From positions 2,108,001 to 2,172,000 of the forward strand of contig NZ_FSQT01000001.1 in NCBI RefSeq assembly GCF_900143515.1: a stretch of 64,000 bases of DNA, given 5' to 3'. The stretch comes from Micromonospora cremea (GTDB lineage: Bacteria; Actinomycetota; Actinomycetes; Mycobacteriales; Micromonosporaceae). Positions 1-64,000 of this stretch are shown in pieces. How positions within the stretch are numbered: position 1 is the first letter of the stretch; each line of letters begins with the position of its first letter. The translations under genes were made by a program, and so were the position numbers. The notes beneath the pieces are model-generated. The model saw only the letters and a list, made by a program, of their open reading frames with translations, ran no database searches and was not told the DNA's origin.

Positions 1-1379
1 TCGCCGTGCGGCATGAAGGCCAGATCGTGGGCGTAGAAGCTGTGCAGCAGCGGGGTCAGGTAGGCGTCCAGGTAGCGGCGCAGCCACACCTCGGGCGCCA
101 GCCCGGACCGGGCGATCAGCTCCGCCGCCAGCGAGCCGCCGGCACTGTCCACGTGCAGCAGCGCGGCCATGGTGGTCAACCGTCGGCCCGGGGCCAGGCC
201 GGGCACCGGGCTCTCTCGCCACAGCGCGGCCAGCATCTTCCGGTACGGCGAGGTGCGGTCGGTGGCCGCCTCGTACTGCCGGTGCCGGTAGCCCACCGCG
301 GCCCGCTCCCGGATGATCGTCAGCCCGGTGCCGGTCAGCACCTCGTCGCCCGCGATCAGGTCGGCCAGCCAGTCGTTGATGGCCGGGGTGGCCGCCATGT
401 ACGCGGCCGACAGCCCGCGCATGAAGCCCATGTTCAGCACCGAAAGCGCGGTCTTGACGTAGTGCCGGCCCGGCGCGGTCACGTTGAAGAACGTACGGAT
501 GGACTGCTGGGCGAGGTGCTCGTCGGACCCGGGGCCGAGGTGCACGAGCCGGCGCTCGGCCAGCTCGCCGGCGAAGGTGACCGCCAGCTTGTTCCACCAC
601 TGCCACGGGTGCGCCGGGATCAGGTGGTAGTCGGCGAGGTCCAGCCCGAGGCCGGCCATCGTGGCGGCGAACCGGGCCCGGGTGTCCGGGTCCAACTCGC
701 TCTCGATCAGGGTGTCGTAGTCGAGGTCGGCGGCGCTGCTGAACGTCGAGTGGTCGCGGTGCGCGGCCAGCCATTCCAGCCGGACCGGGGCGGCGGCCTC
801 CGGGGCGTACCGGTGGTACTCGTCGACGCCGAAGCCGAGCCGGCCGTTGTTGGCCACGAAGCAGGGGTGACCCTCGGTCATCGACGTCTCGATGGTCTGA
901 AAGTCCGCCTCGGCCAGCTCGGCGGCGCTCGGCGCGGGCCGAGCCAGCTTGTACGCGGTGCCGGCGAGGGTGGAGGTGATCTCCTCCAGGTAAACCGGAA
1001 GCACCCGCGCGGAGAGCCCGAGGGAGTCGCGCAGCTCGACGATCAGGTCCACCGCGTCGGGTGGGACCGGCGTGCCGTCGCGGTGCCGGGTGATGCTGTC
1101 CGCGTCGATCTGCCAGTGCGCCAACGCGAGCACCCGCGCGGCGAACCGGTACGTGACCGTGCCGTCGTCGCTGCGCACCTCGTACCACCGTCGGTCGTCG
1201 CCGGCGCCTGGCACGGGCACGGGGGTGATCAGCCGTTCGTGGGTGAACTCGGCGAGCGCCTTGCGGACCAGCAGCCGGTTGGCCCGGGCCCAGAGCTGCG
1301 GGGTGAGATGCCCGACCGGGTCGTCGGCGGCCGACCTGGCGGCGGAGGACGGCTGGGTGGGGACGGCGGTGGCGGTCAC
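1..1379 (-). CDS. desD: IucA/IucC-family NIS siderophore synthetase (DesD-like), partial
   Basis: This gene runs off the left edge of the window, so only about the first 459 residues are visible. The translation matches the IucA/IucC family of ATP-dependent NRPS-independent siderophore synthetases, with a TEGHPCF segment, an IPAHPWQ segment and an RTFFNVT stretch typical of the nucleotide-binding fold. By synteny with desA, desB and desC it should be DesD, which condenses N-hydroxy-N-acyl-cadaverine units into desferrioxamine or nocardamine in the cytoplasm. The GTG start at 1379 overlaps the TGA of the preceding acyltransferase by 4 bases (GTGA), indicating translational coupling. The cyclic or linear product cannot be read from the sequence. 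Confidence 0.92.
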   Translation of the reverse strand, partial: MTATAVPTQPSSAARSAADDPVGHLTPQLWARANRLLVRKALAEFTHERLITPVPVPGAGDDRRWYEVRSDDGTVTYRFAARVLALAHWQIDADSITRHRDGTPVPPDAVDLIVELRDSLGLSARVLPVYLEEITSTLAGTAYKLARPAPSAAELAEADFQTIETSMTEGHPCFVANNGRLGFGVDEYHRYAPEAAAPVRLEWLAAHRDHSTFSSAADLDYDTLIESELDPDTRARFAATMAGLGLDLADYHLIPAHPWQWWNKLAVTFAGELAERRLVHLGPGSDEHLAQQSIRTFFNVTAPGRHYVKTALSVLNMGFMRGLSAAYMAATPAINDWLADLIAGDEVLTGTGLTIIRERAAVGYRHRQYEAATDRTSPYRKMLAALWRESPVPGLAPGRRLTTMAALLHVDSAGGSLAAELIARSGLAPEVWLRRYLDAYLTPLLHSFYAHDLAFMPHG

Positions 1380-1984
1380 GCCGGGGCTCCTTCGGTTCGG
1401 GTGGCGGCGGCGGGGTCGGCGGCGGCGCGGTCGATGGCGGCGTGGAACTGGGCCCGGGTGCAGACGCTCAACAGCGCCTCCTTCTCGGACTTGGCGACGG
1501 CGCCGACGACCTCGAAGCCGACGGCGGCGTTCAGCGCGTGCACGGCGGTGTTGCGCACGTCCGGCTCGACCACCACCCGGCGGGTCGCCGGGTCGGCGAA
1601 GAGCCAGGCCATGACGGTGGTGATGACCGCGCGGGTGAACCCGTGCACCGGGGCGTCGGTGGGTGCGCAGAGGAAGTGCATGCCCACGTCGGCGGGCTGG
1701 GCGTCGTACAGGCCGACCAGCTCGACGTGGGCCGGGTCGTAGCGTTCGGCCAGGAAGGCGGGCCGCCCGTCGCACAGGCCGAGGTACGCGTCGTGGTGCG
1801 GGTGGGCGGCGATCCGCCGGTACTCCTCGGCCACGCCGGCCGGGTCGGCGTCCTGCATCAACCAGAACGCCGCCTTCGGGTGGGTCACCCAGGAGTGCAG
1901 CAGCGCGGCGTCGGCGTCCGGGTCGAGGGTACGCAGCGCGAACTCACCGAGCCGATCGTCGACGCGGGTGAAGACGACGGTCAC
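1376..1984 (-). CDS. desC: GNAT acyltransferase, DesC/IucB-like (hydroxycadaverine N-acylation)
   Basis: A 202-residue GNAT-fold protein of the IucB-type siderophore acyltransferase family. It shows the [12 protein letters not shown] segment near the start and the DVGMHFL...GFTRA and VEPDVRN motifs of this family. In the desferrioxamine pathway DesC transfers acetyl or succinyl from CoA to N-hydroxycadaverine. The GTG start at 1984 overlaps the desB stop by 4 bases, and the stop overlaps the desD start by 4, so desB-desC-desD form one coupled block. A longer frame reaching 2077 exists but would run far into desB. The 11194-11766 gene is a paralogue in the same cluster, so which acyl donor each uses is open. 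Confidence 0.9.
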
Positions 1985-3270
1985 GACGCCACCCCGGCGG
2001 GCGCGCCGAACTCCTGGAAGGTGATGCTCTTCTCGATCGGGTAGTGCTCCCGGCCGAGCAGCTCCCGGATGACCCACGAGTTGCGGTACGCGCCCATGCC
2101 CAGGTCCGGTGAGGTGATGCTGTGCGTGTGGGTGCCCGCGTTCTGCAGGAAGATGCCCCGGCCGCTGTGGTCGATGCTGTAGTTGCGGGCCACGTCGAAC
2201 CGGCCGTGCGCGTCCCAGCGGATCCGGTCGCGCACCGGCGTGAGGAATTCCGGCACCCGGTAGTGGTAGCCGGTCGCCAGCACCAGGCCCTCGGTCCGCA
2301 GGTCGAAGTCGCGCTCCTGCTCCACCTGGCGCAACCCCAGCGTGTACGCCCCGTCATGGTGGTCGGCGCTGGTCAGCTCGGTGTTGGTGAGCAGCCGGGT
2401 GTTCACCGGACCGTCGACGCTGTGCGCGTAGAGCAGGTCGTAGATGTCGTTGATCAGGTCGGCGTTGATCCCCTTGAACAGGCCCTTCTGCTCGGACTCC
2501 AGCCGGTAGCGGGTCGCCTCGGGCAGCGCGTGGAAATAGTCCACGTAGTCCGGTGAGGTCATCTCCAGGGTGAGCTTGGTGTATTCGAGCGGGAAGAACC
2601 GCGGCGAGCGGGTGACCCAGTTCAGCTGGTAGCCGTACCGGTCGAGGTCGCCGAGCAGGTCGTAGTAGATCTCGGCGGCGCTCTGCCCGCTGCCCACCAC
2701 GGTGATGCTGCGCTTGGTGCGCAGCGCGTCCCGGTGCTCCAGGTAGCGCGAGTTGTGCACCGCGTCCCCGGGCAACCCGGCGACCGCGGGCGGCAGGTGC
2801 GGTGGGATGCCGGTGCCGAGCACCAGGTGCCGGGCACGGTATTCCACCGTCTCCCCCGCGGCGGTGTTGACTCGCACCACGTACCGCTCGTCGACGGGGT
2901 CGTACTCCACGGCGGTGACCGTCTGGCCGAAGCGCAGGTTCGGCAGCTTCGCCGCCGCCCACCGGCAGTAGGCGTCGTACTCGCTGCGCAGCGGGTAGAA
3001 GCTCTCCCGGATGTAGAACGGGTAGAGCCGGCCGATCTCCTTCAGGTAGTTGAGGAAGGAGTACGGCGAGGTCGGGTCCGCGAGGCTGACCAGATCGGCG
3101 ATGAACGGGGTCTGCAACCGGGCCGACTCCAGCAGCATGCCGGGGTGCCAGGCCAGGCTCGGCCGGGCCTCCAGGAACACCCCGTCCAGCTCGTCGATCG
3201 GCGCGGTGAGGCAGGCCAGGCCCAGGTTGTACGGGCCCAGCCCGATGGCGATGAAGTCGTGGGTGGACAT
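1981..3270 (-). CDS. desB: Lysine/ornithine N-monooxygenase family, cadaverine hydroxylase DesB
   Basis: A flavin-dependent N-hydroxylating monooxygenase of the IucD/SidA/PvdA family, about 429 residues. It shows the FAD motif [11 protein letters not shown] at the N-terminus, an NADPH-type GSGQSAAE motif mid-protein and the ATGYHYR motif near the C-terminus. In this context it should convert cadaverine (from DesA) to N-hydroxycadaverine. The start is chosen at ATG 3270, which has GGAGG five bases upstream and places the FAD motif at residue 7. An alternative ATG at 3306 would overlap the desA stop (ATGA) and add 12 residues, but lacks a Shine-Dalgarno. Confidence 0.93.
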
Positions 3271-3305
3271 CCGGCCCTCCAGGCGCGGGTTCGGGATCAC
3301 CGGCA

Positions 3306-4844
3306 TCAGCCGACGTGGCAGGTCAGGTCGGCGGCGGTGTGCTCATGCACGTACCGGCCGGCGTGGGCGGCGATCAGTTCGAGCACGTGGTCGACGTCGT
3401 CGACGGTCGTGGCCGGGTTCAGCAGGGTGAACTTCAGGAAGTGCCGGCCGTCCACCCGGGTCCCGGCGACCACTGCGGCGCCGGAGGCGGCCAGCGCCTC
3501 CCGGGCGTGCAGGTTGGCCGCGTCGGCCAGTTCCCGGCCCGGGCCGGTGGGCAGGTAGCGGAAGACCACCGTGCTCAGCTCGGAACGGGTCACCACCTCG
3601 AAGCGGGGATCCTCGCTGACCAGCTGCCAGGCGTCGGCGGCCCGGTCGACCACCTCGTCGAAGAGCGCGCCGAGCGCGTCCGGGCCCATCACCCGCAGGG
3701 TCAGCCAGAGCTTCAGCGCGTCGAAGCGGCGGGTGGTCTGCATGCTCTTGTCGACCTGGTTGGGGATCCGCTGCTCCACCATCCGCGCCGGGTTGAGGTA
3801 GTCGGCGTGGTAGGTGGCGTGCCGCAGCACCCGCCGGTCGCGGACCAGCAGCGCGCTGGAGCTGACCGGCTGGAAGAACGACTTGTGGTAGTCCACCGTC
3901 ACCGAGTCGGCCCGTTCGATGCCGTCGAGCAGGTGCCGGCGGGTCGGCGAGACCAGCAGCCCGCAGCCGTACGCGGCGTCCACGTGCAGCCACACGCTGG
4001 CCGACGCGCAGACCCGGGCCAGCTCGGCGATCGGGTCGATGGAGCCGAAGTCGGTGGTGCCGGCGGTGCCGGCGACCGCCATGACCACCAGCCCGGCCAG
4101 CCGGCACCGGGCGATCTCGTCACGGACGGCGGCGGGCCGGATCCGTCGCTGCGGATCGGTGGGCACCGCGATCACCGCGTCCGGAGCCAGGCCGAGCAGC
4201 TTGGCCGACTTCTGCACGCTGAAGTGACCGGCCGCGGAGGTGAGCACGCGCAGCCGGGGCAGCAGGTCGGCGCGGGCCGCCGGGGTGGTCGCGGCGAGGC
4301 ACGCCTCCTCCCGGGCCAGCAGCAGCGCCTGGAGGTTGGACTGACTGCCTCCGCTGGTGAAGACGCCGTCGGCGTTCGGGCCGAGGCCGATCCGCTCGGC
4401 GGTCCAGTCGATCAGACGCCGTTCGATGAGGGTGGCCCCGGCGCTCTGGTCCCAGGTGTCCAGGGAGGAGTTCACCGCGGTGAGCACCGCCTCGCCGAGC
4501 AGCGCCGGGATGGCCACCGGGCAGTTGAGGTGGGCGAGGTAACGGGGGTGGTGGAACCAGACGGCGTCGCGCAGGTAGACGTCCTCCAGCTCGTCCAGCG
4601 CGGCGTTGGCGTCGCCCAAGGGACGGTCCAGGTCGACGCGGTCGACCACGGGGGCCAGCTCGGCCGGGGTGATCCCGGTGCCGGGCCGGTCCACGGCGGC
4701 CATCCGGCGGGCGACCCGATCGACGCCGTCGGCGAGTGTCCGCCGGTACTGCTCGACCGAGTCGCCGTGCAGCAGGTGGGCCCGCGCGGCGGCCGCCGCC
4801 GATGGCGGCGCGATGATCTCGACGGGGTACGTCGGCACGGTCAC
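3306..4844 (-). CDS. desA: PLP-dependent lysine decarboxylase, first step of desferrioxamine synthesis
   Basis: A 512-residue group II PLP decarboxylase closely resembling Streptomyces DesA. The motifs [16 protein letters not shown] and VDAAYGCG are present, with the PLP lysine in [10 protein letters not shown] (K321), followed by the RIPNQVDKS and RFDALKLW segments. It decarboxylates lysine to cadaverine, the backbone of ferrioxamines, and opens the desABCD block. The GTG start at 4844 has GGAGG upstream; homologues usually begin near the ARAHLL segment, so the first 20 or so residues are an extension. A strong hairpin (4885-4912) lies just upstream in the transcription direction and may attenuate read-through from the desE side. 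Confidence 0.95.
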
Positions 4845-4884
4845 GGGATGTCCTCCACGTTCTCGACGATGGGCAGCCGGAACC

Positions 4885-4912
4885 CGCCCCCGGCGCGGTC
4901 GCGCCGGGGGCG
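4885..4912 (-). terminator. Strong GC hairpin between desE-side transcript and desA
   Basis: A perfect 12-bp stem (CGCCCCCGGCGC and its complement) with a 4-base loop. It follows the short open frame at 4937-5044 and precedes desA by about 40 bases. There is no U-tract, as is common in high-GC actinobacteria. It could be a partial terminator or attenuator that sets desABCD level relative to desE, or simply mark the end of a formerly larger gene. Confidence 0.5.
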
Positions 4913-4936
4913 TGCTGCTTTCGGATGGGTCGCCGG

Positions 4937-5044
4937 TCAGGCGGTGGCGCCGGCCGGTGCCTCGGCGCGCAGGTCGTCCTCCGAGAGCCCGCCCCGCCGG
5001 TAGCCGGCACAGGTCACCCGCCGGCCGACGGGGCTCGCGGTCAC
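4937..5044 (-). pseudogene. Short open frame, possible C-terminal remnant of a desF-type siderophore-interacting protein
   Basis: A 35-codon frame starting at GTG 5044, four bases after the desE stop. Its middle reads CAGYRRGGLSEDDLRAE, which resembles the C-terminal GYW-RRG-x-E-D signature of the siderophore-interacting (ViuB/DesF) flavin reductase family. From memory, in Streptomyces desF lies exactly between desE and desA, so position and residual sequence both suggest that a deleted desF left its tail here. The frame is too short for function as a reductase. Alternatives are a genuine small peptide, a leader peptide ahead of the 4885-4912 hairpin, or a chance frame. Confidence 0.4.
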
Positions 5045-5048
5045 GGCG

Positions 5049-6080
5049 TCAGCTGACCTTCTTCGCGTTCCGGATGGCGGTGGCGAGGTTCTCCAACAGC
5101 GGCGCGGAGCCGGCGTACGAGAAGCGGGGCACCGTGTCCCACGGGGTCACCTGGTTGGCCTTGACCGCCGGCAGCTGCTGCCAGGTGGGCTTCGCGGTGA
5201 GGTCCTTGGGCTGCAACGCGGTGCTGCGGTTGTCCAGCAGGATCAGGTCGGCCGGGAACTTGCCGGCGTTCTCCCAGCTCAGCGCCTCGAAGTAGTCGCC
5301 GGCTTCGAGTTTGGTGGGGACCACGATGTCCACGCCCAGCTCGGCGAAGTACATCAGGTCGGTGCTCACCCTGGGGTTGGAGACGTAGAACAGGTCGGGG
5401 CTGCCGGAGCAGGCCATGACCTTGATCCCCGGGTTGGCCTTCACCGCCTGGCGGACCGCCTCGGCACCGGCCTCGAAGCGGGCCTTCGCGTCGGTGACCT
5501 TCTTGGCAGACAGGTCCGCGCCGAGCGACTCGGCCAGCGCGGCGTACCGCTCGATCGGCTTGGTCATCGGCACCCGGGCGGTGGTGATCGCCACGCTCGG
5601 CGCCAGCGGCAGGATCTTGGCCTTGCTCTCGTCCGGCACGTACCAGAGCGCGTCCGGGTCGTACATGTGGGTGACCAGCAGCTCGGGGCGCAGCGCCGCG
5701 TACTTCTCCAGGCTGAACTCGCCCCACACGTTGCCGAGGATCTCCACGGCCTCGATGTTCAGGTCGCCGGCCTGCGGTTCGGCCGTGCCGTCGGCGCGCT
5801 TGGTCTCACCGAACACGCCAACGAGGTGCTTGTCGAGACCGAAATCGATCAGGGCGGCAGCCACCCCCGTGAAGGCCACCACGCGGGTCGGACGAGCCGC
5901 CGCCTCGACCTTCTGGTTGCGGTCGTCGGTGAACGACCACGGGCCACTTCCGGTGCTGGCAGCGGGTTTCGCGGTGTCGTCCTTGCCGCAGCCGGCGAGC
6001 AGGGTGGCCAGCGTGGCGACGCCACCGGCGGCCAGCAGGCCGCGACGGGAGAGGCGACGGGCGGACAGGGCATCGGGCAT
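5049..6080 (-). CDS. desE: Ferric-siderophore ABC transporter substrate-binding lipoprotein (DesE-like)
   Basis: A 343-residue binding protein of the FepB/FhuD/TroA fold. The N-terminus has a twin-arginine-like LSRRGLLAAGG segment and a lipobox LLAGC near residue 30, so the mature protein should be a membrane-anchored lipoprotein outside the cell. The rest has the two-lobed pattern of ferric siderophore binders (RVVAFTG, LRPELLVTH, and a C-terminal WDTVPRFSYAG). It is divergent from the permease genes and shares an iron box with them (6131-6149), and it precedes desABCD on the same strand. It should recapture the ferrioxamine made by those genes. Confidence 0.9.
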   Translation of the reverse strand: MPDALSARRLSRRGLLAAGGVATLATLLAGCGKDDTAKPAASTGSGPWSFTDDRNQKVEAAARPTRVVAFTGVAAALIDFGLDKHLVGVFGETKRADGTAEPQAGDLNIEAVEILGNVWGEFSLEKYAALRPELLVTHMYDPDALWYVPDESKAKILPLAPSVAITTARVPMTKPIERYAALAESLGADLSAKKVTDAKARFEAGAEAVRQAVKANPGIKVMACSGSPDLFYVSNPRVSTDLMYFAELGVDIVVPTKLEAGDYFEALSWENAGKFPADLILLDNRSTALQPKDLTAKPTWQQLPAVKANQVTPWDTVPRFSYAGSAPLLENLATAIRNAKKVS

Positions 6081-6130
6081 GGCGGTGTCTTTCGATCAGT
6101 GGACGGCCGGGGTCGACCAGGACAGCGGGG

Positions 6131-6149
6131 TTAGGTTAGCCTAACCTCG
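6131..6149. promoter_or_regulatory. DtxR/IdeR/DmdR-type iron box in the divergent promoter
   Basis: The palindromic sequence TTAGGTTAGCCTAACCTCG matches the actinobacterial iron box consensus (TTAGGTTAGSCTAACCTAA) except at its last two bases. It lies 51 bases upstream of the desE start and about 100 upstream of the first FecCD permease, in position to repress both directions when Fe(II)-loaded repressor is bound. No second box was seen upstream of desA. Confidence 0.93.
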
Positions 6150-6248
6150 TTAGTTGTCAACAGCGGTACGTCGTGTCGCCACACCCCGGAGCCCACACTG
6201 GACGCCACACCCTCCGCCACCAGACCGGCACGACCCGTACCGGTCGAT

Positions 6249-7277
6249 GTGGCGGCACCACCCCCCGGACCACCGCCGGCGCGACGCGGTCGCCAGGCGG
6301 CCCGCGCCGCCGGCCTGATCGGCGCCGTGGCGCTGCTCGGCGCGGTCCTGCTGCTCAGCATCGCGGTCGGCGCGAAGGCAATGCCACTCGGCGACGTCTG
6401 GTCCGGGTTGCTGCACCGCGACGCCGCCGAGTACGCCGTGGTGCACCGGATGCGCCTGCCGCGCACCCTGCTCGGGCTGATCGCCGGCGCGGCCCTCGGG
6501 GTGGCCGGCGCGGTGATGCAGGCCCTCACCCGCAACCCGCTGGCCGACCCCGGGCTGCTCGGCATCAACGCCGGCGCCTCCGCCGCCGTCGCCACCGCCG
6601 CCGCCTTCCTGGGCGTCACGGCCATCGGCGGGTACGTCTGGTTCGCGCTGCTCGGCGCGGCGGTGGTCACCGCGCTGGTCTACGCCGTCGGTGGCGGGCG
6701 CGGCGCCACCCCGGCCCGCCTCGCGCTGGCCGGCGCGGCGCTGAACGCCACCCTCTACTCGTACGTGAGCGCGGTGATGCTGCTGGACACCGCCTCGCTG
6801 GAGCGGCTGCGGTTCTGGACGGTCGGCTCACTGGCCAGCGCGGACTCCGTGACCGTGACCCGGGTGCTGCCGTTCATCCTGGTCGGCCTGCTGGTCGCGC
6901 TCGGCGCCGCCCGCCCGCTGAACGCCCTCGCACTCGGCGACGACGCCGCGCGCGCCCTGGGCGCCCGACCCGCGCTGATCCGGGCCGCCGTGATCGTCGC
7001 GGTCACTCTGCTCTGCGGCGCGGCGACCGCCGCCTGCGGGCCGATCGTCTTCGTCGGGCTGCTGGTGCCGCACCTGGTCCGCGCCCTGACCGGCCCCGAC
7101 CTGCGCTGGCTGCTGCCGTACTGCGCGGTGCTCGCGCCGGTGCTGCTGCTCGGCGCCGACGTGCTGGGCCGGGTGCTGGGCCGACCGGGTGAACTCCAGG
7201 TCGGCATGGTCACGGCCGTGCTGGGCGGCCCGCTCTTCCTCTGGCTGGTCACCCGCGGACGGGTGGCCCACCCATGA
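6249..7277 (+). CDS. FecCD-family iron-siderophore permease, subunit 1
   Basis: A 342-residue polytopic membrane protein of the BtuC/FhuB/FecCD family with about nine to ten hydrophobic segments. It contains the family signature RMRLPRTLLGLIAGAALGVAG and the cytoplasmic coupling segment ALGARP that contacts the ATPase. It forms a heterodimer with the following permease and imports ferric hydroxamate delivered by the desE-type lipoprotein. The GTG start at 6249 has no clear Shine-Dalgarno, and in-frame upstream starts are poor, so the exact N-terminus is uncertain. Its stop overlaps the next ATG by 4 bases. Confidence 0.93.
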   Translation: MAAPPPGPPPARRGRQAARAAGLIGAVALLGAVLLLSIAVGAKAMPLGDVWSGLLHRDAAEYAVVHRMRLPRTLLGLIAGAALGVAGAVMQALTRNPLADPGLLGINAGASAAVATAAAFLGVTAIGGYVWFALLGAAVVTALVYAVGGGRGATPARLALAGAALNATLYSYVSAVMLLDTASLERLRFWTVGSLASADSVTVTRVLPFILVGLLVALGAARPLNALALGDDAARALGARPALIRAAVIVAVTLLCGAATAACGPIVFVGLLVPHLVRALTGPDLRWLLPYCAVLAPVLLLGADVLGRVLGRPGELQVGMVTAVLGGPLFLWLVTRGRVAHP

Positions 7278-8299
7278 CCGTCATCCGCACCCCCCGACTC
7301 TCCCTGCGCTTCCGCCCCCGCGCGCTGGTCGTCGGCGCCGGTGCCGCACTGCTCGCCGCCGGGCTGGGTCTGGTCGCCGTGGGCAGCGGCGACTACCCGA
7401 TGGGCGTGGCCGACGTGCTACGCACGCTGACCGGCGGCGGCACCCCCGCCGAGCAGTTCATTGTCGGCGAGCTGCGGCTGCCCCGGCTGGTCACCGCCCT
7501 GCTGGTCGGCGCCGCTCTGGCGCTGGCCGGCACCGTGTTCCAGTCACTGGTCCGCAACCCGCTGGGCAGCCCGGACGTGCTCGGCTTCACCCAGGGCGCG
7601 TCGACCGGTGCGCTGGTGGTGGTCGTCCTCGGCGGCGGCAGCCTGGCGCTGGCCGGTGCGGCCGTGGCCGGCGGGCTCGGCAGCGGCCTGCTGATCTACG
7701 CGCTCGCCTGGCGGCGCGGCGTGCACGGCTACCGGTTGATCCTGGTCGGTATCGGCGTCGCCGCGATCCTCACCGGGGTCAACGGCTACCTGCTGACCCG
7801 GGCGCCACTGATGGACGCCGCCCGCGCGGTGCTCTGGCTCACCGGCAGCCTGGACGGGCGGGGCTGGGCCAACGCCGGGCCGCTGCTCGCCGTCACCGCC
7901 GTGCTGGCGCCTTTGCTGCTCATCGCCTGCGCCCCGGCGCTGCGCATGACGGAGTTGGGCGACGACACGGCCGGCGCCCTCGGCGTGCCGGTGCGCCGGC
8001 TGCGCCTGGTGCTGCTCGCCGCCGCGGTGCTGCTGGTCTCGTTCGCGGCGGCCGCCGCCGGGCCGGTGTCCTTCGTGGCGCTCGTCGCGCCGCACGTGGC
8101 GAAGCGGCTGACCCGCGCGCCCGGCCCGAACCTGGTGCCGTCGATGACGGTCGGCGCGGCACTGCTGGTCGGTGCCGACCTGCTGGCCCAGCGGGCCTTC
8201 ACCGGGCACCAGCTTCCGGTCGGTGTCGTGACTGGGGTGATCGGCGGTGGCTACCTGGTCTGGCTGCTGGCCATGGAACGCCGGGCGGGTCGGCTGTGA
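7274..8299 (+). CDS. FecCD-family iron-siderophore permease, subunit 2
   Basis: A 341-residue FecCD permease, paralogous to the gene before it, with the ELRLPRLVTALLVGAALALAG signature and the coupling segment ALGVPV. It starts at ATG 7274 inside an ATGA overlap with subunit 1. The pair plus the downstream ATPase make a standard two-permease type II importer. Confidence 0.93.
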   Translation: MTVIRTPRLSLRFRPRALVVGAGAALLAAGLGLVAVGSGDYPMGVADVLRTLTGGGTPAEQFIVGELRLPRLVTALLVGAALALAGTVFQSLVRNPLGSPDVLGFTQGASTGALVVVVLGGGSLALAGAAVAGGLGSGLLIYALAWRRGVHGYRLILVGIGVAAILTGVNGYLLTRAPLMDAARAVLWLTGSLDGRGWANAGPLLAVTAVLAPLLLIACAPALRMTELGDDTAGALGVPVRRLRLVLLAAAVLLVSFAAAAAGPVSFVALVAPHVAKRLTRAPGPNLVPSMTVGAALLVGADLLAQRAFTGHQLPVGVVTGVIGGGYLVWLLAMERRAGRL

Positions 8300-8328
8300 A
8301 CACCCGCGACGCCTTCGAAGGAGCACCC

Positions 8329-9153
8329 ATGCACCCCGGCAGTTCACGGCTCGGCGGCACCGCGCTGACCCTCGCCTACGACCGGCGCACCATCGCCGAG
8401 GACCTGACCGTGGCGGTGCCCGACCGGTCGTTCACGGTGATCATCGGTCCGAACGCCTGCGGCAAGTCGACTCTGCTGCGCGCTCTGTCCCGGATGCTGC
8501 GCCCGACCGCTGGCGCGGTGCTGCTGGACGGGCGGGACATCCACGACGTACCCGCCCGGAAGGTGGCCCGCACCCTCGGCCTGCTGCCGCAGACGTCGAT
8601 CGCGCCGGACGGGATCAGCGTCGCCGAGCTGGTCGCCCGGGGCCGGTACCCGCACCAGGGGCTGCTGCGGCAGTGGTCCCGGGAGGACGAACGGGTGGTC
8701 GAGGAGTCGATGACCGCAACCGGGGTCGCCGACCTCGCCGACCGGTCGGTGGACGAGCTCTCCGGCGGCCAGCGGCAACGGGTCTGGATCGCCATGGCGC
8801 TGGCCCAGCAGACCCCGCTGCTGCTGCTCGACGAGCCGACCACCTACCTCGACATCGCCCACCAGATCGAGATCCTGGATCTCTGTGCCCGGCTGCACGA
8901 GGAGCAGGGGCGGACGCTGGTCGCGGTGCTGCACGACCTGAACCACGCCGCCCGCTACGCCACCCACCTGATTGCGATGCGCGACGGGCGGGTGGTGGCC
9001 GCCGGCGAGCCGGCCTCGGTGGTCACCGCCGACCTGGTGGCCGAGGTGTTCGGGCTGCCCTGCCGGGTGATCGACGACCCGGAGACCGGCACCCCGCTGG
9101 TCATCCCCGCCGCCCGGCACCGGGCCACCGTGCCCGCCCCGGAGCCGGCGTGA
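8329..9153 (+). CDS. Iron-siderophore ABC transporter ATP-binding protein
   Basis: A 274-residue FecE/FhuC-type ATPase. Walker A GPNACGKST, the LSGGQRQR signature and Walker B LLLLDEPTTYLD are all intact, and the H-loop is in AVLHDLNHA. ATG 8329 is chosen because AAGGAG lies five bases upstream; an in-frame GTG at 8296 overlaps the permease stop but lacks a Shine-Dalgarno. It completes the importer with the two FecCD permeases. The stop overlaps the start of the acylase gene by 4 bases, so uptake and the acylase are expressed together. Confidence 0.93.
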   Translation: MHPGSSRLGGTALTLAYDRRTIAEDLTVAVPDRSFTVIIGPNACGKSTLLRALSRMLRPTAGAVLLDGRDIHDVPARKVARTLGLLPQTSIAPDGISVAELVARGRYPHQGLLRQWSREDERVVEESMTATGVADLADRSVDELSGGQRQRVWIAMALAQQTPLLLLDEPTTYLDIAHQIEILDLCARLHEEQGRTLVAVLHDLNHAARYATHLIAMRDGRVVAAGEPASVVTADLVAEVFGLPCRVIDDPETGTPLVIPAARHRATVPAPEPA

Positions 9154-11204
9154 CCGCCCGGCGGTTCCGCGACCGGTGGGGCGTGCCGCACCTGCGGGCC
9201 GACGACCCGCTGGCCCTGGCGGCGGCGCAGGGCCGGGTGACCGCGTACGACCGGGCCTGGCAGATCGAGGTGGAACGGCACCGGGCGCAGGGCACCAGCG
9301 CCGCGTTCCTCGGCGTTGACGCGCTCGGCTGGGACCGGTTCGCCCGGCAGGTCCGGCTCGACGACACCGCCCGCCGCTGCCACGCCGCGCTCGACCCGGC
9401 GACCGCCGCCTGGGTGGGCGCGTACGTGACCGGGGTGAACGCCGGCCTCGCCGCCGGGGCCGCCCGGGCGCCCGAGTTCGCCGCCACCGGGCTGGCCCCG
9501 GGCCGGTGGCAGCCGTGGACGCCGCTGGCGGTCTGGCTGGGCCACCACATCGTGTTTGCCGGGTTCCCCAGTAAGCTCTGGCGCGAGCACGTGGCGAGCC
9601 GGCTCGGCCCGGCCGCGATCGGCCTGTTCGCCACCGACGGTCCGGCCGTCGCGGGCAGCAACGGATGGCTGCTCGCGGCCGAGCGGACCGGCACCGGGGC
9701 CGCGCTGCTCGCCGGCGACCCGCACCGGTTCATCGAGGATCCCGGCGTCTACCAGCAGATCCGCTTGGCCTGCCCGGAGTACGACGTGGTCGGTCTGGCG
9801 ATGCCGGGCGTGCCGGGCATCGCGCACTTTGCGCACACCGGCGCGGTGGCCTGGGCGATCACCAACGCGATGGCCGACTACCAGGACCTGTACGCCGAGC
9901 GGCTGCGCCGGCGGGGCCCGGTGGTCGAGGCGCTCGGCCCCGACGGCTGGCGACCGGTACCCACCCACGTCGAGACGATCGAGGTGGCCGGGGCGGACCC
10001 GGTCGAGGTCGAGGTGGTGGAGACCGAGCGGGGCCCGGTGATCGCCGGCGCGCCGGACGAGTCCACCGCCGTCAGCCTCCGCTACCCACCCCGCGTCCGC
10101 GCCGAGCTCGGCTTCGCGGCGCTGCCGGAGCTGCTGCGCGCCCGGAGCGTGGCGGACGTGGACCGGGCGCTGCGGCACTGGGTGGAGCCGGTCAACGTGG
10201 TGCAGGCGGCGGACACCGCCGGCGGGCTGCTGCACCGGGTCGCCGGCGCGGTGCCGGTACGGGATCCGGCGAACGGCCGGGGGGTGGTCCCGGCCTGGCG
10301 GGCCGAGCACGCCTGGCGCGGCTGGTACGCGCCGCTGCCCCGGGCCGAGGTGGTCGGCCGCGCGGTGATGGCCAACGAGCGGGGGCTGGCGGCACCGCTC
10401 GGGGTCGAGTTCGCCCCGCCGCACCGGGCGCGCCGGATCGCCGAGTTGCTCGACGCCGGCCACGACTGGACCGCCGAGCGGCTGGCCGCCGTGCACACCG
10501 ACACGTACCTGGCGTCGGCCGGTCCGCTGCTGACGGTCCTGGCCGGGGTGACCGGGCTCGGTCCGGATGCCGGCGCGCTGCGTGAACGCCTGCTGCGCTG
10601 GGATCGGCGGATGGCCGCCGACAGCACCGACGCCGCGGACTTCGCCATGCTCCGGGCTGCCGTCGTACGCCGGCTGGCCGCCCACCCGGCGCTGGCCGAG
10701 CTGGCCGAGCCGCCGGCGTACCCGGAGGTGTTCGCGCCCTGGTTGTCCCTGACGTCGCGGGTCGGCTACGCGCTGGAACAACTGCTCGGCGCCGCCCGGC
10801 TGCCCGGCCTGGACGTGGCGGCGCTGGTCCGCGTGGCGGCCGAGGAAGTCGCCGGCGCGGCGGACGGGCGGGCGCCTTGGGGGGACCTGCACCGGTTGGC
10901 GCCGTGGCGGGCGCTGCCCGACCCGGACGCCGGCCCCGGCCCCCGCCTCGCCGGCGATCACGACTGCGTGCTGGCCACCTCCAGCGTGCCCGGGGTGACC
11001 CACCGGTGCTTCCGCGGGCCGGCCGCGCGTTTCGTCTGGGACCTGGCCCGGCGGGAGGACAGCCGCTGGGTGGTCCCGCTGGGTGCCTGCGGGGTGCCCG
11101 GCGACCGTCACCACGACGACCAGAGTCCAGCCTGGTTGGCCGGGGAGCTGTTGCCGGTGACCACGGACTGGGAGCAGCTCACCGAGGAGCGAGATGAGCA
11201 CTGA
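9150..11204 (+). CDS. Penicillin acylase-family Ntn hydrolase in the siderophore operon (DesG-like)
   Basis: A 684-residue member of the penicillin amidase (S45) family. The N-terminal-nucleophile serine is visible in AGSNGWLL (S170), with WAITNAMADYQDLY downstream, so the precursor should self-cleave before S170 into alpha and beta chains. It begins directly with the family domain (RWGVPHLRADD) and has no signal peptide, unlike classical secreted acylases, so it probably acts in the cytoplasm. It is translationally coupled to the ATPase before it and the acyltransferase after it. From memory, some des clusters carry a penicillin-amidase gene called desG, linked to acylated or aryl ferrioxamines. 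Likely roles are deacylating imported siderophore or exchanging acyl groups; the substrate is not shown by the sequence. Confidence 0.85.
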   Translation: MTARRFRDRWGVPHLRADDPLALAAAQGRVTAYDRAWQIEVERHRAQGTSAAFLGVDALGWDRFARQVRLDDTARRCHAALDPATAAWVGAYVTGVNAGLAAGAARAPEFAATGLAPGRWQPWTPLAVWLGHHIVFAGFPSKLWREHVASRLGPAAIGLFATDGPAVAGSNGWLLAAERTGTGAALLAGDPHRFIEDPGVYQQIRLACPEYDVVGLAMPGVPGIAHFAHTGAVAWAITNAMADYQDLYAERLRRRGPVVEALGPDGWRPVPTHVETIEVAGADPVEVEVVETERGPVIAGAPDESTAVSLRYPPRVRAELGFAALPELLRARSVADVDRALRHWVEPVNVVQAADTAGGLLHRVAGAVPVRDPANGRGVVPAWRAEHAWRGWYAPLPRAEVVGRAVMANERGLAAPLGVEFAPPHRARRIAELLDAGHDWTAERLAAVHTDTYLASAGPLLTVLAGVTGLGPDAGALRERLLRWDRRMAADSTDAADFAMLRAAVVRRLAAHPALAELAEPPAYPEVFAPWLSLTSRVGYALEQLLGAARLPGLDVAALVRVAAEEVAGAADGRAPWGDLHRLAPWRALPDPDAGPGPRLAGDHDCVLATSSVPGVTHRCFRGPAARFVWDLARREDSRWVVPLGACGVPGDRHHDDQSPAWLAGELLPVTTDWEQLTEERDEH

Positions 11205-11766
11205 CGCGACGATGGCCGACTCACACCACTGCCGGCGGAACATCCCCGGTTTCGGGGTGGTGACCATCCGGCCGGTTCGGCCGGACGAGGACGTCGACCT
11301 GCTGCACGACTGGGTGACCCAGGAGCGGGCGCGGTTCTGGGGGATGCGCGACGCGAGCCGTGAGCGGGTGCACGAGATCTACGCGTACCTGGACTCGCTG
11401 GCCACCCATCACGCGTACCTGGTGCACCGCGACGGCGTGCCGGTGGCGCTGGCGCAGACCTACCAGCCCGAGGCCGACCCGGTCGGCGAGCGCTACGACG
11501 TGCTGCCCGGCGACGTCGGCGTCCACCTGCTGATCGGACCACCGGTGACGGTCGAGCGGGGCTTCACCGGCACGCTGTTCGGCGCCATCCTGGATTTCGT
11601 CCTCGCCGACCCGGGCCGGTTGCGGGTCGTGATGGAGCCGGACGCCCGCAACGACAAGGCCATCGACCGGCTGTTGCGCACCGGGTTCCGGTCCGGCCCG
11701 CTGATCGACCTGCCGCAGAAGCGCGCCCGGCTGCTCTTCCTGGATCGACCGGCGGCCACCGGCTGA
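11194..11766 (+). CDS. Second IucB-type GNAT acyltransferase of the siderophore cluster (DesH-like)
   Basis: A 190-residue GNAT protein that shares its pattern with the DesC-like protein at 1376-1984: LLHDWVTQERARFWGMRDAS at the start, DVGVHLLIGPP in the middle and RLRVVMEPDARN near the acyl-CoA site. The ATG lies inside the acylase gene (11-base overlap), so it belongs to the uptake operon rather than the biosynthetic one. It probably acylates a hydroxylamine or amine of a siderophore intermediate with a different acyl group from DesC. The gene ends 20 bases before the convergent aldolase. Confidence 0.85.
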   Translation: MSTDATMADSHHCRRNIPGFGVVTIRPVRPDEDVDLLHDWVTQERARFWGMRDASRERVHEIYAYLDSLATHHAYLVHRDGVPVALAQTYQPEADPVGERYDVLPGDVGVHLLIGPPVTVERGFTGTLFGAILDFVLADPGRLRVVMEPDARNDKAIDRLLRTGFRSGPLIDLPQKRARLLFLDRPAATG

Positions 11767-11786
11767 CGCCGGGCAGCGACCCCGGA

Positions 11787-12404
11787 TCAGCGGGCGGGCA
11801 CTCGGCGGGCGACCAGCTCGGACAGCCGGTCCAGCTGGTCGGGGTCGGCCAGCGCCGAGCCGACCGCCACCACCCGTACGCCGGCGTCGAGGAACGCACC
11901 GGCGTTGCCGGCGTCGAGGCCGCCGGTGGCGACGAAGCGCAACTGCGGCAGCGGGCCGGCGACCGCCCGGAACCAGGCCGGCCCGAGGGAGATCGCGGGG
12001 AACGCCTTGAGCCAGGTGAGGCCGTGTCGCAACGCCTGCTGCGCCTCGGTCGGCGTGGCCACGCCGGGCAGGTGCGGCAGGCGGCGCGCGGCGGCGGCGT
12101 CGGCGACCGCGAGATCCAGGCCGGGCGCGACCGTGAACGCGGCCCCGGCGTCGGCCGCCGCCGCGACCTGCTCCACGTCGAGCACGGTGCCGGCGCCGAC
12201 GATCCGGCCGCGTTCACCGCCCGCCTCGACGGCCGCGCGCAGCGCAGGCACCGCGTCGGCGGTCGCCACCGGCACCTCCACCACGCCGATGCCGAGGTCC
12301 CAGGCCCGGCCGGCGAGCCGGACGGTCTCCGCCACCGGCAGGCCCCGCAGGATCGCCATCACCCGGGCCGTGCCGAAGACCTGGTCGAAGTCCGCTGTGG
12401 TCAT
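11787..12404 (-). CDS. eda: KDPG/KHG aldolase
   Basis: A 205-residue class I aldolase of the KDPG family. The catalytic glutamate is in GIGVVEVP (E43) and the Schiff-base lysine in TWLKAFPA (K133), with the phosphate-binding ATGGLDAGN loop. It cleaves 2-keto-3-deoxy-6-phosphogluconate to pyruvate and glyceraldehyde 3-phosphate. ATG 12404 is chosen because GGAG lies six bases upstream; it overlaps the kinase stop (ATGA). Together with the upstream sugar kinase it forms a two-gene module for KDG, as in the lower part of an Entner-Doudoroff or uronate pathway. Confidence 0.92.
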   Translation of the reverse strand: MTTADFDQVFGTARVMAILRGLPVAETVRLAGRAWDLGIGVVEVPVATADAVPALRAAVEAGGERGRIVGAGTVLDVEQVAAAADAGAAFTVAPGLDLAVADAAAARRLPHLPGVATPTEAQQALRHGLTWLKAFPAISLGPAWFRAVAGPLPQLRFVATGGLDAGNAGAFLDAGVRVVAVGSALADPDQLDRLSELVARRVPAR

Positions 12405-13438
12405 GGTCCACTCCATCCGAGATCGCGGGACAGCAGGTCCAGCGGCGACCAGGCCTCGACGGGGGCGTCGAGCAGCTGGTCGAACCAGGCCCACGGCGGC
12501 ACCGGGGCGTTGTCGCCGCTGCTGCCCAGCGCCTGGGCCGCGACCAGGTGCCCCAGACGCAGCCGCCGTACCGTGTCGACGCCGCGCAGCAGCCCGGCGA
12601 GGTAGCCGGCGGCGAACGCGTCTCCGGCGCCGACCGGCTCCACCACCGCCACCTGGGGCGCCGGGACGAAGATCGGATCGGCGTCGCGGCGCAGAGCGGT
12701 GGCCCCCACCGCGCCGTCCTTGACCACCACCGTCTCCGGCCTCGGCAGCAGCCGGCGCACCGCCGCCGGGTCGGCGGTGCCCCACAGGGCGTCCGCCTCG
12801 TCCTGGCCTACGAAGACCAGGTCGCTGCGGTCGGCGAGGTCGCGCAGCACCGACGCGGCCCGGTCGGCCGGCCAGAGCCGGGCCCGGTGGTTGACGTCGA
12901 AGCTGACCAGCGCGCCCGGCAGCGGCCGGTCGGTCACCGCGTGCTCGGCCAACGCTCGGCAGGAGGCGGAGAGCGCGGCGGTGATCCCGGACAGGTGCAG
13001 CACCCGGGCGCCGGCCAGCCGCTCGTCGGCCAACGCGCCGGGGTCCATTCGGGAGGCGGCCGAGCCGGCCCGGTAGTAGTGCACCTCGGTCGCCGCCGGG
13101 CCCGGGTCCTTGACGTACAGGCCGGTGGGGGCCGCCGGATCCACGGTCACCAGATCGACCCGGACGCCGGCGGCGGCGACGTGTCGCACGACGGCCCGGC
13201 CGAAGGGGTCGTCGCCGACCCGGCTGACCCAGGTCGCCCGGTGCCCGAGCCGGGCGAGGTAGCCGGCCACGTTGGACTCCGCGCCGCCGACCGAGACGGC
13301 GACCCGCTCGGCGTGCTCGAGCGGCTCGCCCGGCGCGGGGCAGAGCACCACCATGGTCTCCCCCACCGTGGCCACCTCGACCGACGGGGAACCGGCCGGG
13401 GTGGACGCGGGGTCGGGTCGGGCGTCGGCGGTCGGCAC
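12401..13438 (-). CDS. PfkB-family sugar kinase, probable 2-keto-3-deoxygluconate kinase
   Basis: A 345-residue ribokinase-like kinase. It has the SVGGAESNVAGYLARLG N-terminal sugar-binding signature and the C-terminal PVGAGDAFAAGY motif with the catalytic aspartate in GAGD. Coupling to KDPG aldolase by an ATGA overlap points to 2-keto-3-deoxygluconate as substrate, giving KDPG. The GTG start at 13438 has GGAGG four bases upstream. The first 22 residues are a low-complexity extension before the core begins at EVATVGETMV. Confidence 0.88.
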   Translation of the reverse strand: MPTADARPDPASTPAGSPSVEVATVGETMVVLCPAPGEPLEHAERVAVSVGGAESNVAGYLARLGHRATWVSRVGDDPFGRAVVRHVAAAGVRVDLVTVDPAAPTGLYVKDPGPAATEVHYYRAGSAASRMDPGALADERLAGARVLHLSGITAALSASCRALAEHAVTDRPLPGALVSFDVNHRARLWPADRAASVLRDLADRSDLVFVGQDEADALWGTADPAAVRRLLPRPETVVVKDGAVGATALRRDADPIFVPAPQVAVVEPVGAGDAFAAGYLAGLLRGVDTVRRLRLGHLVAAQALGSSGDNAPVPPWAWFDQLLDAPVEAWSPLDLLSRDLGWSGP

Positions 13439-13524
13439 ACGTCCTCCGGGCGAGGGTTCGGGGTGCGCCGAGCCTAGGCGCGCCGCGCAGGACCAGCAAC
13501 CCGTTGCGCTCCGCGCGACGAGGG

Positions 13525-14412
13525 TCAGGGCAGGGTCAGCCCGTACGCGGCCAGCACCTCCCCGATCGGCTGTAGTAGGTGGTGCCGCCGGACGTGCAGT
13601 TGCCGCTGCCGCCGGAGAGGATGCCGATGATGGTGCCGGTGGCCGCCACGTAGAGCGGCCCGCCGCTGTCCCCCGGCTCCGCGCAGATGTTGGTAGCGGA
13701 TCAGGCCGTAGACCACGTTGCCGCCGGCGTAGTTGACGGTCTGGTTGAGGCCGGTCACGGTGCCGCAGCGCACCCCGGTGGTGGCGCCGCTGCGGCACAC
13801 CGCCTGACCGACGTACGCGCTGCCGGCGCCATAGATCGTCAGCAGGCCGGGGTACGTGTAGACCGCGCTGGGATGGGCGATCCGACCGGTGTAGCGGATC
13901 ACGCCGTAGTCGTTGCCGGGAAAGCTGGTGGCGGTGCGGGTGCCGAGCACGGTGGTCTGCGAGCTGTCCGCGTACCAGGTGCTGGCGACGGTGGTGCAGT
14001 GCCCGGCGGTGATCACCTACTAGGTGCTGCCGCTGCGCACGTTAGCGCCGAGCGAACAGCGGCTGCCACCGCCGTAGATGCCCTGTCCGGCGGCGACCAG
14101 GGTGCGCAGCGTTCCGGGCTCCCGGCGCAGCAGCGCGCCGGCCCGGTCGGTCACCGTCCGCAGCACCGCCATCCGGGCGGGGGGCACGGTGTCGTCGACG
14201 GTGAGGGTCATCCGGCCGGTCGCCTGGTCGAGGCCCCAGGCGGTGCCGGGCGTGCGTACCTCGGCCAGCGCGGCGGCCGCGGCGGCCGCGGCCGCCGGAT
14301 CGGCGGTGGACGCGGCGGGGAGGGCCCGGTCGGGGACGGCGGCCTGCGCCGCGCCGGGCGCGACGAGCAGGAGTGCGGTCAGGACGAGGGCGACGAGCGG
14401 GGAGCGGCGCAT
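13525..14412 (-). pseudogene. Broken streptogrisin-like secreted serine protease
   Basis: Conceptual translation gives a signal peptide (MRRSPLVALVLTALLLVAPG), an alpha-lytic/streptogrisin-type pro-region and an S1 protease domain. The catalytic triad survives: histidine in ITAGHC, aspartate in GNDYGVI, serine in EPGDSGGPL. The frame has four lesions: tandem TAG codons at 14017-14022 where STYYVITAGHC is expected, an extra base near 13690 (ATCCGC-T-ACCAAC) before the [11 protein letters not shown] segment, and a missing C near 13572 where TYYQPIGEVL is expected. The start at 14412 has GGAGG five bases upstream. Either a recent pseudogene or a site of sequencing error; no conserved residue is otherwise lost. 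Confidence 0.85.
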
Positions 14413-14591
14413 CCGAACCTCCGAAGAGGTCGAAGTATATGGATGCCGACTAGCATCACCCGGCGGCTGACGCCATGGCAACCTCGGGCCGAGCATGGGG
14501 CCGGCCGCGGTGCGGCACGGGAATCGCCGATTGCGGGACGGGCCGCGCGAGCGCCGCCGATAATTCCGGAGGACACGGCGGGAGGCCGGGC

Positions 14592-15770
14592 ATGACCACC
14601 GGAGAAACCCCGGCGCTGGTACGCCGTCTCGACGGGTCGACCCGGGCCACGCTGCTAGAGCTGCTCTTCGACGTGGTCTTCGTGGCCGCGCTCGCGCTGG
14701 TGTCGAATCTGATGGCCGAACGCGAGTCCTGGGCCGACGCCGCCCCGGTGCTGCTGATGCTGACAGCGATCTGGTGGACCTGGTCGGTCACCTCGACTAC
14801 GACCGAGTTCTACGACCCGCAGCAACGCCCCATCCAGGCCATTCTGACGGTGGCCATGGTCGGGTCGGTGGGAATGGCGGCAGCACTGCCGATGGTCGCC
14901 ACCGGGCACGCGCTGGTCTTCTCGATCGCGTACGTCACCACGCACCTGGTTCGCGGCGTCATCCTGGTCACCACGTTGCACCGGCTGCGGCACCGGGCGG
15001 CCGAGCAGCGTGCCGCACGGTTCCTGTTCTGGTTCGTGGTGTCCAGCGTCTTCTGGATCGCCGGGGCGATCACCGGCACGGCGAACTGGCGGCTCTGGAC
15101 CCTCGCGATAGCCATCGACGTGATCTCAGCCGCGCTGCGGTACCCGACGCCCTGGCTGGGCCGGGTGCCTCTCGACCAGTACGAGCGGACCACCGGGCAC
15201 CTGGGCGAGCGGTACCAGCAGTTCGTCATCCTGGCCCTGGGTGACATCATCCTGATCCCCACCCTGACGGTCAGCCGGACCGATTTTGATCGTCTCCAGT
15301 TCAGCGCGCTGCTCTGCGCGTTCGCCACCATGCTGCTGCTCTGGCAGATCTACGTCTTCCGGGCCGGTGAGTTGCTGAAGGCCGGGGCCAAGACGAGCCG
15401 GCCGGCCCGCGTGGCTCCGTACACCCACCTGGTGATGCTGGTCGGCGTGGTCGGCACGGCGGCCGCCTTCGACCTGGCCGTCGCCCGGCCGGACGGAACG
15501 ACACCGGTGCGCTGGCTGATGCTGATCATCGGCGGGCCGGCACTGTTCGTGATCGGCCGCATCCTGTTCACCGTGCTGGTCTCCCACTCCGTGCCGTGGC
15601 GGCGAATGGTGTGGCTGCTCCTGCCCCTGTTGGCACTACCGTGGGCCGGCGGCTGGCCGCCGGTGCTGGTGAGCGCCGTCGTGGCGCTCGGGCTGGCCGG
15701 TCACGTCCTGATCCCCGGCCATCCCCGGGAGACCACGCCGGGCCTGCGACTGCGGCGGCGCGGCGAGTGA
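14592..15770 (+). CDS. ltrA: Low temperature requirement protein A (LtrA) family membrane protein
   Basis: A 392-residue LtrA-family protein with about twelve hydrophobic segments. The N-terminal LELLFDVVFVAALALVSNLM motif is characteristic, as is the GHLGERYQQFVILALGD segment. The family function is unknown beyond a cold-growth phenotype in Listeria. The ATG has GGAGG upstream. Its last 135 bases overlap the convergent nucleosidase gene. Confidence 0.9.
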   Translation: MTTGETPALVRRLDGSTRATLLELLFDVVFVAALALVSNLMAERESWADAAPVLLMLTAIWWTWSVTSTTTEFYDPQQRPIQAILTVAMVGSVGMAAALPMVATGHALVFSIAYVTTHLVRGVILVTTLHRLRHRAAEQRAARFLFWFVVSSVFWIAGAITGTANWRLWTLAIAIDVISAALRYPTPWLGRVPLDQYERTTGHLGERYQQFVILALGDIILIPTLTVSRTDFDRLQFSALLCAFATMLLLWQIYVFRAGELLKAGAKTSRPARVAPYTHLVMLVGVVGTAAAFDLAVARPDGTTPVRWLMLIIGGPALFVIGRILFTVLVSHSVPWRRMVWLLLPLLALPWAGGWPPVLVSAVVALGLAGHVLIPGHPRETTPGLRLRRRGE

Positions 15771-16352
15771 CCGCGACCGCCAGTCGAGGTGTCGACCGGC
15801 CCACTCGGCGAGGTCCCGGGCGCAGGCGTCGACCGACTCCCGCCAGCTCCGGGCCGCGCCCTCCCCCGCCTCGTCGCTGACCTGCTTGACCAGCCGGCAC
15901 GGTACGCCGGCCTGACTGGCGGCCCAGGCGATCGCGTACCCCTCCATGTCGACCAGGTCGGCGCGCTGCGCCAACCGGTCGCGCGCGGCGTCGTCGGCCA
16001 CGAACGTGTCGCCGGTGGCCAGCACGGCGCCCTGGGTGGCCAGCGGAAGCGGCGCCCCGTAGGTCTGACCGGTGAGCGTGCGCAGCAGGGCGGTGTCCAG
16101 GTCGTGCTGGAGCACGGTGGCGACCTCGTGGATGCCGGTCCACCCGGGGCGCAGCGCCCCCGCCGTGCCCAGGTTCAGCAGCAGCGCGGGGCGCGGGCCG
16201 GCGGCCAGCACCGCCGCCACCGCGCTGGCGGCGTTCACCTTGCCCATCCCGGTGAGCAGCACCGGCAGCTCCGGCGGGAGGTACCGGGCCTCCTCCTCGA
16301 CAGCGAGCACCACCAGCGGACGATCGGCCCGGACCGTACCCCGAAGAATCAC
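15636..16352 (-). CDS. MTA/SAH nucleosidase-like nucleoside phosphorylase
   Basis: A 238-residue protein of the PNP/UDP phosphorylase fold. LLTGMGKVNAASAVAAVLA, NLGTAGAL and the late DLVDMEGYAIAWAA segment (with the ribose-binding Met-Glu) match the 5'-methylthioadenosine/S-adenosylhomocysteine nucleosidase family. It should hydrolyse or phosphorolyse a purine nucleoside. The fold ends near RHLDW; the remaining 45 residues lie over the LtrA gene on the other strand, are low complexity, and may be a tail gained by loss of an earlier stop. Start is GTG 16352. Confidence 0.85.
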   Translation of the reverse strand: MILRGTVRADRPLVVLAVEEEARYLPPELPVLLTGMGKVNAASAVAAVLAAGPRPALLLNLGTAGALRPGWTGIHEVATVLQHDLDTALLRTLTGQTYGAPLPLATQGAVLATGDTFVADDAARDRLAQRADLVDMEGYAIAWAASQAGVPCRLVKQVSDEAGEGAARSWRESVDACARDLAEWAGRHLDWRSRSLAAPPQSQARRGLPGMAGDQDVTGQPERHDGAHQHRRPAAGPR

Positions 16353-16563
16353 CGCAGCATCGTACGGGCCGCCCCGACGGCCGGAACGGCGACGTCGGCG
16401 GACGTGCGCCCAGCCATCATTCAGCTGGCTCGCAACGCCTGCTCAGCCGGATGCGGCAGGCTGGCCCGGCGAGCCACCGGACCCGTCCGGCTACGCTGCC
16501 GCCGACCGCCGGCGACGGCGCCGGACGACGGCGGTCCGGTCCGCCGACGGAGAGGTGACGACG

Positions 16564-16995
16564 GTGTACGACGGGCAGGAGTTCCTCCGCGACAACCGCT
16601 GGTGCCTGAGCAGACGAGCGCTGCTGACCGGGGCCGGTGCGGTCGGCGCGGCCGGACTGCTGAGCGCCTGCGGCGTCGGCGACTCCCCCACCGGTCAGGC
16701 GGCTGCCGCCCCCGGCACCGTGCTGGCCCGCACCGGCGACGTGCCGGTCGGCGGCGGCACGGTCGTCGACGGCGTGCTGGTCGTCCAGCCCGAGGCCGGC
16801 ACCTTCACCGCGTACGACGCGACCTGCCCGCACCAGGGCGTACGGGTCGGCGCACCCCGCGACGGGGTGATCACCTGCCCCGCACACAACTCCACCTTCG
16901 CGGCCAACGACGGCGCCCGCCTCGCCGGCCCCGCCACCCGAGGTCTCACCGAGATCCCCGTCCGCATCGACGGCACAAACATCATCCGAGCCTGA
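16564..16995 (+). CDS. Rieske 2Fe-2S domain lipoprotein with twin-arginine signal
   Basis: A 143-residue protein. The N-terminus has a Tat-type SRRALLTGAGAVGAAGLLSAC signal ending in a lipobox-like cysteine, then a short linker and a Rieske domain. The cluster ligands are visible as CPHQG and CPAHNS, the two halves of the CxH...CxxH pattern. The protein is likely folded in the cytoplasm, exported by Tat and anchored outside. It is the small stand-alone ferredoxin type, and no oxidase partner is adjacent. GTG 16564 is chosen for the GGAGAGG eight bases upstream; GTG 16555 is an alternative. Confidence 0.88.
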   Translation: MYDGQEFLRDNRWCLSRRALLTGAGAVGAAGLLSACGVGDSPTGQAAAAPGTVLARTGDVPVGGGTVVDGVLVVQPEAGTFTAYDATCPHQGVRVGAPRDGVITCPAHNSTFAANDGARLAGPATRGLTEIPVRIDGTNIIRA

Positions 16996-17032
16996 CCACC
17001 CTCCCCACCCGCGCTCCCCCGCCCCCCACCCG

Positions 17033-17105
17033 CGCGATCTTGCACTTTCGGTCGCCCTATTGTCCGGTTGACCCGATCTTCCCGGGCACCGAGTGCAAGA
17101 TCGCG
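17033..17105. terminator. Long inverted repeat between convergent genes, probable bidirectional terminator
   Basis: Arms CGCGATCTTGCACT (17033-17046) and its exact complement (17092-17105) flank a 45-base loop, with a further four paired bases (CGGT/ACCG) after a small bulge. It lies between the Rieske gene (+) and the Hsp70 gene (-), 38 and 6 bases from their stops. A similar large inverted repeat of different sequence sits at 45089-45159. Confidence 0.6.
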
Positions 17106-17110
17106 GGCGG

Positions 17111-20062
17111 CTACTCGTCGGCGAAGCTGTACAGGACGAAGTCCTTGTCCGCGCCGCAGGCGATCACACGGATGTTCCACGAGCAGGACGCGCTGCGGAC
17201 GTCCTGGAGCTCGCCCAGCTCGTCGACCCCGCCCGACTCGGCCCACACGCCGGCCAGGACGCGGTTGTCCGCCACCGTGCTGGGCGCCTTGGCGAAGACC
17301 AGCAGGTTGCCCTCATCGAGGCGGACCGCCACGCCGCGGCGGTCGCGCAGCACCGGCTTGCCCTCGGCGTCGAAGAGGGTGACCGTCGACTCCGGACTCT
17401 CCCGCTGCGCCAGCAGCTGGGCGCCGAGCGGGACCAGGCCGGTCGCGCCCGGGGCCGACCACCGAACCGGGCTCTCACCCTCGGTCGCCGCCACCACCTC
17501 GGTGCGCTCGGCCTCGCTGTTCGGCACCTCCAGCAGGCACGCCCGCCGCTCACCGCAGGCCACCAGCTCCTTCGGGCGGCGCTGATCGTTCCCGGCCCGG
17601 TAGAGCACCACGGGTGTGGCGTCGGAGTTCAGGTCGTACGCCAGCAGCTGGTACCCGCCGTCGTTGGCGGCCACGTAGAGCCGGTCCTCGTGCGCCACCA
17701 CCAGATCGTCGAGGTCCGCGACGTTGCCCCACTGGCGCAGCACGGAGCCGGTGGCCATGTCGAGCAACCGCGCCGACCGGTCCGCACCGATCTGCACGAG
17801 TCGCCGCCCCTTGCTCGCCCACGGGTTCCGTGGCGTGCCGTCGAGGAAGGCGGGCCCGCCGGCGGCCTCATCGGTGCCCACCGGTCGGACGACGGTGCGG
17901 GCGCCGTCGTACTGATCGCGGGGGTTGGGCTCGGTCCACGTCTCGTGGCCGTCGCTCAAGCGCAGGCCGACCAGTCGGTCGCCGGCCCGGTCCACGAGCA
18001 CCGCCACGCCATCGGCGAAGTACACGCTGTCGTCGCCACGGATTGCCCGGTTCCAGCGCTGCGCGCCCAAGAGACCATCGAGGACGGCCAGCTGCCGGGG
18101 GTTGCTGTCGCCCGGCGCGTCGGCGATGACCGCGACCGCGCCCGGGACGGCCACCAGCCCCGCCCAGTCGTCGGCGGTGATATCGGTCGGCTCGCGCCAC
18201 AGCTCCTCGCCGGTGCCGGTGTCGACGGCGATGACCTCCAGCCGGTCGTCCGGCAGCGGATACCCGAGGTACGCCCGGTCCTCGAGCACCGCCGTCCACA
18301 TGCCGCTCGGCCGCTCGGCGCCGGCATGCGGCCGGGACAGCTCACTCAGCTGCCGGAACTCCAGGTCGGGGTAGCGGTCGCGGAGGAAATAGAGCGTCCC
18401 CGCGGTGGCCACCCCGGCCAGGGCGAGCACCGCGCCGAGCACCACCCATCGGGCCCGCCGCCAGCGCGTCCCGAGGGCGGAGGTGGGCGTCGGCGGCAGG
18501 GTGGCACCGGACCCGCCGACCAGGGTGGCCGGTACGCCCGCCGACTCTGGCACGGTCGGCGTCGGCGTCCCCGGCCAGCCCGGCCCGGACGGCCCCGCGG
18601 GCAGGGTCGACACCGGCCCGTGCTGCGACGGCACGGTCGGCGCGCTGGAACCGCCCCCGGCCGGAACGGTCGGCGCGGTCGAATTGGCACCGGCCGGAAC
18701 AGTCGGCGCGGTCGAGCCGGCTGCGGCCGGAACGGTCGGCGCAGTCGAACCGGCTGCGGCGGTCGAGGTCGCCGCGAACGTGGGTCCGGCCGGTGAGGCA
18801 GGCGCTTGCACCGGTACGGCTGGTGCGGCCGGCGCCTGCGCCGGTACGGCCGGTGAGACCGGTGCCGGCGGCGCGGATGCCGCGGGCGGGGCGAGCGGCG
18901 GTCCGGCGTACGCCGGCACGGACAGCTGTCGGCGCAGCGGCAGGTCGGTCAGCGCCCCCTCGGCCACCGGCATCTCCGGCTGGTCCAGCACCGTCGGGGC
19001 CACCCCCAGCTCGGCGTGCAGCATCCGGGCCACCAGCGGGATCCGCGACGAGCCGCCGACCAGGAACAGCCCGGCGAGCTGGTCGGGGCTGAGCCCGGCG
19101 GCGGCGATCACCTCCCGGGCCCGGTCGACCGCGCGGCGCAGCAGCGGCGTGGCCACCCGCTCGACATCCGCCCGGGTCAGCCGCACCGCCTCGGCCACCC
19201 CGGGTACGGCGACCGGCGCCACGGTGGACCGGGACAGCGTCTCCTTGGCGCCTCGGACCTCGTCCCAGAGCCGGACCTGGTCGCGGCGCTGCGCCGGATC
19301 CGCCGGGTGAATCAGCCGGGCCCACTGCGCGGCGTCACCGACCAGCTCACCGACCCGCTGCACCAGCGCCGCGTCGAGATCCAGGCCACCGAGGTCGGGC
19401 AGACCACCGTCGGCCACCACGCTGAAGCCCGAGTCACCCCACGGGTCGGCGCCCTCGTTGCGCAGCACCGCGACGTCGAGCGTCCCGCCGCCGAAGTCGA
19501 ACACCGCGATCGCGCCGCCGACCGGCACCGGCCGGTGCAGCACCTGCGTGTAGTAGCGGGCGGCGGCCACCGGCTCACGCAGCAGCCGGGTGCCCGGCGG
19601 TGTCGGGCCGGCGAGGGTGTGCTCGGCCGCCTGCGGCCAGCCGGCCCGCATGAGTGCGTCGCCGAGCACCTGCCGCCGGGTCGCGTCCCAGGCCGCCGGG
19701 CAGGTGACCACGGCCGGGGGCAGGAAGCCGACGGTGCCCACCGCGGCCCGCGCGACCGCCGCCAGCACCGCGGCGAGCAGCTCGGCCGGAGGGTACGAGC
19801 GGTCGCCGAGCAGCACGCCCGGCTCGTCGACCCGGCGCTTCGGGTTCGCCTCGAACCGGGCCGGATCGGCCTGCGCCAGCCGCCGGGCGTCCCAACCGGC
19901 GTGCAGCGTGCCGTCCGGATGGGCGTACACGGCGGACGGACTGACCGGCTGACCGTCCATCAGCAGCGGACGGGTCCGCCCGTCCGGCCAGCGCAGTACC
20001 GCGACCGTGTTGGACGTACCGAGGTCGACGCCGAGGGCGAAGCCCTCGTGCTGGCCTGCCAT
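17111..20062 (-). CDS. Hsp70-family ATPase fused to a membrane anchor and PQQ-like beta-propeller
   Basis: A 983-residue protein. Residues 5-370 are an Hsp70/actin-fold ATPase with phosphate-1 GVDLGTSNTVAVL, phosphate-2 VFDFGGGTLDVAVL and adenosine motif FLVGGSSRIPL. No peptide-binding domain follows. Instead there is a Pro/Ala/Thr-rich linker with 11-residue repeats (about 430-510), one transmembrane helix (about 535-558) and a roughly 420-residue C-terminal region with WxxPTDI and repeated blade-like strands of a PQQ-type beta-propeller. The topology would put the ATPase inside and the propeller outside, so it may be a transmembrane sensor or secretion-linked ATPase. ATG 20062 is chosen (GGAGG ten bases upstream); the frame extends to 20137. 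The function is unknown. Confidence 0.85.
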   Translation of the reverse strand: MAGQHEGFALGVDLGTSNTVAVLRWPDGRTRPLLMDGQPVSPSAVYAHPDGTLHAGWDARRLAQADPARFEANPKRRVDEPGVLLGDRSYPPAELLAAVLAAVARAAVGTVGFLPPAVVTCPAAWDATRRQVLGDALMRAGWPQAAEHTLAGPTPPGTRLLREPVAAARYYTQVLHRPVPVGGAIAVFDFGGGTLDVAVLRNEGADPWGDSGFSVVADGGLPDLGGLDLDAALVQRVGELVGDAAQWARLIHPADPAQRRDQVRLWDEVRGAKETLSRSTVAPVAVPGVAEAVRLTRADVERVATPLLRRAVDRAREVIAAAGLSPDQLAGLFLVGGSSRIPLVARMLHAELGVAPTVLDQPEMPVAEGALTDLPLRRQLSVPAYAGPPLAPPAASAPPAPVSPAVPAQAPAAPAVPVQAPASPAGPTFAATSTAAAGSTAPTVPAAAGSTAPTVPAGANSTAPTVPAGGGSSAPTVPSQHGPVSTLPAGPSGPGWPGTPTPTVPESAGVPATLVGGSGATLPPTPTSALGTRWRRARWVVLGAVLALAGVATAGTLYFLRDRYPDLEFRQLSELSRPHAGAERPSGMWTAVLEDRAYLGYPLPDDRLEVIAVDTGTGEELWREPTDITADDWAGLVAVPGAVAVIADAPGDSNPRQLAVLDGLLGAQRWNRAIRGDDSVYFADGVAVLVDRAGDRLVGLRLSDGHETWTEPNPRDQYDGARTVVRPVGTDEAAGGPAFLDGTPRNPWASKGRRLVQIGADRSARLLDMATGSVLRQWGNVADLDDLVVAHEDRLYVAANDGGYQLLAYDLNSDATPVVLYRAGNDQRRPKELVACGERRACLLEVPNSEAERTEVVAATEGESPVRWSAPGATGLVPLGAQLLAQRESPESTVTLFDAEGKPVLRDRRGVAVRLDEGNLLVFAKAPSTVADNRVLAGVWAESGGVDELGELQDVRSASCSWNIRVIACGADKDFVLYSFADE
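18631..18765 (-). repeat. 33-bp in-frame repeats encoding STAPTVPAAAG-type linker units
   Basis: At least three 33-bp units, each beginning GGAACGGTCGGCGC or a close variant on the plus strand, encode an 11-residue Pro/Thr/Ala linker on the minus strand, plus a degenerate fourth unit. They lie in the linker between the Hsp70 ATPase and the transmembrane helix. Copy number is likely to vary between strains. Confidence 0.75.
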
Positions 20063-20133
20063 CTGCCCGATACCTCCGCCACGACGAGGGGAACTGAGCC
20101 CCGCATCGTACGCAGCCGGTGCCGACCCGCTGA

Positions 20134-20820
20134 TCACTCGGTCTGGCTCGGGCCGAACCGACCTCCTCGCGAGCGCTCAGACGGTCGTACTGCGGCCACC
20201 GCGCACGGCGGTGACGGTGACCTCCAGGCTCCCGGCCTGAGGCCAGTGTCCTTCCGGCGAAGGGGAGACCGGAGGAACCCGACCGTCGGTAGTGCCACCC
20301 AGCGTTCGTACACCGAGAGGAAACTTGGCACGCCGTTGAGGTCCTTGCAGTAGTACAGACCGGCCTGCCTGTCGCCGCTGCTGTGCACCGGCGCCAGGTC
20401 CAACGGCTGCGCGTTCCAGCCCGCGGCCCGGATGGCCGGCTCGTACATCTCGGCAAGCTTGTCCTGGGCGAAGCCCACCTCGAGCGCGAAGAACAGGCTG
20501 ACCGTGGTGGTGGTGACGCCGGGACCCACGTCGACGGGCTGTCCCTCGATCCGAGTGCTCCTGCCTTCGCCCACCTGCCGGCAAGCTTTCTCGACCACGG
20601 GTGAGCCGACCGCGAGCGCCTCCGGCGGGCGGAAGGCGAAGACCGGTTCCGCCAGGTAGGCGGCGAGTAGGTCATCTTCGTGGGGAGGTGGCTGACAGCC
20701 CTTGGCGACCGGAGCCTCATCGGGGCCACCGCTACAGCCGGACACCATGGCGAGCAGGCACAACGCAGCAACGACACCGGACCGAACCGCTCGCGAAGCC
20801 ATTCGCAGGGACCCAATCAT
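20134..20820 (-). CDS. Hypothetical lipoprotein
   Basis: A 228-residue protein with a signal peptide ending in the lipobox AMVSGC, then a short acidic/proline segment and a soluble domain that I do not recognise. Two cysteines in the mature part (AKGCQPP, EKACRQ) and one in LYYCKDL could form disulfides. It starts 18 bases after the small gene at 20838-21146 and is probably cotranscribed with it. ATG 20820 is chosen; ATG 20802 (MASRAVRSG) and 20856 are alternatives. The C-terminal 30 residues are low complexity. Confidence 0.6.
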   Translation of the reverse strand: MIGSLRMASRAVRSGVVAALCLLAMVSGCSGGPDEAPVAKGCQPPPHEDDLLAAYLAEPVFAFRPPEALAVGSPVVEKACRQVGEGRSTRIEGQPVDVGPGVTTTTVSLFFALEVGFAQDKLAEMYEPAIRAAGWNAQPLDLAPVHSSGDRQAGLYYCKDLNGVPSFLSVYERWVALPTVGFLRSPLRRKDTGLRPGAWRSPSPPCAVAAVRPSERSRGGRFGPSQTE

Positions 20821-20837
20821 TCGGTGTGCCCCCGGTC

Positions 20838-21146
20838 TCACTGTTCGACATTCCATCCAAGCGCCAACAATCGGCTAATCAATCGGTTGACATTGAGTGT
20901 CCGAAACATCCACAACTCGCCGTGATCAGCGACCTCGAACTCCAAGCCAGTATTTCGCCATCGGCGGATCGCAACCAGGTTGTCGCTTGTGATCACCAAA
21001 GTCCCCGCCCAGATCTCTGTGAACGTGATGGAGGTCTGGCCTGCCCGTAGCCTCGCCATCGGCCAGCCAGAGTCGGCGCGAACACCGCCCCCGATTGTGG
21101 GGACGACCCGGATACCGCCGCGCACCGAGAACCCGTCCGCACCCAT
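20838..21146 (-). CDS. Small hypothetical protein, PH/GRAM-like pattern
   Basis: A 102-residue protein with alternating hydrophobic strands (TSITFTEIWAGTLVITSDNL, LWMFRTLNVNRLI) and a C-terminal amphipathic helix, a pattern reminiscent of small PH-like domains. No motif fixes a function. Base composition is lower in G+C than neighbouring genes. GAGGGG precedes the ATG. It probably forms an operon with the lipoprotein gene downstream. Confidence 0.5.
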   Translation of the reverse strand: MGADGFSVRGGIRVVPTIGGGVRADSGWPMARLRAGQTSITFTEIWAGTLVITSDNLVAIRRWRNTGLEFEVADHGELWMFRTLNVNRLISRLLALGWNVEQ

Positions 21147-21318
21147 GAACCCCTCGCCCCTTCCGCATCAAGACAACCTTCCTGATCATCGCTGATCGCA
21201 ATCAAGGCATCCGATCATCCGTACGGCCGGGAAGGCGGTCTCGTCGATCAGCACTGTTGCTGGCGACGAACCGTCGCCTCGGCCAGGATCCCTGCAGGGG
21301 ATGGCGGTCACCGGGGAC

Positions 21319-21334
21319 GTAAGGGAACCGCAAG
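21319..21334 (+). promoter_or_regulatory. GTAA-type direct repeat, 11-base period, upstream of the response regulator
   Basis: The sequence GTAAGGGAACCGCAAG carries GTAAG and GCAAG 11 bases apart, 56 bases before the response regulator start. Related repeats occur at 25225-25240 and 28206-28260. Direct repeats with 11-base period are typical OmpR/PhoB-family binding sites, so this may be an autoregulatory site. Confidence 0.45.
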
Positions 21335-21389
21335 ATCTGCCGGCTCAGCCCGCCGGTGACGCTGGCTAGGCTGGCCGGGGAGGTGGCCG

Positions 21390-22082
21390 GTGGCGCAGCG
21401 GGTACTCGTGGTCGACGACGACCGGACCGTCAGCGACGTGGTCTGCCGATACCTGGAGCACGCCGGGTACGACGTGAGCCACGTCGGCGACGGGTTGGCC
21501 GCGCTGGACGCCGTGCGGGACCACGCGCCGCACCTGGTGGTGCTGGATCTGATGCTGCCCGGGCTGGACGGGTTGCAGGTGTGCCGGCGGCTGCGGGAGC
21601 GGCCGGACGGCGTACCGATCATCATGCTGACCGCGCGCGGCGACGAGGCGGATCGGGTGCTCGGCCTGCAACTGGGCGCCGACGACTACCTGGGCAAGCC
21701 GTTCTCGCCGCGCGAGCTGGTGCTGCGTGTCGGTTCGGTGCTGCGCCGGGCCGGCGAACCGGCCGGGACCGCTGCGGAGCTGCTGGTCGACGCGGGCCTG
21801 GAGGTGGCGACCGGGCCGCGGGTCGCCCGGCTGCACGGCCGCGAGCTGGCCCTGACGCTGCGCGAGTTCGATTTGCTGGCGCACCTGATGCGGCAGCCGA
21901 GGCGGGCGTTCCGCCGCACCGAGCTGCTGGAGCGCGTGTGGGGCTGGAACTTCGGCGACCAGTCCACCGTGACCGTCCATGTGCGACGGCTGCGGGAGAA
22001 GATCGAGGACGATCCGGCGGAGCCCCGGCGGATCGTCACCGTCTGGGGCGTCGGCTACCGGTACGAGCCCGCCGATGCGTGA
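21390..22082 (+). CDS. OmpR/PhoB-family response regulator
   Basis: A 230-residue two-domain regulator. The receiver domain has the acidic pair VVDDD, the phospho-acceptor in LVVLDLMLPG (D53), the threonine in MLTARG and the lysine in GKPFSP. The C-terminal winged helix carries LTLREFDLL, the recognition-helix region STVTVHVRRLREKIE and GVGYRY. The GTG start has GGAGG eight bases upstream. It overlaps the histidine kinase gene by 8 bases. Regulatory repeats nearby suggest that it controls itself and the flanking glycosyltransferase/oxidoreductase genes. Confidence 0.95.
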   Translation: MAQRVLVVDDDRTVSDVVCRYLEHAGYDVSHVGDGLAALDAVRDHAPHLVVLDLMLPGLDGLQVCRRLRERPDGVPIIMLTARGDEADRVLGLQLGADDYLGKPFSPRELVLRVGSVLRRAGEPAGTAAELLVDAGLEVATGPRVARLHGRELALTLREFDLLAHLMRQPRRAFRRTELLERVWGWNFGDQSTVTVHVRRLREKIEDDPAEPRRIVTVWGVGYRYEPADA

Positions 22083-23088
22083 CCTGGCGCTGATCTTCGG
22101 CGCGGCGCTCGCCGCGGCGCTCGGCGTCGGCCTGGTCGGCGCGTTGACCCTGCGGCTGCTGCGCGACCGGTCGATCACGGTGCACGTGTGCGTCCTGCTC
22201 ACCGTCACCGTGGCCGCCGTGGTGGCCGGGGTGGTGGTGGTCGCCCAGGCGATGTTCCTGTCCCCGCACGATCTCCAGGTCGTGCTGCTCACCGTGGCCG
22301 CGGCGGCGGTGGTCAGCCTCGGCGTGGGCTGGTACTTCGGGCGCCGGCTGGCCGTGGCCGCGGTCTGGGCGGACCAGGCCCGGGAGCGGGAACGCCGGGT
22401 CGAGAAGGGTCGTCGGGACCTGGTCGCCTGGGTGTCGCACGACCTGCGGACGCCGCTGGCCGGGCTGCGGGCGATGGCCGAGGCGCTGGAGGACCGGGTG
22501 GTCGACGACCCGGCGACGGTGGCCGAGTACCACCGGCGGATCCGCGCGCAGACCGACCGGATGACCCGCCTCGTCGACGACCTTTTCGAGCTGTCCCGGA
22601 TCAACGCCGGGGCGCTGCGGCTGACGCTGTCCGCGGTGCCGCTCGGCGAGGTGGTCTCCGACGCGCTGGCCGGCACCGCGCCCCTGGCCGAGGCCCGCCG
22701 GATCAAGCTGGTGGCCGCTGAGTCGGGCTGGCCGACGGTGCTGGCCAGCGAGCCCGAGCTGGCCCGGGTGGTGGGCAACCTGCTGCTCAACGCCGTGCAC
22801 TACACCCCCAGCGACGGCACGGTCCGGGTGGACGCCGGAAGCGAACGCGACGCCGCCTGGCTGGCGGTCGCCGACACCTGCGGCGGCATCCCCGAGGACG
22901 ACCTGCCCCGGCTGTTCGATGTGGCGTTCCGGGGGGAGCCGGCGCGTACGCCCCGCTCGGGCGGGGAGGGCTCCGGCGGGCTGGGGCTGGCGATCGTCCG
23001 AGGGCTGGTCGAGGCGCACGGCGGTCGGGTGGACGTGCAGAACGTCGTCGGCGGCTGCCGTTTCGTGGTCCGCCTCCCGGCGGCCTGA
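22075..23088 (+). CDS. Two-component sensor histidine kinase
   Basis: A 337-residue kinase with three hydrophobic segments in the first 85 residues and almost no extracellular loop, so it probably senses a membrane or intramembrane signal. A short linker leads to the H-box WVSHDLRTPLAG (H122), then the N-box NLLLNAVHYTPSDG, the G1 box DTCGGIPEDDL and G2 GGLGLAIVRGL. It is the cognate kinase of the overlapping response regulator. Confidence 0.95.
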   Translation: MRDLALIFGAALAAALGVGLVGALTLRLLRDRSITVHVCVLLTVTVAAVVAGVVVVAQAMFLSPHDLQVVLLTVAAAAVVSLGVGWYFGRRLAVAAVWADQARERERRVEKGRRDLVAWVSHDLRTPLAGLRAMAEALEDRVVDDPATVAEYHRRIRAQTDRMTRLVDDLFELSRINAGALRLTLSAVPLGEVVSDALAGTAPLAEARRIKLVAAESGWPTVLASEPELARVVGNLLLNAVHYTPSDGTVRVDAGSERDAAWLAVADTCGGIPEDDLPRLFDVAFRGEPARTPRSGGEGSGGLGLAIVRGLVEAHGGRVDVQNVVGGCRFVVRLPAA

Positions 23089-23112
23089 CCTGCGTCCACG
23101 GGGCGCGGGCGG

Positions 23113-23829
23113 TCAGGTGCGGTCGGATACCAGCGGGTGGTCGGCGGTCAGCTCACCGAACCAGCGTTGGCCCCGGCGGAACAGCTCCCGCACGGTCAGG
23201 CCGGCGGCGCGGGCGACCGGGTGGACGGCGTGTGTGTCGAGCCGGGCCCAGCGGAACGCCGGGCCGAGCAGCAGCCGACCGGCCCGGTGCGCGGCGGCCA
23301 CCCGGGCCTGGCCCTGCCACAGCCCGGCGCCGGGCGGCTCCAGCTCGACCAGCACCGTGCCGCCGGGCGCGAGCAGCGCACCGCACCGACGCAGCAGCGC
23401 GATCGGATCGCCGCCGATGCCGATGTTGCCGTCGAGCAGCACCACGTGCTCCCACCGGCCCTCAGCGGGCAGCGGATCGAACAGGTTGCCATGCAGGGCG
23501 ACCGCACCCCGGGCGCGGGTCAGCCGCACCGCCGTCGGGGAGACATCCACACCGACCGCCGTCAGCCCGGCCCGGGCCAGCGCCACGGTGAGCCGACCCG
23601 GACCGCAGCCGAGGTCGAGCGTCGGCCCGGCGCACCGGGCGACCACCCCGGCCACCGCCGGCTCGGCCGGGCCGTGCCAGCGGTCCACCGGCAGCCGGCT
23701 ACGGACACCGTCACCCTGCACCAGCCACCGACCGCCGGCCGGCCGGTCGGCGAGGGCGGCGCCGAAGGCATCGTGGAGCAGTGAGCCCCCGGGCCCGGTG
23801 ACCCGGACTGCCGTGTCGACCGGGTTCAC
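23113..23829 (-). CDS. Class I SAM-dependent methyltransferase
   Basis: A 238-residue methyltransferase with the SAM motif LDLGCGPGRLTVALA and the acidic loop VGVDVSP. The late LVELEPPGAGLW and FRWARL segments belong to a family often found beside DUF2064 and GT2 genes. It is third in an operon with GTGA overlaps at both junctions (GT2, DUF2064, methyltransferase). The substrate may be the glycosylated product of those genes; the sequence does not say. Confidence 0.85.
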   Translation of the reverse strand: MNPVDTAVRVTGPGGSLLHDAFGAALADRPAGGRWLVQGDGVRSRLPVDRWHGPAEPAVAGVVARCAGPTLDLGCGPGRLTVALARAGLTAVGVDVSPTAVRLTRARGAVALHGNLFDPLPAEGRWEHVVLLDGNIGIGGDPIALLRRCGALLAPGGTVLVELEPPGAGLWQGQARVAAAHRAGRLLLGPAFRWARLDTHAVHPVARAAGLTVRELFRRGQRWFGELTADHPLVSDRT

Positions 23830-24506
23830 CGCCGGTCCCCCGGCACCAGGGCGAGTCGAGCCGCCGCGACCTGCCGGGCGAACCGACCCTCGGGCACCTC
23901 CATCGCCACCGCGAGGGCGTCGGGCCACTCGTCGACGTCGCGCAGCACCGGCAGCGGCGCGACGCGCAGCCCCCGCCCGGTCAGCGCAGCCCAGGTGTCG
24001 TGGCCCGTCGCGGGTGTCGACATCGGTACCTCGCGCAGCACGTCCGCGTACCGGGGATCACGCAGCCCCAGCGACCACCAGCCGCCGTCGCGCGCCCGCC
24101 CGAGCACCGCGTCGGCGGTGCACAGCCGGCGTACCGCCGCGCTCAGCCGGGCCGGCGTCAGCTGCGGGGTGTCCATCCCGATCTGGAGCACCGGCCGGCC
24201 CGGGTACGCCGCCACCACCTCGGCGTACGCGTTGGCGAGCCGGTCGGCGAGCCCGGTGCCGCGCTGGTCCAGCACCGGCCAGCCGGCCAGCGCGGCGGTC
24301 AGCGCGGCAGCGTCCTCCGCCTCGGTCAGCCGGCCCGCGCAGGCCAGCACCGGGGTCACCCCGGGGGTGGCACGGACGGCGTCGAGGGTGTCGCGCAGCG
24401 CGGCGGCGGCGATCCGGGCAGCCTGCACGGCGGTGGCCGGAGGGCAGAGCCGGGTCTTCACCGCCCCGGGCACCGGCGCCTTGGCGACCACCAGCAGGAC
24501 GGTCAC
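23826..24506 (-). CDS. DUF2064-family nucleotide-diphospho-sugar transferase-like protein
   Basis: A 226-residue GT-A-like protein. VLLVVAKAPVPGAVKTRLCPP at the start is the diagnostic TIGR04282/DUF2064 signature, and IGMDTPQLTP holds the DxD-like metal motif. The family resembles nucleotidyltransferases such as CofC and may activate or transfer a small group; its reaction is not established. It is coupled to the GT2 gene upstream and the methyltransferase downstream by 4-base overlaps. Start is GTG 24506. Confidence 0.85.
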   Translation of the reverse strand: MTVLLVVAKAPVPGAVKTRLCPPATAVQAARIAAAALRDTLDAVRATPGVTPVLACAGRLTEAEDAAALTAALAGWPVLDQRGTGLADRLANAYAEVVAAYPGRPVLQIGMDTPQLTPARLSAAVRRLCTADAVLGRARDGGWWSLGLRDPRYADVLREVPMSTPATGHDTWAALTGRGLRVAPLPVLRDVDEWPDALAVAMEVPEGRFARQVAAARLALVPGDRR

Positions 24507-25177
24507 CGGGGGCCGCCCATGGTGCGCAGCACGCCGGCGAAGTCGCGGGTGGCGCGCAGGGTGCCCCGGACCGAGCCGGAAACCTTGGACCGGGTACCGG
24601 CGGTCCGGGGCGCGTAGGTCACGTCCAACTCCTGGATCCGCCAGCCAGCGGCGGCCGCCCGGATCAGCAGTTCGAGGGGGTAGCCGAAGGCCCGGTCGGC
24701 GACGCCGAGGGCGAGCAGCTCGTCAAGGCGGGCCACCCGGATCGGGCTGAGGTCCCGCAGCGGTACGCCCCGGCGCCGCAGCAGCGCCGCGACCAGCGCG
24801 GTGCCAGCCCGGGCGTGCCACGGCCACACCCCGGCGCCGACCGGTCGCCGCCGGCCCACGCTGAGATCCGCCGTCCCGGCCGCCACCGGCGCCACCATGG
24901 CGGGCAGCTCGCGCGGGTCGAAGGAGCCGTCGGCGTCGAGGACACACACCAGCTCACTGTCGGCGGCCTCCAGGCCGGCGTGCACGGCCGCGCCGTAGCC
25001 GCGCCGGGGCTCGTGGACCACCCGGGCACCGTGCCGGGCGGCCACCTCGGGCGAGCCGTCCCGGGAGCCGTTGTCCACCACGATGGCCCGGTAGCCGGGC
25101 GGCAGCGCGGTGAGCACGCCGGGCAGGGCGGCCGCCTCGTCCAGGCAGGGCAACACCACGTCGATCTGAGTCGGCAT
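24503..25177 (-). CDS. Family 2 glycosyltransferase
   Basis: A 224-residue GT2 enzyme with IDVVLPCLDEAAALPGVL at the N-terminus, the nucleotide-sugar motif IVVDNGSRDGSPEVA and the DXD region VLDADGSFDP. There is no transmembrane anchor, unlike dolichyl-phosphate mannosyltransferases. It is first gene of the three-gene minus operon, divergent from the polytopic membrane protein at 25323. The two share a promoter region holding a GTAA-type repeat (25225-25240). Confidence 0.88.
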   Translation of the reverse strand: MPTQIDVVLPCLDEAAALPGVLTALPPGYRAIVVDNGSRDGSPEVAARHGARVVHEPRRGYGAAVHAGLEAADSELVCVLDADGSFDPRELPAMVAPVAAGTADLSVGRRRPVGAGVWPWHARAGTALVAALLRRRGVPLRDLSPIRVARLDELLALGVADRAFGYPLELLIRAAAAGWRIQELDVTYAPRTAGTRSKVSGSVRGTLRATRDFAGVLRTMGGPR

Positions 25178-25224
25178 ACCGCCGACGCTAGGGCGGCACC
25201 GGGCCGGCGGAGGCCGGAATGTGC

Positions 25225-25240
25225 TTACCGAACGCTTACC
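25225..25240. promoter_or_regulatory. GTAA-type direct repeat in the GT2/membrane-protein divergent promoter
   Basis: TTACCGAACGCTTACC is the exact reverse complement of the 16-mer at 28245-28260. Both contain GTAA half-sites 11 bases apart. A further TTACC half-site lies at 25254-25258. The site is 48 bases upstream of the GT2 start and 83 upstream of the membrane protein start. Confidence 0.6.
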
Positions 25241-25322
25241 ACCTGGGCATTTCTTACCGTCCGGTGACGGGCCGGCGGTTCCGCCGACGGAAAGCCGGCT
25301 GCCGCCGTACCGTCCGGTGGTC

Positions 25323-26816
25323 ATGACCTCGACCACCGCTCCCGCCGCCGCCCCCGGGCGGACCCCGACCCGCCGATGGCGTGGGGACGTGTTGGTGTTG
25401 GGTGTGGAGCTGGCGCTGCTCGCCGCGGCGGTGCTGGTGGGGGCGCTGCTCAACGCGCGCGGCGCCGGCCTGCACGCCGACGCCGCCCCCCTGTACGCGA
25501 CCTGGCGGCCGCACCTCGGCTGGGGCAGCCCGGCCGCGCTGCTGGTCGCGGTAGCGGTGGTGGGCTGGGGTGCGCGCTGGGCCCGTACCGCGCGGTGGAG
25601 CGTCCTGCTGGTCGCCGCGTGGCTGGCGGCGGTGGCCTGGACGCTGTCGTTGGCTTTGGTGGACGGCTGGTCGGCGGGGCTGACCCGGCGACTCACCCCG
25701 CAGGCGGAGTACCTGCACGAGGTTCCCCGGGTCACCGACATCCCGGCGATGCTGGCCGGGTTCACCGGCCGGATCCTGGACTTCCAGCCGGACGCCTGGT
25801 CCACCCACACCGCCGGGCATCCCCCCGGCGCGCTGCTGATCTTCGTGTGGCTGGACCGGGTCGGCCTGGGCGGGGGCACCGCCGCCGCGCTGGCCTGCGT
25901 GCTGGTCGGGGCCACGGTGGCGGTGTCTGTGCCGGTGACCCTGCGGGCGCTGGGCGCCGCCGACGCGGCCCGCGCGGTGACCCCGTTCCTGGTGCTGCTG
26001 CCGGGTGCGGTCTGGGTCGGCGCGTCCGCCGACGGCATCTTCGCGGCCGTGGTCGCGGCCGGCCTGGCCCTGCTGGCGGTCCGCGGCCGGGCCACGGCCG
26101 CGGCCGGCGGGGCGCTGCTCGGCTTCGCGCTGCACCTGTCGTACGGGTTCCTGCTGGTCGGGGTGCTCGCGCTGGCCGTGCTGGCGCTGCGCCGTACCCA
26201 CCGCTGGGGCGCGCTGTTCGCCGCCTGCGCCGGGGTGCTCGCCGTGACGGCGATCTTCGTGGCGTCCGGTTTCGAGTGGTGGGAGGGGTACCGGCTGGTG
26301 GTCGAGCGGTACTACCAGGGCTGGGCGGCCGACCGCCCGTACGGCTACTGGGTGTGGGCCAACCTGGCCGCCCTGCTGCTCAGCGCCGGGCCGGTGCTCG
26401 GGCCGGCGCTGCGCCGGGTGCTGCTGGCCGCCCGGTCGCAGTGGCCGGCCCTGCGCGCCGCGCTGCCGGGTCGCGCGCCCGCGCCGCTGGCGGGGCCGGC
26501 GCCGGGTGGCCCGCGCTTCGGTCCGCGCGCGGCGGCGAGCGGGTGGCGGGCCGTCGGCCGGCTGGCCACGCCGGCGGCAGCGGCGGTACGCGCGGCCGGG
26601 CCAACCGTAGTGCTGCCGCTGGCCGCCGTGGTGGCGGTGCTCGGCGCGGACCTGTCCGGGCTGAGCAAGGCCGAGGTGGAGCGGATCTGGCTGCCGTTCA
26701 TCGTCTGGCTGCTGGTGGCCACCGCCCGGCTGCCGGCCGGCTCGCGGCGCTGGTGGCTGGCCGGGCAGGCGGTCACCGCGCTGGCGGTGAACCACCTGGT
26801 CTGGACGGTTTCCTAG
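25323..26816 (+). CDS. Polytopic membrane protein, GT-C-like
   Basis: A 497-residue protein with about eleven hydrophobic helices. A large polar loop early in the protein (GLTRRLTPQAEYLHEVPRVT, then HTAGHPPGALL) resembles the extracytoplasmic catalytic loop of lipid-phosphate-sugar-dependent GT-C glycosyltransferases. A second polar segment (WWEGYRLVVERYYQGW) follows. No exact family is recognised. It is divergent from the GT2 operon with shared regulatory repeat, so it may use or export the same sugar or lipid intermediate. ATG 25323 is used; a longer frame to 25221 overlaps the promoter. Confidence 0.65.
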   Translation: MTSTTAPAAAPGRTPTRRWRGDVLVLGVELALLAAAVLVGALLNARGAGLHADAAPLYATWRPHLGWGSPAALLVAVAVVGWGARWARTARWSVLLVAAWLAAVAWTLSLALVDGWSAGLTRRLTPQAEYLHEVPRVTDIPAMLAGFTGRILDFQPDAWSTHTAGHPPGALLIFVWLDRVGLGGGTAAALACVLVGATVAVSVPVTLRALGAADAARAVTPFLVLLPGAVWVGASADGIFAAVVAAGLALLAVRGRATAAAGGALLGFALHLSYGFLLVGVLALAVLALRRTHRWGALFAACAGVLAVTAIFVASGFEWWEGYRLVVERYYQGWAADRPYGYWVWANLAALLLSAGPVLGPALRRVLLAARSQWPALRAALPGRAPAPLAGPAPGGPRFGPRAAASGWRAVGRLATPAAAAVRAAGPTVVLPLAAVVAVLGADLSGLSKAEVERIWLPFIVWLLVATARLPAGSRRWWLAGQAVTALAVNHLVWTVS

Positions 26817-26986
26817 CCCCGGGGTGAGGCGCCTCGGACGCTGCTACGCGTGGGGCTCCGAGCAAGCGCGACGAATCGGCGCGGTCGCGGCAGCGACGGG
26901 TGTGGCGGGTCCGGCAACCGCGACCTGCGCGGCGGGCCCGGCCGCCGTCGACCCGGGCTGGACGCCCCCGACGAGCCTGTCCCGGT

Positions 26987-27036
26987 TGAGCGTTATGACT
27001 GTGAGTCATATTTATGGCTCAGAGTCATAGCGCTCA
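26987..27036. terminator. AT-rich 23-bp hairpin between convergent genes
   Basis: Arms 26987-27009 and 27014-27036 pair over 23 positions with three imperfections (two become G-U in RNA) around the loop ATTT. The outer part is TGAGCG...CGCTCA, the inner part two nested ATGACT/AGTCAT dyads. It sits in the 272-base gap between the membrane protein (+) and the epimerase (-), whose remaining sequence shows nothing recognisable. A bidirectional terminator is most likely, though tandem dyads 20 bases apart could also bind a repressor. Confidence 0.55.
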
Positions 27037-27088
27037 CTGGTGTTACCGCCGCCCGGCCGGCCAGAGCGGCGGCGAGGGCGACAGCCGG

Positions 27089-28153
27089 TCAGCCCACCAG
27101 CGCGGCCGGTTCGCGCAGCGGGTCGGTGGCGAAGTTGGCCACCCCCTCGGCGAAGCCGACCCGGGCGGTGTAGCCGAGCAGGTCGACGGCCCTGCGCGGG
27201 TCGGCCACCACGTGCCGCACGTCGGCCGTTCGGGCGCCGCCGACCACCTGCGGCGCCGGTCCGCCCATCGCCTCGGCCAGGGTGACCGCCAGCTCCCCCA
27301 CGGTGTGCGGCTCGCCCGAGCAGACGTTCACCGGCACCAGCGTGGCCGGCGGCGCGGTGCTGGTCAGCGCCAGCAGGTTGGCCCGCGCCACGTCGGTCAC
27401 GTGCACAAAATCGCGCCGCTGCCGGCCGTCCTCCAGGACGCGGGGGGCCTCGCCGGCGGCCAGCGCGGACCGGAAGATCGACGCCACCCCGGCATACGGG
27501 GTGTCGCGGGGCATCCGGGGACCGTAGACGTTGTGGTAGCGCAGCGCCCAGACCGCCCCGCCGGTCTGCCGGGCCCACGCCGCGGCCAGGTGCTCCTGGG
27601 CGAGCTTGCTCGCCGCGTACGTGCTGCGCGGCTCCAGCGGGGCGTCCTCGGGGACCAGCGCCGGGTCGAGCCCGAGGCCGCAGTGCGGGCAGCTCGGGTC
27701 GTACCGGCCCGCCTCGACGTCCTCGGCACGCCGGGGTGCCGGACGCACCGTGCCGTGGCCGGGACAGGTGTAGCGCCCCTCTCCGTAGACGACCATCGAA
27801 CTGGCCAGCACCAGCCGGCCGATCCCGGCCCGGTGCAGCGCCGCCAGCAGCACCGCCGTGCCGTAGTCGTTGTGCGTGACGTAGTCGGGGGCGTCGGACG
27901 GGTCCAGGCCGTGCCCGACCATCGCCGCCTGGTGGCAGACCGCGTCCACCCCCGCCAGCAGCCGGTCCAGCAGCGGGCCGTCGCGGACGTCGCCGCGTAC
28001 CACGTCGTGCCGGCGCGACCAGACGGGCAACTCCCCGCCGTGCGCCTGCGGCAGCAGCGCGTCCAGCGCCACCACCTCGTGCCCCTGCTCGATGAGCAGG
28101 TCCACGACCTGCGACCCGATGAACCCGGCCGCGCCGGTGACCAGTACCCGCAT
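27089..28153 (-). CDS. Extended SDR, dTDP-L-rhamnose 4-epimerase-like
   Basis: A 354-residue NAD-dependent epimerase/dehydratase. It has the Rossmann motif VTGAAGFIGS, the catalytic serine in LASSMVVYG and the YAASK tyrosine-lysine pair. Between these lies an insertion carrying TCPGH and SCPHCG, a four-ligand metal-ribbon pattern that I know from dTDP-L-rhamnose 4-epimerase-like SDRs. It should interconvert a nucleotide sugar, possibly 6-deoxytalose/rhamnose. It is divergent from the molybdopterin oxidoreductase and shares the GTAA-repeat promoter with it. Confidence 0.85.
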   Translation of the reverse strand: MRVLVTGAAGFIGSQVVDLLIEQGHEVVALDALLPQAHGGELPVWSRRHDVVRGDVRDGPLLDRLLAGVDAVCHQAAMVGHGLDPSDAPDYVTHNDYGTAVLLAALHRAGIGRLVLASSMVVYGEGRYTCPGHGTVRPAPRRAEDVEAGRYDPSCPHCGLGLDPALVPEDAPLEPRSTYAASKLAQEHLAAAWARQTGGAVWALRYHNVYGPRMPRDTPYAGVASIFRSALAAGEAPRVLEDGRQRRDFVHVTDVARANLLALTSTAPPATLVPVNVCSGEPHTVGELAVTLAEAMGGPAPQVVGGARTADVRHVVADPRRAVDLLGYTARVGFAEGVANFATDPLREPAALVG

Positions 28154-28205
28154 ACCCGCTCACGCTAGGGCGGACCAATGCCGGGCGGGTCGGTTCGGCC
28201 GACCC

Positions 28206-28260
28206 GTAAGGAGTTCGCAACAGCTCGGCGGGCACGAACGCCCCGGTAAGCGTTCGGTAA
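28206..28260. promoter_or_regulatory. Two GTAA-type direct repeats in the epimerase/oxidoreductase divergent promoter
   Basis: GTAAGGAGTTCGCAA (28206-28220) and GGTAAGCGTTCGGTAA (28245-28260) each show GTAA/GYAA half-sites at 11-base period, 40 bases apart. The second is identical, reversed, to the site at 25225-25240, and the first resembles the site at 21319-21334. The remaining bases of this 232-base gap show nothing else recognisable. Confidence 0.6.
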
Positions 28261-28385
28261 TGCGGCAAACCCGACCGAGCCGTACCCGCGCGTTCTAGCC
28301 TGCCCGCAGTGCACCCGCCGATGACGGCGGCCCGGCGCCCCCGGTCGGGGCGCGGGCGACGCACGACGGCGAGGAAGGAGCGGCG

Positions 28386-29759
28386 GTGTTGACCAGCAGG
28401 CCCGGTCCGAGCACCGGTGGGACCGACGCGCCCGCGCCGGACGCGGACGGCTACGGCGCGCCCCGCCGGTTGTGGCGGGCCCTGGACCGGAACCGGCCAC
28501 CCGGTGTGGACGCGGCCGACCGGAGCTGGCGCAGTCCGTTGCGCGGCCCCTGGCTCACCGCTGTGTACGGGTCGGTGCTGCTGGTCGCGCTGCCCCTGGT
28601 GATCGTCACCGGGCTGCTCGACTACGCCGCCTACGGCCCCCGGTTCGACCAGGCGTTCCCGAGCAACGTGGGCTGGCTGCGGCTGCCCACCTTCGACTGG
28701 CCGACGCGGCCGTCCTGGCTGTTCCGGGTCACCCAGGGGCTGCACGTGACGCTCGGGATCGTGCTCATCCCGGTGGTGCTGGGCAAGCTCTGGTCGGTGA
28801 TCCCGAAGCTGTTCAACTGGCCGCCGGCCCGCTCGCTGGCCCAGGTGCTGGAACGGCTCACCCTGCTGCTGCTGGTCGGCGGGATCCTGTTCCAGATCGC
28901 CACCGGCCTGCTCAACATCCAGTACGCCTACCTCTTCGGCTTCGACTTCTACACCGCCCACTACTTCGGCGCCTGGATCTTCACCGGCGCGTTCGTGGCG
29001 CACGTCGTGCTCAAGCTGCCCCGGCTGATCACCGCGCTGCGGTCCCGCCCGCTCGGCGCGGAGCTGCGTACCCCGCGCGCCGCGACCCGGCCCGAGCCGC
29101 CCGACCCGGACAAACTGGTCGCCGCACGGCCCGGGCCGGCGACGGTCAGCCGGCGCGGCGCGGTCGGTCTGGTCGGCGGTGGCGCGCTGCTGCTGGCCGC
29201 GCTGACCGTCGGGCAGAGCCTGGACGGGCCGCTGCGCCGGACCGCGCTGCTGCTGCCCCGGGGTCGCCAGCCCGGTCCCGGTCCGAACGGCTTCCCGGTC
29301 AACCGCACGATCGCCGCCGCCGGCGTACGCCCCGAGCAGACCGGCCCCGGCTGGCGACTGATGCTGCGCGGCAGCGGCCGGACGGTGACCCTGGACCGGC
29401 CCGGGCTGCTGGCCATGGCGCAGCACACCGCCGCGCTACCCATCTCCTGTGTGGAGGGCTGGTCGACCCGGCAGACCTGGACCGGCGTACGGCTGCGGGA
29501 CCTCGCCGCCCTGGTCGGGGTCGCCGACCCGGCCGCCGCACGGGTGTCGTCGTTGGAGCGGGCCGGGCTGTTCCGGACGGCGGTGCTCGCACCCAACCAG
29601 GTCCTCGACCCGGACTCGCTGCTCGCCCTGCGGGTGAACGGCGTGGACCTCTCCCCCGACCATGGCTACCCGGCGCGGGTCATCGTGCCGGCACTGCCCG
29701 GGGTGCACTGCACGAAGTGGGTCGCGGAGATCGACTTCCAGGGCCGGGCCGATGACTGA
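28386..29759 (+). CDS. Membrane cytochrome b-like / sulfite-oxidase-type molybdopterin oxidoreductase fusion
   Basis: A 457-residue fusion. Residues 55-225 form about four transmembrane helices with histidines (GLHVTLG, YTAHYFGAW, FVAHVVLK) placed to bind b-type haem. After a linker and a Tat-like SRRGAVGLVGGGALLLA helix, residues 300-455 make a sulfite oxidase-type molybdopterin domain with the Mo-ligand cysteine in PISCVEGWS (C355). The design resembles YedYZ fused in one chain and suggests an exported reductase fed from the quinone pool. GTG 28386 has AAGGAG upstream. The next gene overlaps by 8 bases. Confidence 0.88.
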   Translation: MLTSRPGPSTGGTDAPAPDADGYGAPRRLWRALDRNRPPGVDAADRSWRSPLRGPWLTAVYGSVLLVALPLVIVTGLLDYAAYGPRFDQAFPSNVGWLRLPTFDWPTRPSWLFRVTQGLHVTLGIVLIPVVLGKLWSVIPKLFNWPPARSLAQVLERLTLLLLVGGILFQIATGLLNIQYAYLFGFDFYTAHYFGAWIFTGAFVAHVVLKLPRLITALRSRPLGAELRTPRAATRPEPPDPDKLVAARPGPATVSRRGAVGLVGGGALLLAALTVGQSLDGPLRRTALLLPRGRQPGPGPNGFPVNRTIAAAGVRPEQTGPGWRLMLRGSGRTVTLDRPGLLAMAQHTAALPISCVEGWSTRQTWTGVRLRDLAALVGVADPAAARVSSLERAGLFRTAVLAPNQVLDPDSLLALRVNGVDLSPDHGYPARVIVPALPGVHCTKWVAEIDFQGRADD

Positions 29760-30246
29760 CCTGGGGGCTCGGATGCGCGACGGCTACGGCGCCGGGCCTC
29801 GGCACCTGATCGTGGTGACGGCCGCCATCGTGCTCGCCGGCTGGGTGGCGCTGCGGCTGGCCGGGGAGGCGACCGCCGGCCGGATGCTGCTCTGGTTCCT
29901 CGGCGCGGTCATCGCCCACGACCTGGTGCTCTTTCCGGCGTACGCGACCGCCGACCGCGTGCTGCGCGCGCTGGTGCGGCCCCGGGCGGGCAAGCGGGTC
30001 GCCCTGCTCAACCACCTGCGGGTGCCGGCGCTCGCCAGCGCCCTGCTCTTCCTGGTCTTCGCCCCCGGCATCCTGCGGCTGGGCGAAACCACCCACCTCG
30101 CCGCCACCGGCCAGGACCAGCACCCCTACCTGGTGCGCTGGCTCCAACTCACCGTCGCCCTGTTCCTCCTCAGCGCCCTGGCATACGCCCTGCGCGCTCT
30201 CCCCCGCCGGCGTCAGTCATCCGGGAAGCGGTCGGAGAGGGCGTAG
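29752..30246 (+). CDS. Small membrane protein downstream of the oxidoreductase
   Basis: A 164-residue protein with four predicted transmembrane helices and no recognised family. It starts inside the oxidoreductase gene (8-base overlap), so it is probably an accessory membrane subunit. Histidines lie near helix ends (GAVIAHDLVLF, LLNHLRV, TTHLAATG). Its last 34 bases overlap the convergent RibD-type reductase gene. Confidence 0.7.
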   Translation: MTDLGARMRDGYGAGPRHLIVVTAAIVLAGWVALRLAGEATAGRMLLWFLGAVIAHDLVLFPAYATADRVLRALVRPRAGKRVALLNHLRVPALASALLFLVFAPGILRLGETTHLAATGQDQHPYLVRWLQLTVALFLLSALAYALRALPRRRQSSGKRSERA

Positions 30247-30920
30247 CGGAGCAGGACCACGTCGCCGATCTGGCGGGCCTCGGCCAGCCTCGCCCGGCGG
30301 CCGGGGTGCCAGGGGAAGCGACCCTCGCCGACGAACCGGGGCGCCCGGCCGTCGCCGACGAAGAACGGGGCGACCACCAGGTGCAGTTCGTCGGCGAGGC
30401 CGGCGGTGAGGAACTGGGCGTGCACCGTCCCACCACCCTCCACCATCAACCGCCGCACGCCCCGGGCGGCCAGGTCGGCCAGCAGCCATCCGGGGTCGAC
30501 CGGCTCGCCGGCGTCCACCACCGTGGCCAGCCGGCGGAGCCGTTCCCGGGTCTTCTCCAGCGCGTCGGTGGCGCAGTAGACGAGTCGGTCCGCGTCGCCG
30601 GCGGTGAAGAACCGGGCCGTCGGATCGAGGTCGCCCCGGGCGGTCAGGGTGACCTTGACGGGCGAGGCGGGCCGCCCGCACGCCACCCGCTCGGCCCGCC
30701 GCCGGGCCGAGCGCACCAGCAGCCGGGGATCGTCGCGGCGGACGGTGCCGGCGCCGACCAGGATCGCGTCGCAGCTGGCCCGGACCGCGTCGACCCGATC
30801 CAGATCGTCCGCGTTGGACAGCAGCAGCCGCTGGTCGGAGGCGTCGTCGATGTACCCGTCGATCGAGGTGGCGCAGCTCAGCAGCACGTACGGCCGCGCC
30901 AGCGCCGGCCGGCAGCTCAC
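30213..30920 (-). CDS. RibD C-terminal domain (DHFR-like) pyrimidine reductase
   Basis: A 235-residue stand-alone RibD-C reductase. LLSCATSIDGYID, AILVGAGTVRRDDPRLL and VEGGGTVHAQFL are the family signatures for NADPH and substrate binding. In riboflavin synthesis such enzymes reduce the ribosylamino-pyrimidine derived from GTP. Coupling to GTP cyclohydrolase II by a GTGA overlap suggests it acts on a product of that enzyme. Start is GTG 30920. Confidence 0.88.
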   Translation of the reverse strand: MSCRPALARPYVLLSCATSIDGYIDDASDQRLLLSNADDLDRVDAVRASCDAILVGAGTVRRDDPRLLVRSARRRAERVACGRPASPVKVTLTARGDLDPTARFFTAGDADRLVYCATDALEKTRERLRRLATVVDAGEPVDPGWLLADLAARGVRRLMVEGGGTVHAQFLTAGLADELHLVVAPFFVGDGRAPRFVGEGRFPWHPGRRARLAEARQIGDVVLLRYALSDRFPDD

Positions 30921-31618
30921 CGGGGGACGGGCCGGTCGGTGGTACGGCTGGCCGGCGCGGGCGGCGGCGCCACCGCCTCCGCCGCCTCGGTCTCCGCAGC
31001 CTTGGCCGCCTTCGCCGCGAGGTAGTTGGCGTTGGCCGGGGAGAGGTAGATGCCGGTGGGCACCCGCTCGGCGACCACCACACCCATGCGGCTCAACTGC
31101 TCGGCCTTGTCCGGGTTGTTGCTGAGCAGCCGGATCCGGGGCACGCCCAGGGTGGCCAGCATCTGCGCGGCGACGCTGTAGTCCCGCTCGTCCTCGCCCC
31201 GGCCGAGCGCGACGTTGGCCTGGTACGTGTCCAGCCCGGCGTCCTGGAGGGCGTACGCGTCGAGCTTGGCGTACAGGCCGATGCCCCGGCCCTCCTGACG
31301 AAGGTAGAGCAGGAAACCGCCGCTCTCGGCGATCCGCTGCACGGCCTCGCGCAACTGCGGCCCGCAGTCGCAGCGCTGGCTGCCGAACACGTCGCCGGTC
31401 AGGCACTCGCTGTGCGGACGGACCAGTGGCGGCTCGCCGTCGGCGGCGAGCCGGTCCAGCGCACCGGCCCAGTCGCCGAGGCCGAGGGCGAGGTGCTCCC
31501 GACCGTCCACAAGGCCCTTGAACGTGAACACCCGGGTGGTCGTGGTGTAGCCGTCGGGGAACGTCAGCGGCACCGTGACCTGCGTACGGACCGTGACGAC
31601 CGGCAATGTTTCGGGCAT
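30917..31618 (-). CDS. ribA: GTP cyclohydrolase II
   Basis: A 233-residue RibA-type enzyme without a fused RibB domain. Zinc cysteines are C72, C83 and C85 (SECLTGDVFGSQRCDCG), and LRQEGRGIGL and the tyrosine of DAYALQD (Y122) are canonical, which argues for the normal pyrimidine product rather than an altered activity. The C-terminal 40 residues are an Ala/Pro-rich tail. ATG 31618 has AAAGGAG upstream. It is separated from the main riboflavin genes and joined to PTPS, glycosyltransferase and methyltransferase genes, so it may feed a dedicated pathway. Confidence 0.93.
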   Translation of the reverse strand: MPETLPVVTVRTQVTVPLTFPDGYTTTTRVFTFKGLVDGREHLALGLGDWAGALDRLAADGEPPLVRPHSECLTGDVFGSQRCDCGPQLREAVQRIAESGGFLLYLRQEGRGIGLYAKLDAYALQDAGLDTYQANVALGRGEDERDYSVAAQMLATLGVPRIRLLSNNPDKAEQLSRMGVVVAERVPTGIYLSPANANYLAAKAAKAAETEAAEAVAPPPAPASRTTDRPVPR

Positions 31619-31676
31619 GGGACTCCTTTGTCCGGCGTCACCGCCGTGCGGCGACGCGTACCGTCTCACAACCGGA

Positions 31677-32615
31677 TCAACAGCCGCCGCCGGGAGCGGC
31701 TTCCCGGGTGGCGGCAGGAATCCGGGCCCGCCGGGCGAGCAGCACCGCGGCGCCGGGCAGGCTGGCAACCAGCACCAGTGCACCGTAGACGGTGGCGGTG
31801 GCGACGCCCTCGGTGGCGCTGAGCCCGGCCGCGCCGAACGCCCACGCGGCCACACCCTCGCGCGGGCCGAAGCCGGCGACGTTCAACGGCAGGCCCATGG
31901 CGAGCAGGGCGAGCAGGGTGAGCGGCAGCAGCCGGGTCAGCGGGGCGTCCGAGCCGGCGGTACGCGCCGCCACCAGGAAGGTGGCGAGGTGACCGGCGAC
32001 CATCACGGCGGAGGCGATCAGGACGCCGAACCACGTCCGCCGGGCGAGCAACCCGGCCCGGACGTCCGCCACGGCGGTCCGTAGGGCCCGCGCCCACCGC
32101 GACCGGCCGGTCTGCGGCAGGACCCGCGCCAGCAGCACGGCGGCCAACCCACCCGCGACCAGCAGCGCGGCGGCGGCCGGCAGGTACGGCCGCACCGGGG
32201 ACGGGAACGCGGCGAGCACCACCAGCGCGACGCCCACCAGGACCACCTGGCCGGCGGTACGCTCCCAGACCACCGCGCGGATACCCCGGCTGACGTCACC
32301 GGCGTCCCGGCCGTGGCGTAGCGCCCGGTGCACGTCGCCGAGCACCCCGCCGGGCAGGGTGGCGTTGAGGAACACCGCCCGGTAGCAGTGCGCCACCGCT
32401 GTCGCCAGGGGCAGCCGCACGCCCAGGCCGCCGGCGACCAGGCTCCACCGCCAGGCCGCGCAGACCGTGGTGAGCACACCGATGAGCAGCGCCGCGGCCA
32501 ACGCCGGCGCGTCGATCAGCCGCACCCCGGCGAGGAACGGGCCGCCACCCACCTGCCACAGCAGGGCGGCGAGCAGGCCCACCCCGCCGACCACCCGTGC
32601 CCAGGCCCAGAACAT
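31677..32615 (-). CDS. UPF0104 / lysylphosphatidylglycerol synthase TM-domain protein
   Basis: A 312-residue membrane protein of the YbhN/AglD family with about seven to eight helices. The segments YRAVFLNATLPGGVLGDVHRA and LPLNVAGFGPREGVAAWAFG are the two conserved motifs. Homologues move or modify lipids or lipid-linked groups. GGAGG precedes the start. It is in line between the methyltransferase and ribA, so it may export or flip the cluster's product. Confidence 0.88.
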   Translation of the reverse strand: MFWAWARVVGGVGLLAALLWQVGGGPFLAGVRLIDAPALAAALLIGVLTTVCAAWRWSLVAGGLGVRLPLATAVAHCYRAVFLNATLPGGVLGDVHRALRHGRDAGDVSRGIRAVVWERTAGQVVLVGVALVVLAAFPSPVRPYLPAAAALLVAGGLAAVLLARVLPQTGRSRWARALRTAVADVRAGLLARRTWFGVLIASAVMVAGHLATFLVAARTAGSDAPLTRLLPLTLLALLAMGLPLNVAGFGPREGVAAWAFGAAGLSATEGVATATVYGALVLVASLPGAAVLLARRARIPAATREAAPGGGC

Positions 32616-32680
32616 CGGCGCCGGTCCTCCCCTGAAGATCGTCCACTTGCCCTAGTGCACGTACCGGGAGCGCGAGCGGT

Positions 32681-33505
32681 TCATCCGCCGGCCAGGAGGT
32701 CCCGGTGCTCGACCAGCACCCCGAGCCGGCCGGCCGCCGCGTCGGCCAGCCGGCGCTGGGCGTACGCCCGGGCCGGGCCGGCCAGTTCCGGGCGCTGTTC
32801 GCAGGCCGCGCCCAGCCAGCCCCGGAACCACTCGGCGGTCAGGTCGGCCTGGTCCGGGCCGAGTCGCCACGGGCTGGGCCGTTCCCGGACCGGGACGCCC
32901 CGGCGGGCGAACGCGGCGGCGGTGGCGGCGACGGCGTCCGGGCCGAGCAGCCGCCGGCCGTCGACGGTGCGCCGCTGGTGGTCGTTGAACGCGGCCTCGA
33001 TCGTCGGGTCCAGCGGGTCGGCCGGGGTGAGCCGGACCCGCCCGGTGACCGAGATCGCGAACAGGGTGGGCCGGCCGGCGTCGGCGCAGGCGCCGACCAC
33101 CCGCTCGACCTCCTCCGCGGTCAGCATGTCCAGCAGCGCGGACGCGGTGACGAGGGCGCCGTCGGCCAGGTCGGCGGCGGTGAGCCGGGTGAGGTCGCCG
33201 CACCGGGTGCTGACCGTGACCGGTGCGCCGTCGGCGGCGGTGACCCCGGCCATGCCCTCCGCGGCCCGGGCGAGCAGGTCGGCGTCCCGGTCGTGCAGGA
33301 CCCAGTGCTGCGGGCCGGGCAGCCAAGCCGCCAGCCAGCGGCACATCGAGCCGGTGCCGCTGCCCAGGTCGTGGATCAGGGCCGGAGCGTCGCCGACCAG
33401 CCGGGGTCGGATCACGTCCACCAGGTCCTCGGCGCGGGCCGCCGCGTCGGCGGGCTCGCGCAGCCGCAGCCAGTCGGCGAACGGCAGGGTCTCCTCGACG
33501 GTCAT
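32681..33505 (-). CDS. Class I SAM-dependent methyltransferase
   Basis: A 274-residue methyltransferase with the SAM motif LIHDLGSGTGSMCRWLA and VLHDRDADLL as the acidic loop. A specific substrate cannot be assigned. It is joined to the preceding glycosyltransferase by an ATGA overlap and so belongs to the pterin-like operon. Confidence 0.83.
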   Translation of the reverse strand: MTVEETLPFADWLRLREPADAAARAEDLVDVIRPRLVGDAPALIHDLGSGTGSMCRWLAAWLPGPQHWVLHDRDADLLARAAEGMAGVTAADGAPVTVSTRCGDLTRLTAADLADGALVTASALLDMLTAEEVERVVGACADAGRPTLFAISVTGRVRLTPADPLDPTIEAAFNDHQRRTVDGRRLLGPDAVAATAAAFARRGVPVRERPSPWRLGPDQADLTAEWFRGWLGAACEQRPELAGPARAYAQRRLADAAAGRLGVLVEHRDLLAGG

Positions 33506-34584
33506 GCCGCCACCTCCTCGAGCACGGCAGCCAGCAGCGCGGTCGTCACCGGCCAGTCGGTCAGGGTGTCCCGCCGGGCCAGGGCGGCGTGCCGCAGCCG
33601 GGTACGCAGGGCGTCGTCGCCCAGCCAGCGCATCAGCGCGCCGGCCAGCGCGGCCGGGTCGTCCGGCGGGACCAGCAGCCCGGGCCGGTCACCGCCGGGG
33701 GCCCGGCCGAGCGCCTCCGGCAGGCCGCCCACCTCGGTCCCCAGCACCGGCAGGCCCCGGGCCAGCGCCTCGGTGACGACCATCCCGTACGTCTCGCCGC
33801 GCGACGGCAGCACCAGCAGGTCGGCGGCGGCGTACGCGGCGTCCAGCGCGGCGCCGGTCAGCGGGCCGGCCAGCCGGACCCGGTCGGCGATGCCCGCTCC
33901 GGCGAGCCGCTGACGCAGCCGGTGCACCAGCTCCGGCTCGCGGGCCAGCGTGCCGGCGCAGACCAGCGTCCACGGCAGCCCGGCGAGCGTGGACAACGCG
34001 TCCACCAGCACGTCATGTCCCTTGTGGCGGGTGACGGCCGCGACGCAGAGCAGCCGGTCGCCGGCTACCGAGCCGGGCGCCGGCGGGGCGGGCATCGCCC
34101 CCGGCGGCGCGGCCCGGACCCGGTCGGCCGGCAGCGGGTGGCGGGCCAGCAGCCGGCGGCGCGTCCACTCGCTGGTCGTGACGACGGCCCGGGTCGTGGC
34201 CAGGGCGCGGGCCTCGGCCTCGTCGTCCAGCGGCAGGTGCACCAGGACGACCAGGCGCAGCCGTCGGGCGTGCGGGACGAGCAGGTCCGGAACGGTCGAG
34301 GCGATCAGGCCGTCGAGCAGCACCACGGAGTCGTCCGGCGCGGCGGCCAGCAGCCGGGCCAGCTCCACCCGGTCGGCCGGGTCGGGGTACGGCCAGGCGC
34401 CGGGCACCGGATGTTCGTGGACCGACCAGCCCCGCTCGCCGAGCCCCCGGCAGATCCGCCGATCGTAGGAGTTGCCGCCGCTGGGCGTGGCCGGGTCGTC
34501 GATGTCGCCGGGCAGGACGACATGCACCGCACGGCCGGGCGAAGCGGGCCGGTCGACCGGCGTCGCCCGGCCCGCCCCGATCAC
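33502..34584 (-). CDS. Family 4 glycosyltransferase
   Basis: A 360-residue GT-B fold enzyme. The N-terminal domain has [19 protein letters not shown], the hinge leads into [19 protein letters not shown], and the UDP/GDP-sugar site ends in [19 protein letters not shown] with the EX7E pair. The start is GTG 34584 within a GTGA overlap with the PTPS homologue. It probably glycosylates a cluster intermediate in the cytoplasm. Confidence 0.9.
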
Positions 34585-34985
34585 AGCGACCGCTCGTAGC
34601 TGGCCCAGGCGACGTGTGACTCGTGCAGGGTGACGGTGATGCCGGCCAGCCCGCGCGCCCCGGCGCCCAGCTCACCGGCGTGCACCCGCTCGGCCAATCG
34701 GTCGGCGACGGTACGGGCCAGCACCTCGGTGGTGGTGTTCACCCCGGCGAACGCGGCCTCGTCATCGAGGTTGCGGTAGGTCAGCTCGCCGAGCACGGCC
34801 CGCAGTTGCTCGGTGGCCAGGCCGATGTCGACGACGATGCCATCGGCGTCCAGGTCGGGCCGCCGGAACGTCGCGTCCACCACGAAGGTCGCGCCGTGCA
34901 GGCGCTGGGCCGGGCCGAACACCTCGCCCCGGAAACTGTGGGCGATCATCATGTGATCCCGAACGGTCACGCTGAACACGGTCAC
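34581..34985 (-). CDS. 6-pyruvoyl-tetrahydropterin synthase homologue with altered zinc site
   Basis: A 134-residue T-fold protein of the PTPS/QueD family. The first zinc histidine is in MIAHSF (H16) and the second in LHGATF (H30). The canonical HGH pair reads HGA here (A32), so one of three usual zinc ligands is missing. The C-terminal [14 protein letters not shown] matches the usual substrate-anchor region. From memory, S. coelicolor SCO6650 is a close relative, near a GTP cyclohydrolase II paralogue. The activity is uncertain: PTPS, aldolase-like (AHMP-forming) or something new. It overlaps both neighbours by 4 bases. Confidence 0.85.
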
Positions 34986-35980
34986 TCCCCGTCGTCGTAG
35001 GTGATGAGGTGGCAGAGCGCGGCAAGGTCACCCGCGCTCAGTCGAGCGAGGACGTCGGGCAGCTCCGCGAACCGGGACGCGCCGGTGATCAACGCGTCGA
35101 AGGCCGGATCGTCGAGCAGGTCCAGGGCGAGCGCCAGCCGGTCGGTGTAGCTGCGCCGCCCCCGCCGTGCGGGCGCCACCATGCCGACCTGGCTGCTGCG
35201 CACGGTCAGCCGTCCGGAGTGGAACGCCCCACCGAGCGACACCTGCACCGGGCGGTCGCCGTACCAGCTCAGCTCGATCACCGTGCCCTCGGGCGCGAGC
35301 AGGTCCAGCGAGCGTTGCAGGCCGTCGGCGGTGGCGCTGGCGTGCACGACCAGGTCCCGGTCCCCGGCCGCGTCGGCCGGTTGGGCGAACCCGACGCCGA
35401 GCGCGCCCGCCACCCCCGCCCGGCGGGCGTCGGTGTCGACCAGTTCGACCTGCACGCCGGGGAACCGGGCGAGCAGCGCGGCGACGCAGCAGCCCACCAT
35501 GCCCGCGCCGACCACGCTGACCCGGTCGCCGACCAGCGGCGCGGCGTCCCAGAGCGCGTTCACGGCGGTCTCCACCGTGCCGGCGAGCACCGCGCGGGCG
35601 GGCGGCACGTCGTCCGGCACCGGCACCACGGCGGTGGCCGGCACGACGTACGCGCTCTGGTGGGGGTGCAGGCAGAAGACCGTGCGCCCGAGCAGCTCCG
35701 GTGGGCCCTGCTCGACCACGCCGACGCTGAGGTAGCCGTACTTCACCGGGCCCGGGAAGTCGCCCTCCTGAAAGGGCGCGCGCATCGCGGCGTGCTGGTC
35801 GGCTGGCACCCGGCCGGCGAAGACCAGCGTCTCGGTGCCCCGGCTGACCCCGGAGTAGCGCGCCCGGACCAGCACCTCGTCAGGGCCCGGTACGGGCAAC
35901 GACACCGGCCGGATCTCCGCCGCGCCGGGCTCGCGCACCCAGCAGGCGTACGCCTCGCGGATCACCGTCGCGCACCTCAC
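34982..35980 (-). CDS. Medium-chain zinc-type dehydrogenase/reductase
   Basis: A 332-residue MDR-family protein. The N-terminal GroES-like domain has [15 protein letters not shown] and the Rossmann motif [15 protein letters not shown] follows. The structural zinc cysteines of classical alcohol dehydrogenase are not evident, and the catalytic Cys is replaced in SGVSRGTE, as in the bacteriochlorophyllide/2-deoxy-scyllo-inosamine-like branch. It is the first gene of the operon, with GGAG five bases before GTG 35980. It is divergent by 78 bases from the CDP-alcohol phosphatidyltransferase. Confidence 0.85.
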
Positions 35981-36013
35981 CTTTGCTCCGGGCCGAACCG
36001 AACGGCCTCGTTT

Positions 36014-36052
36014 TCCGTGTTCCCTATCGGGGTCGTCGATCATAAACACGGA
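36014..36052. promoter_or_regulatory. Inverted repeat in the divergent promoter of the pterin-like/lipid locus
   Basis: TCCGTGTT (36014-36021) and AACACGGA (36045-36052) are perfect 8-base arms around a 23-base spacer, in the 78-base gap between the dehydrogenase (-) and phosphatidyltransferase (+) genes. The gap is more AT-rich than its surroundings. This could be an operator controlling both directions; the right arm overlaps the Shine-Dalgarno of the plus gene. Confidence 0.35.
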
Positions 36053-36058
36053 GGTACG

Positions 36059-37021
36059 GTGCCCACGATTCGAAGTGGTCCGATGATCGGGCTGAGCGCG
36101 CAACTGGTCGTGTTGGCGGCGCTGGCCGTCACGGTGGGGCTGGGCGGCGCGGGCTGGCTGGTCGGGACCGGCTATGCAGTGGTCACCTGCCTCGCGTTGA
36201 GCCGGGGCCTGCACCGGGCCGGTGCGTTCCGCCTCGGCCCGGCCGACCGCGTGACGCTGACCCGGGCCGTCTTGGTCGGCGCGGTCACCGCGCTGGTGGC
36301 GGACTCGTTCGGCCGGCCCGCGCCGGTGGGGTTGCTGGTCGCCGTGAGCGCGGTGGCGTTGCTGCTGGACGCGGTGGACGGGCAGGTGGCGCGGCGCACC
36401 GGCACGGTGAGCGCGCTCGGCGCCCGCTTCGACATGGAGGTCGACGCGTTCCTGATCCTGGTGCTGAGCGTGCACGTCGCGCCGGCCGCCGGCGGATGGG
36501 TGCTGGTTATCGGCCTGATGCGGTACGCGTTCGTCGCGGCGAGCGCGGTGCTGCCCTGGCTGGGCGGGTCGCTGCCGCCGCGCTACTGGCGCAAGGTGGT
36601 GGCCGCCGCGCAGGGGGTGCTGCTGGCGGTGGCCGCGGCGGAGGTGCTGCCCGAGCCGTGGACCACGCTGGTGCTGGTGGTGGCGTTGGCTCTGCTGGTC
36701 GAGTCGTTCGGCCGGGACGTGGCGTGGTTGTGGCGGCGCCGGCCGACGCTCCGGCAGGCCCACCCGGTGCCGGCTGCCACGACAGCGCCGACGGCGCCGC
36801 CTGTCATGCCAGCGCGGACCGCGTCGGTACCGTCTGCCGTGCCGGCGCGAACCGCGCCGCCGGTGCCCGCCCCGGTGGCCGGGCCGGTGGCTCTGCCGCC
36901 CCTGCTGCCGGTGGTCGTCCGGTCGACGGTGGCACTGCCGCCCCTGCTGCCGGTGCCCGCTCCAGCGCCCGCGATGGCGGCCGGCTCGGGCGGTACGGTC
37001 CACTCCGACTGGAGGCTGTGA
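36059..37021 (+). CDS. CDP-alcohol phosphatidyltransferase
   Basis: A 320-residue membrane enzyme. The family motif D-G-x2-A-R-x8-G-x3-D-x3-D is complete in DAVDGQVARRTGTVSAL followed by GARFDMEVD. About six hydrophobic helices are followed by an 80-residue Pro/Ala-rich tail with no domain. It joins an alcohol (inositol, glycerol phosphate or similar) to a CDP-diacylglycerol-type donor. GTG 36059 has GGAGG four bases upstream; ATG 36083 is an alternative. The stop overlaps the next ATG (TGATG). Confidence 0.9.
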   Translation: MPTIRSGPMIGLSAQLVVLAALAVTVGLGGAGWLVGTGYAVVTCLALSRGLHRAGAFRLGPADRVTLTRAVLVGAVTALVADSFGRPAPVGLLVAVSAVALLLDAVDGQVARRTGTVSALGARFDMEVDAFLILVLSVHVAPAAGGWVLVIGLMRYAFVAASAVLPWLGGSLPPRYWRKVVAAAQGVLLAVAAAEVLPEPWTTLVLVVALALLVESFGRDVAWLWRRRPTLRQAHPVPAATTAPTAPPVMPARTASVPSAVPARTAPPVPAPVAGPVALPPLLPVVVRSTVALPPLLPVPAPAPAMAAGSGGTVHSDWRL

Positions 37022-38769
37022 TGACCCTTCCCGCCCAGGTACGCCGACTGCTCGGCCGGTCCGATGCGCGCCGTCCGGTTGCGGACGAGGCGTCGGCGCG
37101 TACTCCCGGGGTGTCGGCCGCGGCCGGGCGCGGCCCGGCGCGGCGGGTGGCGGGCGGGGTGGGCAACGCGTTGGCCGTGCTCCTGGTGTTCGCCGTGCTG
37201 GTCGGCCCGGACCGGCTCGGCCTGCTCACGCCGGCCGCCTTCCTGCGCATCCCGCTGGAGGGGCTGCTCGTCGCCGCGCTGCTGCTGGCCCTGCCGGCGC
37301 GACCCCGGCGGGTGGTGGTGGCCGTGGTCGGGCCGCTGCTCGGCCTGTTCGCCATCGTGAAGCTCGCCGACCTGGGCTTCCGGACGGCTCTCGACCGGCC
37401 GTTCGACCTGGTGCTGGACTGGCTGCTGCTGGACGACGCGTTCGGTTTCGTCCGCGACTCGGCCGGTCAGGCCGGCGCGGTCGGCGCAGCGGTCGGCATC
37501 CTGCTGCTGGTCGGCGCGCTGCTGCTGGTGCTCACGCTGGCGCTGCGGCGGCTGGCGTCACTGCTGGTCCGGCACGAACGGGCGGCGACCCGGGCGGTCG
37601 CCGCGCTGACCGTCGCGTGGGTGGCCTGCGCCGTCGTCGGCGTGCGGGTCGCACCGGGCGTGCCGGTGGCCGACACCGGGACCACCGCGCTGGTCGGCGC
37701 GCACGCGACCCAGGTGGACGCGCGGCTGCACGACCGCGAGAGGTTCAATGCCCAGATCAACGCCGACCCGTTCGACGACACCCCGGGCGACCAACTGCTG
37801 ACCGGGCTGCGCGGCAAGGACGTCATCCTCGCGTTCGTGGAGAGCTACGGCCGCGACGCGGTGGAGGACCCGGAGCTGGCGCCGCAGGTCAACGCGGTGC
37901 TGGACGCCGGCACCGAGCGGCTGCGCGCAGCCGGCTACCAGGCGCGCAGCGGCTTCCTCACCTCCCCCACCTTCGGCGGCGGCAGCTGGTTGGCGCACGA
38001 CACGCTGCTGTCCGGCCTGTGGACGGACAACGAGCAACGGCACCGCACCCTGCTGGCCAGCGACCGGCTCACCCTCAACGGCGCGTTCCGCCGGGCCGGC
38101 TGGCAGACCGTCGGGGTGCTGCCGGCGGCCACCCAACCGTGGCCGGAGCAGGGATTCTTCGACTACGACCGCTACTTCGACGCGGAGGCCCTCGGCTACC
38201 GCGGACCGAAGTTCAGCTACGCCCCGATGCCCGACCAGTACACAATGTCGTTCTTCCAGCGGCAGGTACGCACCGGCGCCGACCGCCCGGTGATGGCCGA
38301 GATCCCGCTGATCTCCAGCCACTCCCCCTGGACTGCGGTGCCCCGGATGATCGGGTGGGACGAGGTGGGCGACGGCTCCATCTACCACGGCTCCGCGGTC
38401 GGCGAGGACAGCGGCGACGCCGACGACCGGAACACCGGCCAGATCCGCGGCGGGTACCGGCAGGCCATCGCGTACTCGCTGGAGACGCTGATCTCCTACG
38501 TGCAGACCTACGGGGACGACGACCTCGTGCTGGTCTTCCTCGGCGACCACCAGCCCGCCCCAGTGGTCACCGGCGAGGGCGCCAGCCGGGACGTGCCGAT
38601 CACCATCGTCGCCCGCGACCCGGCCGTGCTGGACCGGGTGGCGGGCTGGGGTTGGCAGGACGGCCTGCGGCCCGGCCCGCAGGCTCCGGTGTGGCCGATG
38701 GACACCTTCCGGGACCGGTTCCTGACCACCTTCGGACCGTCGACACCGCCGATCGCCGCGCCCCGTTGA
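37021..38769 (+). CDS. Membrane sulfatase-fold enzyme, LtaS/phosphoglycerol-transferase-like
   Basis: A 582-residue protein with five N-terminal helices and a C-terminal alkaline phosphatase-superfamily domain. KDVILAFVESYGRDAVED holds the first metal acid, SPTFGGGSWLAHDTLLSG the nucleophile region, ISSHSPW the histidine and VFLGDHQPAP the last metal pair. The architecture matches extracellular phosphoglycerol/phosphoethanolamine transferases or sulfatases. It is coupled to the phosphatidyltransferase by TGATG, so it probably modifies a lipid or polymer made by that enzyme. Confidence 0.88.
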   Translation: MTLPAQVRRLLGRSDARRPVADEASARTPGVSAAAGRGPARRVAGGVGNALAVLLVFAVLVGPDRLGLLTPAAFLRIPLEGLLVAALLLALPARPRRVVVAVVGPLLGLFAIVKLADLGFRTALDRPFDLVLDWLLLDDAFGFVRDSAGQAGAVGAAVGILLLVGALLLVLTLALRRLASLLVRHERAATRAVAALTVAWVACAVVGVRVAPGVPVADTGTTALVGAHATQVDARLHDRERFNAQINADPFDDTPGDQLLTGLRGKDVILAFVESYGRDAVEDPELAPQVNAVLDAGTERLRAAGYQARSGFLTSPTFGGGSWLAHDTLLSGLWTDNEQRHRTLLASDRLTLNGAFRRAGWQTVGVLPAATQPWPEQGFFDYDRYFDAEALGYRGPKFSYAPMPDQYTMSFFQRQVRTGADRPVMAEIPLISSHSPWTAVPRMIGWDEVGDGSIYHGSAVGEDSGDADDRNTGQIRGGYRQAIAYSLETLISYVQTYGDDDLVLVFLGDHQPAPVVTGEGASRDVPITIVARDPAVLDRVAGWGWQDGLRPGPQAPVWPMDTFRDRFLTTFGPSTPPIAAPR

Positions 38770-38805
38770 GCTGCTCGAACAGGAGAGGTGCAGGGAGCTT
38801 GGACG

Positions 38806-40776
38806 TCACCGCCCCAGCGGCACCCAGAACTCCACCTCGGTGCCCTCCTGCAGGTCGCTGTGGATGGTCGTCGTGCCGCCGAGGTCGGAGATCCGGCCCC
38901 GCATCGACTGAGCCACACCGAGCCGGCCGGCGCGCGCCGCGTCGGCCAGCCGCTGCGGCTCGAACCCGACACCGTCGTCACGGACGGTCACCCGCACCCC
39001 GCCTTCTTCGTCCTCCAGCAGCACCCACGCCCGCGCGCCCGGACCAGCATGCCGGCGGACGTTGTCGAGGGCGGCCTGCACCGCCGCGGTGAGCTCGGCG
39101 GCGGGGCCCGACGGCACCACGACCGGCTCTGCGGGCGTGGAGACCTCGACCACGGGTGACGCCAGGGCGGTGAGCGTCGCCCGCAGGTCCATGTCACCGT
39201 CGGGACGCGCCGGCGCGGCACCGCCAGTGAGCAGGTTACGCAGCGCGACCTCCTGCTCGCCGGCCAACTTGGCCAACTGCGAGCCGGTTGCGCCCAACTG
39301 GGAGCCCTGCCGCTGCACCAGCGCCAGCACCTGGAGCACGCCATCGTGGATAGGCCGGGCCAGCCGGTCCCGTTCCGCGGCCGCGGCCTCCTGCCGAATC
39401 AGCTCGGCCCGTTTCCGTTCCGCCCAGCGCTCGGCGATATGGTGCGCGACACCCAGCCCGCTGATCGCCGCGCCGGCCGCGAGAAGCAACACGGCCGAGG
39501 TGGTGATGTGGAATACCGGGTTGAGGAACGACGACTCCGGTAGGCCATCACGCAGGTACGTCACCTCGACCGCCTGGAGCCCGCCGGCCGCGAGCACACC
39601 GACGAGGGGACCGAGAACGGCCGGGACCGCGCCGCGGGGCGCGAGCACCGGCGCGGCCGCACCGGCGACCGCGGTCCCCGCAGCGGTGACGAGGACGAGC
39701 AGCAGTAGCGCCGGAACGACGCGCTGCTGTTCGGCCAGTTTCTCGGGATGACCGGTGGTCGCCGCGTACGCGATGAACACCGCCGTCGCCGCGCCCGCCG
39801 CCAGGGTGCCGGCGGCCGCGATCCGCCACCGGCTGCTGGCCGCCACCGCGCCGACCGCCGCACCGACGAGCGCACCCAGCCAGCGCACCGGACCCGCCGC
39901 GGCGAGCGCGGTGAACGCCAAAATCAGCGGCGCTGCCACCGCCACCTGAACGGTTGCGACCGCGAGCGCCGCGCCCAGAGACCACAGTCCCGCCACGGCG
40001 GCCAAGCCGACCGCCAGCACCAGCGTCACCGCACCGGTCATGGCTATGGCCGCCATCTCATGCCGGTACACCGCCGACCGGGTGACGTCCAGCAGCACCG
40101 CGAGCCGCTCGGTGGTCAACAGGGACAGCGGAAGCACCAGGCATACCGCCAGCCCGCCGGCGATGACCAGACGCCACCGCCGCCACGACGACGGGCTGGC
40201 GCCCGGCGGGCCGGCCGCGGCGGGGTCGCCGCGGCGGAACCCTCGGACCGCGGGGACGATCGCGGCGAGGCCACCCGCGATCATGGCCGCGTGCCAGGCG
40301 GGCCGGTTCGGGTCCATGTACAGCCAGCCGGGCCCGACCATCGCCGAGCCGAACAGGCGAGACCCGGTAGCCAGCCCCACCAGGGCCGCGCCCGCACCGG
40401 GCGAAGCGTTGCTCAGCAGACTCTGGGCGCAGGCGAGCACGCCCACCACGGCGAGTGGATACGCGGCGGACTGCGCGAGGCTGAAGACCAGCGGGTACGA
40501 GCCGCTCGTCAACTGCCCCCACACGGACGGCGCAGCGAGCAGGCCGGCCACGGACAGCAGGTACGGCCACCAGCGCAGCAGGCACAGGCCCACCACGGTC
40601 ACGACAATGGGGATCAGGGCGAACAGCCACCCCTCACCGTGGTACTCCGGCCGGCGGGGCGTGGCGATGAACGGCCCTGGCCCGCCCGCGTAGCCGGGCG
40701 AAGTCGCCACCGTGAGCAACAGGCAACCGCCCAGGCCGGCCAGAGCCTCCCGCCACCACAGCGGCTTTTCCGTCAC
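38806..40776 (-). CDS. NarL-type sensor histidine kinase with large membrane domain, 5' end at the transposon edge
   Basis: About 656 residues: some 430 residues with around twelve hydrophobic helices, then a HisKA_3-type H-box ERDRLARPIHDGVLQVLALV (H477) and an HATPase domain (NVRRHAGPGARAW, VRDDGVGFEP). No response regulator is adjacent, which is unusual for this class. GTG 40776 is proposed; it lies within about 20 bases of the transposon left hairpin, has no Shine-Dalgarno, and the frame upstream is transposon sequence. The native start and promoter were probably altered by the insertion. Confidence 0.8.
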   Translation of the reverse strand: MTEKPLWWREALAGLGGCLLLTVATSPGYAGGPGPFIATPRRPEYHGEGWLFALIPIVVTVVGLCLLRWWPYLLSVAGLLAAPSVWGQLTSGSYPLVFSLAQSAAYPLAVVGVLACAQSLLSNASPGAGAALVGLATGSRLFGSAMVGPGWLYMDPNRPAWHAAMIAGGLAAIVPAVRGFRRGDPAAAGPPGASPSSWRRWRLVIAGGLAVCLVLPLSLLTTERLAVLLDVTRSAVYRHEMAAIAMTGAVTLVLAVGLAAVAGLWSLGAALAVATVQVAVAAPLILAFTALAAAGPVRWLGALVGAAVGAVAASSRWRIAAAGTLAAGAATAVFIAYAATTGHPEKLAEQQRVVPALLLLVLVTAAGTAVAGAAAPVLAPRGAVPAVLGPLVGVLAAGGLQAVEVTYLRDGLPESSFLNPVFHITTSAVLLLAAGAAISGLGVAHHIAERWAERKRAELIRQEAAAAERDRLARPIHDGVLQVLALVQRQGSQLGATGSQLAKLAGEQEVALRNLLTGGAAPARPDGDMDLRATLTALASPVVEVSTPAEPVVVPSGPAAELTAAVQAALDNVRRHAGPGARAWVLLEDEEGGVRVTVRDDGVGFEPQRLADAARAGRLGVAQSMRGRISDLGGTTTIHSDLQEGTEVEFWVPLGR

Positions 40777-40877
40777 CAGGATCGCGGCGTGGAAACCCGG
40801 CCGTTTAGGGCCGGGAGGTAACGCCGCTCCCTCCCCTCGATGCTCGTCTTGCGTGATGAGTGGATAGAATATGAGGC

Positions 40878-41990
40878 GTGGGTGAGGTGGTGAAGCGGGC
40901 GTACAAGTACCGCTTCTATCCAACCCCTGAGCAGGTTGAACAGTTGAACCGCACCTTCGGGTGCGTGCGCAAGGTTTACAACCTCGCCTTGGAGGCGCGC
41001 ACCCGTGCGTGGGCCGTTGACCGGCAGCGCAGCACCTATGTGCAGTCGTCTGCCTGGCTGACCGAGTGGAAGCGCACCGAGGAGCTGGCGTTCCTTAACG
41101 AGGTCAGCTCGGTGCCGTTGCAGCAGACGCTGCGGCACCTGCAAGCCGGGTTCGCCGCGTTTTGGGGCAAGCGGTCGCGCTACCCGCGTTTCAAGGCCAA
41201 GCGCAAGTCCCGGGCGTCGGCGGAATACACCCGCTCGGCGTTCCGCTGGCGTCACGGGCAACTCACCCTGGCCAAGATGGACGCCCCGCTGGGCATCGTG
41301 TGGTCGCGGCCCCTGCCCGAAGGGGCCGAACCGTCGACGGTCACGGTGTCCCGTGACGCGGCCGGTCGGTGGTTCGTGTCCCTGCTGGTCGATGACCCCA
41401 CCGTCAAGGCACTGCCGCCGCTGTTCACGGCGGTCGGGGTGGACGTGGGCATCACGAGCCTGCTCACCTTGTCCACCGGGGAGAAGATCACCAACCCGCG
41501 GCACGAGCGCGCTGACCGGCGCAAGTTGGCCAAGGCGCAACGCGACCTGTCCCGCAAGGGCAAGGACACCAAGAACCGGGCCAAAGCGCGACTCGCGGTG
41601 GCCCGCATTCACGCCCGCATCGCCGACCGGCGGCGGGATCACCTGCACAAGCTGTCGACTCGACTGGTCCGCGAGAACCAAACGGTCGTGATCGAAGACC
41701 TCAGCGTGCGCAACATGCTGCGCAACCACTCGCTGGCCCGCGCCATTTCCGATGCGGCGTGGACGCACCTGCGCAGCATGGTCGAGTACAAGGCCGCCTG
41801 GTACGGGCGGCAGGTTATCGCCGTCGACCGCTGGCATCCGAGCACGAAGACCTGCTCGGCGTGCGGGCGGATCAACACCGCGATGACGCTCGGCGTTCGC
41901 GTCTGGACGTGTCCCGGCTGTGATGCCGTGCACGACCGGGACGTCAACGCCGCCCGCAACATCCTCGCCGCCGGGCTGGCGGAGAGGTGA
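40878..41990 (+). CDS. tnpB: TnpB RNA-guided endonuclease
   Basis: A 370-residue intact TnpB. The RuvC-like residues are all present: D189 in GVDVGITSL, E273 in VVIEDLSVRN and D355 in HDRDVNAARN. The zinc finger is CSACG...CPGC. The N-terminal helix-turn-helix region begins RAYKYRFYPTPEQ. It should bind the overlapping right-end RNA (about 41991-42113) and cut DNA next to a short transposon-associated motif. GTG start at 40878. No lesion is seen, so it may be active. Confidence 0.95.
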   Translation: MGEVVKRAYKYRFYPTPEQVEQLNRTFGCVRKVYNLALEARTRAWAVDRQRSTYVQSSAWLTEWKRTEELAFLNEVSSVPLQQTLRHLQAGFAAFWGKRSRYPRFKAKRKSRASAEYTRSAFRWRHGQLTLAKMDAPLGIVWSRPLPEGAEPSTVTVSRDAAGRWFVSLLVDDPTVKALPPLFTAVGVDVGITSLLTLSTGEKITNPRHERADRRKLAKAQRDLSRKGKDTKNRAKARLAVARIHARIADRRRDHLHKLSTRLVRENQTVVIEDLSVRNMLRNHSLARAISDAAWTHLRSMVEYKAAWYGRQVIAVDRWHPSTKTCSACGRINTAMTLGVRVWTCPGCDAVHDRDVNAARNILAAGLAER

Positions 41991-42113
41991 AACGCCTGTG
42001 GAGGGACGGTAAGACCCGACCCGCGAAAGCGGTGAAGGCGCGGCCCGGTGAAACAGGAACCCCCTCGGGTGACCGAGGGAATCCCCGCCCTTCAGGGCGG
42101 TGGAGGATGTCAA
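41991..42113 (+). ncRNA. Probable right-end guide RNA scaffold (omega/reRNA) of the TnpB element
   Basis: The 123 bases between the tnpB stop and the right-end TCAA contain several short hairpins, ending with CCGCCC-TTCA-GGGCGG 10 bases before TCAA. In TnpB systems this segment is the scaffold and the bases just past the element are the guide. Here that would be GACCGATCCGTCCGAACCAC (42114-42133), inside the 3' end of the M15 peptidase gene. The scaffold may begin inside tnpB. Confidence 0.6.
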
Positions 42114-42751
42114 GACCGATCCGTCCGAACCACGCCGTCCCCCCGGCCGCAGGCGAGGCTCGCGGTGGCGCCCGGATGCGGCAGGCGGTCGGGCTGCCCG
42201 TCGGGACAGTACTCGAAATGCCACCACTCGTTGTCATACCTGCGGTACAGGCCGTACCGCGCGCCGTACCGCTCCAGCCAGTGCGCGCCTTCCGTGGGAC
42301 GGATGTCGAAGGCGACGCCCGCCACGTGGCGGGACTCGTGTGGCGGAAGCGTCCATCGCCGGGCGGCCTCCACCGACCCGCTGCGCTTGACCTCCTCGGC
42401 GTACAGAGCCGCCTGGGTGGCCGCGTCCCGGTAGCCGCAGGTCAGCCCGATCAGCTCCCCGTACCGCCACAACGCCAAGGTGCGCGCGGCCTCGAAGGCC
42501 GCCCGGGCCGGTGGCGCCAGGCCGGCTAGGTTCTCCGCCGGGAATCGCAACGCCAGCGCCCACTGGCAGGCCGTATGCCGGGCACGCCCCGGCGTGACCA
42601 GGCCGGCCACCGGCGTCAGCAGAACGGCCAGCAGTCTGGTGACGAGGCGGTACACCTGGTCCCTGGTGCGATCGGTCAGAATAGCGCCGGCCCGGCCGGT
42701 GGCGTTCACAGACATGCCCACCACGATTTCGATATCGACGGTGGAGAGCAT
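42110..42751 (-). CDS. VanY/VanX-type D-alanyl-D-alanine carboxypeptidase (M15), stop supplied by the transposon
   Basis: A 213-residue M15B-like peptidase. Zinc ligands are visible in SRHVAGVAFD (H, D) and EWWHFEY (H), with CGYRDAATQAALY upstream. It should trim peptidoglycan stem peptides. No clear signal peptide is seen; one hydrophobic segment near residues 38-52 may anchor it. The TGA is the reverse complement of TCA in the transposon right end, so the native C-terminus may have been a few residues different. The start may instead be ATG 42716. Confidence 0.8.
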   Translation of the reverse strand: MLSTVDIEIVVGMSVNATGRAGAILTDRTRDQVYRLVTRLLAVLLTPVAGLVTPGRARHTACQWALALRFPAENLAGLAPPARAAFEAARTLALWRYGELIGLTCGYRDAATQAALYAEEVKRSGSVEAARRWTLPPHESRHVAGVAFDIRPTEGAHWLERYGARYGLYRRYDNEWWHFEYCPDGQPDRLPHPGATASLACGRGDGVVRTDRS

Positions 42752-42759
42752 GAGTCCCA

Positions 42760-42792
42760 GTACTCACCGCCGGCCGGTACGGCGGTGAGTAC
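42760..42792 (-). terminator. Hairpin downstream of the XRE/cupin regulator
   Basis: Perfect 12-base arms GTACTCACCGCC (42760-42771) and complement (42781-42792) around a 9-base loop, 41 bases beyond the regulator stop and 9 bases before the M15 start. It probably terminates the regulator transcript, but it could also be an operator for the M15 gene. Confidence 0.55.
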
Positions 42793-42832
42793 CGGTGCCG
42801 ACCTGGCGAACGAAGATCGTCAGGGTCCGCGA

Positions 42833-43426
42833 CTATCGGTTGTCGGACGCGGCGGGGCGGGCGCGGACGTGCAGCCGCTCCCCCTGCGGCCCGAAGAGGT
42901 TGAGGACCTCGGTGGTGCCGGGGCCGGGGTTGAACACCCGGTGCGGAGTGCGGGTGTCGAACTCGGCCACCTCGCCCGCGGTCAGCGTCAGGTCGTGCTC
43001 GCCGAGCAGCAGGCGCAGCTGGCCGGAGAGGACGTAGATCCACTCGTACCCCTCGTGGGTCTGCTGGGTGTGCTCCCCGGTGGGCGTGTTCGGCGGGAGG
43101 ATCTGCTTGAACGCCTGCACACCACCCGGTCGGCGGGTCAGCGGCAGGAACGTCACGCCGTGCTGGACGATCGGCTTGGGGCGTACCCGTGGGTCGCCGG
43201 TGGCCGGGGCGTCTACCAGTTCGTCGAGCGGCACCTGGTAGGCCCGGGCCAGCGGGAGCAGCAGCTCCAGGGTGGGCCGGCGGCTACCGGACTCCAGGCG
43301 GGACAGGGTGCTCACCGAGATGCCGGTCAGGTCGGCGAGCTGGGCCAGCGTGGTCCCGCGCTGGTGGCGCAGGGCGCGCAGCCGTGGGCCGACGGCGGCC
43401 AACGCCGTGCTGTCGTCGTTTGCCAT
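42833..43426 (-). CDS. XRE-family transcriptional regulator with C-terminal cupin
   Basis: A 197-residue regulator. Residues 12-70 are a Cro/C1-type helix-turn-helix (GTTLAQLADLTGISVSTLSRLESGSRRPT). Residues 110-190 form a cupin with HTQQTHEGYEWIYVLSGQLRL and TPHRVFNPG. Such proteins sense a small ligand. It is divergent from the reductase/methyltransferase fusion at 43501 and probably controls it. The chosen ATG 43426 lies only six bases after a TATCCT -10 hexamer, so the mRNA may be leaderless. Confidence 0.92.
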   Translation of the reverse strand: MANDDSTALAAVGPRLRALRHQRGTTLAQLADLTGISVSTLSRLESGSRRPTLELLLPLARAYQVPLDELVDAPATGDPRVRPKPIVQHGVTFLPLTRRPGGVQAFKQILPPNTPTGEHTQQTHEGYEWIYVLSGQLRLLLGEHDLTLTAGEVAEFDTRTPHRVFNPGPGTTEVLNLFGPQGERLHVRARPAASDNR

Positions 43427-43445
43427 AACGGCAAGGATAGTTGCC
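43420..43445. promoter_or_regulatory. TTGCC dyad over the regulator start, probable autoregulatory operator
   Basis: TTGCCATAACGGCAA (43420-43434) is a perfect dyad spanning the regulator ATG, followed by a third TTGCC half-site at 43441-43445. It lies in the 74-base gap between the XRE/cupin gene and the divergent fusion gene, so one regulator could control both. Confidence 0.5.
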
Positions 43446-43500
43446 ACCTGGCCGGCGGCGACGGATGGTGGGCTCAGCCGACAACCAAGGAGAGACTCCG

Positions 43501-45075
43501 GTGGACGAGACATATGACGTGGTGGTGGTGGGCGGTGGCGCGGCGGGGCTCAGCGGGGCCCTGGCGCTGAGCCGGGCCCGACGGTCGGTGCTGGTGATCG
43601 ACTCCGGCGAGCCGCGTAACGCACCCGCCGACCATGTGCACAACTACCTGGCGCGGGAGGGGACGCCGCCGGCCGAGCTGGTCGCCGCCGGGCGCACCGA
43701 GGTCGCCGGGTACGGCGGCCAGTTCCTGGCCGGGCGGGTGGAGGCGGCGACCCGGGACGACGACGGGTTCCACCTCAGCCTCGACGACGGAGGCGCGGTG
43801 CGGGCCCGTCGGCTGTTGGTGGCCACCGGCCTCACCGACGAACTGCCCGACGTGCCCGGGGTGGCGCAGCGGTGGGGCCGCGACGTGCTGCACTGCCCGT
43901 ACTGCCACGGCTGGGAGGTCCAGGACCGGCGGATCGGGGTGCTGGCCACCGGTCCGCTGGCCGTGCACCAGGCCGAGATGTGGCGGCAGTGGAGCTTGGA
44001 CGTGCTGCTCCTGCTGCACGACGCCCCCGCGCCGGATGAGGAGACGGCCGAGCGGCTCGCCGCCCGGGGCATCGCCGTGGTGCCCGGCCCGGTGGCCGGA
44101 CTGGAGGTCACCGGGGATGCGCTGACCGGCGTCCGGCTCGCCTCGGGCCGGGTGGTGGCGCTCGACGCGGTGGTGGTCGCTACTCGGACCGCCCCCCGCG
44201 CCGGAATGCTGGTGGGGCTGGGTCTGGCTCCGGAGGAGGTGACGATGGGCGGGTACGTGATCGGCGCTCAGATCCCGGCCGACGCCACCGGGGCGACGAC
44301 CGTCCCGGGCGTGTGGGTGGCCGGCAACGTTGCCGACGTCCGCGGCCAGGTGATCGCGGCCGCGGCGGCCGGCCTCACCGCCGGGGCGGCGATCAACGCC
44401 GACCTGATCGCCGAGGACACCCGTGACGCGGTGGCCGCGTACCGGCAGTTGCGGGCCACGGCCTTCGAGCAGCCGGCGTGGGAGGAGCGCTACCGGTCCC
44501 GGCCGGCGGTGTGGAGCGGCCGACCGAACCCGCAGCTCGTCACCGAGGCCGCCGAGCTGGCCCCGGGACGGGCGCTGGACGTGGGCAGCGGCGAGGGCGC
44601 CGACGCGGTGTGGCTGGCCGAACGGGGCTGGCGGGTGACGGCGGTGGACATCTCCACCACCGCGCTGGGCAGGGCCGCCGGGCACGCCGAGACCGCCGGC
44701 GTCGGCGACCGCGTCGAGTTCACGCACGCCGACCTGCGCGAGAAGCCGCCCGCCGAGGAGGCGTACGACCTGGTGTCCGCGCAGTTCATGCACCTGCCAC
44801 CGGCGCAGCGGCAGGAGCTGTTCGCCCGGCTGGCCGCCGCGGTGGCGCCGGGCGGCACCCTGCTGATCGTGGGACACCACCCGTCGGACCTGTGGACGTC
44901 GGCGCACCGGATGCACCTACCGGACATGATGTACACGGCCGAGGAGGTGGCGGCCTCGCTCGACCCGGCCCATTGGGAAGTGCTCACCGCCGAGGCCCGC
45001 CCGCGCACCGGCACCGACCCCGACGGCCGTGAGATCACCCTGCACGACGCGGTCCTGGTCGCCCGCCGTCGCTGA
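43501..45075 (+). CDS. Thioredoxin reductase-like flavoprotein fused to a SAM-dependent methyltransferase
   Basis: A 524-residue two-domain fusion. Residues 1-310 form a thioredoxin reductase-like FAD/NAD(P)H protein with VVVVGGGAAGLSGALALSRA, the redox pair in HCPYCHGWE (C132, C135) and a late GVWVAGNVADVRGQ FAD motif. The canonical NADPH-binding glycine motif is weak (IGVLATGPLA). Residues 330-524 are a class I methyltransferase with LDVGSGEGADAVWLA and VTAVDISTT. It might reduce and methylate the same compound, for example in thiol or electrophile detoxification. GTG start with AAGGAG upstream. Divergent from its likely XRE/cupin regulator. Confidence 0.9.
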   Translation: MDETYDVVVVGGGAAGLSGALALSRARRSVLVIDSGEPRNAPADHVHNYLAREGTPPAELVAAGRTEVAGYGGQFLAGRVEAATRDDDGFHLSLDDGGAVRARRLLVATGLTDELPDVPGVAQRWGRDVLHCPYCHGWEVQDRRIGVLATGPLAVHQAEMWRQWSLDVLLLLHDAPAPDEETAERLAARGIAVVPGPVAGLEVTGDALTGVRLASGRVVALDAVVVATRTAPRAGMLVGLGLAPEEVTMGGYVIGAQIPADATGATTVPGVWVAGNVADVRGQVIAAAAAGLTAGAAINADLIAEDTRDAVAAYRQLRATAFEQPAWEERYRSRPAVWSGRPNPQLVTEAAELAPGRALDVGSGEGADAVWLAERGWRVTAVDISTTALGRAAGHAETAGVGDRVEFTHADLREKPPAEEAYDLVSAQFMHLPPAQRQELFARLAAAVAPGGTLLIVGHHPSDLWTSAHRMHLPDMMYTAEEVAASLDPAHWEVLTAEARPRTGTDPDGREITLHDAVLVARRR

Positions 45076-45088
45076 CCCCGTCCAGCGT

Positions 45089-45159
45089 CGATCATGGAGT
45101 CGTGGTGGGTGACAAGAGCGGCGGATCAGGCTCTTCCGGGCACCACGACTCCATGATCG
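45089..45159 (+). terminator. Perfect 19-bp inverted repeat downstream of the fusion gene
   Basis: Arms CGATCATGGAGTCGTGGTG (45089-45107) and its exact complement (45141-45159) flank 33 bases, starting 13 bases after the fusion gene stop. It is probably a terminator isolating that gene from the coiled-coil gene at 45302. The remaining 140 bases to that gene show only a Shine-Dalgarno. Confidence 0.65.
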
Positions 45160-45301
45160 AGCAGGGAAGGTCAGGTTCCGGGGACGGTGGTGGGGCGGGC
45201 CTTCGCATGGCGCCGCCTCGGCGGTAGCGTTGCGCCACACTCACGGCCCGCGGGGCGGTAGACCGCCGGCCCTGGCGCCCCGATCGTACGGAGGATGGTG
45301 C

Positions 45302-46903
45302 ATGTCCATCGGCGCTGAGCCGCTCGCAGTACGCGACGACGCGGCCTCGCGGCCGAGCTTCGAGCTCACGCTGCGCGGCTACGACAAACGCCAGGTCGAC
45401 CGGCACCTGGAGCAGCTCGACGGTCAGATTGCGATGCTGAGTGGGGAGCACGGGCGCTCCGCCGTCCGGGTCCGTGAGCTGACCGCCGAGGTGCAGCGGC
45501 TGCGCGCCGAACTGGCCGAGCTGCGCGAGCAGCCGGTGCAGGTGGACCGCGCCTCGTTCCAGGATCTGGGCCCGATGGTCGGCGAGATCCTGGCCCTCGC
45601 GGAGAAGCAGGCCGCCATGATCAGCGATTCCGCCACCGACCTGGCCAACGAGCTGCGCGCCGAGGCCGAGCGGATCCTCGCCGACAGCCGCGAGCGGGCC
45701 GCGCAGGCGCGCCAGGACCTGGCGGAGGAGCTGGCGGCCCGGCGCGCCGAGCAGGAGCAGGCGCACGAGGAGCGGCGCACCGTGGCCGAGGCCGAGCTGA
45801 CCGCGATCCGGGAGCACGCCGAGCAGCTACGCGCCGACGGTGAGGCCGCGCACGAGCGCGCGCAGAACGAGGCGAAGCGGATCACCGAACAGAGCGCGCA
45901 GCAGCTCAACCAGACCCGGGTCGCCGCCGACGCGCTGATGAAGTCGGCCCGTAGCCAGATCCAGCAGGAGCTCCAGGCGGCCCGGGCCAAGAGCCAGCAG
46001 GAGCTGGCCCAGTGGCAGGCCGGGGTCGAACGCGACGTCAACGACCGGCGGAGCGCCGCCGAGCAAGAGATCGCCGAGCAGCAGGCGGCCGCGGAGCGGG
46101 AGCTGGCCGAGCAGCGCACCGCGACCGAGCAGCAGATCGCCGCGCTGCTGGCCGAGGCGCAGCAGCACGTGACCGACCTGCGCAACCGGGCCGACGAGCA
46201 GGCCGCCACCCACCAGGAGCAGCTCACCGCCCTGCAGCAGGAGATCGAGGAGCGCCGGCAGGAGTCGGCCCAATTGCACGCCGAGCTGGAGACCGCCCAG
46301 CAGCAGCTCGCCGAGGTGCGCGCGGAGGGCGAGACCCTGGAGAACGAGCTGTCCCGGGTGCAGCAGCGGCTGGGCGAGGTCCGTCGGGACCTCACCGCGG
46401 AGAGCGCTCGGCTGGACGAGGCCCGGCGGGCCGGAGACTCCGCCGAGCGGCACGCCAAGGACGTCCGCGCGCGGGTGCAGCGGGAGGCGAAGCGGGTGGC
46501 CGACCTGGCCGCCGCCGCCGTGATGGCCGCCGCCGCGGGTGGCACGGAGACCGCCGAGTACCCGATGGTGGGCACCCGCTCCAGCTCCGAGCGGCCCAGC
46601 ATGGAGCGGCCCGGCGTCGAGCGGGCGAGTGTGGAGCGGCCGAGCGCCGAGCGGCACGGCGAGCGGCCGGGCGTCGAGCGGCCCGGCAACGACCCGTCCG
46701 GCATCGATCAGCCCGGCAATGACCAGCCCGGCACCCCCACCGACGAGCCGGCAGCGGCTGCCGACCGTACGGCCGCTGCGGAGCGACCCACCGGCGACGC
46801 CGACCCGACCTTCCCGCGACCCGGCGGCACCGGCGAACCGACGCCCGTGCCGTTCCTGCCCTTCGGGCAGCCGGTCAGCGAGAACGGCGCCGCCCGGACC
46901 TGA
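45302..46903 (+). CDS. DivIVA-domain coiled-coil protein (Scy/FilP-like)
   Basis: A 533-residue protein. Residues 15-60 resemble a DivIVA-type N-terminus (FELTLRGYDKRQVDRHLEQL). From about 60 to 410 the chain is nearly continuous coiled coil rich in Ala, Glu, Gln and Arg. The last 110 residues are disordered, with ERPS/ERPG-type repeats and a proline-rich end. In filamentous actinobacteria such proteins act as cytoskeletal scaffolds at hyphal tips, interacting with DivIVA. GGAGG precedes the ATG. Monocistronic between the hairpin and the reductase gene. Confidence 0.88.
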   Translation: MSIGAEPLAVRDDAASRPSFELTLRGYDKRQVDRHLEQLDGQIAMLSGEHGRSAVRVRELTAEVQRLRAELAELREQPVQVDRASFQDLGPMVGEILALAEKQAAMISDSATDLANELRAEAERILADSRERAAQARQDLAEELAARRAEQEQAHEERRTVAEAELTAIREHAEQLRADGEAAHERAQNEAKRITEQSAQQLNQTRVAADALMKSARSQIQQELQAARAKSQQELAQWQAGVERDVNDRRSAAEQEIAEQQAAAERELAEQRTATEQQIAALLAEAQQHVTDLRNRADEQAATHQEQLTALQQEIEERRQESAQLHAELETAQQQLAEVRAEGETLENELSRVQQRLGEVRRDLTAESARLDEARRAGDSAERHAKDVRARVQREAKRVADLAAAAVMAAAAGGTETAEYPMVGTRSSSERPSMERPGVERASVERPSAERHGERPGVERPGNDPSGIDQPGNDQPGTPTDEPAAAADRTAAAERPTGDADPTFPRPGGTGEPTPVPFLPFGQPVSENGAART

Positions 46904-47034
46904 GCTCGAGGCGGGCCCGACCCGGAGTTGGCGGTTCTGCTCGGAACGGGGCCGATGGTTCGTCGAAGCTGACAGGCTGGTCTGGCCGCCGCCACGGCCG
47001 GCGGCACCAGCCCGGCGGCCGAGAGGAGCACCCG

Positions 47035-48429
47035 GTGACCGACCAACCGGAGGAGTTCGACCTGCTCGTCGTGGGCGGCGGCAAGGCCGGCAAGACGTTG
47101 AGCATGGACGTCGCCCGGTCCGGACGGCGGGTGGCGATGGTCGAACGCGGCATGATCGGCGGCAGCTGCATCAACGTCGCCTGCATCCCGACCAAGGCGC
47201 TGGTGACGAGCGCGCGGGCGGCCCGCCAGCTACGCGGCGCGGCCGCGCTCGGCCTGGTGGTCGAGGGCGGCCGGGTCGACGTGGACCTGCTCCGCGCCCA
47301 CAAGCAGGACGTCGTCGAGGGCATGGTGGCCGCCAACCGACAGCAGTTCCTCGAGTCCGGCCTGCACCTGGTGATCGGCCAGGCCCGGTTCGTCGGCCCC
47401 CGGACCGTACTGGTGTCGCTGGCCGACGGCGGCGAACGGCTCCTGCGCGGCGCCGACGTGGTGATCAACACCGGTACCCGCCCGCACCTGCCGTCGGTGC
47501 CCGGGCTGGCCGAGGCGTCGGTGCTGACCAGTGACACCCTGCTGCACCTGGACCGGCTGCCGGCCCGACTGGTGGTGCTCGGCGGTGGCACCGTCGGGGT
47601 GGAGTTCGCGCAGATGTTCGCCTCGTTCGGCAGTGCGGTGACGCTGATCGAGGGTGGCCCGCGGCTGCTCACCCGCGAGGATCCCGACGTCGGCGACGCG
47701 GTGACGCGGATCCTGCTCGACGACGGCATCGACGTGCGCACCGGGATGACGGTCGCCCGGATCGACCGCAACGCCGACGGCACGGTCCGGGTGACGCTGG
47801 ACGACGGCAGCCTGGTGACCGGGGACGACGTGTTGGTCGCGGTCGGCCGGGAACCGGTCACCGACGGGCTCGGCCTGGATGCCGCCGGCGTGCAGGTGAA
47901 CGACCGTGGCTTCGTGGCGGTCGACGAGTACCTGCGTACCAGCGCCGAGCGGACCTGGGCGGCCGGGGACGTCGCCGGCACCCCGCAGTTCACCCACGCC
48001 TCGCTCGACGACTACCGGATCATCCGGGCGAACCTGGCGGGTGAGCGGCGCAGCACCGCCGGTCGGCTCATCCCGTACACCATCTTCACCACCCCGGAGC
48101 TGGCCCGGGTCGGTGTCACCGAAACCGAGGCGCGCCGCGCCGGGTACGACGTCCAGGTGGCCCACCTGCCGGTCGCAGCGATCCCCCGGGCCCGCACCCT
48201 GCGCCAGACCGAGGGGACGTGGAAGGCGGTCGTCGACGCCGAAACCGACCAGATCCTCGGCGTGGCGCTGCTGGGCGCCGAGGCCGGTGAGGTGATCACC
48301 TCGGTGCAGTTGGCCATGCTCGGCGGGATGCCGTGGACCGCCCTGCGCGACGCGATCATCACCCATCCGACGATGGCCGAGGGTCTCAACCTGCTCTTCG
48401 CCTCGCTCCAGTCCCGCCCGGTCCGCTAG
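47035..48429 (+). CDS. Pyridine nucleotide-disulfide oxidoreductase (dihydrolipoamide dehydrogenase/mercuric reductase-like)
   Basis: A 464-residue class I flavoprotein disulfide reductase. It shows the FAD motif LLVVGGGKAGKTLSMDVA, the redox-active disulfide GGSCINVACIPTKAL, the NAD(P)H motif VVLGGGTVGVEFA and the second FAD motif TWAAGDVAG. The C-terminal dimer interface has the YTIFTTPELARVG and HPTMAEGLN segments with the HP pair. The natural substrate is not clear because no E2 or MerR genes are nearby. GTG start with GAGAGGAG upstream. Confidence 0.92.
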   Translation: MTDQPEEFDLLVVGGGKAGKTLSMDVARSGRRVAMVERGMIGGSCINVACIPTKALVTSARAARQLRGAAALGLVVEGGRVDVDLLRAHKQDVVEGMVAANRQQFLESGLHLVIGQARFVGPRTVLVSLADGGERLLRGADVVINTGTRPHLPSVPGLAEASVLTSDTLLHLDRLPARLVVLGGGTVGVEFAQMFASFGSAVTLIEGGPRLLTREDPDVGDAVTRILLDDGIDVRTGMTVARIDRNADGTVRVTLDDGSLVTGDDVLVAVGREPVTDGLGLDAAGVQVNDRGFVAVDEYLRTSAERTWAAGDVAGTPQFTHASLDDYRIIRANLAGERRSTAGRLIPYTIFTTPELARVGVTETEARRAGYDVQVAHLPVAAIPRARTLRQTEGTWKAVVDAETDQILGVALLGAEAGEVITSVQLAMLGGMPWTALRDAIITHPTMAEGLNLLFASLQSRPVR

Positions 48430-49202
48430 TCGGGCTGGCCAGCGATCTCGGCGCGGACCCGCCGCTGGAAGGCGCGCGCCTGCGTTCCGGTCGGCGGCGG
48501 CCCACCGCGCCGCGCGGCGACCGCCCGGCCGATCACCTCGGCCGGGTCGCCGGCGTCGATCAGGCGCTGCCCGGCGGCCACCTTGGACAGCCAGACGCCG
48601 TCGCGGTGGCGCACCAGGGACCGGCAGGCGCCGAGCACCGCGTCCTCCGCGCCGGGCGCGGGTCGGTCGTCCGGCGGCGTCAGCAGGGCCAGCCACCAGG
48701 ACAGCGCCTCGATCAGCAGGCGGCGCAGGTCCGCCGGGGTCAGGTCGGCGAAGACCTCCCCCGCCGGCGGCCCGAGCAGCGGCAGCCCGCTCTGGTGCAG
48801 GATGCTGCGATCCAGCCCGTACCAGAACCGGCCGTCGGCCGCCGGCCGGTCGCCCGGGTCGAGGGTGCAGCGGAACGGCATCCCGGACCCGGTGTTCAGC
48901 TCGACCTCGAAGCCGGGCTCGGGACTGCCGGCGGCGGCCACCTCCCGCCGGTAGGCCACCAGCTCCAGCCCGCGCGCCGGGCAGGGCAGCGCCTCGTGCC
49001 GCAGCCGCGTCACCAGCGCCCGCTTGTCGGCCTCGGTCAGCGGCCCGGCGCAGAGCAGCGCCACGTCCACATCGCTGCGGCCCGCCTGGTACGCGCCGAG
49101 CCCCACCGAGCCGGCCGCGTACGCGCCCACCAGGTTGTCGCCGAGCACGTCGCGGGCGGCGTCGACCAGCTCGTCCAGGTAACGCCGAAGATCCAAATCC
49201 AC
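48426..49202 (-). CDS. AadA-like nucleotidyltransferase (aminoglycoside adenylyltransferase family)
   Basis: A 258-residue protein. The nucleotidyltransferase motif is AAGSVGLGAYQAGRSDVDVAL, with the GS and DxD metal ligands, and the C-terminal domain resembles the AadA/ANT(3'')-ANT(9) helical half (EALSWWLALL, VLGACRSLVRHRDGVWLSK). Such enzymes adenylylate aminoglycosides, but chromosomal relatives in actinomycetes often have unknown substrates. The stop overlaps the stop of the reductase by 3 bases in opposite directions. Start GTG 49202. Confidence 0.85.
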   Translation of the reverse strand: MDLDLRRYLDELVDAARDVLGDNLVGAYAAGSVGLGAYQAGRSDVDVALLCAGPLTEADKRALVTRLRHEALPCPARGLELVAYRREVAAAGSPEPGFEVELNTGSGMPFRCTLDPGDRPAADGRFWYGLDRSILHQSGLPLLGPPAGEVFADLTPADLRRLLIEALSWWLALLTPPDDRPAPGAEDAVLGACRSLVRHRDGVWLSKVAAGQRLIDAGDPAEVIGRAVAARRGGPPPTGTQARAFQRRVRAEIAGQPD

Positions 49203-49262
49203 GCCTCATCCTCGCTCCTGGGTCGCACCGCCCCGGAACCGGGTCGCCGGTCGGCGGTGGCC

Positions 49263-50603
49263 CTATCCGGCGTAGAGCAGCAGCAGGCCGGCGACGGTGT
49301 AGGCGAGCATCAGCGCCAGCAGGGGGAGCTGGCCGGCCACGGCCCGGGCCCGGGGAAACAGGTACAGGGCACGGTCGTGGGCGAGCAGCGTGCCGAGCAG
49401 GTGCCCGAGGATGATGACGGTGATCTGGAGGGTGGCCACCCCGGACGGGGTGACCAGGCCGGTGTGCGGTTCCCAGCCGGCGGTGCCGAGCCAGTTCGCG
49501 CCGGTGTCCAGGGGGTCGGAGAGCAGCGCGACGGTGCGCTGACCCTCCAGGATCAGCAGCGAGTAGTAGTGGGCCACCAGGTAGCCCACCGCGATCGGCA
49601 CGATCGAGTGGGCGAGTTCGCCGGGCAGCCCTCGGGCGTCGCCGGGCCCGGCGCGGCCGATCCGGGTCGCCGCACCGGTGGCGGCGAGGTACGCCGCGGC
49701 GACGGCGGCGATGACCAGGGTCAGCCCGGCGCTGCCGGTGACCACCGGGGGCAGGCCGTTCTCCTGGGTGAAGCGCAGCCAGGCCGGCGCGTTGGAGAGG
49801 CTGTCGAACATGGTGGAGCCGAGCAGCACGATCACCACGGCGACCAGCCCGGGGTGTGGCCGCAGCCCGGCGTTCCCGTCGAGCGGGTTGCGCCACACCA
49901 GCAGGCCGTCCGCCGCCCGGCCGACCGGGGCGAGGTGGCCGACCAGTGCGCTGTACACCTCGAACGGGTCGGCCCGGTCGAACCAGCCCGCGCCGAACAG
50001 CGCAGCCCCGGTCAGCATGACCACGGCGTACCCGGCGAGCCAGGCGGTGATGACCGGCAGCGTGGCCCGGTCGGGTGCGACCAGCTCCAGCCAGACGAAC
50101 CCGAACAGGGCGACGGCTGCCGGCCAGAGCCCCAGGCCGGCCGGCAGCTCGCGGATGCCGCGCTCCGGGTCCCGGCGCGCCACCAGCGCGGCGAGCAGAT
50201 GCACTGTACGCAGCGGGTTGACCGCCCGCCAGACGGGGCCGAGCAGCAGCGACACGGGCACCAGCCCGACCCAGAGCAGCACGTAGAGCGCCCCGGCCGT
50301 CGGGTTGTCCGGGGTGTCCGGCCCGACCAGCAGGCCCAGGCAGAACCAGCCGGCGGCGACCAGGCCCAGCCCGCGCAGTGCCCACCGGAACGCGGGGGCG
50401 TCGACGAGTCGGGCCAGCGGCTCGGGCACCGGCCGTCCGCCGGTGGCGTCCCGGTCGAGCCGCGGCTCGCGCCAGAGCAGGCCCAGCGCGAGGAACGTGA
50501 CGACCAAGGTGAGGGCCGCGGCGACGACGAGCTGCGGCAGCGTGATCGGCAGGTCCTGGCGGCCACCGACGCCGTGCGCCAGCACCGCCGACGCGCCGGT
50601 CAT
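49263..50603 (-). CDS. Polytopic membrane protein of the copper-related locus
   Basis: A 446-residue protein with about eleven transmembrane helices and no recognised domain. Several histidines and acidic residues lie in membrane loops (VGYLVAHYYSLL, LGHLLGTLLAHDRAL). It starts 5 bases after the stop of the cupredoxin-like lipoprotein gene, so the two are cotranscribed. With the CopC-like gene divergent beside them it belongs to a small metal-related set common in actinobacteria, but its activity is not known. Confidence 0.75.
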   Translation of the reverse strand: MTGASAVLAHGVGGRQDLPITLPQLVVAAALTLVVTFLALGLLWREPRLDRDATGGRPVPEPLARLVDAPAFRWALRGLGLVAAGWFCLGLLVGPDTPDNPTAGALYVLLWVGLVPVSLLLGPVWRAVNPLRTVHLLAALVARRDPERGIRELPAGLGLWPAAVALFGFVWLELVAPDRATLPVITAWLAGYAVVMLTGAALFGAGWFDRADPFEVYSALVGHLAPVGRAADGLLVWRNPLDGNAGLRPHPGLVAVVIVLLGSTMFDSLSNAPAWLRFTQENGLPPVVTGSAGLTLVIAAVAAAYLAATGAATRIGRAGPGDARGLPGELAHSIVPIAVGYLVAHYYSLLILEGQRTVALLSDPLDTGANWLGTAGWEPHTGLVTPSGVATLQITVIILGHLLGTLLAHDRALYLFPRARAVAGQLPLLALMLAYTVAGLLLLYAG

Positions 50604-50608
50604 GGGGC

Positions 50609-51082
50609 TCAGCGGACGACGAGCTGGAACAGCACCAGCTCGGACTCGTGCGTCTCCACCTCGAACAGCCCGGTCTTGTCGGCGCGGAACTCCACCAACC
50701 CGGGTGTGCCGGCGGGCAGCCGGGCGCCCAGATCGTAGCCGTGCACGTGCAACTCGTCGGAGACGTCCGAGGTGACCGTGATCCGGACCAGCTCGCCCTT
50801 ACCCACGGTGACCCGTCCGGTCGGCGGATCGACCCGCCGTTTCGCGATCGTCACGGTGATCCGCCGGTCCACCGCCGGTGTGCTGGGGCTGGCGCTGGGT
50901 GTCGGACTCCCCGACGGGGTCGGCGCCGCGGTGGCGGTCGCCGGCGCGGCGGCCGTCGGCGGCGTCGAGGGGGTGACCACGGACGGGTCGCTGTCCTGCC
51001 CGCAACCGGTGGCGAGCAGGGCGGTGACGAGGCCGGTGGCGAGAACGGCGGGAACGCGGGAACCGGGGGCACGGACGAACAC
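50609..51082 (-). CDS. Cupredoxin-like lipoprotein
   Basis: A 157-residue protein with a lipobox LLATGC, a Thr/Pro/Ala-rich linker (about 30-70) and a C-terminal beta-sandwich. Sequences RITVTSDVSDELHVHGYDL and the later VETHESELVLFQLVV are those of small cupredoxin-domain proteins, with histidines in LHVHG and ETHES that could bind copper. The classic type 1 copper Cys is absent. It is probably an extracellular copper-binding lipoprotein. Start GTG 51082. Confidence 0.8.
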   Translation of the reverse strand: MFVRAPGSRVPAVLATGLVTALLATGCGQDSDPSVVTPSTPPTAAAPATATAAPTPSGSPTPSASPSTPAVDRRITVTIAKRRVDPPTGRVTVGKGELVRITVTSDVSDELHVHGYDLGARLPAGTPGLVEFRADKTGLFEVETHESELVLFQLVVR

Positions 51083-51184
51083 GGGCGGACTCCGAACGAC
51101 GCGGGCGGACGGGTGTCGAACTGATCGTCGGGGAGGAGAACTCTACGTCTTGTTCGGCGGCGGGGAAATGACCATGATGAACGG

Positions 51185-52036
51185 ATGCGATCGACGCTCG
51201 TCACTGCCCGTCACCTCCTGAGCCGAGCGGTGGCGGCGCTGGCCGTGACCCTGGTTGTGGCACTGCTGCTACCCGCCGCTCCGGCGTCCGCGCACGGCCA
51301 GTTGGCGACCTCCACCCCGCTGACCGGCACCGTGGTCCGCGAGCCATTGACACAGCTCGGGTTGTACTTCACCGAGAAGCCGGCCTCCAACGCCCACTTC
51401 ACCGTCACCGGGCCGACCGGGTCCCGGGTGGACAGCGGTTGGTCGTACAGCGAGCCGAAGCGGCTGGACAAGCCGGTCCAGGAGTACTTCATGGTCAACG
51501 GGGTCTTCGAGCCGCGGCTGTACCACACCGGCTTCCCGGCCATGGTGTCCGTCGCGCACTGGCCGGCGAAGGGCCGGTACACGGCCAGTTACCTCTCCGT
51601 CGCCTCGGACGGTGAGGCGGTGCGGGGCAGCGTCACCTTCGACTACCAGGGGCCCAGCACGGCGGCACCGGCCGGGTGGACGCCACCCACGGACGGCCCG
51701 GCGCCCACCCTGCTCGCCCTGGTCGAGGGCACCCCGTCGGCGAGCCCCGACGCGGCGGGCGCGAGCCCCGACGCGGGTGCGACCGGCGCCCCAGCGAACG
51801 AGCCGGCGGGCGCCACGGAGGAAGGGCCCGGCGGTGGGCTGCCGCCCTGGCTGGTGCCGGGCCTGATCGTCGTGGTGGTGGCCGCCGTCGTGCTGGTGGC
51901 GGCGCGCCGCCGACCCGCGGCGCGTGGCACGGCCGTGTCGACCCGCCGGGCCGCCGGACCGCCCCGTAAACCCGGCACCCCGGCCCGCAAGCCTGGCAAC
52001 CGGTCCGGCGGTCCGGCCCGGCGCGGGCGCCGGTAG
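51185..52036 (+). CDS. copC: CopC-domain copper-binding protein, membrane anchored
   Basis: A 283-residue protein. A signal peptide ends at APASA and the mature chain begins with histidine (HGQLATSTPL), which is the N-terminal Cu(II) ligand of CopC. The CopC fold runs to about residue 160 (TGPTGSRVDSGWS, GRYTASYLSVASDG). A disordered Ala/Pro/Glu linker, one transmembrane helix (PPWLVPGLIVVVVAAVVLVA) and a basic C-terminal tail follow. It binds copper outside the membrane. Divergent from the cupredoxin operon with a 102-base gap. Confidence 0.88.
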   Translation: MRSTLVTARHLLSRAVAALAVTLVVALLLPAAPASAHGQLATSTPLTGTVVREPLTQLGLYFTEKPASNAHFTVTGPTGSRVDSGWSYSEPKRLDKPVQEYFMVNGVFEPRLYHTGFPAMVSVAHWPAKGRYTASYLSVASDGEAVRGSVTFDYQGPSTAAPAGWTPPTDGPAPTLLALVEGTPSASPDAAGASPDAGATGAPANEPAGATEEGPGGGLPPWLVPGLIVVVVAAVVLVAARRRPAARGTAVSTRRAAGPPRKPGTPARKPGNRSGGPARRGRR

Positions 52037-52142
52037 GGCCCGGACACCTTCGCGCGGGGGCATTCCACGCGTACCACCACGAACTTTCGTACGGACATCG
52101 GGAACTTTTGATGTATCGATGCGAAGGCATGGACAGGTCAAT

Positions 52143-52162
52143 CGAGACACCTTAATGTCTCG
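52143..52162. promoter_or_regulatory. CGAGACA/TGTCTCG dyad upstream of the broken sugar dehydrogenase
   Basis: CGAGACA-CCTTAA-TGTCTCG is a perfect 7-base dyad with a 6-base spacer, 129 bases before the gene start, in a 254-base gap. It is preceded by two GAACTTTYG direct repeats (about 52080 and 52103). It could be an operator or part of the promoter; no other element is evident here. Confidence 0.35.
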
Positions 52163-52290
52163 CCCATCAACCTCGCGTTTCCGAATCATCACTCGTCGGC
52201 GTCGAGGACGTTTCGGAACCGGGCCGGCGGCCACCACCCCACCACTGCTCCACGCCGGCCGTCGGCACTCCTATCCCCCTTGGAGGAACG

Positions 52291-55123
52291 ATGGGCACAC
52301 GGCTGCTGCGCCGATTCCGCAGTCCTGTCCTGGGTGCGTTCGCACTCGTCCTCGCCGCCGGCTTCTGGGCCGACCCGGCCGGCGCCGCCCCCGAGCAGGA
52401 ACCGGGGGTCACGCTGCGCGTCTTCGACGTGCAGGTGCCGCTCTCCGAGATCTGCACGCTCAAGCCCGCGTAGACCCCGAACGTGGACAAGCTGATGTCC
52501 ACGATCAACTGGACGTCGACCGCCGACTTCGGCTTCGACAACTACTTCGTCTCGCAGGTGCTCGGCAACATCACCACCACCCAGGCCGGCAGCTACACGT
52601 TCCGGCTGAGCAGCGACGACGGATCCAAGCTGTCGATCGACAACTCCGTGGTCATCAACCACGACGGCCTGCACGGCGCGACCCGCCCAAGGAGGGCACG
52701 GTCACCCTCACCGCCGGGCTGCACCCGCTGCGCATCGACCACTTCGAGCGCGAGGGTGGCCAGCAGATCACCCTGGAGTGGAAGACGCCCGGCTCGTCGT
52801 CCTTCGTGGTCGTGCCGAACTCGGCGTTGAGCACCGACGCCGGAGTGGTCCGGGTGACCGCGCCGGGCCGCAAGGAGTGCGAGGGGGTCACCGACTCCCC
52901 CGGCGACGGCCTGCCGCTGACCGGTGTGCACCCCGGCTAAACGCTGACCAACCTGCGACCCACCGGCTTCCAGCCGAAGGTCACCGGGATGGACTGGCTG
53001 GCCGACGGCCGGCTGGTCATCTCCACCTGGGGCGGCAGCGACCAGTCCGGCACCTCCCAGGACGGCGAGGTGTGGATTCTCAACAACACCGGCGGCACGA
53101 CCGGGCCGGGCAACGTGACCACCAAGAAGATCGCTGGCGGCCTCAAAGAGCCGATGGGGCTCAAGATCGTCGACGGGGTGGTCTACGTCTCGGAGAAGCA
53201 CCGGCTGACCCGGCTGGTGGACACCACCGGCGACGAGGTGGCCGACCAGCTCCAGACGGTCGCCACCTGGCCGTACGGCGGGAACTTCCACGAGTTCGCG
53301 TTCGGCCTGCTCTAACAGGACGGGTTCTTCTACCTGAACCTGTCGGTCTCGATCAACTCCGGCGGCGCGACCACCAACCCGCAGCCGGCCGCGAACCGGG
53401 GCACCACCCTCAAGGTCAACAAGGACACCGGCGCGGTCAGCTACGTCGCCGGCGGGCTGCGGACGCCACACGGCATCGGGTGGGGCCCGGAGGGCGGCAT
53501 CTTCGTCACCGACAACCAGGGCGGCTGGCTGCCCGCGTCCAAGCTGGTGCACGTCAAGCAGGGCCGGTTCTTCAACCACTACATGAACCCGGCCGGCCCG
53601 TTCGACGCCAACCCGGTCACTCCGCCGGTGCTCTGGATGCCGCAGAACGAGATCTCCAACTCGCCCAGCACCCCGCTGTACCTGACCAGCGGCCGGTACG
53701 CTGGCCAGTTCGTCATCGGCGACGTGACCTACGGCGGCCTGCAGCGGGCCAACCTGGAGAAGGTCAACGGCGAGTACCAGGGCGCGCTGTTCCGGCTCAC
53801 CCAGGGCCTGGAGGCGGGCGTCTCCGAGGTCAACGTCGGCCCGGACGGCGCCATCTACGTCGGTGGGCTCGGCGCGGGCGGCAACTGGGGCCAGACCGGC
53901 AAGCTGTCGTACGGCCTGCAGAAGCTGACCCCGAACAGCGCCACCACCTTCGAGATGCTGGCGATGCGGGCCACCACCGCCGGGTTCGAGGTGGAGTACA
54001 CCCAGCCGGTCTCCGCGGAGACCGCCGCGAACCTGGCCGCGCACTACAAGATCAAGCAGTGGCGGTACCAGGCGACGTCCAGCTACGGCGGCCCGAAGAT
54101 CGACGAGGAGACGTTGACCGTCACCTCGGCGACCCTCTCGGCGGACGGGAAGAAGGTCACCCTCGCGGTCAACGGGCGCAAGGCCGGCCACGTGGTCTAC
54201 CTGCGCTCGCCACGTCCGTTCACCTCCACCACCGGCAGTCGCTGTGGAGCACCGAAGCGTGGTACACGCTCAACGCCATCCCAGGCGTCACCCCGCCGCC
54301 GACCGGCGGGACCAACCTGGCGCTCAACAAGGCGGCCACCGCGGACAGCTCCTGCTCGGCGACCGAGGGCCCGGCCAAGGCGGTCAACGGCAGCGTGGCC
54401 GGCGGCAACGGCGACAAGTGGTGCTCGAAGGGCACCTCGAAGTAACTCCAGGTGGACCTGGGGGCCAGCCACGCGGTGAACCGGGTGGTGGTCAAGCACG
54501 CCGGCGCCGGCGGTGAGAACACCGCGTGGAACACCCGGGACTTCACGGTCGCCTCCAGCGCCGACGGCACCACCTGGACCACCCGGGCCACGGTCACCGG
54601 CAACACGGCGAGCACCACGACGCACGACGTCACCGCACCCGGCACGCGCTACGTGCGGTTGGCCATCACCGCGCCGACCAGCACCAGCGATCCGGCCGCG
54701 CGAATCTACGAGCTGGAGGTGTACGCGAGCACCGGTGGCGGGTCGGGCAGCATCACCGGCGTCGGCGGCAAGTGCCTGGACGTGGACAACGCGGGCACCG
54801 CCGACGGCACGAAGGTGCAGTTATGGACCTGCAACGGCACCGCCGCGCAGACGTGGAGCCGGATCGGGGACACCTACCGGGCCCTGGGCAAGTGCCTGGA
54901 CGTGGACAACGGTGGCACCGCCGACGGCACGAAGGTGCAGCTGTGGACCTGCAACGGCACCGGTTCGCAGGTGTGGCAGCCGCAGGCCGACGGGTCGATC
55001 CGCAACCCGCAGTCGGGCAAGGTGCTGCAGGCCACGGGCGCCGGCACCGCCGACGGCACCCAGATCCAGATCGGCACGTACGCGGGCGGCGCCCACCAGA
55101 AGTGGGTGGTCAACGGCGGGTAG
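52291..55123 (+). pseudogene. Broken PA14 / PQQ-type sugar dehydrogenase / discoidin / ricin-B lectin protein
   Basis: The combined frames encode a secreted protein of about 940 residues: signal peptide (to AGAA), PA14 domain (about 60-200), glucose/sorbosone-dehydrogenase propeller (about 215-530, with TGMDWLADGRL and GGLRTPHGIGWGP), a C-terminal beta domain, a discoidin-like domain (LALNKAATADSS...) and a ricin-B lectin domain. It is interrupted by TAG at 52471, TAA at 52938, TAA at 53313 and TAA at 54443, and by one-base losses near 52680 and 54235. Between lesions the protein is fully conserved. The start has GGAGG four bases upstream. It would bind and oxidise polysaccharide outside the cell if intact. 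Pseudogene or sequence error cannot be separated from the sequence alone. Confidence 0.88.
54771..54961 (+). repeat. 120-base internal repeat in the lectin domain
   Basis: Two copies, beginning at 54771 and 54891 and nearly identical over about 70 bases (KCLDVDN-GTADGTKVQLWTCNGT), have a period of 120 bases (40 residues), one ricin-B subdomain. The first copy has the rare codon TTA (54821) where the second has CTG. A third, more diverged subdomain follows. Confidence 0.8.
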
Positions 55124-55365
55124 CTGCCCGACCGCCGGGCGTGGGGCGGGGTCTGACCGCAACCGGTCAGGCCCCGCTCCGGGCCGCCCGGTGCAGATCG
55201 TCGGCGACCAGGCCGTGCAGCGCCAGCGCACCGGCCAGCACCCCGGTCACCGGCGACGACGAACCCGCAAGCGCCCCGGCCGTACCTCCACCGTGACCGC
55301 TGCCGCACCGCCATCCTGCCCCGGTGCGACCCGCCGCGCGTGCCCGCACGGCCGCGGCGGGCCGG

Positions 55366-55752
55366 TCAGGGGCCCTGCGGCAGCGGCTGCGCCAGCTCCT
55401 TGAGGTCCGCCGGGAGTTGGGACAGGGCGTCCTCGAACTCCCGGTGCCCGACCACCCGGTGCATCGTCTGGAGCACGGCCCGAGAGCCCCGCTCGGCGGT
55501 GGGGCGATCGGTCCCCGCGCGGTCGGCGACGCGCCGCAGGAACTCGTCGTAGCCGAACGCCTCGGGCGGCTCGGGCGCCGCGACCAGGAGCGGGCTCAAC
55601 TCGGCGGCCAGGTGGGGCGCCAACGCGGCCGCCTCCCCGCCGCTGAGCCGCTCAGTGAGGGTACGCAGAACCGCCTCGGTCAGCAGTCGCGCCTGCTCGC
55701 GCGGTACGCCCGCCCGTGCCGCAACCTTGTCGACGAACGCCAGCTCGGCCAT
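55366..55752 (-). CDS. DUF2267 domain protein
   Basis: A 128-residue all-helical protein of the DUF2267 family, with the paired AELAFVDKVAARAGVPREQA and FLRRVADRAGTDRPTAERGS helical repeats and LRTLTERLSGGEAAALAPHL. The role of the family is unknown. It is divergent from the DUF574 methyltransferase. The 242 bases between the preceding stop and this gene show nothing recognisable. Confidence 0.88.
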   Translation of the reverse strand: MAELAFVDKVAARAGVPREQARLLTEAVLRTLTERLSGGEAAALAPHLAAELSPLLVAAPEPPEAFGYDEFLRRVADRAGTDRPTAERGSRAVLQTMHRVVGHREFEDALSQLPADLKELAQPLPQGP

Positions 55753-55922
55753 GCCCCCGCCCTTCGTTCCGGAGATGCGTGGCTACCCGGACCCACCGAC
55801 GGCAAACCCGGCACCGGCCCCGGTGCGTACCGGCGGGCGTGGGTGTCCGCTTTACCGACCGGAGGGCTGTGCGAGCATGGTTGTCCTCTGTGTTCTCCCC
55901 CACCCCCAGCGGAAGGACGCCC

Positions 55923-56729
55923 GTGGCAGAAACCGCCCCACTCCCGGCCACCGACGGCACCAAGATCGATACGAGCGTCCCCCATTCGGCCCGGATCTGG
56001 AACTACTGGCTCGGCGGCAAGGACAACTTCGAGGTCGACCGGCTGGCCGGCGAGCAGGTCCGCGAGCTCTTTCCCGCGATGATCGAGACGGCACGCGAGT
56101 CCCGCGCGTTCCTGTCCCGCGCGGTGCGCTTCCTCGCCGGCGAAGCCGGGATCCGGCAGTTCCTCGACGTCGGCACCGGGCTGCCCACCGCCGACAACAC
56201 CCACCAGGTCGCCCAGCGGGTCAACCCGCAGAGCCGGGTAGTCTACGTCGACAACGACCCCATGGTGCTGGCCCACGCGCGGGCGCTGCTGGTCGGCAGC
56301 CCGGAAGGGCTGACCCGGTACATCCACGCCGACCTGCACGACCCGCAGGCGGTGCTCGGACAGGCCCGCGAGCACCTCGACCTCAGCCAGCCCGTCGCGG
56401 TTCTGCTGTTCGGGGTGATGGGCCACGTCGGCGACGACGACGAGGCGGTCGCCATCATCCGTGCGCTGCTTGACGCGGTCCCGTCCGGCAGCTACCTGGC
56501 GCTGTCCGACGGCACCGACACCAGCGCGGCGGTCGTCGAGTCGCACCGGCAGTACAACGAGAGCGGGGCGCTGCCGTACCACCTGCGCAGCCCGGAGCGG
56601 ATCGCCCGGTTCTTCGACGGCCTGGAGCTGGTCGAGCCCGGCCTGGTGCCGTTCACCCACTGGCGGCCCGAGCAGGACGGCCCGCCGGCCGACCTGGACG
56701 GCTACTGCGCCGTCGGCCGCAAGCCCTGA
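55923..56729 (+). CDS. SAM-dependent methyltransferase, DUF574 family
   Basis: A 268-residue protein of the actinomycete-specific DUF574 family. The N-terminal PHSARIWNYWLGGKDNFEVDR segment is diagnostic, and FLDVGTGLPTADNTH is the SAM motif, with VVYVDNDPMVL following. These proteins are numerous in streptomycetes and relatives; substrates are largely unknown. Start GTG 55923 with GGAAGGA upstream. Confidence 0.92.
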   Translation: MAETAPLPATDGTKIDTSVPHSARIWNYWLGGKDNFEVDRLAGEQVRELFPAMIETARESRAFLSRAVRFLAGEAGIRQFLDVGTGLPTADNTHQVAQRVNPQSRVVYVDNDPMVLAHARALLVGSPEGLTRYIHADLHDPQAVLGQAREHLDLSQPVAVLLFGVMGHVGDDDEAVAIIRALLDAVPSGSYLALSDGTDTSAAVVESHRQYNESGALPYHLRSPERIARFFDGLELVEPGLVPFTHWRPEQDGPPADLDGYCAVGRKP

Positions 56730-56888
56730 CCCGCGCCACGCCGTGAGCGGCCGACGGCCGCTCACGGCGTGGGACACCGCGAGGACGGGTCTGTTGGTTG
56801 CTCCGCGCGGCACCGGCGCCGTCTCGTACCGTGAGGTCGAACGGGGAACTCGGCTGCCCGACGGTGGCCCACGCCGCAGGAGGAGCAG

Positions 56889-57221
56889 ATGGCGGTCGAC
56901 CTGCCCGACGTGATCGACCGGTACTTCCGGGCCGTCGACGACGGCGACTCGGAGGCCTTCGTCGCCTGCTTCGCGGACACCGCGACCGTGGCCGACGAGG
57001 ACCGGCTGCACGAGGGACGGGCGGCGATCCGCGCCTGGCGGCAGCGGACGATGGAGGCCTACTCGTACTCGGTGGAGCCGCTGACGGTCACGCCGCAGGC
57101 GGGCGACTCGTACCTGGTCCTCGCCCGGGTGTCGGGCACTTTTCCCGGCAGCCCGGTCGAGCTGCGGTACCGGTTCACGCTGCGCGACAACCTGATCGGC
57201 GCCCTGGACATCCGCCCGTAG
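56889..57221 (+). CDS. NTF2-like (SnoaL) fold protein
   Basis: A 110-residue cone-shaped NTF2-like domain: VIDRYFRAVDDGDSEAFVACF at the start, GRAAIRAWRQRTMEAYSY in the middle and VELRYRFTLRDNLIGALDIRP at the end. It may be a small isomerase or binding protein; no catalytic residue can be assigned. GGAGGAG precedes the ATG. Confidence 0.85.
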   Translation: MAVDLPDVIDRYFRAVDDGDSEAFVACFADTATVADEDRLHEGRAAIRAWRQRTMEAYSYSVEPLTVTPQAGDSYLVLARVSGTFPGSPVELRYRFTLRDNLIGALDIRP

Positions 57222-57427
57222 CGACCGATTCGCCCCCTGCGCCGTGACCCTGCCCGGCGCAGCTCGGGGCGTCGGCGACGGGTGGAGCCCGGCCGCCGCC
57301 GGGGATCCCCTTCGAGTCGGCACGGCAACTGCCGAACGTCGCCGGACGGAGGACACAGCCGGCGGGCCGGAGGGTGGCATGATGTGCCGACAAACGGCTG
57401 TCACGACGAGGAAGGTGCTGCTGCCCG

Positions 57428-57760
57428 ATGGCGCACTTCGAGGCCCGGACGTCCACGGCACCTGGCCGGATCGTCGTCACGCTGTCCGGCGAGTGCGACC
57501 TCGCCACCCGGGAGGAGCTGACCACCGTGTTGTCCGCGGCGGTCCGCGGCGCGCCCGTGGTCGTGGTCGACGTGGGCGGGTTGCGCTTCCTCGACTCCAC
57601 CGGTCTGCACAGCCTGGTCACCGCCCACCAGATCGCCCGCGCGGCCGGTCGGCGGTTGTACGCGGTCAACGCCAGCGGGCCGGTCGCCGCCGTGCTGGAC
57701 ATCACCGGCGTCGGCACCCTGCTGCGCCCGCCCGCCGACGACCCACGGCTGGCGGGCTGA
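57428..57760 (+). CDS. STAS-domain anti-sigma factor antagonist
   Basis: A 110-residue SpoIIAA/RsbV-like protein. The regulatory serine is in LRFLDSTGLHSL (S57), where phosphorylation by an anti-sigma kinase would inactivate it. It is coupled by TGATG to the anti-sigma kinase-like gene that follows, and the convergent SpoIIE phosphatase gene completes the set. No sigma factor gene is present in the window. Confidence 0.92.
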   Translation: MAHFEARTSTAPGRIVVTLSGECDLATREELTTVLSAAVRGAPVVVVDVGGLRFLDSTGLHSLVTAHQIARAAGRRLYAVNASGPVAAVLDITGVGTLLRPPADDPRLAG

Positions 57761-58188
57761 TGTCGGCCGGCCGGCGGGAGACCCGGATCGTGGCCGAGCA
57801 GTCCGCGTCCGCCCAGGCTCCGGACTCGATGGCGTACCAGGTGGCGACCGACCTGCGAGCGCTACGCGCGTTCGTCTGCACCGGGGCTCTGGCCCGGGGC
57901 CTGCCGCCACACCGGGTGGAGCTGCTGACGTTGGCGGTCAGTGAGCTGGCCACCAACACGTTGCAGCACACCACCGGCGGCGGCCGGGTCCGGCTGTGGG
58001 CCGAGGCGGACCAGTTGTTCTGCGACGTCATCGACCAGGGGCCGCCGGCGCGAGCGTTCGGCCGGGACATGCCGCCCGCCGACGCGGTACGGGGTCGAGG
58101 GCTGGCGATCGTCGAGCAGGTCTGCGACGAGGTCGCCGTGCTGACCGAGCCGGAGGGAACGGTGGTGCGGCTCCGGCTGGGCCTGTGA
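57760..58188 (+). CDS. HATPase-type anti-sigma factor kinase (RsbW/SpoIIAB-like)
   Basis: A 142-residue GHKL ATPase. The N-box is LAVSELATNTLQHTTGG, G1 is VIDQGPPAR and G2 is GRGLAIVEQVCDEV. It should bind a sigma factor and phosphorylate the STAS protein encoded just upstream. Starts at ATG 57760 sharing one base with the upstream stop. Confidence 0.9.
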   Translation: MSAGRRETRIVAEQSASAQAPDSMAYQVATDLRALRAFVCTGALARGLPPHRVELLTLAVSELATNTLQHTTGGGRVRLWAEADQLFCDVIDQGPPARAFGRDMPPADAVRGRGLAIVEQVCDEVAVLTEPEGTVVRLRLGL

Positions 58189-58198
58189 ACCGGGCGGC

Positions 58199-59743
58199 TC
58201 AGGACAGCACGCGTACGGCCAGGGTGCAGGTGTCGTCGTCCGGGCTGGGGTGGTGCAGGAGGTCACGCAGCCGGCCGAGGGTCTGCTCCCCGGGCGCGGC
58301 GGAGAACGCCGAGAGCATCGAGCGCACCTGTTCCAGCCGGTCCTCCTCGGGCGCGCGCCGCTCCACCAGCCCGTCGGTGTAGAACAGCAGCAGGTCGCCC
58401 GGGCGCAGTCGCGGGGTGAGCACCGGGTACACCGAGTCGCCGTCGGCGCCCAGCAGCAGGCCCGGCGGCCGGTCCAGCGGGCCGGTCTCGCCGGCGCGGG
58501 ACAGCAGTGGCGCCATGTGCCCGGCGCGCCCCCAGCGAAGCACCCGGGTCTCGGGGTCGTAGACCGCGACCACCGCGGTCCCGGTGATCGCGAGCTGACC
58601 GCAGAGCCGGTTGAGATGCCCGAGCAGCACCGCCGGGTCATGGATGCCGATCGACAGCCAGGCCACCAGGGCGAAGCGCAGATGCGCCATCCCGCTGGCG
58701 GCGTTCAGCCCGTGACCTGCCACGTCACCGACCGCGAGCACGACCGACCCGTCCGGCAGGGTCTGCGCGTGGTACCAGTCCCCGCCCACCCGCACCGTGC
58801 TCTCCGCCGGCAGGTAGTTGACGATCGCCTCCAGGCCGGCCAGCGGGAACGGCGCCCGGGGCACCGGCTGGATCAGGTTCTGCAACTGCCCGGCAAGGCG
58901 GTGCTCGGCCAGCGCCGTCATCTCCCGGGTCCGCAACTGGTCACCGAGCTGCTCGATGGCGGTCCGCGAGTCCACCCTGGCCGTCACGTCCTGCACCACG
59001 GCGTGGATCTTCAACGGTGTGCCGTCCGCGTCCCGGGAAACGTCGGAGAGGATCCGTAGGTACTTCACCGCGCCCGCCGGCTGGAACCGGACGGTCACGT
59101 CCGAGGAGGCTCCGCTGTCCAGCGTCTGCCAGGCCGCCTCGCGCAGCATGTCGTCGTCCGGGAGCACGGCGGCGGACTGCTCGGCTCGCGACAGCGGGCC
59201 CAACGCCGGGTCGCGCTCGAAGATCCGGTACATCCCGGGTGACCACTGGCTGACTCCGCTGGCCAGGTCGTAATCCGCCCAACCGAGGCTGCCCAGCAAC
59301 TCGGTGCGCTCCAGTCGACGCAGGTCCTCGTCGAGCCGTTGCCAGGCCACCAGCAGGCCGCCGAGCACCCGGTGCACGTGCACGTCGAACAGCGAGTCGG
59401 CGACGACGCCGACGCGCTTCTCCACGTACCGGAAGTCGGCCATCCGGCCGGGTGAGCCGGTGGCCAGCACGTCGAGGTAGAGCCGCCAGAGCGGACCGTC
59501 GACCATGCTCGGATACAGCTCGGTGAGCCGCGCGCCCACCCGCTCGGTCCCCCGGCCGTAGATGTCGTAGCCCTGGCCGCTGGTGGCCGCGATCCGGAAG
59601 TCCCCGACCGGCCGACCGTCGTCCGGCACCGGCAGCAGCCACGTGCAGCCGGCCGGAACGACCGCCAGAATCTCCCGCACGACCGCCTCGACCGGCCGCG
59701 CCGCCCCGGCGGCGTCCGTGGCCCGCCCGACCTGGTCCGCCAT
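58199..59743 (-). CDS. PAS-containing PP2C (SpoIIE-type) phosphatase
   Basis: About 514 residues: an N-terminal region related to GAF/PAS sensors (AVVREILAVVPAGCTWLL), a PAS domain with a PAC-like end (LKIHAVVQDVTARV, about 170-280) and a C-terminal PP2C/SpoIIE phosphatase domain with VGGDWYHAQTLPDGSVVLAVGD, VAGHGLNAASGM and LFYTDGLVERR acid clusters. It would dephosphorylate the STAS protein in response to a signal sensed by PAS. Convergent to the STAS/anti-sigma operon with a 10-base gap. ATG 59743 is chosen; ATG 59782 is possible. Confidence 0.9.
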   Translation of the reverse strand: MADQVGRATDAAGAARPVEAVVREILAVVPAGCTWLLPVPDDGRPVGDFRIAATSGQGYDIYGRGTERVGARLTELYPSMVDGPLWRLYLDVLATGSPGRMADFRYVEKRVGVVADSLFDVHVHRVLGGLLVAWQRLDEDLRRLERTELLGSLGWADYDLASGVSQWSPGMYRIFERDPALGPLSRAEQSAAVLPDDDMLREAAWQTLDSGASSDVTVRFQPAGAVKYLRILSDVSRDADGTPLKIHAVVQDVTARVDSRTAIEQLGDQLRTREMTALAEHRLAGQLQNLIQPVPRAPFPLAGLEAIVNYLPAESTVRVGGDWYHAQTLPDGSVVLAVGDVAGHGLNAASGMAHLRFALVAWLSIGIHDPAVLLGHLNRLCGQLAITGTAVVAVYDPETRVLRWGRAGHMAPLLSRAGETGPLDRPPGLLLGADGDSVYPVLTPRLRPGDLLLFYTDGLVERRAPEEDRLEQVRSMLSAFSAAPGEQTLGRLRDLLHHPSPDDDTCTLAVRVLS

Positions 59744-59934
59744 GCCCAGCAGCCTAGCCACCGACTGCCTCACGGCCCACATCCGTCACGTCGGCGCGAG
59801 GTGACACGCGCCCGACGCCGGGTGCGACCCGCCGCCGGCCGATCCGCACCCGCTCGGGCCGCGCCGGCTGCCACAATGCGAACAGCCCCGGTGGACGGTG
59901 GCCCCGGGTGGACCCCGATCAGGAGGACGGCACC

Positions 59935-60312
59935 ATGCCGGACAGCGAACGCGAGGCGGAACTGCTCGATGCCGAGCGCACCCTGCAGGCGGCGCAGCGG
60001 GCCGGCGACGTGGCGGCCCTCGACCAGTTGCTCGTCGACCAGCTGATCGCCATCGGCCCGCAAGGCGGCAAGCACACCAAACGGGAGGACCTGGCCGCGC
60101 ACCGGGACCGGACCTCGGTCATCGAGGAACTGGTCGAGGAGGAGCTGGACCTGCTCGTCGTCGGATCGACCGGCGTGACGTTCTTCCTGGGCCGGGTGGC
60201 CGGAGTGTTCGACGGCGGGCCGTTCGCGGCTCGCCTGCGGTACACCCGGACCTGGATCCATGACGACGCACACGGCTGGCGGGTGCTCGCCGCGCACATC
60301 AGCCCGGTCTGA
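59935..60312 (+). CDS. NTF2-like/DUF4440 family protein
   Basis: A 125-residue protein of the SnoaL/DUF4440 group, with AERTLQAAQRAGDVAALDQLL, IGPQGGKHTKREDLAAHR and WRVLAAHISPV. It is a small single-domain ligand-binding or isomerase fold with no clear catalytic residue. ATG 59935 has GGAGG seven bases upstream; an in-frame ATG at 59908 is less likely. Confidence 0.85.
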   Translation: MPDSEREAELLDAERTLQAAQRAGDVAALDQLLVDQLIAIGPQGGKHTKREDLAAHRDRTSVIEELVEEELDLLVVGSTGVTFFLGRVAGVFDGGPFAARLRYTRTWIHDDAHGWRVLAAHISPV

Positions 60313-60352
60313 CCCGCCGGGTGGTCGCCGGCGCCACCAGCTCAGGTGACGG

Positions 60353-60910
60353 TCACCGCCGGTCCCTCGCGTCGGCGTCACCGTCGGACTCGTCGTCGAG
60401 CAGGCCCTGCTGGTCGAGGAAGGCGAACCACTGGTCGTCGGCGGGGGTCAGGTCGGCGTAGCCCGGGCCGAGCAGGTAGTAGTGCACGAAGGAATCCAGG
60501 TCGGGGGCGAGCTCCTCGAAGGCGTCCGACATGAACCACTCGGTGCCGGTCGGCGGGAAGTACCAGATGGCGCCGGTGCCACGATCCATGAGGATCGGCT
60601 CGTCGCTGCGGGTGCCGATCACCAGCCAGCCCGCCCGGTCCTCCGGAATGGACGAGAAGTCCGGTGCGTAGTCCAGGTGGTACTGGATGCCGGCGAGGGT
60701 GGACGTGGACGCCAGCTCGAGCCGGCCGGCGCGCAGCCCGTCGGCCACCAGCAGGAGGTCCCGCAGGTCGGCCGGAAGGTCCGCCGGCACGGCGTCGGTG
60801 GCAGCGCCGTCGCCGAACTGGGCGTACCCCAGGCTTGCCGGCTGATCCTCGGCCAGGTCGGCCCGCAGCTCCTCGATGAGCTGGTGCAGCTCGGGGGTCA
60901 ATGTCACCAC
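60353..60910 (-). CDS. SMI1/KNR4-like protein
   Basis: A 185-residue SUKH-type domain (LPADLRDLLLVADGL, GWLVIGTRSDEPILMDRGTG, AIWYFPPTGTEWFMSDAFEELAPDL). Proteins of this family are immunity proteins of polymorphic toxins in some loci, but no toxin gene is adjacent here. Start is a GTG at 60910. The acidic C-terminus (DDESDGDAD) is typical of the family. Confidence 0.8.
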   Translation of the reverse strand: MVTLTPELHQLIEELRADLAEDQPASLGYAQFGDGAATDAVPADLPADLRDLLLVADGLRAGRLELASTSTLAGIQYHLDYAPDFSSIPEDRAGWLVIGTRSDEPILMDRGTGAIWYFPPTGTEWFMSDAFEELAPDLDSFVHYYLLGPGYADLTPADDQWFAFLDQQGLLDDESDGDADARDRR

Positions 60911-61041
60911 CTCTGTTCGGATCGGGGGACAGCTGCTGAGCCGGTCGGTCAGATCCTTGTCGTCCGGTCAGTACCTGTCCCAGATATGCATTGTGGACCT
61001 CGGCGCCTTCCGCGGAGGACCTGACTCGCCTGCATCCGGCG

Positions 61042-61527
61042 CTACGACGCGGGCGCCCGCTCGACGGTGGCGTCGACCGGGCCGATCCGCAGCACCCCGT
61101 CGTTGAGCGGCGTGCAGCGGATGCCGCCGGTGGTGCGCAGCGCCTTCCACGCACCCGGGCCGACGGTGACGTCCATCCAGGCGCAGGGGCGGGCGGCCCG
61201 GTTCACCCGCAGGCTGACCGGGCCGTCGCCGGAGTCCAGCACCAGCACCTTGCCGATCAGTTCGTCCACCGCGATGCCGGTGGTCAGGACGTTGCGGCGG
61301 ACCTCCGCCAGACCGATGCCGGGTGGCAGCGACTCCTGGGCGATCACCGTCACGCTGGCGTCGCGGTGCGCCGGCTGGCCGAAGTACCGGTCGCCGACGA
61401 TGCCGAGGCCGGCCCGGATCCGCACCACGTCGACCAGCTCACCGGGCGGGGCCGGCGCCGGGCCGTCGGCGGGCCGGCCCAGGAAGCGGTGCACGGGCGA
61501 GGCCAACAACTCGACGATCTGCGGCAT
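61042..61527 (-). CDS. MOSC-domain protein
   Basis: A 161-residue MOSC (molybdenum cofactor sulfurase C-terminal) domain. IVELLASPVHRFLGR starts the domain, GIVGDRYFGQPAHRDASVTV is the beta-barrel core and the conserved cysteine is in AARPCAWMD. MOSC proteins carry persulfide sulfur or bind molybdopterin. A molybdopterin oxidoreductase is encoded elsewhere in this window, but not adjacent. ATG 61527. Confidence 0.9.
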   Translation of the reverse strand: MPQIVELLASPVHRFLGRPADGPAPAPPGELVDVVRIRAGLGIVGDRYFGQPAHRDASVTVIAQESLPPGIGLAEVRRNVLTTGIAVDELIGKVLVLDSGDGPVSLRVNRAARPCAWMDVTVGPGAWKALRTTGGIRCTPLNDGVLRIGPVDATVERAPAS

Positions 61528-61695
61528 GGCAGCGATTCTACGAACCGGACGGCGCCCTCCGGGCCGGCTCGGCATTCCGGGCCGATATCGGCGGCGATCC
61601 ACTGCGGATCGGCGACATCGCAGCATCCCCGACGCTCGGACACCCCGACATCGCCGAACCCGAGTCGATCATTCGCCGCCGCCCCCGCGACCGGA

Positions 61696-63798
61696 TCAGG
61701 CCGGCGTGCCGGTGACGGTCAGGTTACGCAGCCGGCCCACGTTGTCGAACGAGCCGAAGCCCACCCGCCCGGAGCCGAAGGTGCTGTCCTTCGCGGTCAT
61801 CAGCGGGTCCCGTCGCCCGTCGACGTAGACCGCGATCTCGCCGGTCGCCGGCAGGTGCACGACCCGTACGCGGTGCCAGTCGGCATCGGTGATCGCCGGG
61901 TTGGCGCCGCGCGACCGGCCGTTCCACTGGTGGTCGATGCGTTCCCGGTCGGCGTTGTCGACCTTGAAGATGCCGTTGTGCGGGTAGATCGTGTTGTCGG
62001 TGGAGAGGTGGGCGTAGTAGAACTCCGTGTCCGAGCGCCAGCCGAAGACGACGATCACGTCCCGGTTGGTGACCTCCACCGGTGTGTCGAGCCGTACCCG
62101 CGCCTCGACCTCGACCGACGACCAGGCCGGCCCGGCGGTCAGCACGGCGTACTCGAAGGGCCGGCGCGGGCCCGGCCGGCTGACCCCGGCCTCGGCGAGG
62201 ATGACCTGGTCGTGGGTGAACTGCCACTTCGCCGGGGTCACCGGCGCCCAGTTCGATGCCCCGGCGGTGCGGCGCAGGGTGGTGTTCCCGACGTCGCCGC
62301 TGGCGAAGACCCGGGTGCCGGTGACCTTCCAGACCTTCCCGTTGGCCTTGGCGAGCACATAGAGCTCGCCGGCGGCGTCGGTGCCGAAGCGCAGGTCGAC
62401 GCGGTTGGGGTCACCGGGCGCGCCGGGCCCGGAGAGGTCCCGCATGCGGACCGGCGCGCCCGCGTCGTTGAACAGGGCGAGCTGGTGGATCGGGGCCAGG
62501 CCCCGCCCGCGGCGCATCTCGTTCGCCTCGGTGTAGAGCACCCGGCCGTCGACCAGGTCGCCGAAGACGTACTTGCCGCGCAGCGCGGGCAGCGCGCGGC
62601 CCCGGTAGACGAAGCCGCCGGCCACCGCGACGCCGACGTCCGCGGTGCAGTTCCAGTCCGCGGCGGGGTCGTGGTCGTACGCGGCGACCGGGTAGGTGTA
62701 TCCGTACCGGTCGTCGTCGGCGGGGAGCGGGAAGAGGCGGTCGCAGGGGTTGGTGGCCGTCTTGTCGAAGACGAAGGATCCCTCGCGCTCGCTCCAGCCG
62801 AAGTTGTCGCCGGCGCGGACCTCGTAGATCGCCTCGATGGCGTGCTCACCGATGTGCCCGAGATACATGCGACCGGTCGCCCGGTCCCAGCTGAAGCGGT
62901 GCGGGTCGCGGAAGCCCACGGCGTAGATCTCGCCGAGCGCGCCGGCGCGGCCGACGAAGGGATTCGTGGCGGGAATGCCGTACCGCCCGTTGGCGGAGGT
63001 GGTGCCCCGCGGGTCGATCCGCAACAGCTTGCCGTGCGGCATGCCCAGGTTCTGCGGGTCGGTGTTGCGCACGCCCAGACCGCCGTCGCCGACCGCCAGG
63101 TACAGCAGGCCGTAGTCGGGATCGTGGCGCTTCGCGGTGGGATTGAAGTTGATCTCCTGGATGCCGTGCACCTGGCCGCCGAAGCCGATGCGCAGGACCT
63201 CCCGCCGGGTGCCGGCGAACGTGTCGGCGCTCGGGTCGGTCGCCGTCCACTCGGTGATGACACCGTGGTAGATCGTGCCGGCCTGGGCGTAGTCCGGCGG
63301 GGTGGTCGTCGCCGACGCCAGCTCGGTGTGGATGGTGTAGAACCGGCCGTTGGCGCCGAACTCGGGGTGGAAGGCGACGTACCCGAAGCCCTGGCCCAGG
63401 CCACGGCCGGAGAAGAACTGCGGCGCGAAGGTCGCCGCCACGTCGAGGTAGACGTGCGGCACGCCACCTTCGACCAGGTAGAGGCTGCCGTTCAGGTCGG
63501 GCACCGCACGCCGGCCGGAGCCGTCGGGGACCTCCATGATGGTGTTGATCCGGGCGGTACGCATGAGCCGCTGATCGGTCGGGGCCGGGTTCGGGTGCGA
63601 CTGCGGGAAGCTGGCGTACTCGCTGAGGACCAGCCCGAGCCGGGACTGGATCGGCATCTCGGGGACCGGGTCGTAGACCGCGTCGGCGGCCCGGGCGGGC
63701 GTCGCGAGCACGGTGGACAGGATCAGCACGACGGCGGTGAGGCCGGCCGTCAACACGGATCTGCGGATCCTGCGGGCGCTGTCGTGGAGGATGAGCAC
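61696..63798 (-). CDS. Secreted PQQ-dependent sugar (sorbosone-type) dehydrogenase with C-terminal carbohydrate-binding fold
   Basis: A 700-residue secreted protein. A signal peptide (AGLTAVVLILSTVLATPARA) is followed by a six-bladed glucose/sorbosone dehydrogenase propeller (about 60-480), with FSGRGLGQGFGYVAFHPEF, HGIQEINFNP and GHIGEHAIEAIYEVRAGDNFG, and a C-terminal LamG/DUF1080-like beta-sandwich (about 530-700, YYAHLSTDNTIYPHNGIFKV, GRVGFGSFDN). It is likely an extracellular sugar oxidase acting on polysaccharide-derived sugars. Unlike the related gene at 52291-55123 it is intact. GTG start with AAGGAG upstream. Confidence 0.88.
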   Translation of the reverse strand: MLILHDSARRIRRSVLTAGLTAVVLILSTVLATPARAADAVYDPVPEMPIQSRLGLVLSEYASFPQSHPNPAPTDQRLMRTARINTIMEVPDGSGRRAVPDLNGSLYLVEGGVPHVYLDVAATFAPQFFSGRGLGQGFGYVAFHPEFGANGRFYTIHTELASATTTPPDYAQAGTIYHGVITEWTATDPSADTFAGTRREVLRIGFGGQVHGIQEINFNPTAKRHDPDYGLLYLAVGDGGLGVRNTDPQNLGMPHGKLLRIDPRGTTSANGRYGIPATNPFVGRAGALGEIYAVGFRDPHRFSWDRATGRMYLGHIGEHAIEAIYEVRAGDNFGWSEREGSFVFDKTATNPCDRLFPLPADDDRYGYTYPVAAYDHDPAADWNCTADVGVAVAGGFVYRGRALPALRGKYVFGDLVDGRVLYTEANEMRRGRGLAPIHQLALFNDAGAPVRMRDLSGPGAPGDPNRVDLRFGTDAAGELYVLAKANGKVWKVTGTRVFASGDVGNTTLRRTAGASNWAPVTPAKWQFTHDQVILAEAGVSRPGPRRPFEYAVLTAGPAWSSVEVEARVRLDTPVEVTNRDVIVVFGWRSDTEFYYAHLSTDNTIYPHNGIFKVDNADRERIDHQWNGRSRGANPAITDADWHRVRVVHLPATGEIAVYVDGRRDPLMTAKDSTFGSGRVGFGSFDNVGRLRNLTVTGTPA

Positions 63799-63835
63799 GC
63801 GTGTCTCCTTCTCGGTGGGACGGTGCCGAGGGTGG

Positions 63836-64000
63836 TCAGCGGGCCAGGTGGCGGTACTGCCTCCGCACGTCGCTCGCGGAGACCACGCTGTCGAGGAACA
63901 TCAGGCCGTCCATGCGGCAGTCACACGGGTTCCGCTCGAGCGTGTCCTGAGGGAAGCTCCCGCCGATCTTGATGCCCCGGGGGTCGGAGGCCGTGGTCAC
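63836..64000 (-). CDS. C-terminal end of a LamG-like domain protein, partial
   Basis: Only the last 54 codons are in the window. The final RMDGLMFLDSVVSASDVRRQY resembles the end of a LamG/concanavalin-like jelly-roll domain. It is 37 bases upstream of the sugar dehydrogenase, in the same direction, and probably cotranscribed. The rest lies beyond the right edge. Confidence 0.6.
   Translation of the reverse strand: MTTASDPRGIKIGGSFPQDTLERNPCDCRMDGLMFLDSVVSASDVRRQYRHLAR

Follow-up and report, generated by a model that had tools for sequence, protein, structure and literature searches.

What does a gene cluster make when it brings together a GTP-opening enzyme, a RibD-type reductase and a 6-pyruvoyltetrahydropterin synthase (PTPS) homologue with a glycosyltransferase, a methyltransferase and lipid enzymes? 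We addressed this question for positions 30213–38769 of a 64,000-nucleotide stretch of the Micromonospora cremea genome (contig NZ_FSQT01000001.1; hereafter the window, in whose coordinates all positions are given). An earlier reading of the letters alone (the original prediction) had assigned to this locus a new pathway towards a glycosylated, methylated pterin-like or lipid-linked compound. Many soil actinobacteria share a gene set that, from our analysis, seems to use GTP as the raw material for a pyrimidine or pterin compound that is decorated and attached to the membrane. Drawing on gene content, conservation, co-occurrence, residues and predicted folds, we tentatively read the nine genes as a pathway that uses GTP to build an unusual phospholipid head group.

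Layout and conservation of the cluster

Every gene named in the original prediction was recovered, in a seven-gene operon on the minus strand and a divergent gene pair on the plus strand. In order of transcription, the operon encodes an MDR-fold, BchC-like dehydrogenase (34982–35965); the PTPS (T-fold) homologue, counterpart of SCO6650 (34581–34985; Pfam PTPS, 9.2e-23); a GT4 glycosyltransferase (33502–34584; Glyco_trans_1_4, 8.5e-28); a class I SAM methyltransferase (32681–33505; Methyltransf_25, 2.4e-06); an LPG_synthase_TM/flippase-like membrane protein (31677–32615; LPG_synthase_TM, 1.6e-27); the GTP cyclohydrolase II (GCH II) RibA2 (30917–31618; GTP_cyclohydro2, 8.9e-57); and a stand-alone, archaeal-like RibD_C reductase (30213–30920; RibD_C, 1.5e-45). 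Putative promoters lie in the 93 bases between the operon and the divergent pair (35966–36058), where a consensus scan found no sigma-70-type site. The plus strand carries a PgsA/PIPS-like CDP-alcohol phosphatidyltransferase (36059–37021; CDP-OH_P_transf, 7.3e-13) and a membrane sulfatase-fold enzyme resembling LtaS/LtaP (37018–38769; Sulfatase, 1.9e-08), overlapping by 4 bases. With start codons of our choosing, four of the six operon junctions also overlap by 4 bases and the remaining two are gaps of 58 and 65 bases. The predicted operon and its divergent lipid genes were both borne out. The 397-aa frame of the reductase begins too far upstream; its domain (residues 172–385 of that frame) starts at the RibA2 stop.

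A neighbourhood comparison across actinobacteria, proposed along with the original prediction, found the cluster core again in two MAGs and in 80 named loci spread over 14 genera. The dehydrogenase–PTPS–GT4 block was present in 79 of the 80 named loci, the last of which begins inside the block, and the dehydrogenase (79/80) has sequence blocks in common with relatives as far away as Rubrobacter. Counts for the remaining genes, drawn like all our co-occurrence figures from related and hence non-independent genomes, were 80/80 for GT4, 78/80 for the membrane protein, 77/80 for the methyltransferase, 72/80 for an adjoining phosphatidyltransferase and 25/80 for the LtaS-like gene. When ORFs were predicted with a simple GC criterion, the neighbourhoods shared no additional specific biosynthetic gene across genera; the groups that a few loci had in common consisted of transporters, regulators and similar genes. 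An inositol monophosphatase-like gene lies near the cluster in one locus (L085) and is not part of the core.

Proposed opening of GTP and reduction of the pyrimidine

RibA2 keeps the canonical GCH II residues, namely three zinc Cys and the Tyr at E. coli position 105, and in a tree it fell into a clade of its own, separate from housekeeping copies. A second GCH II match in the M. cremea genome, in a 579-aa frame that lies some 2 kb away from a RibD, rules out RibA2 as the sole housekeeping GCH II. The original prediction would have fallen had RibA2 been the only such copy; together with the block conserved in 79/80 loci, the second match supports a dedicated pathway.

Residue 105 varied together with the gene neighbourhood. 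The local GCH II had Tyr105 in 30 loci, none of which held a local creatininase-family gene; it had another residue (Met 26, His 12, Cys 1, Gln 1) in loci with a creatininase-family neighbour in 40/40 cases, although the tree resolves this state as a single change, not forty, which counts against our reading. No creatininase-family gene was found among the annotated M. cremea cluster genes (Pfam) or in close Micromonospora loci, and M. cremea therefore lacks the pairing of a non-Tyr residue 105 with such a neighbour that marks the FAPy-forming, SCO6655-type clusters. The SCO6655 reaction reportedly stops at the formyl-pyrimidine. This pattern fits a route GTP→FAPy→APy that SCO6655-type clusters take in two steps and RibA2, because Tyr105 is retained, in one, and it names SCO6654 as a candidate consumer of the formyl product. 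Another creatininase-family enzyme, BrbF, deformylates formyl-APy, according to PMC9478397. RibA2 would thus probably open GTP to 2,5-diamino-6-(phosphoribosylamino)pyrimidin-4-one (APy) directly, while in SCO6655-type clusters GCH II would yield formyl-APy for deformylation by the neighbouring creatininase-family SCO6654. Counting against this, the creatininase-family proteins found their best model in MftE, below its cut-off, and matched ArfB weakly; one Sciscionella locus (L086) has the creatininase gene and no local GCH II. A local GCH II was absent from 10/80 loci, two of them incomplete, which likewise tells against the reading. Among eight genomes without a local enzyme that were searched, two had a Tyr-type and one a His-type GCH II elsewhere, two had a single housekeeping-like match, two had only other matches and one had none.

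The best NCBIfam model for the reductase was TIGR01508, at 137.5 bits against a curated cut-off of 186.45, a shortfall that we count against the proposed role, and Ser stands at the position of the Lys of housekeeping RibD. An orthologue was present in 25 of the 26 cluster genomes that lack a local substitute and in 0 of the 7 that have one; the substitutes in two loci (L073 and L087) carry the Lys of ordinary RibD, again a point against. In the archaeal riboflavin/F420 entry, reduction precedes deamination. The deaminase beside one unlinked RibD_C (L152:2240-2689) had no match at 1e-15 in five Micromonospora-type genomes (G000, G204 and three more) and none at 1e-5 in the 80 cluster loci; on this absence from the five genomes and 80 loci, we reject a dedicated deaminase in the M. 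cremea pathway. We lean towards RibD_C turning the ribosyl into a ribityl phosphate, in which case the 2-amino-4-oxo edge would be kept because a dedicated deaminase is absent.

A candidate route to a lipid head group and its rivals

The sole PDB match of the PTPS homologue was SCO6650 (3d7j, E = 1.4e-66). At what are presumably the catalytic and zinc-binding positions, the Cys-Asp-His triad is replaced by Ala/Thr/Tyr and one zinc His by Ala, and the anchor Glu122 is kept; the triad and three zinc His of PTPS and QueD are thus incomplete. The dehydrogenase showed only weak Rossmann matches in Pfam, its nearest NCBIfam model was bchC (E = 4.2e-14; 52 bits, cut-off 291), and judged by eye it lacks the usual zinc ligands; we propose that it oxidises the ribityl chain. 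Oxidation at C2' would lead to the 1-amino-2-keto intermediate known from GTP cyclohydrolase I; ring closure of this intermediate onto the 5-amino group could then yield dihydroneopterin phosphate, with the kept Glu of the PTPS homologue perhaps serving in its processing; this joint step by dehydrogenase and PTPS homologue is doubtful. A role as a missing folate enzyme is ruled out, since all 20 genomes tested, ten of which belong to the Rubrobacter family, have GTP cyclohydrolase I.

The phosphatidyltransferase scored 49.6 bits in Pfam against a cut-off of 22, has the CDP-alcohol motif D..DG..AR........G...D...D, and its predicted fold is closest to PgsA and phosphatidylinositol-phosphate (PIP) synthases, which use polyol phosphates. 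The membrane protein matched the flippase-like domain TIGR00374 (2.2e-05) below the cut-off. The sulfatase-fold protein shows the LtaS-like architecture of membrane helices and a sulfatase-fold domain, with conserved blocks ESYG, SH.PW and GDHQP; its predicted structure matched LtaP best (4uop, Foldseek 9.3e-11); its profile match to 4uop was weak (E = 0.00038), no single stretch being significant. The chances that GT4 and the methyltransferase decorate the product appear evenly balanced. The PgsA/PIPS-like enzyme may couple the polyol phosphate with CDP-diacylglycerol; flipping by the membrane protein is conceivable, and transfer of the head group by the LtaS-like enzyme of some species to an acceptor outside the cell is questionable. 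The overall path would run from GTP through an aminopyrimidine, its ribityl form and perhaps a dihydropterin to a glycosylated, methylated phospholipid head group. That glycosyl-, methyl- and lipid-enzyme genes travel together strengthens this side of the original prediction; the pterin-like nature of the product we still infer, the triad and one zinc His being lost. The boldest version, a new class of membrane lipid with a GTP-built pterin head group, glycosylated, methylated, diacylglycerol-linked and carried outside the cell, is improbable as a whole; it would include C1' reduction and C2' oxidation, by GCH II, RibD_C and a polyol-type dehydrogenase, re-creating the GTP cyclohydrolase I intermediate.

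The cluster might instead join two neighbours, RibA2 and RibD_C doing no more than boosting a flavin, lumazine or F420 precursor beside a dehydrogenase, PTPS homologue, GT4, methyltransferase and lipid enzymes that make an unrelated glycolipid. Twenty-one of 25 unlinked RibD_C orthologues (26 unlinked loci minus L194, which holds no orthologue) adjoin a deaminase, giving the set needed for ribitylaminouracil, and five sampled genomes that lack the PTPS contain the same module, which therefore also exists independently. One genome (G008) holds the dehydrogenase, PTPS, GT4 and phosphatidyltransferase without a RibD_C orthologue, and two others (G396 and G397) have a single GCH II match each. The deaminase neighbours, the free-standing module and G008 also count against the phospholipid reading. 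What makes such a juxtaposition rather unlikely is that the same cluster type houses GCH II from more than one lineage and RibD_C from unrelated families, that RibD_C orthologue and substitute are mutually exclusive, and that Rubrobacter-family loci keep the RibD_C–dehydrogenase–PTPS–GT4 adjacency (3/3 loci read).

The sampled Rubrobacter-family genomes gave no match to the phosphatidyltransferase at 1e-20, a point against a phospholipid and in favour of a pterin or pyrimidine that is soluble, glycosylated and methylated, with the phosphatidyltransferase and LtaS-like enzymes serving another lipid. (A Rubrobacter-family neighbour, L149:10644-11543, is a methyltransferase by Pfam with no BLASTP kinship to that of the cluster.) GT4, methyltransferase and PTPS fold would suit such a product, and cyanobacterial pterin glucosides and plant vicine are precedents. 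We nonetheless judge it unlikely, as phosphatidyltransferase orthologues occurred in 9 of 396 genomes of the phylum, all nine among the ten with this PTPS, and were kept in 7/7 tested genomes where the gene does not adjoin the cluster, as well as in G008. It is highly improbable that the locus belongs to toxoflavin-like secondary metabolism, with GCH II and a RibD-like enzyme supplying an azapteridine: the likeness to that pathway in GCH II, RibD-related enzyme and methyltransferase is set against conservation over many genera alongside lipid enzymes and a PTPS fold, and no additional biosynthetic gene recurs nearby. For the phospholipid reading, the cluster is coupled to a phosphatidyltransferase that occurs in cluster genomes alone, which points to a GTP-made head group in many actinobacteria.

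Comparison with known systems

Parts of the cluster were already known. The PTPS-fold protein SCO6650 has a solved structure and no known PTPS activity, and SCO6655 was reportedly assayed as an enzyme (Spoonamore, 2006); our reading would give both, so far without one, a pathway. Our literature search on SCO6646–SCO6656 and the cluster, which covered few subscription journals, returned no reported product. In PMC3610822, expression of SCO6652 in differentiated S. coelicolor mycelium is about 4 log2 units higher at both 48 and 72 h, and PMC2853524 lists SCO6655 and the other GCH II, SCO2687, among genes most of which are up in stationary phase; a developmental role is therefore possible.

The resemblance to SCO6650–SCO6655 that the original prediction had pointed to holds: the M. 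cremea homologue matches SCO6650 (3d7j) and sits beside GT4, methyltransferase, membrane protein and GCH II. The Streptomyces order PTPS–GT4–methyltransferase–membrane protein–creatininase–RibA2, taken from Streptomyces loci among which S. coelicolor does not figure by name, fits six consecutive SCO numbers. The two differ in that Streptomyces pairs a Met-type GCH II with a creatininase-family gene, whereas M. cremea has a Tyr-type enzyme, an adjoining RibD_C and no such gene. The two-step opening of GTP with a creatininase-family deformylase proposed for SCO6655-type clusters would be shared with the archaeal riboflavin/F420 entry (ArfA, ArfB and a reductase) and bacterial BrbF, as PMC9478397 describes them; the cluster, however, opens GTP with GCH II, its deformylase candidates fall below the ArfB and MftE cut-offs, and it holds no deaminase. 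The PTPS homologue shares T-fold family and anchor Glu with PTPS and QueD but not their triad or full set of zinc His. The phosphatidyltransferase has the motif and fold of PgsA and phosphatidylinositol-phosphate synthases at an identity of only about 15–17%, and the sulfatase-fold protein the helices, domain and blocks of LtaS/LtaP at about 15% identity with a weak profile match. Toxoflavin-type azapteridine clusters have in common with it GCH II, a methyltransferase and an enzyme related to RibD, to which the M. cremea cluster adds a PTPS fold, GT4, a dehydrogenase and lipid enzymes.

Composition and spread of the cluster

The gene set of the original prediction, a candidate GTP-derived pathway, is confirmed: nine genes lie between positions 30213 and 38769 of the window, in a genome of 7.76 Mb that, among the named species compared, is closest to Micromonospora. 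Seven are on the minus strand and are transcribed in the order MDR-fold dehydrogenase (DH), PTPS homologue, glycosyltransferase (GT4), methyltransferase (MT), LPG_synthase_TM membrane protein, GTP cyclohydrolase II (GCH II; here RibA2) and stand-alone RibD_C reductase. Divergent to them, at 93 bases from the chosen DH start, the plus strand carries genes for a CDP-alcohol phosphatidyltransferase and for a membrane protein with a sulfatase fold; 4-base overlaps occur at five junctions of the cluster. The surroundings encode cytochrome b561-like helices followed by a molybdopterin oxidoreductase domain (28386–29759, +), an IS605 OrfB/TnpB-type gene (PF01385, PF07282; 40878–41990, +), a VanY-family D-Ala-D-Ala carboxypeptidase domain (42110–42751, −), and a methyltransferase domain (PF13649) fused to a thioredoxin-reductase-like domain (PF07992; 43441–45075, +).

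Scanning the genomes of named species yielded at least 463 relatives, of which the best 80 were taken and all examined (14 genera plus two unplaced MAGs; 25 loci from Micromonospora, 23 from Streptomyces). Among these best 80 of at least 463 loci, part of which break off within the cluster, PTPS and GT4 were each found in 80, DH in 79, the membrane protein in 78, MT in 77, an adjacent phosphatidyltransferase in 72, GCH II in 70, a creatininase-family gene in 41, RibD_C of any kind (>60 bits) in 39, and the sulfatase-fold gene in 25. The arrangement at the cluster edges is not constant: Actinomadura and Nocardiopsis have GCH II and the phosphatidyltransferase on the DH strand, upstream of DH. 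The run RibD_C-DH-PTPS-GT4 recurs at 31–38% identity in all three Rubrobacter-family loci read, including Rubrobacter radiotolerans (L150), and genome G008 contains DH, PTPS and GT4. In two of the Rubrobacter-family loci (L149:5968–7530 and L150:11601–13019), this run adjoins a gene that looks FolB-like by eye and one for a PlsC-type acyltransferase (PF01553, under the cut-off in L150). Immediately upstream of the cluster in Thermomonospora (L118:5955–8136) are two genes resembling mycofactocin MftE and MftF by eye.

GCH II type and the creatininase-family gene

Among the 70 cluster GCH II proteins, 30 have Tyr at the residue equivalent to E. coli Tyr105, and none of their loci contains a creatininase-family gene; the remaining 40 (26 Met, 12 His, 1 Cys, 1 Gln) are all accompanied by one. 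A further locus, L086, has the creatininase-family gene without a local GCH II. In the 2006 work of Spoonamore et al., Met120 reportedly causes SCO6655 of S. coelicolor to stop at formyl-APy (FAPy); in L079 the Met at the Tyr105 position is residue 120, in agreement. The metal-site blocks of the creatininase family are conserved (39 of 41 by pattern, the remaining two by eye). Four of these proteins matched the NCBIfam ArfB model weakly, below its cut-off, with MftE as the top-scoring model, likewise below cut-off. ArfB is one of the formyl-APy deformylases in the creatininase family. Another member, BrbF, is reported to deformylate this compound in PMC9478397. In Amycolatopsis (L085:14633–15442), an inositol-monophosphatase family gene (PF00459) adjoins the creatininase gene and is a possible candidate phosphatase for the pathway.

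Since the non-Tyr type forms one side of a single branch (94/82) in the GCH II tree (51 rows), it counts as a single change retained thereafter, not forty changes. The window's Tyr clade (100/100) is separate from the housekeeping copies. A third line consists of L073/L087 (100/100), its placement being unsure owing to long branches; these separate lines suggest that GCH II came into this neighbourhood on more than one occasion. Being of Tyr type and lacking a creatininase gene, the window's RibA2 is predicted to yield the direct, canonical product.

Local GCH II is absent from 10 of the 80 loci, two of which (L058, L072) end early. Among the genomes of the other eight, a Tyr-type copy lies elsewhere in G399 and in G402, adjoining RibD_C in the latter, and G403 has a His-type copy elsewhere that adjoins a creatininase gene. 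G396 and G397 gave a single match each, of the housekeeping kind by tree or frame length, G400 and G401 returned other matches alone, and the GCH II search of genome G398 gave zero matches. Where GCH II is not local, the riboflavin pathway could supply APy, 2,5-diamino-6-(phosphoribosylamino)pyrimidin-4-one.

Reductase, PTPS homologue and dehydrogenase

A RibD_C orthologue was sought in 33 cluster genomes (15 + 18). Of the 26 that have no local substitute, 25 carry it, in two pieces in L093, the sole exception being a MAG (G403). None of the seven with a local substitute does (L071, L073, L076, L080, L087, L089 and L098, which are all the loci of this kind in the set of 80); this contrast speaks for a reduction step being needed in the pathway. 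A dCMP-type deaminase adjoins 21 of the 25 orthologues returned, and five of the sampled genomes have the same module but no PTPS at a threshold of 100 bits. It forms a separate conserved operon (L152:1498–2689; also L153–L155, L158, L159, L161–L165 and L184–L193), beside which three Streptomyces (L163, L189, L193) have a divergent Tyr-type GCH II. This operon is probably a split RibD with a purpose of its own. The window's RibD_C falls within a cluster-type clade that lacks the deaminase neighbour; the deaminase of the unlinked operons had no match in five Micromonospora-type genomes. The window's RibD_C has Ser where the housekeeping RibD of the same genome has Lys, which presumably reads the deaminated base; the L073/L087 substitutes have Lys.

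In the PTPS homologue, the positions that we take to be the Cys/Asp/His triad of canonical PTPS are Ala/Thr/Tyr, and Ala replaces one of the three presumed zinc His; on these replacements the protein cannot be classed as a PTPS. The anchor Glu (122) does not vary across all 11 rows compared, including Rubrobacter, which retains all three His. DH is closest to BchC, far under that family's cut-off, and blocks PHQ, SWY and SQVG are among those common to relatives as far as Rubrobacter.

Proposed route and comparison with S. coelicolor

RibA2 and RibD_C would produce a ribityl-aminopyrimidine phosphate that retains the 2-amino-4-oxo edge. Oxidation of the ribityl chain at C2' by DH could then give the GTP cyclohydrolase I intermediate, closing to dihydroneopterin phosphate, a route proposed on the basis of established GTP cyclohydrolase I and II chemistry. 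GT4 and MT would decorate the product, the phosphatidyltransferase would couple the polyol phosphate with lipid, the membrane protein may flip the lipid product, and in some species the LtaS-like sulfatase-fold enzyme may pass on the head group. Folate as the purpose of the route is ruled out, because an ordinary GTP cyclohydrolase I is present in all 20 genomes tested.

The cluster product is a prediction; our literature search found none for this cluster, and within its reach there is no description of the creatininase pattern, of the replacement of the reductase or of the coupling to the phosphatidyltransferase. In Streptomyces the genes run PTPS-GT4-MT-membrane protein-creatininase (other strand)-RibA2; this matches the six consecutive genes SCO6650–SCO6655, to which the cluster had originally been likened, with the middle numbers assigned by inference. 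The enzyme activity of SCO6655 is reportedly already known. The structure of SCO6650 (3d7j), the sole PDB match of the PTPS homologue (E 1.4e-66), is likewise an already known piece of the cluster.
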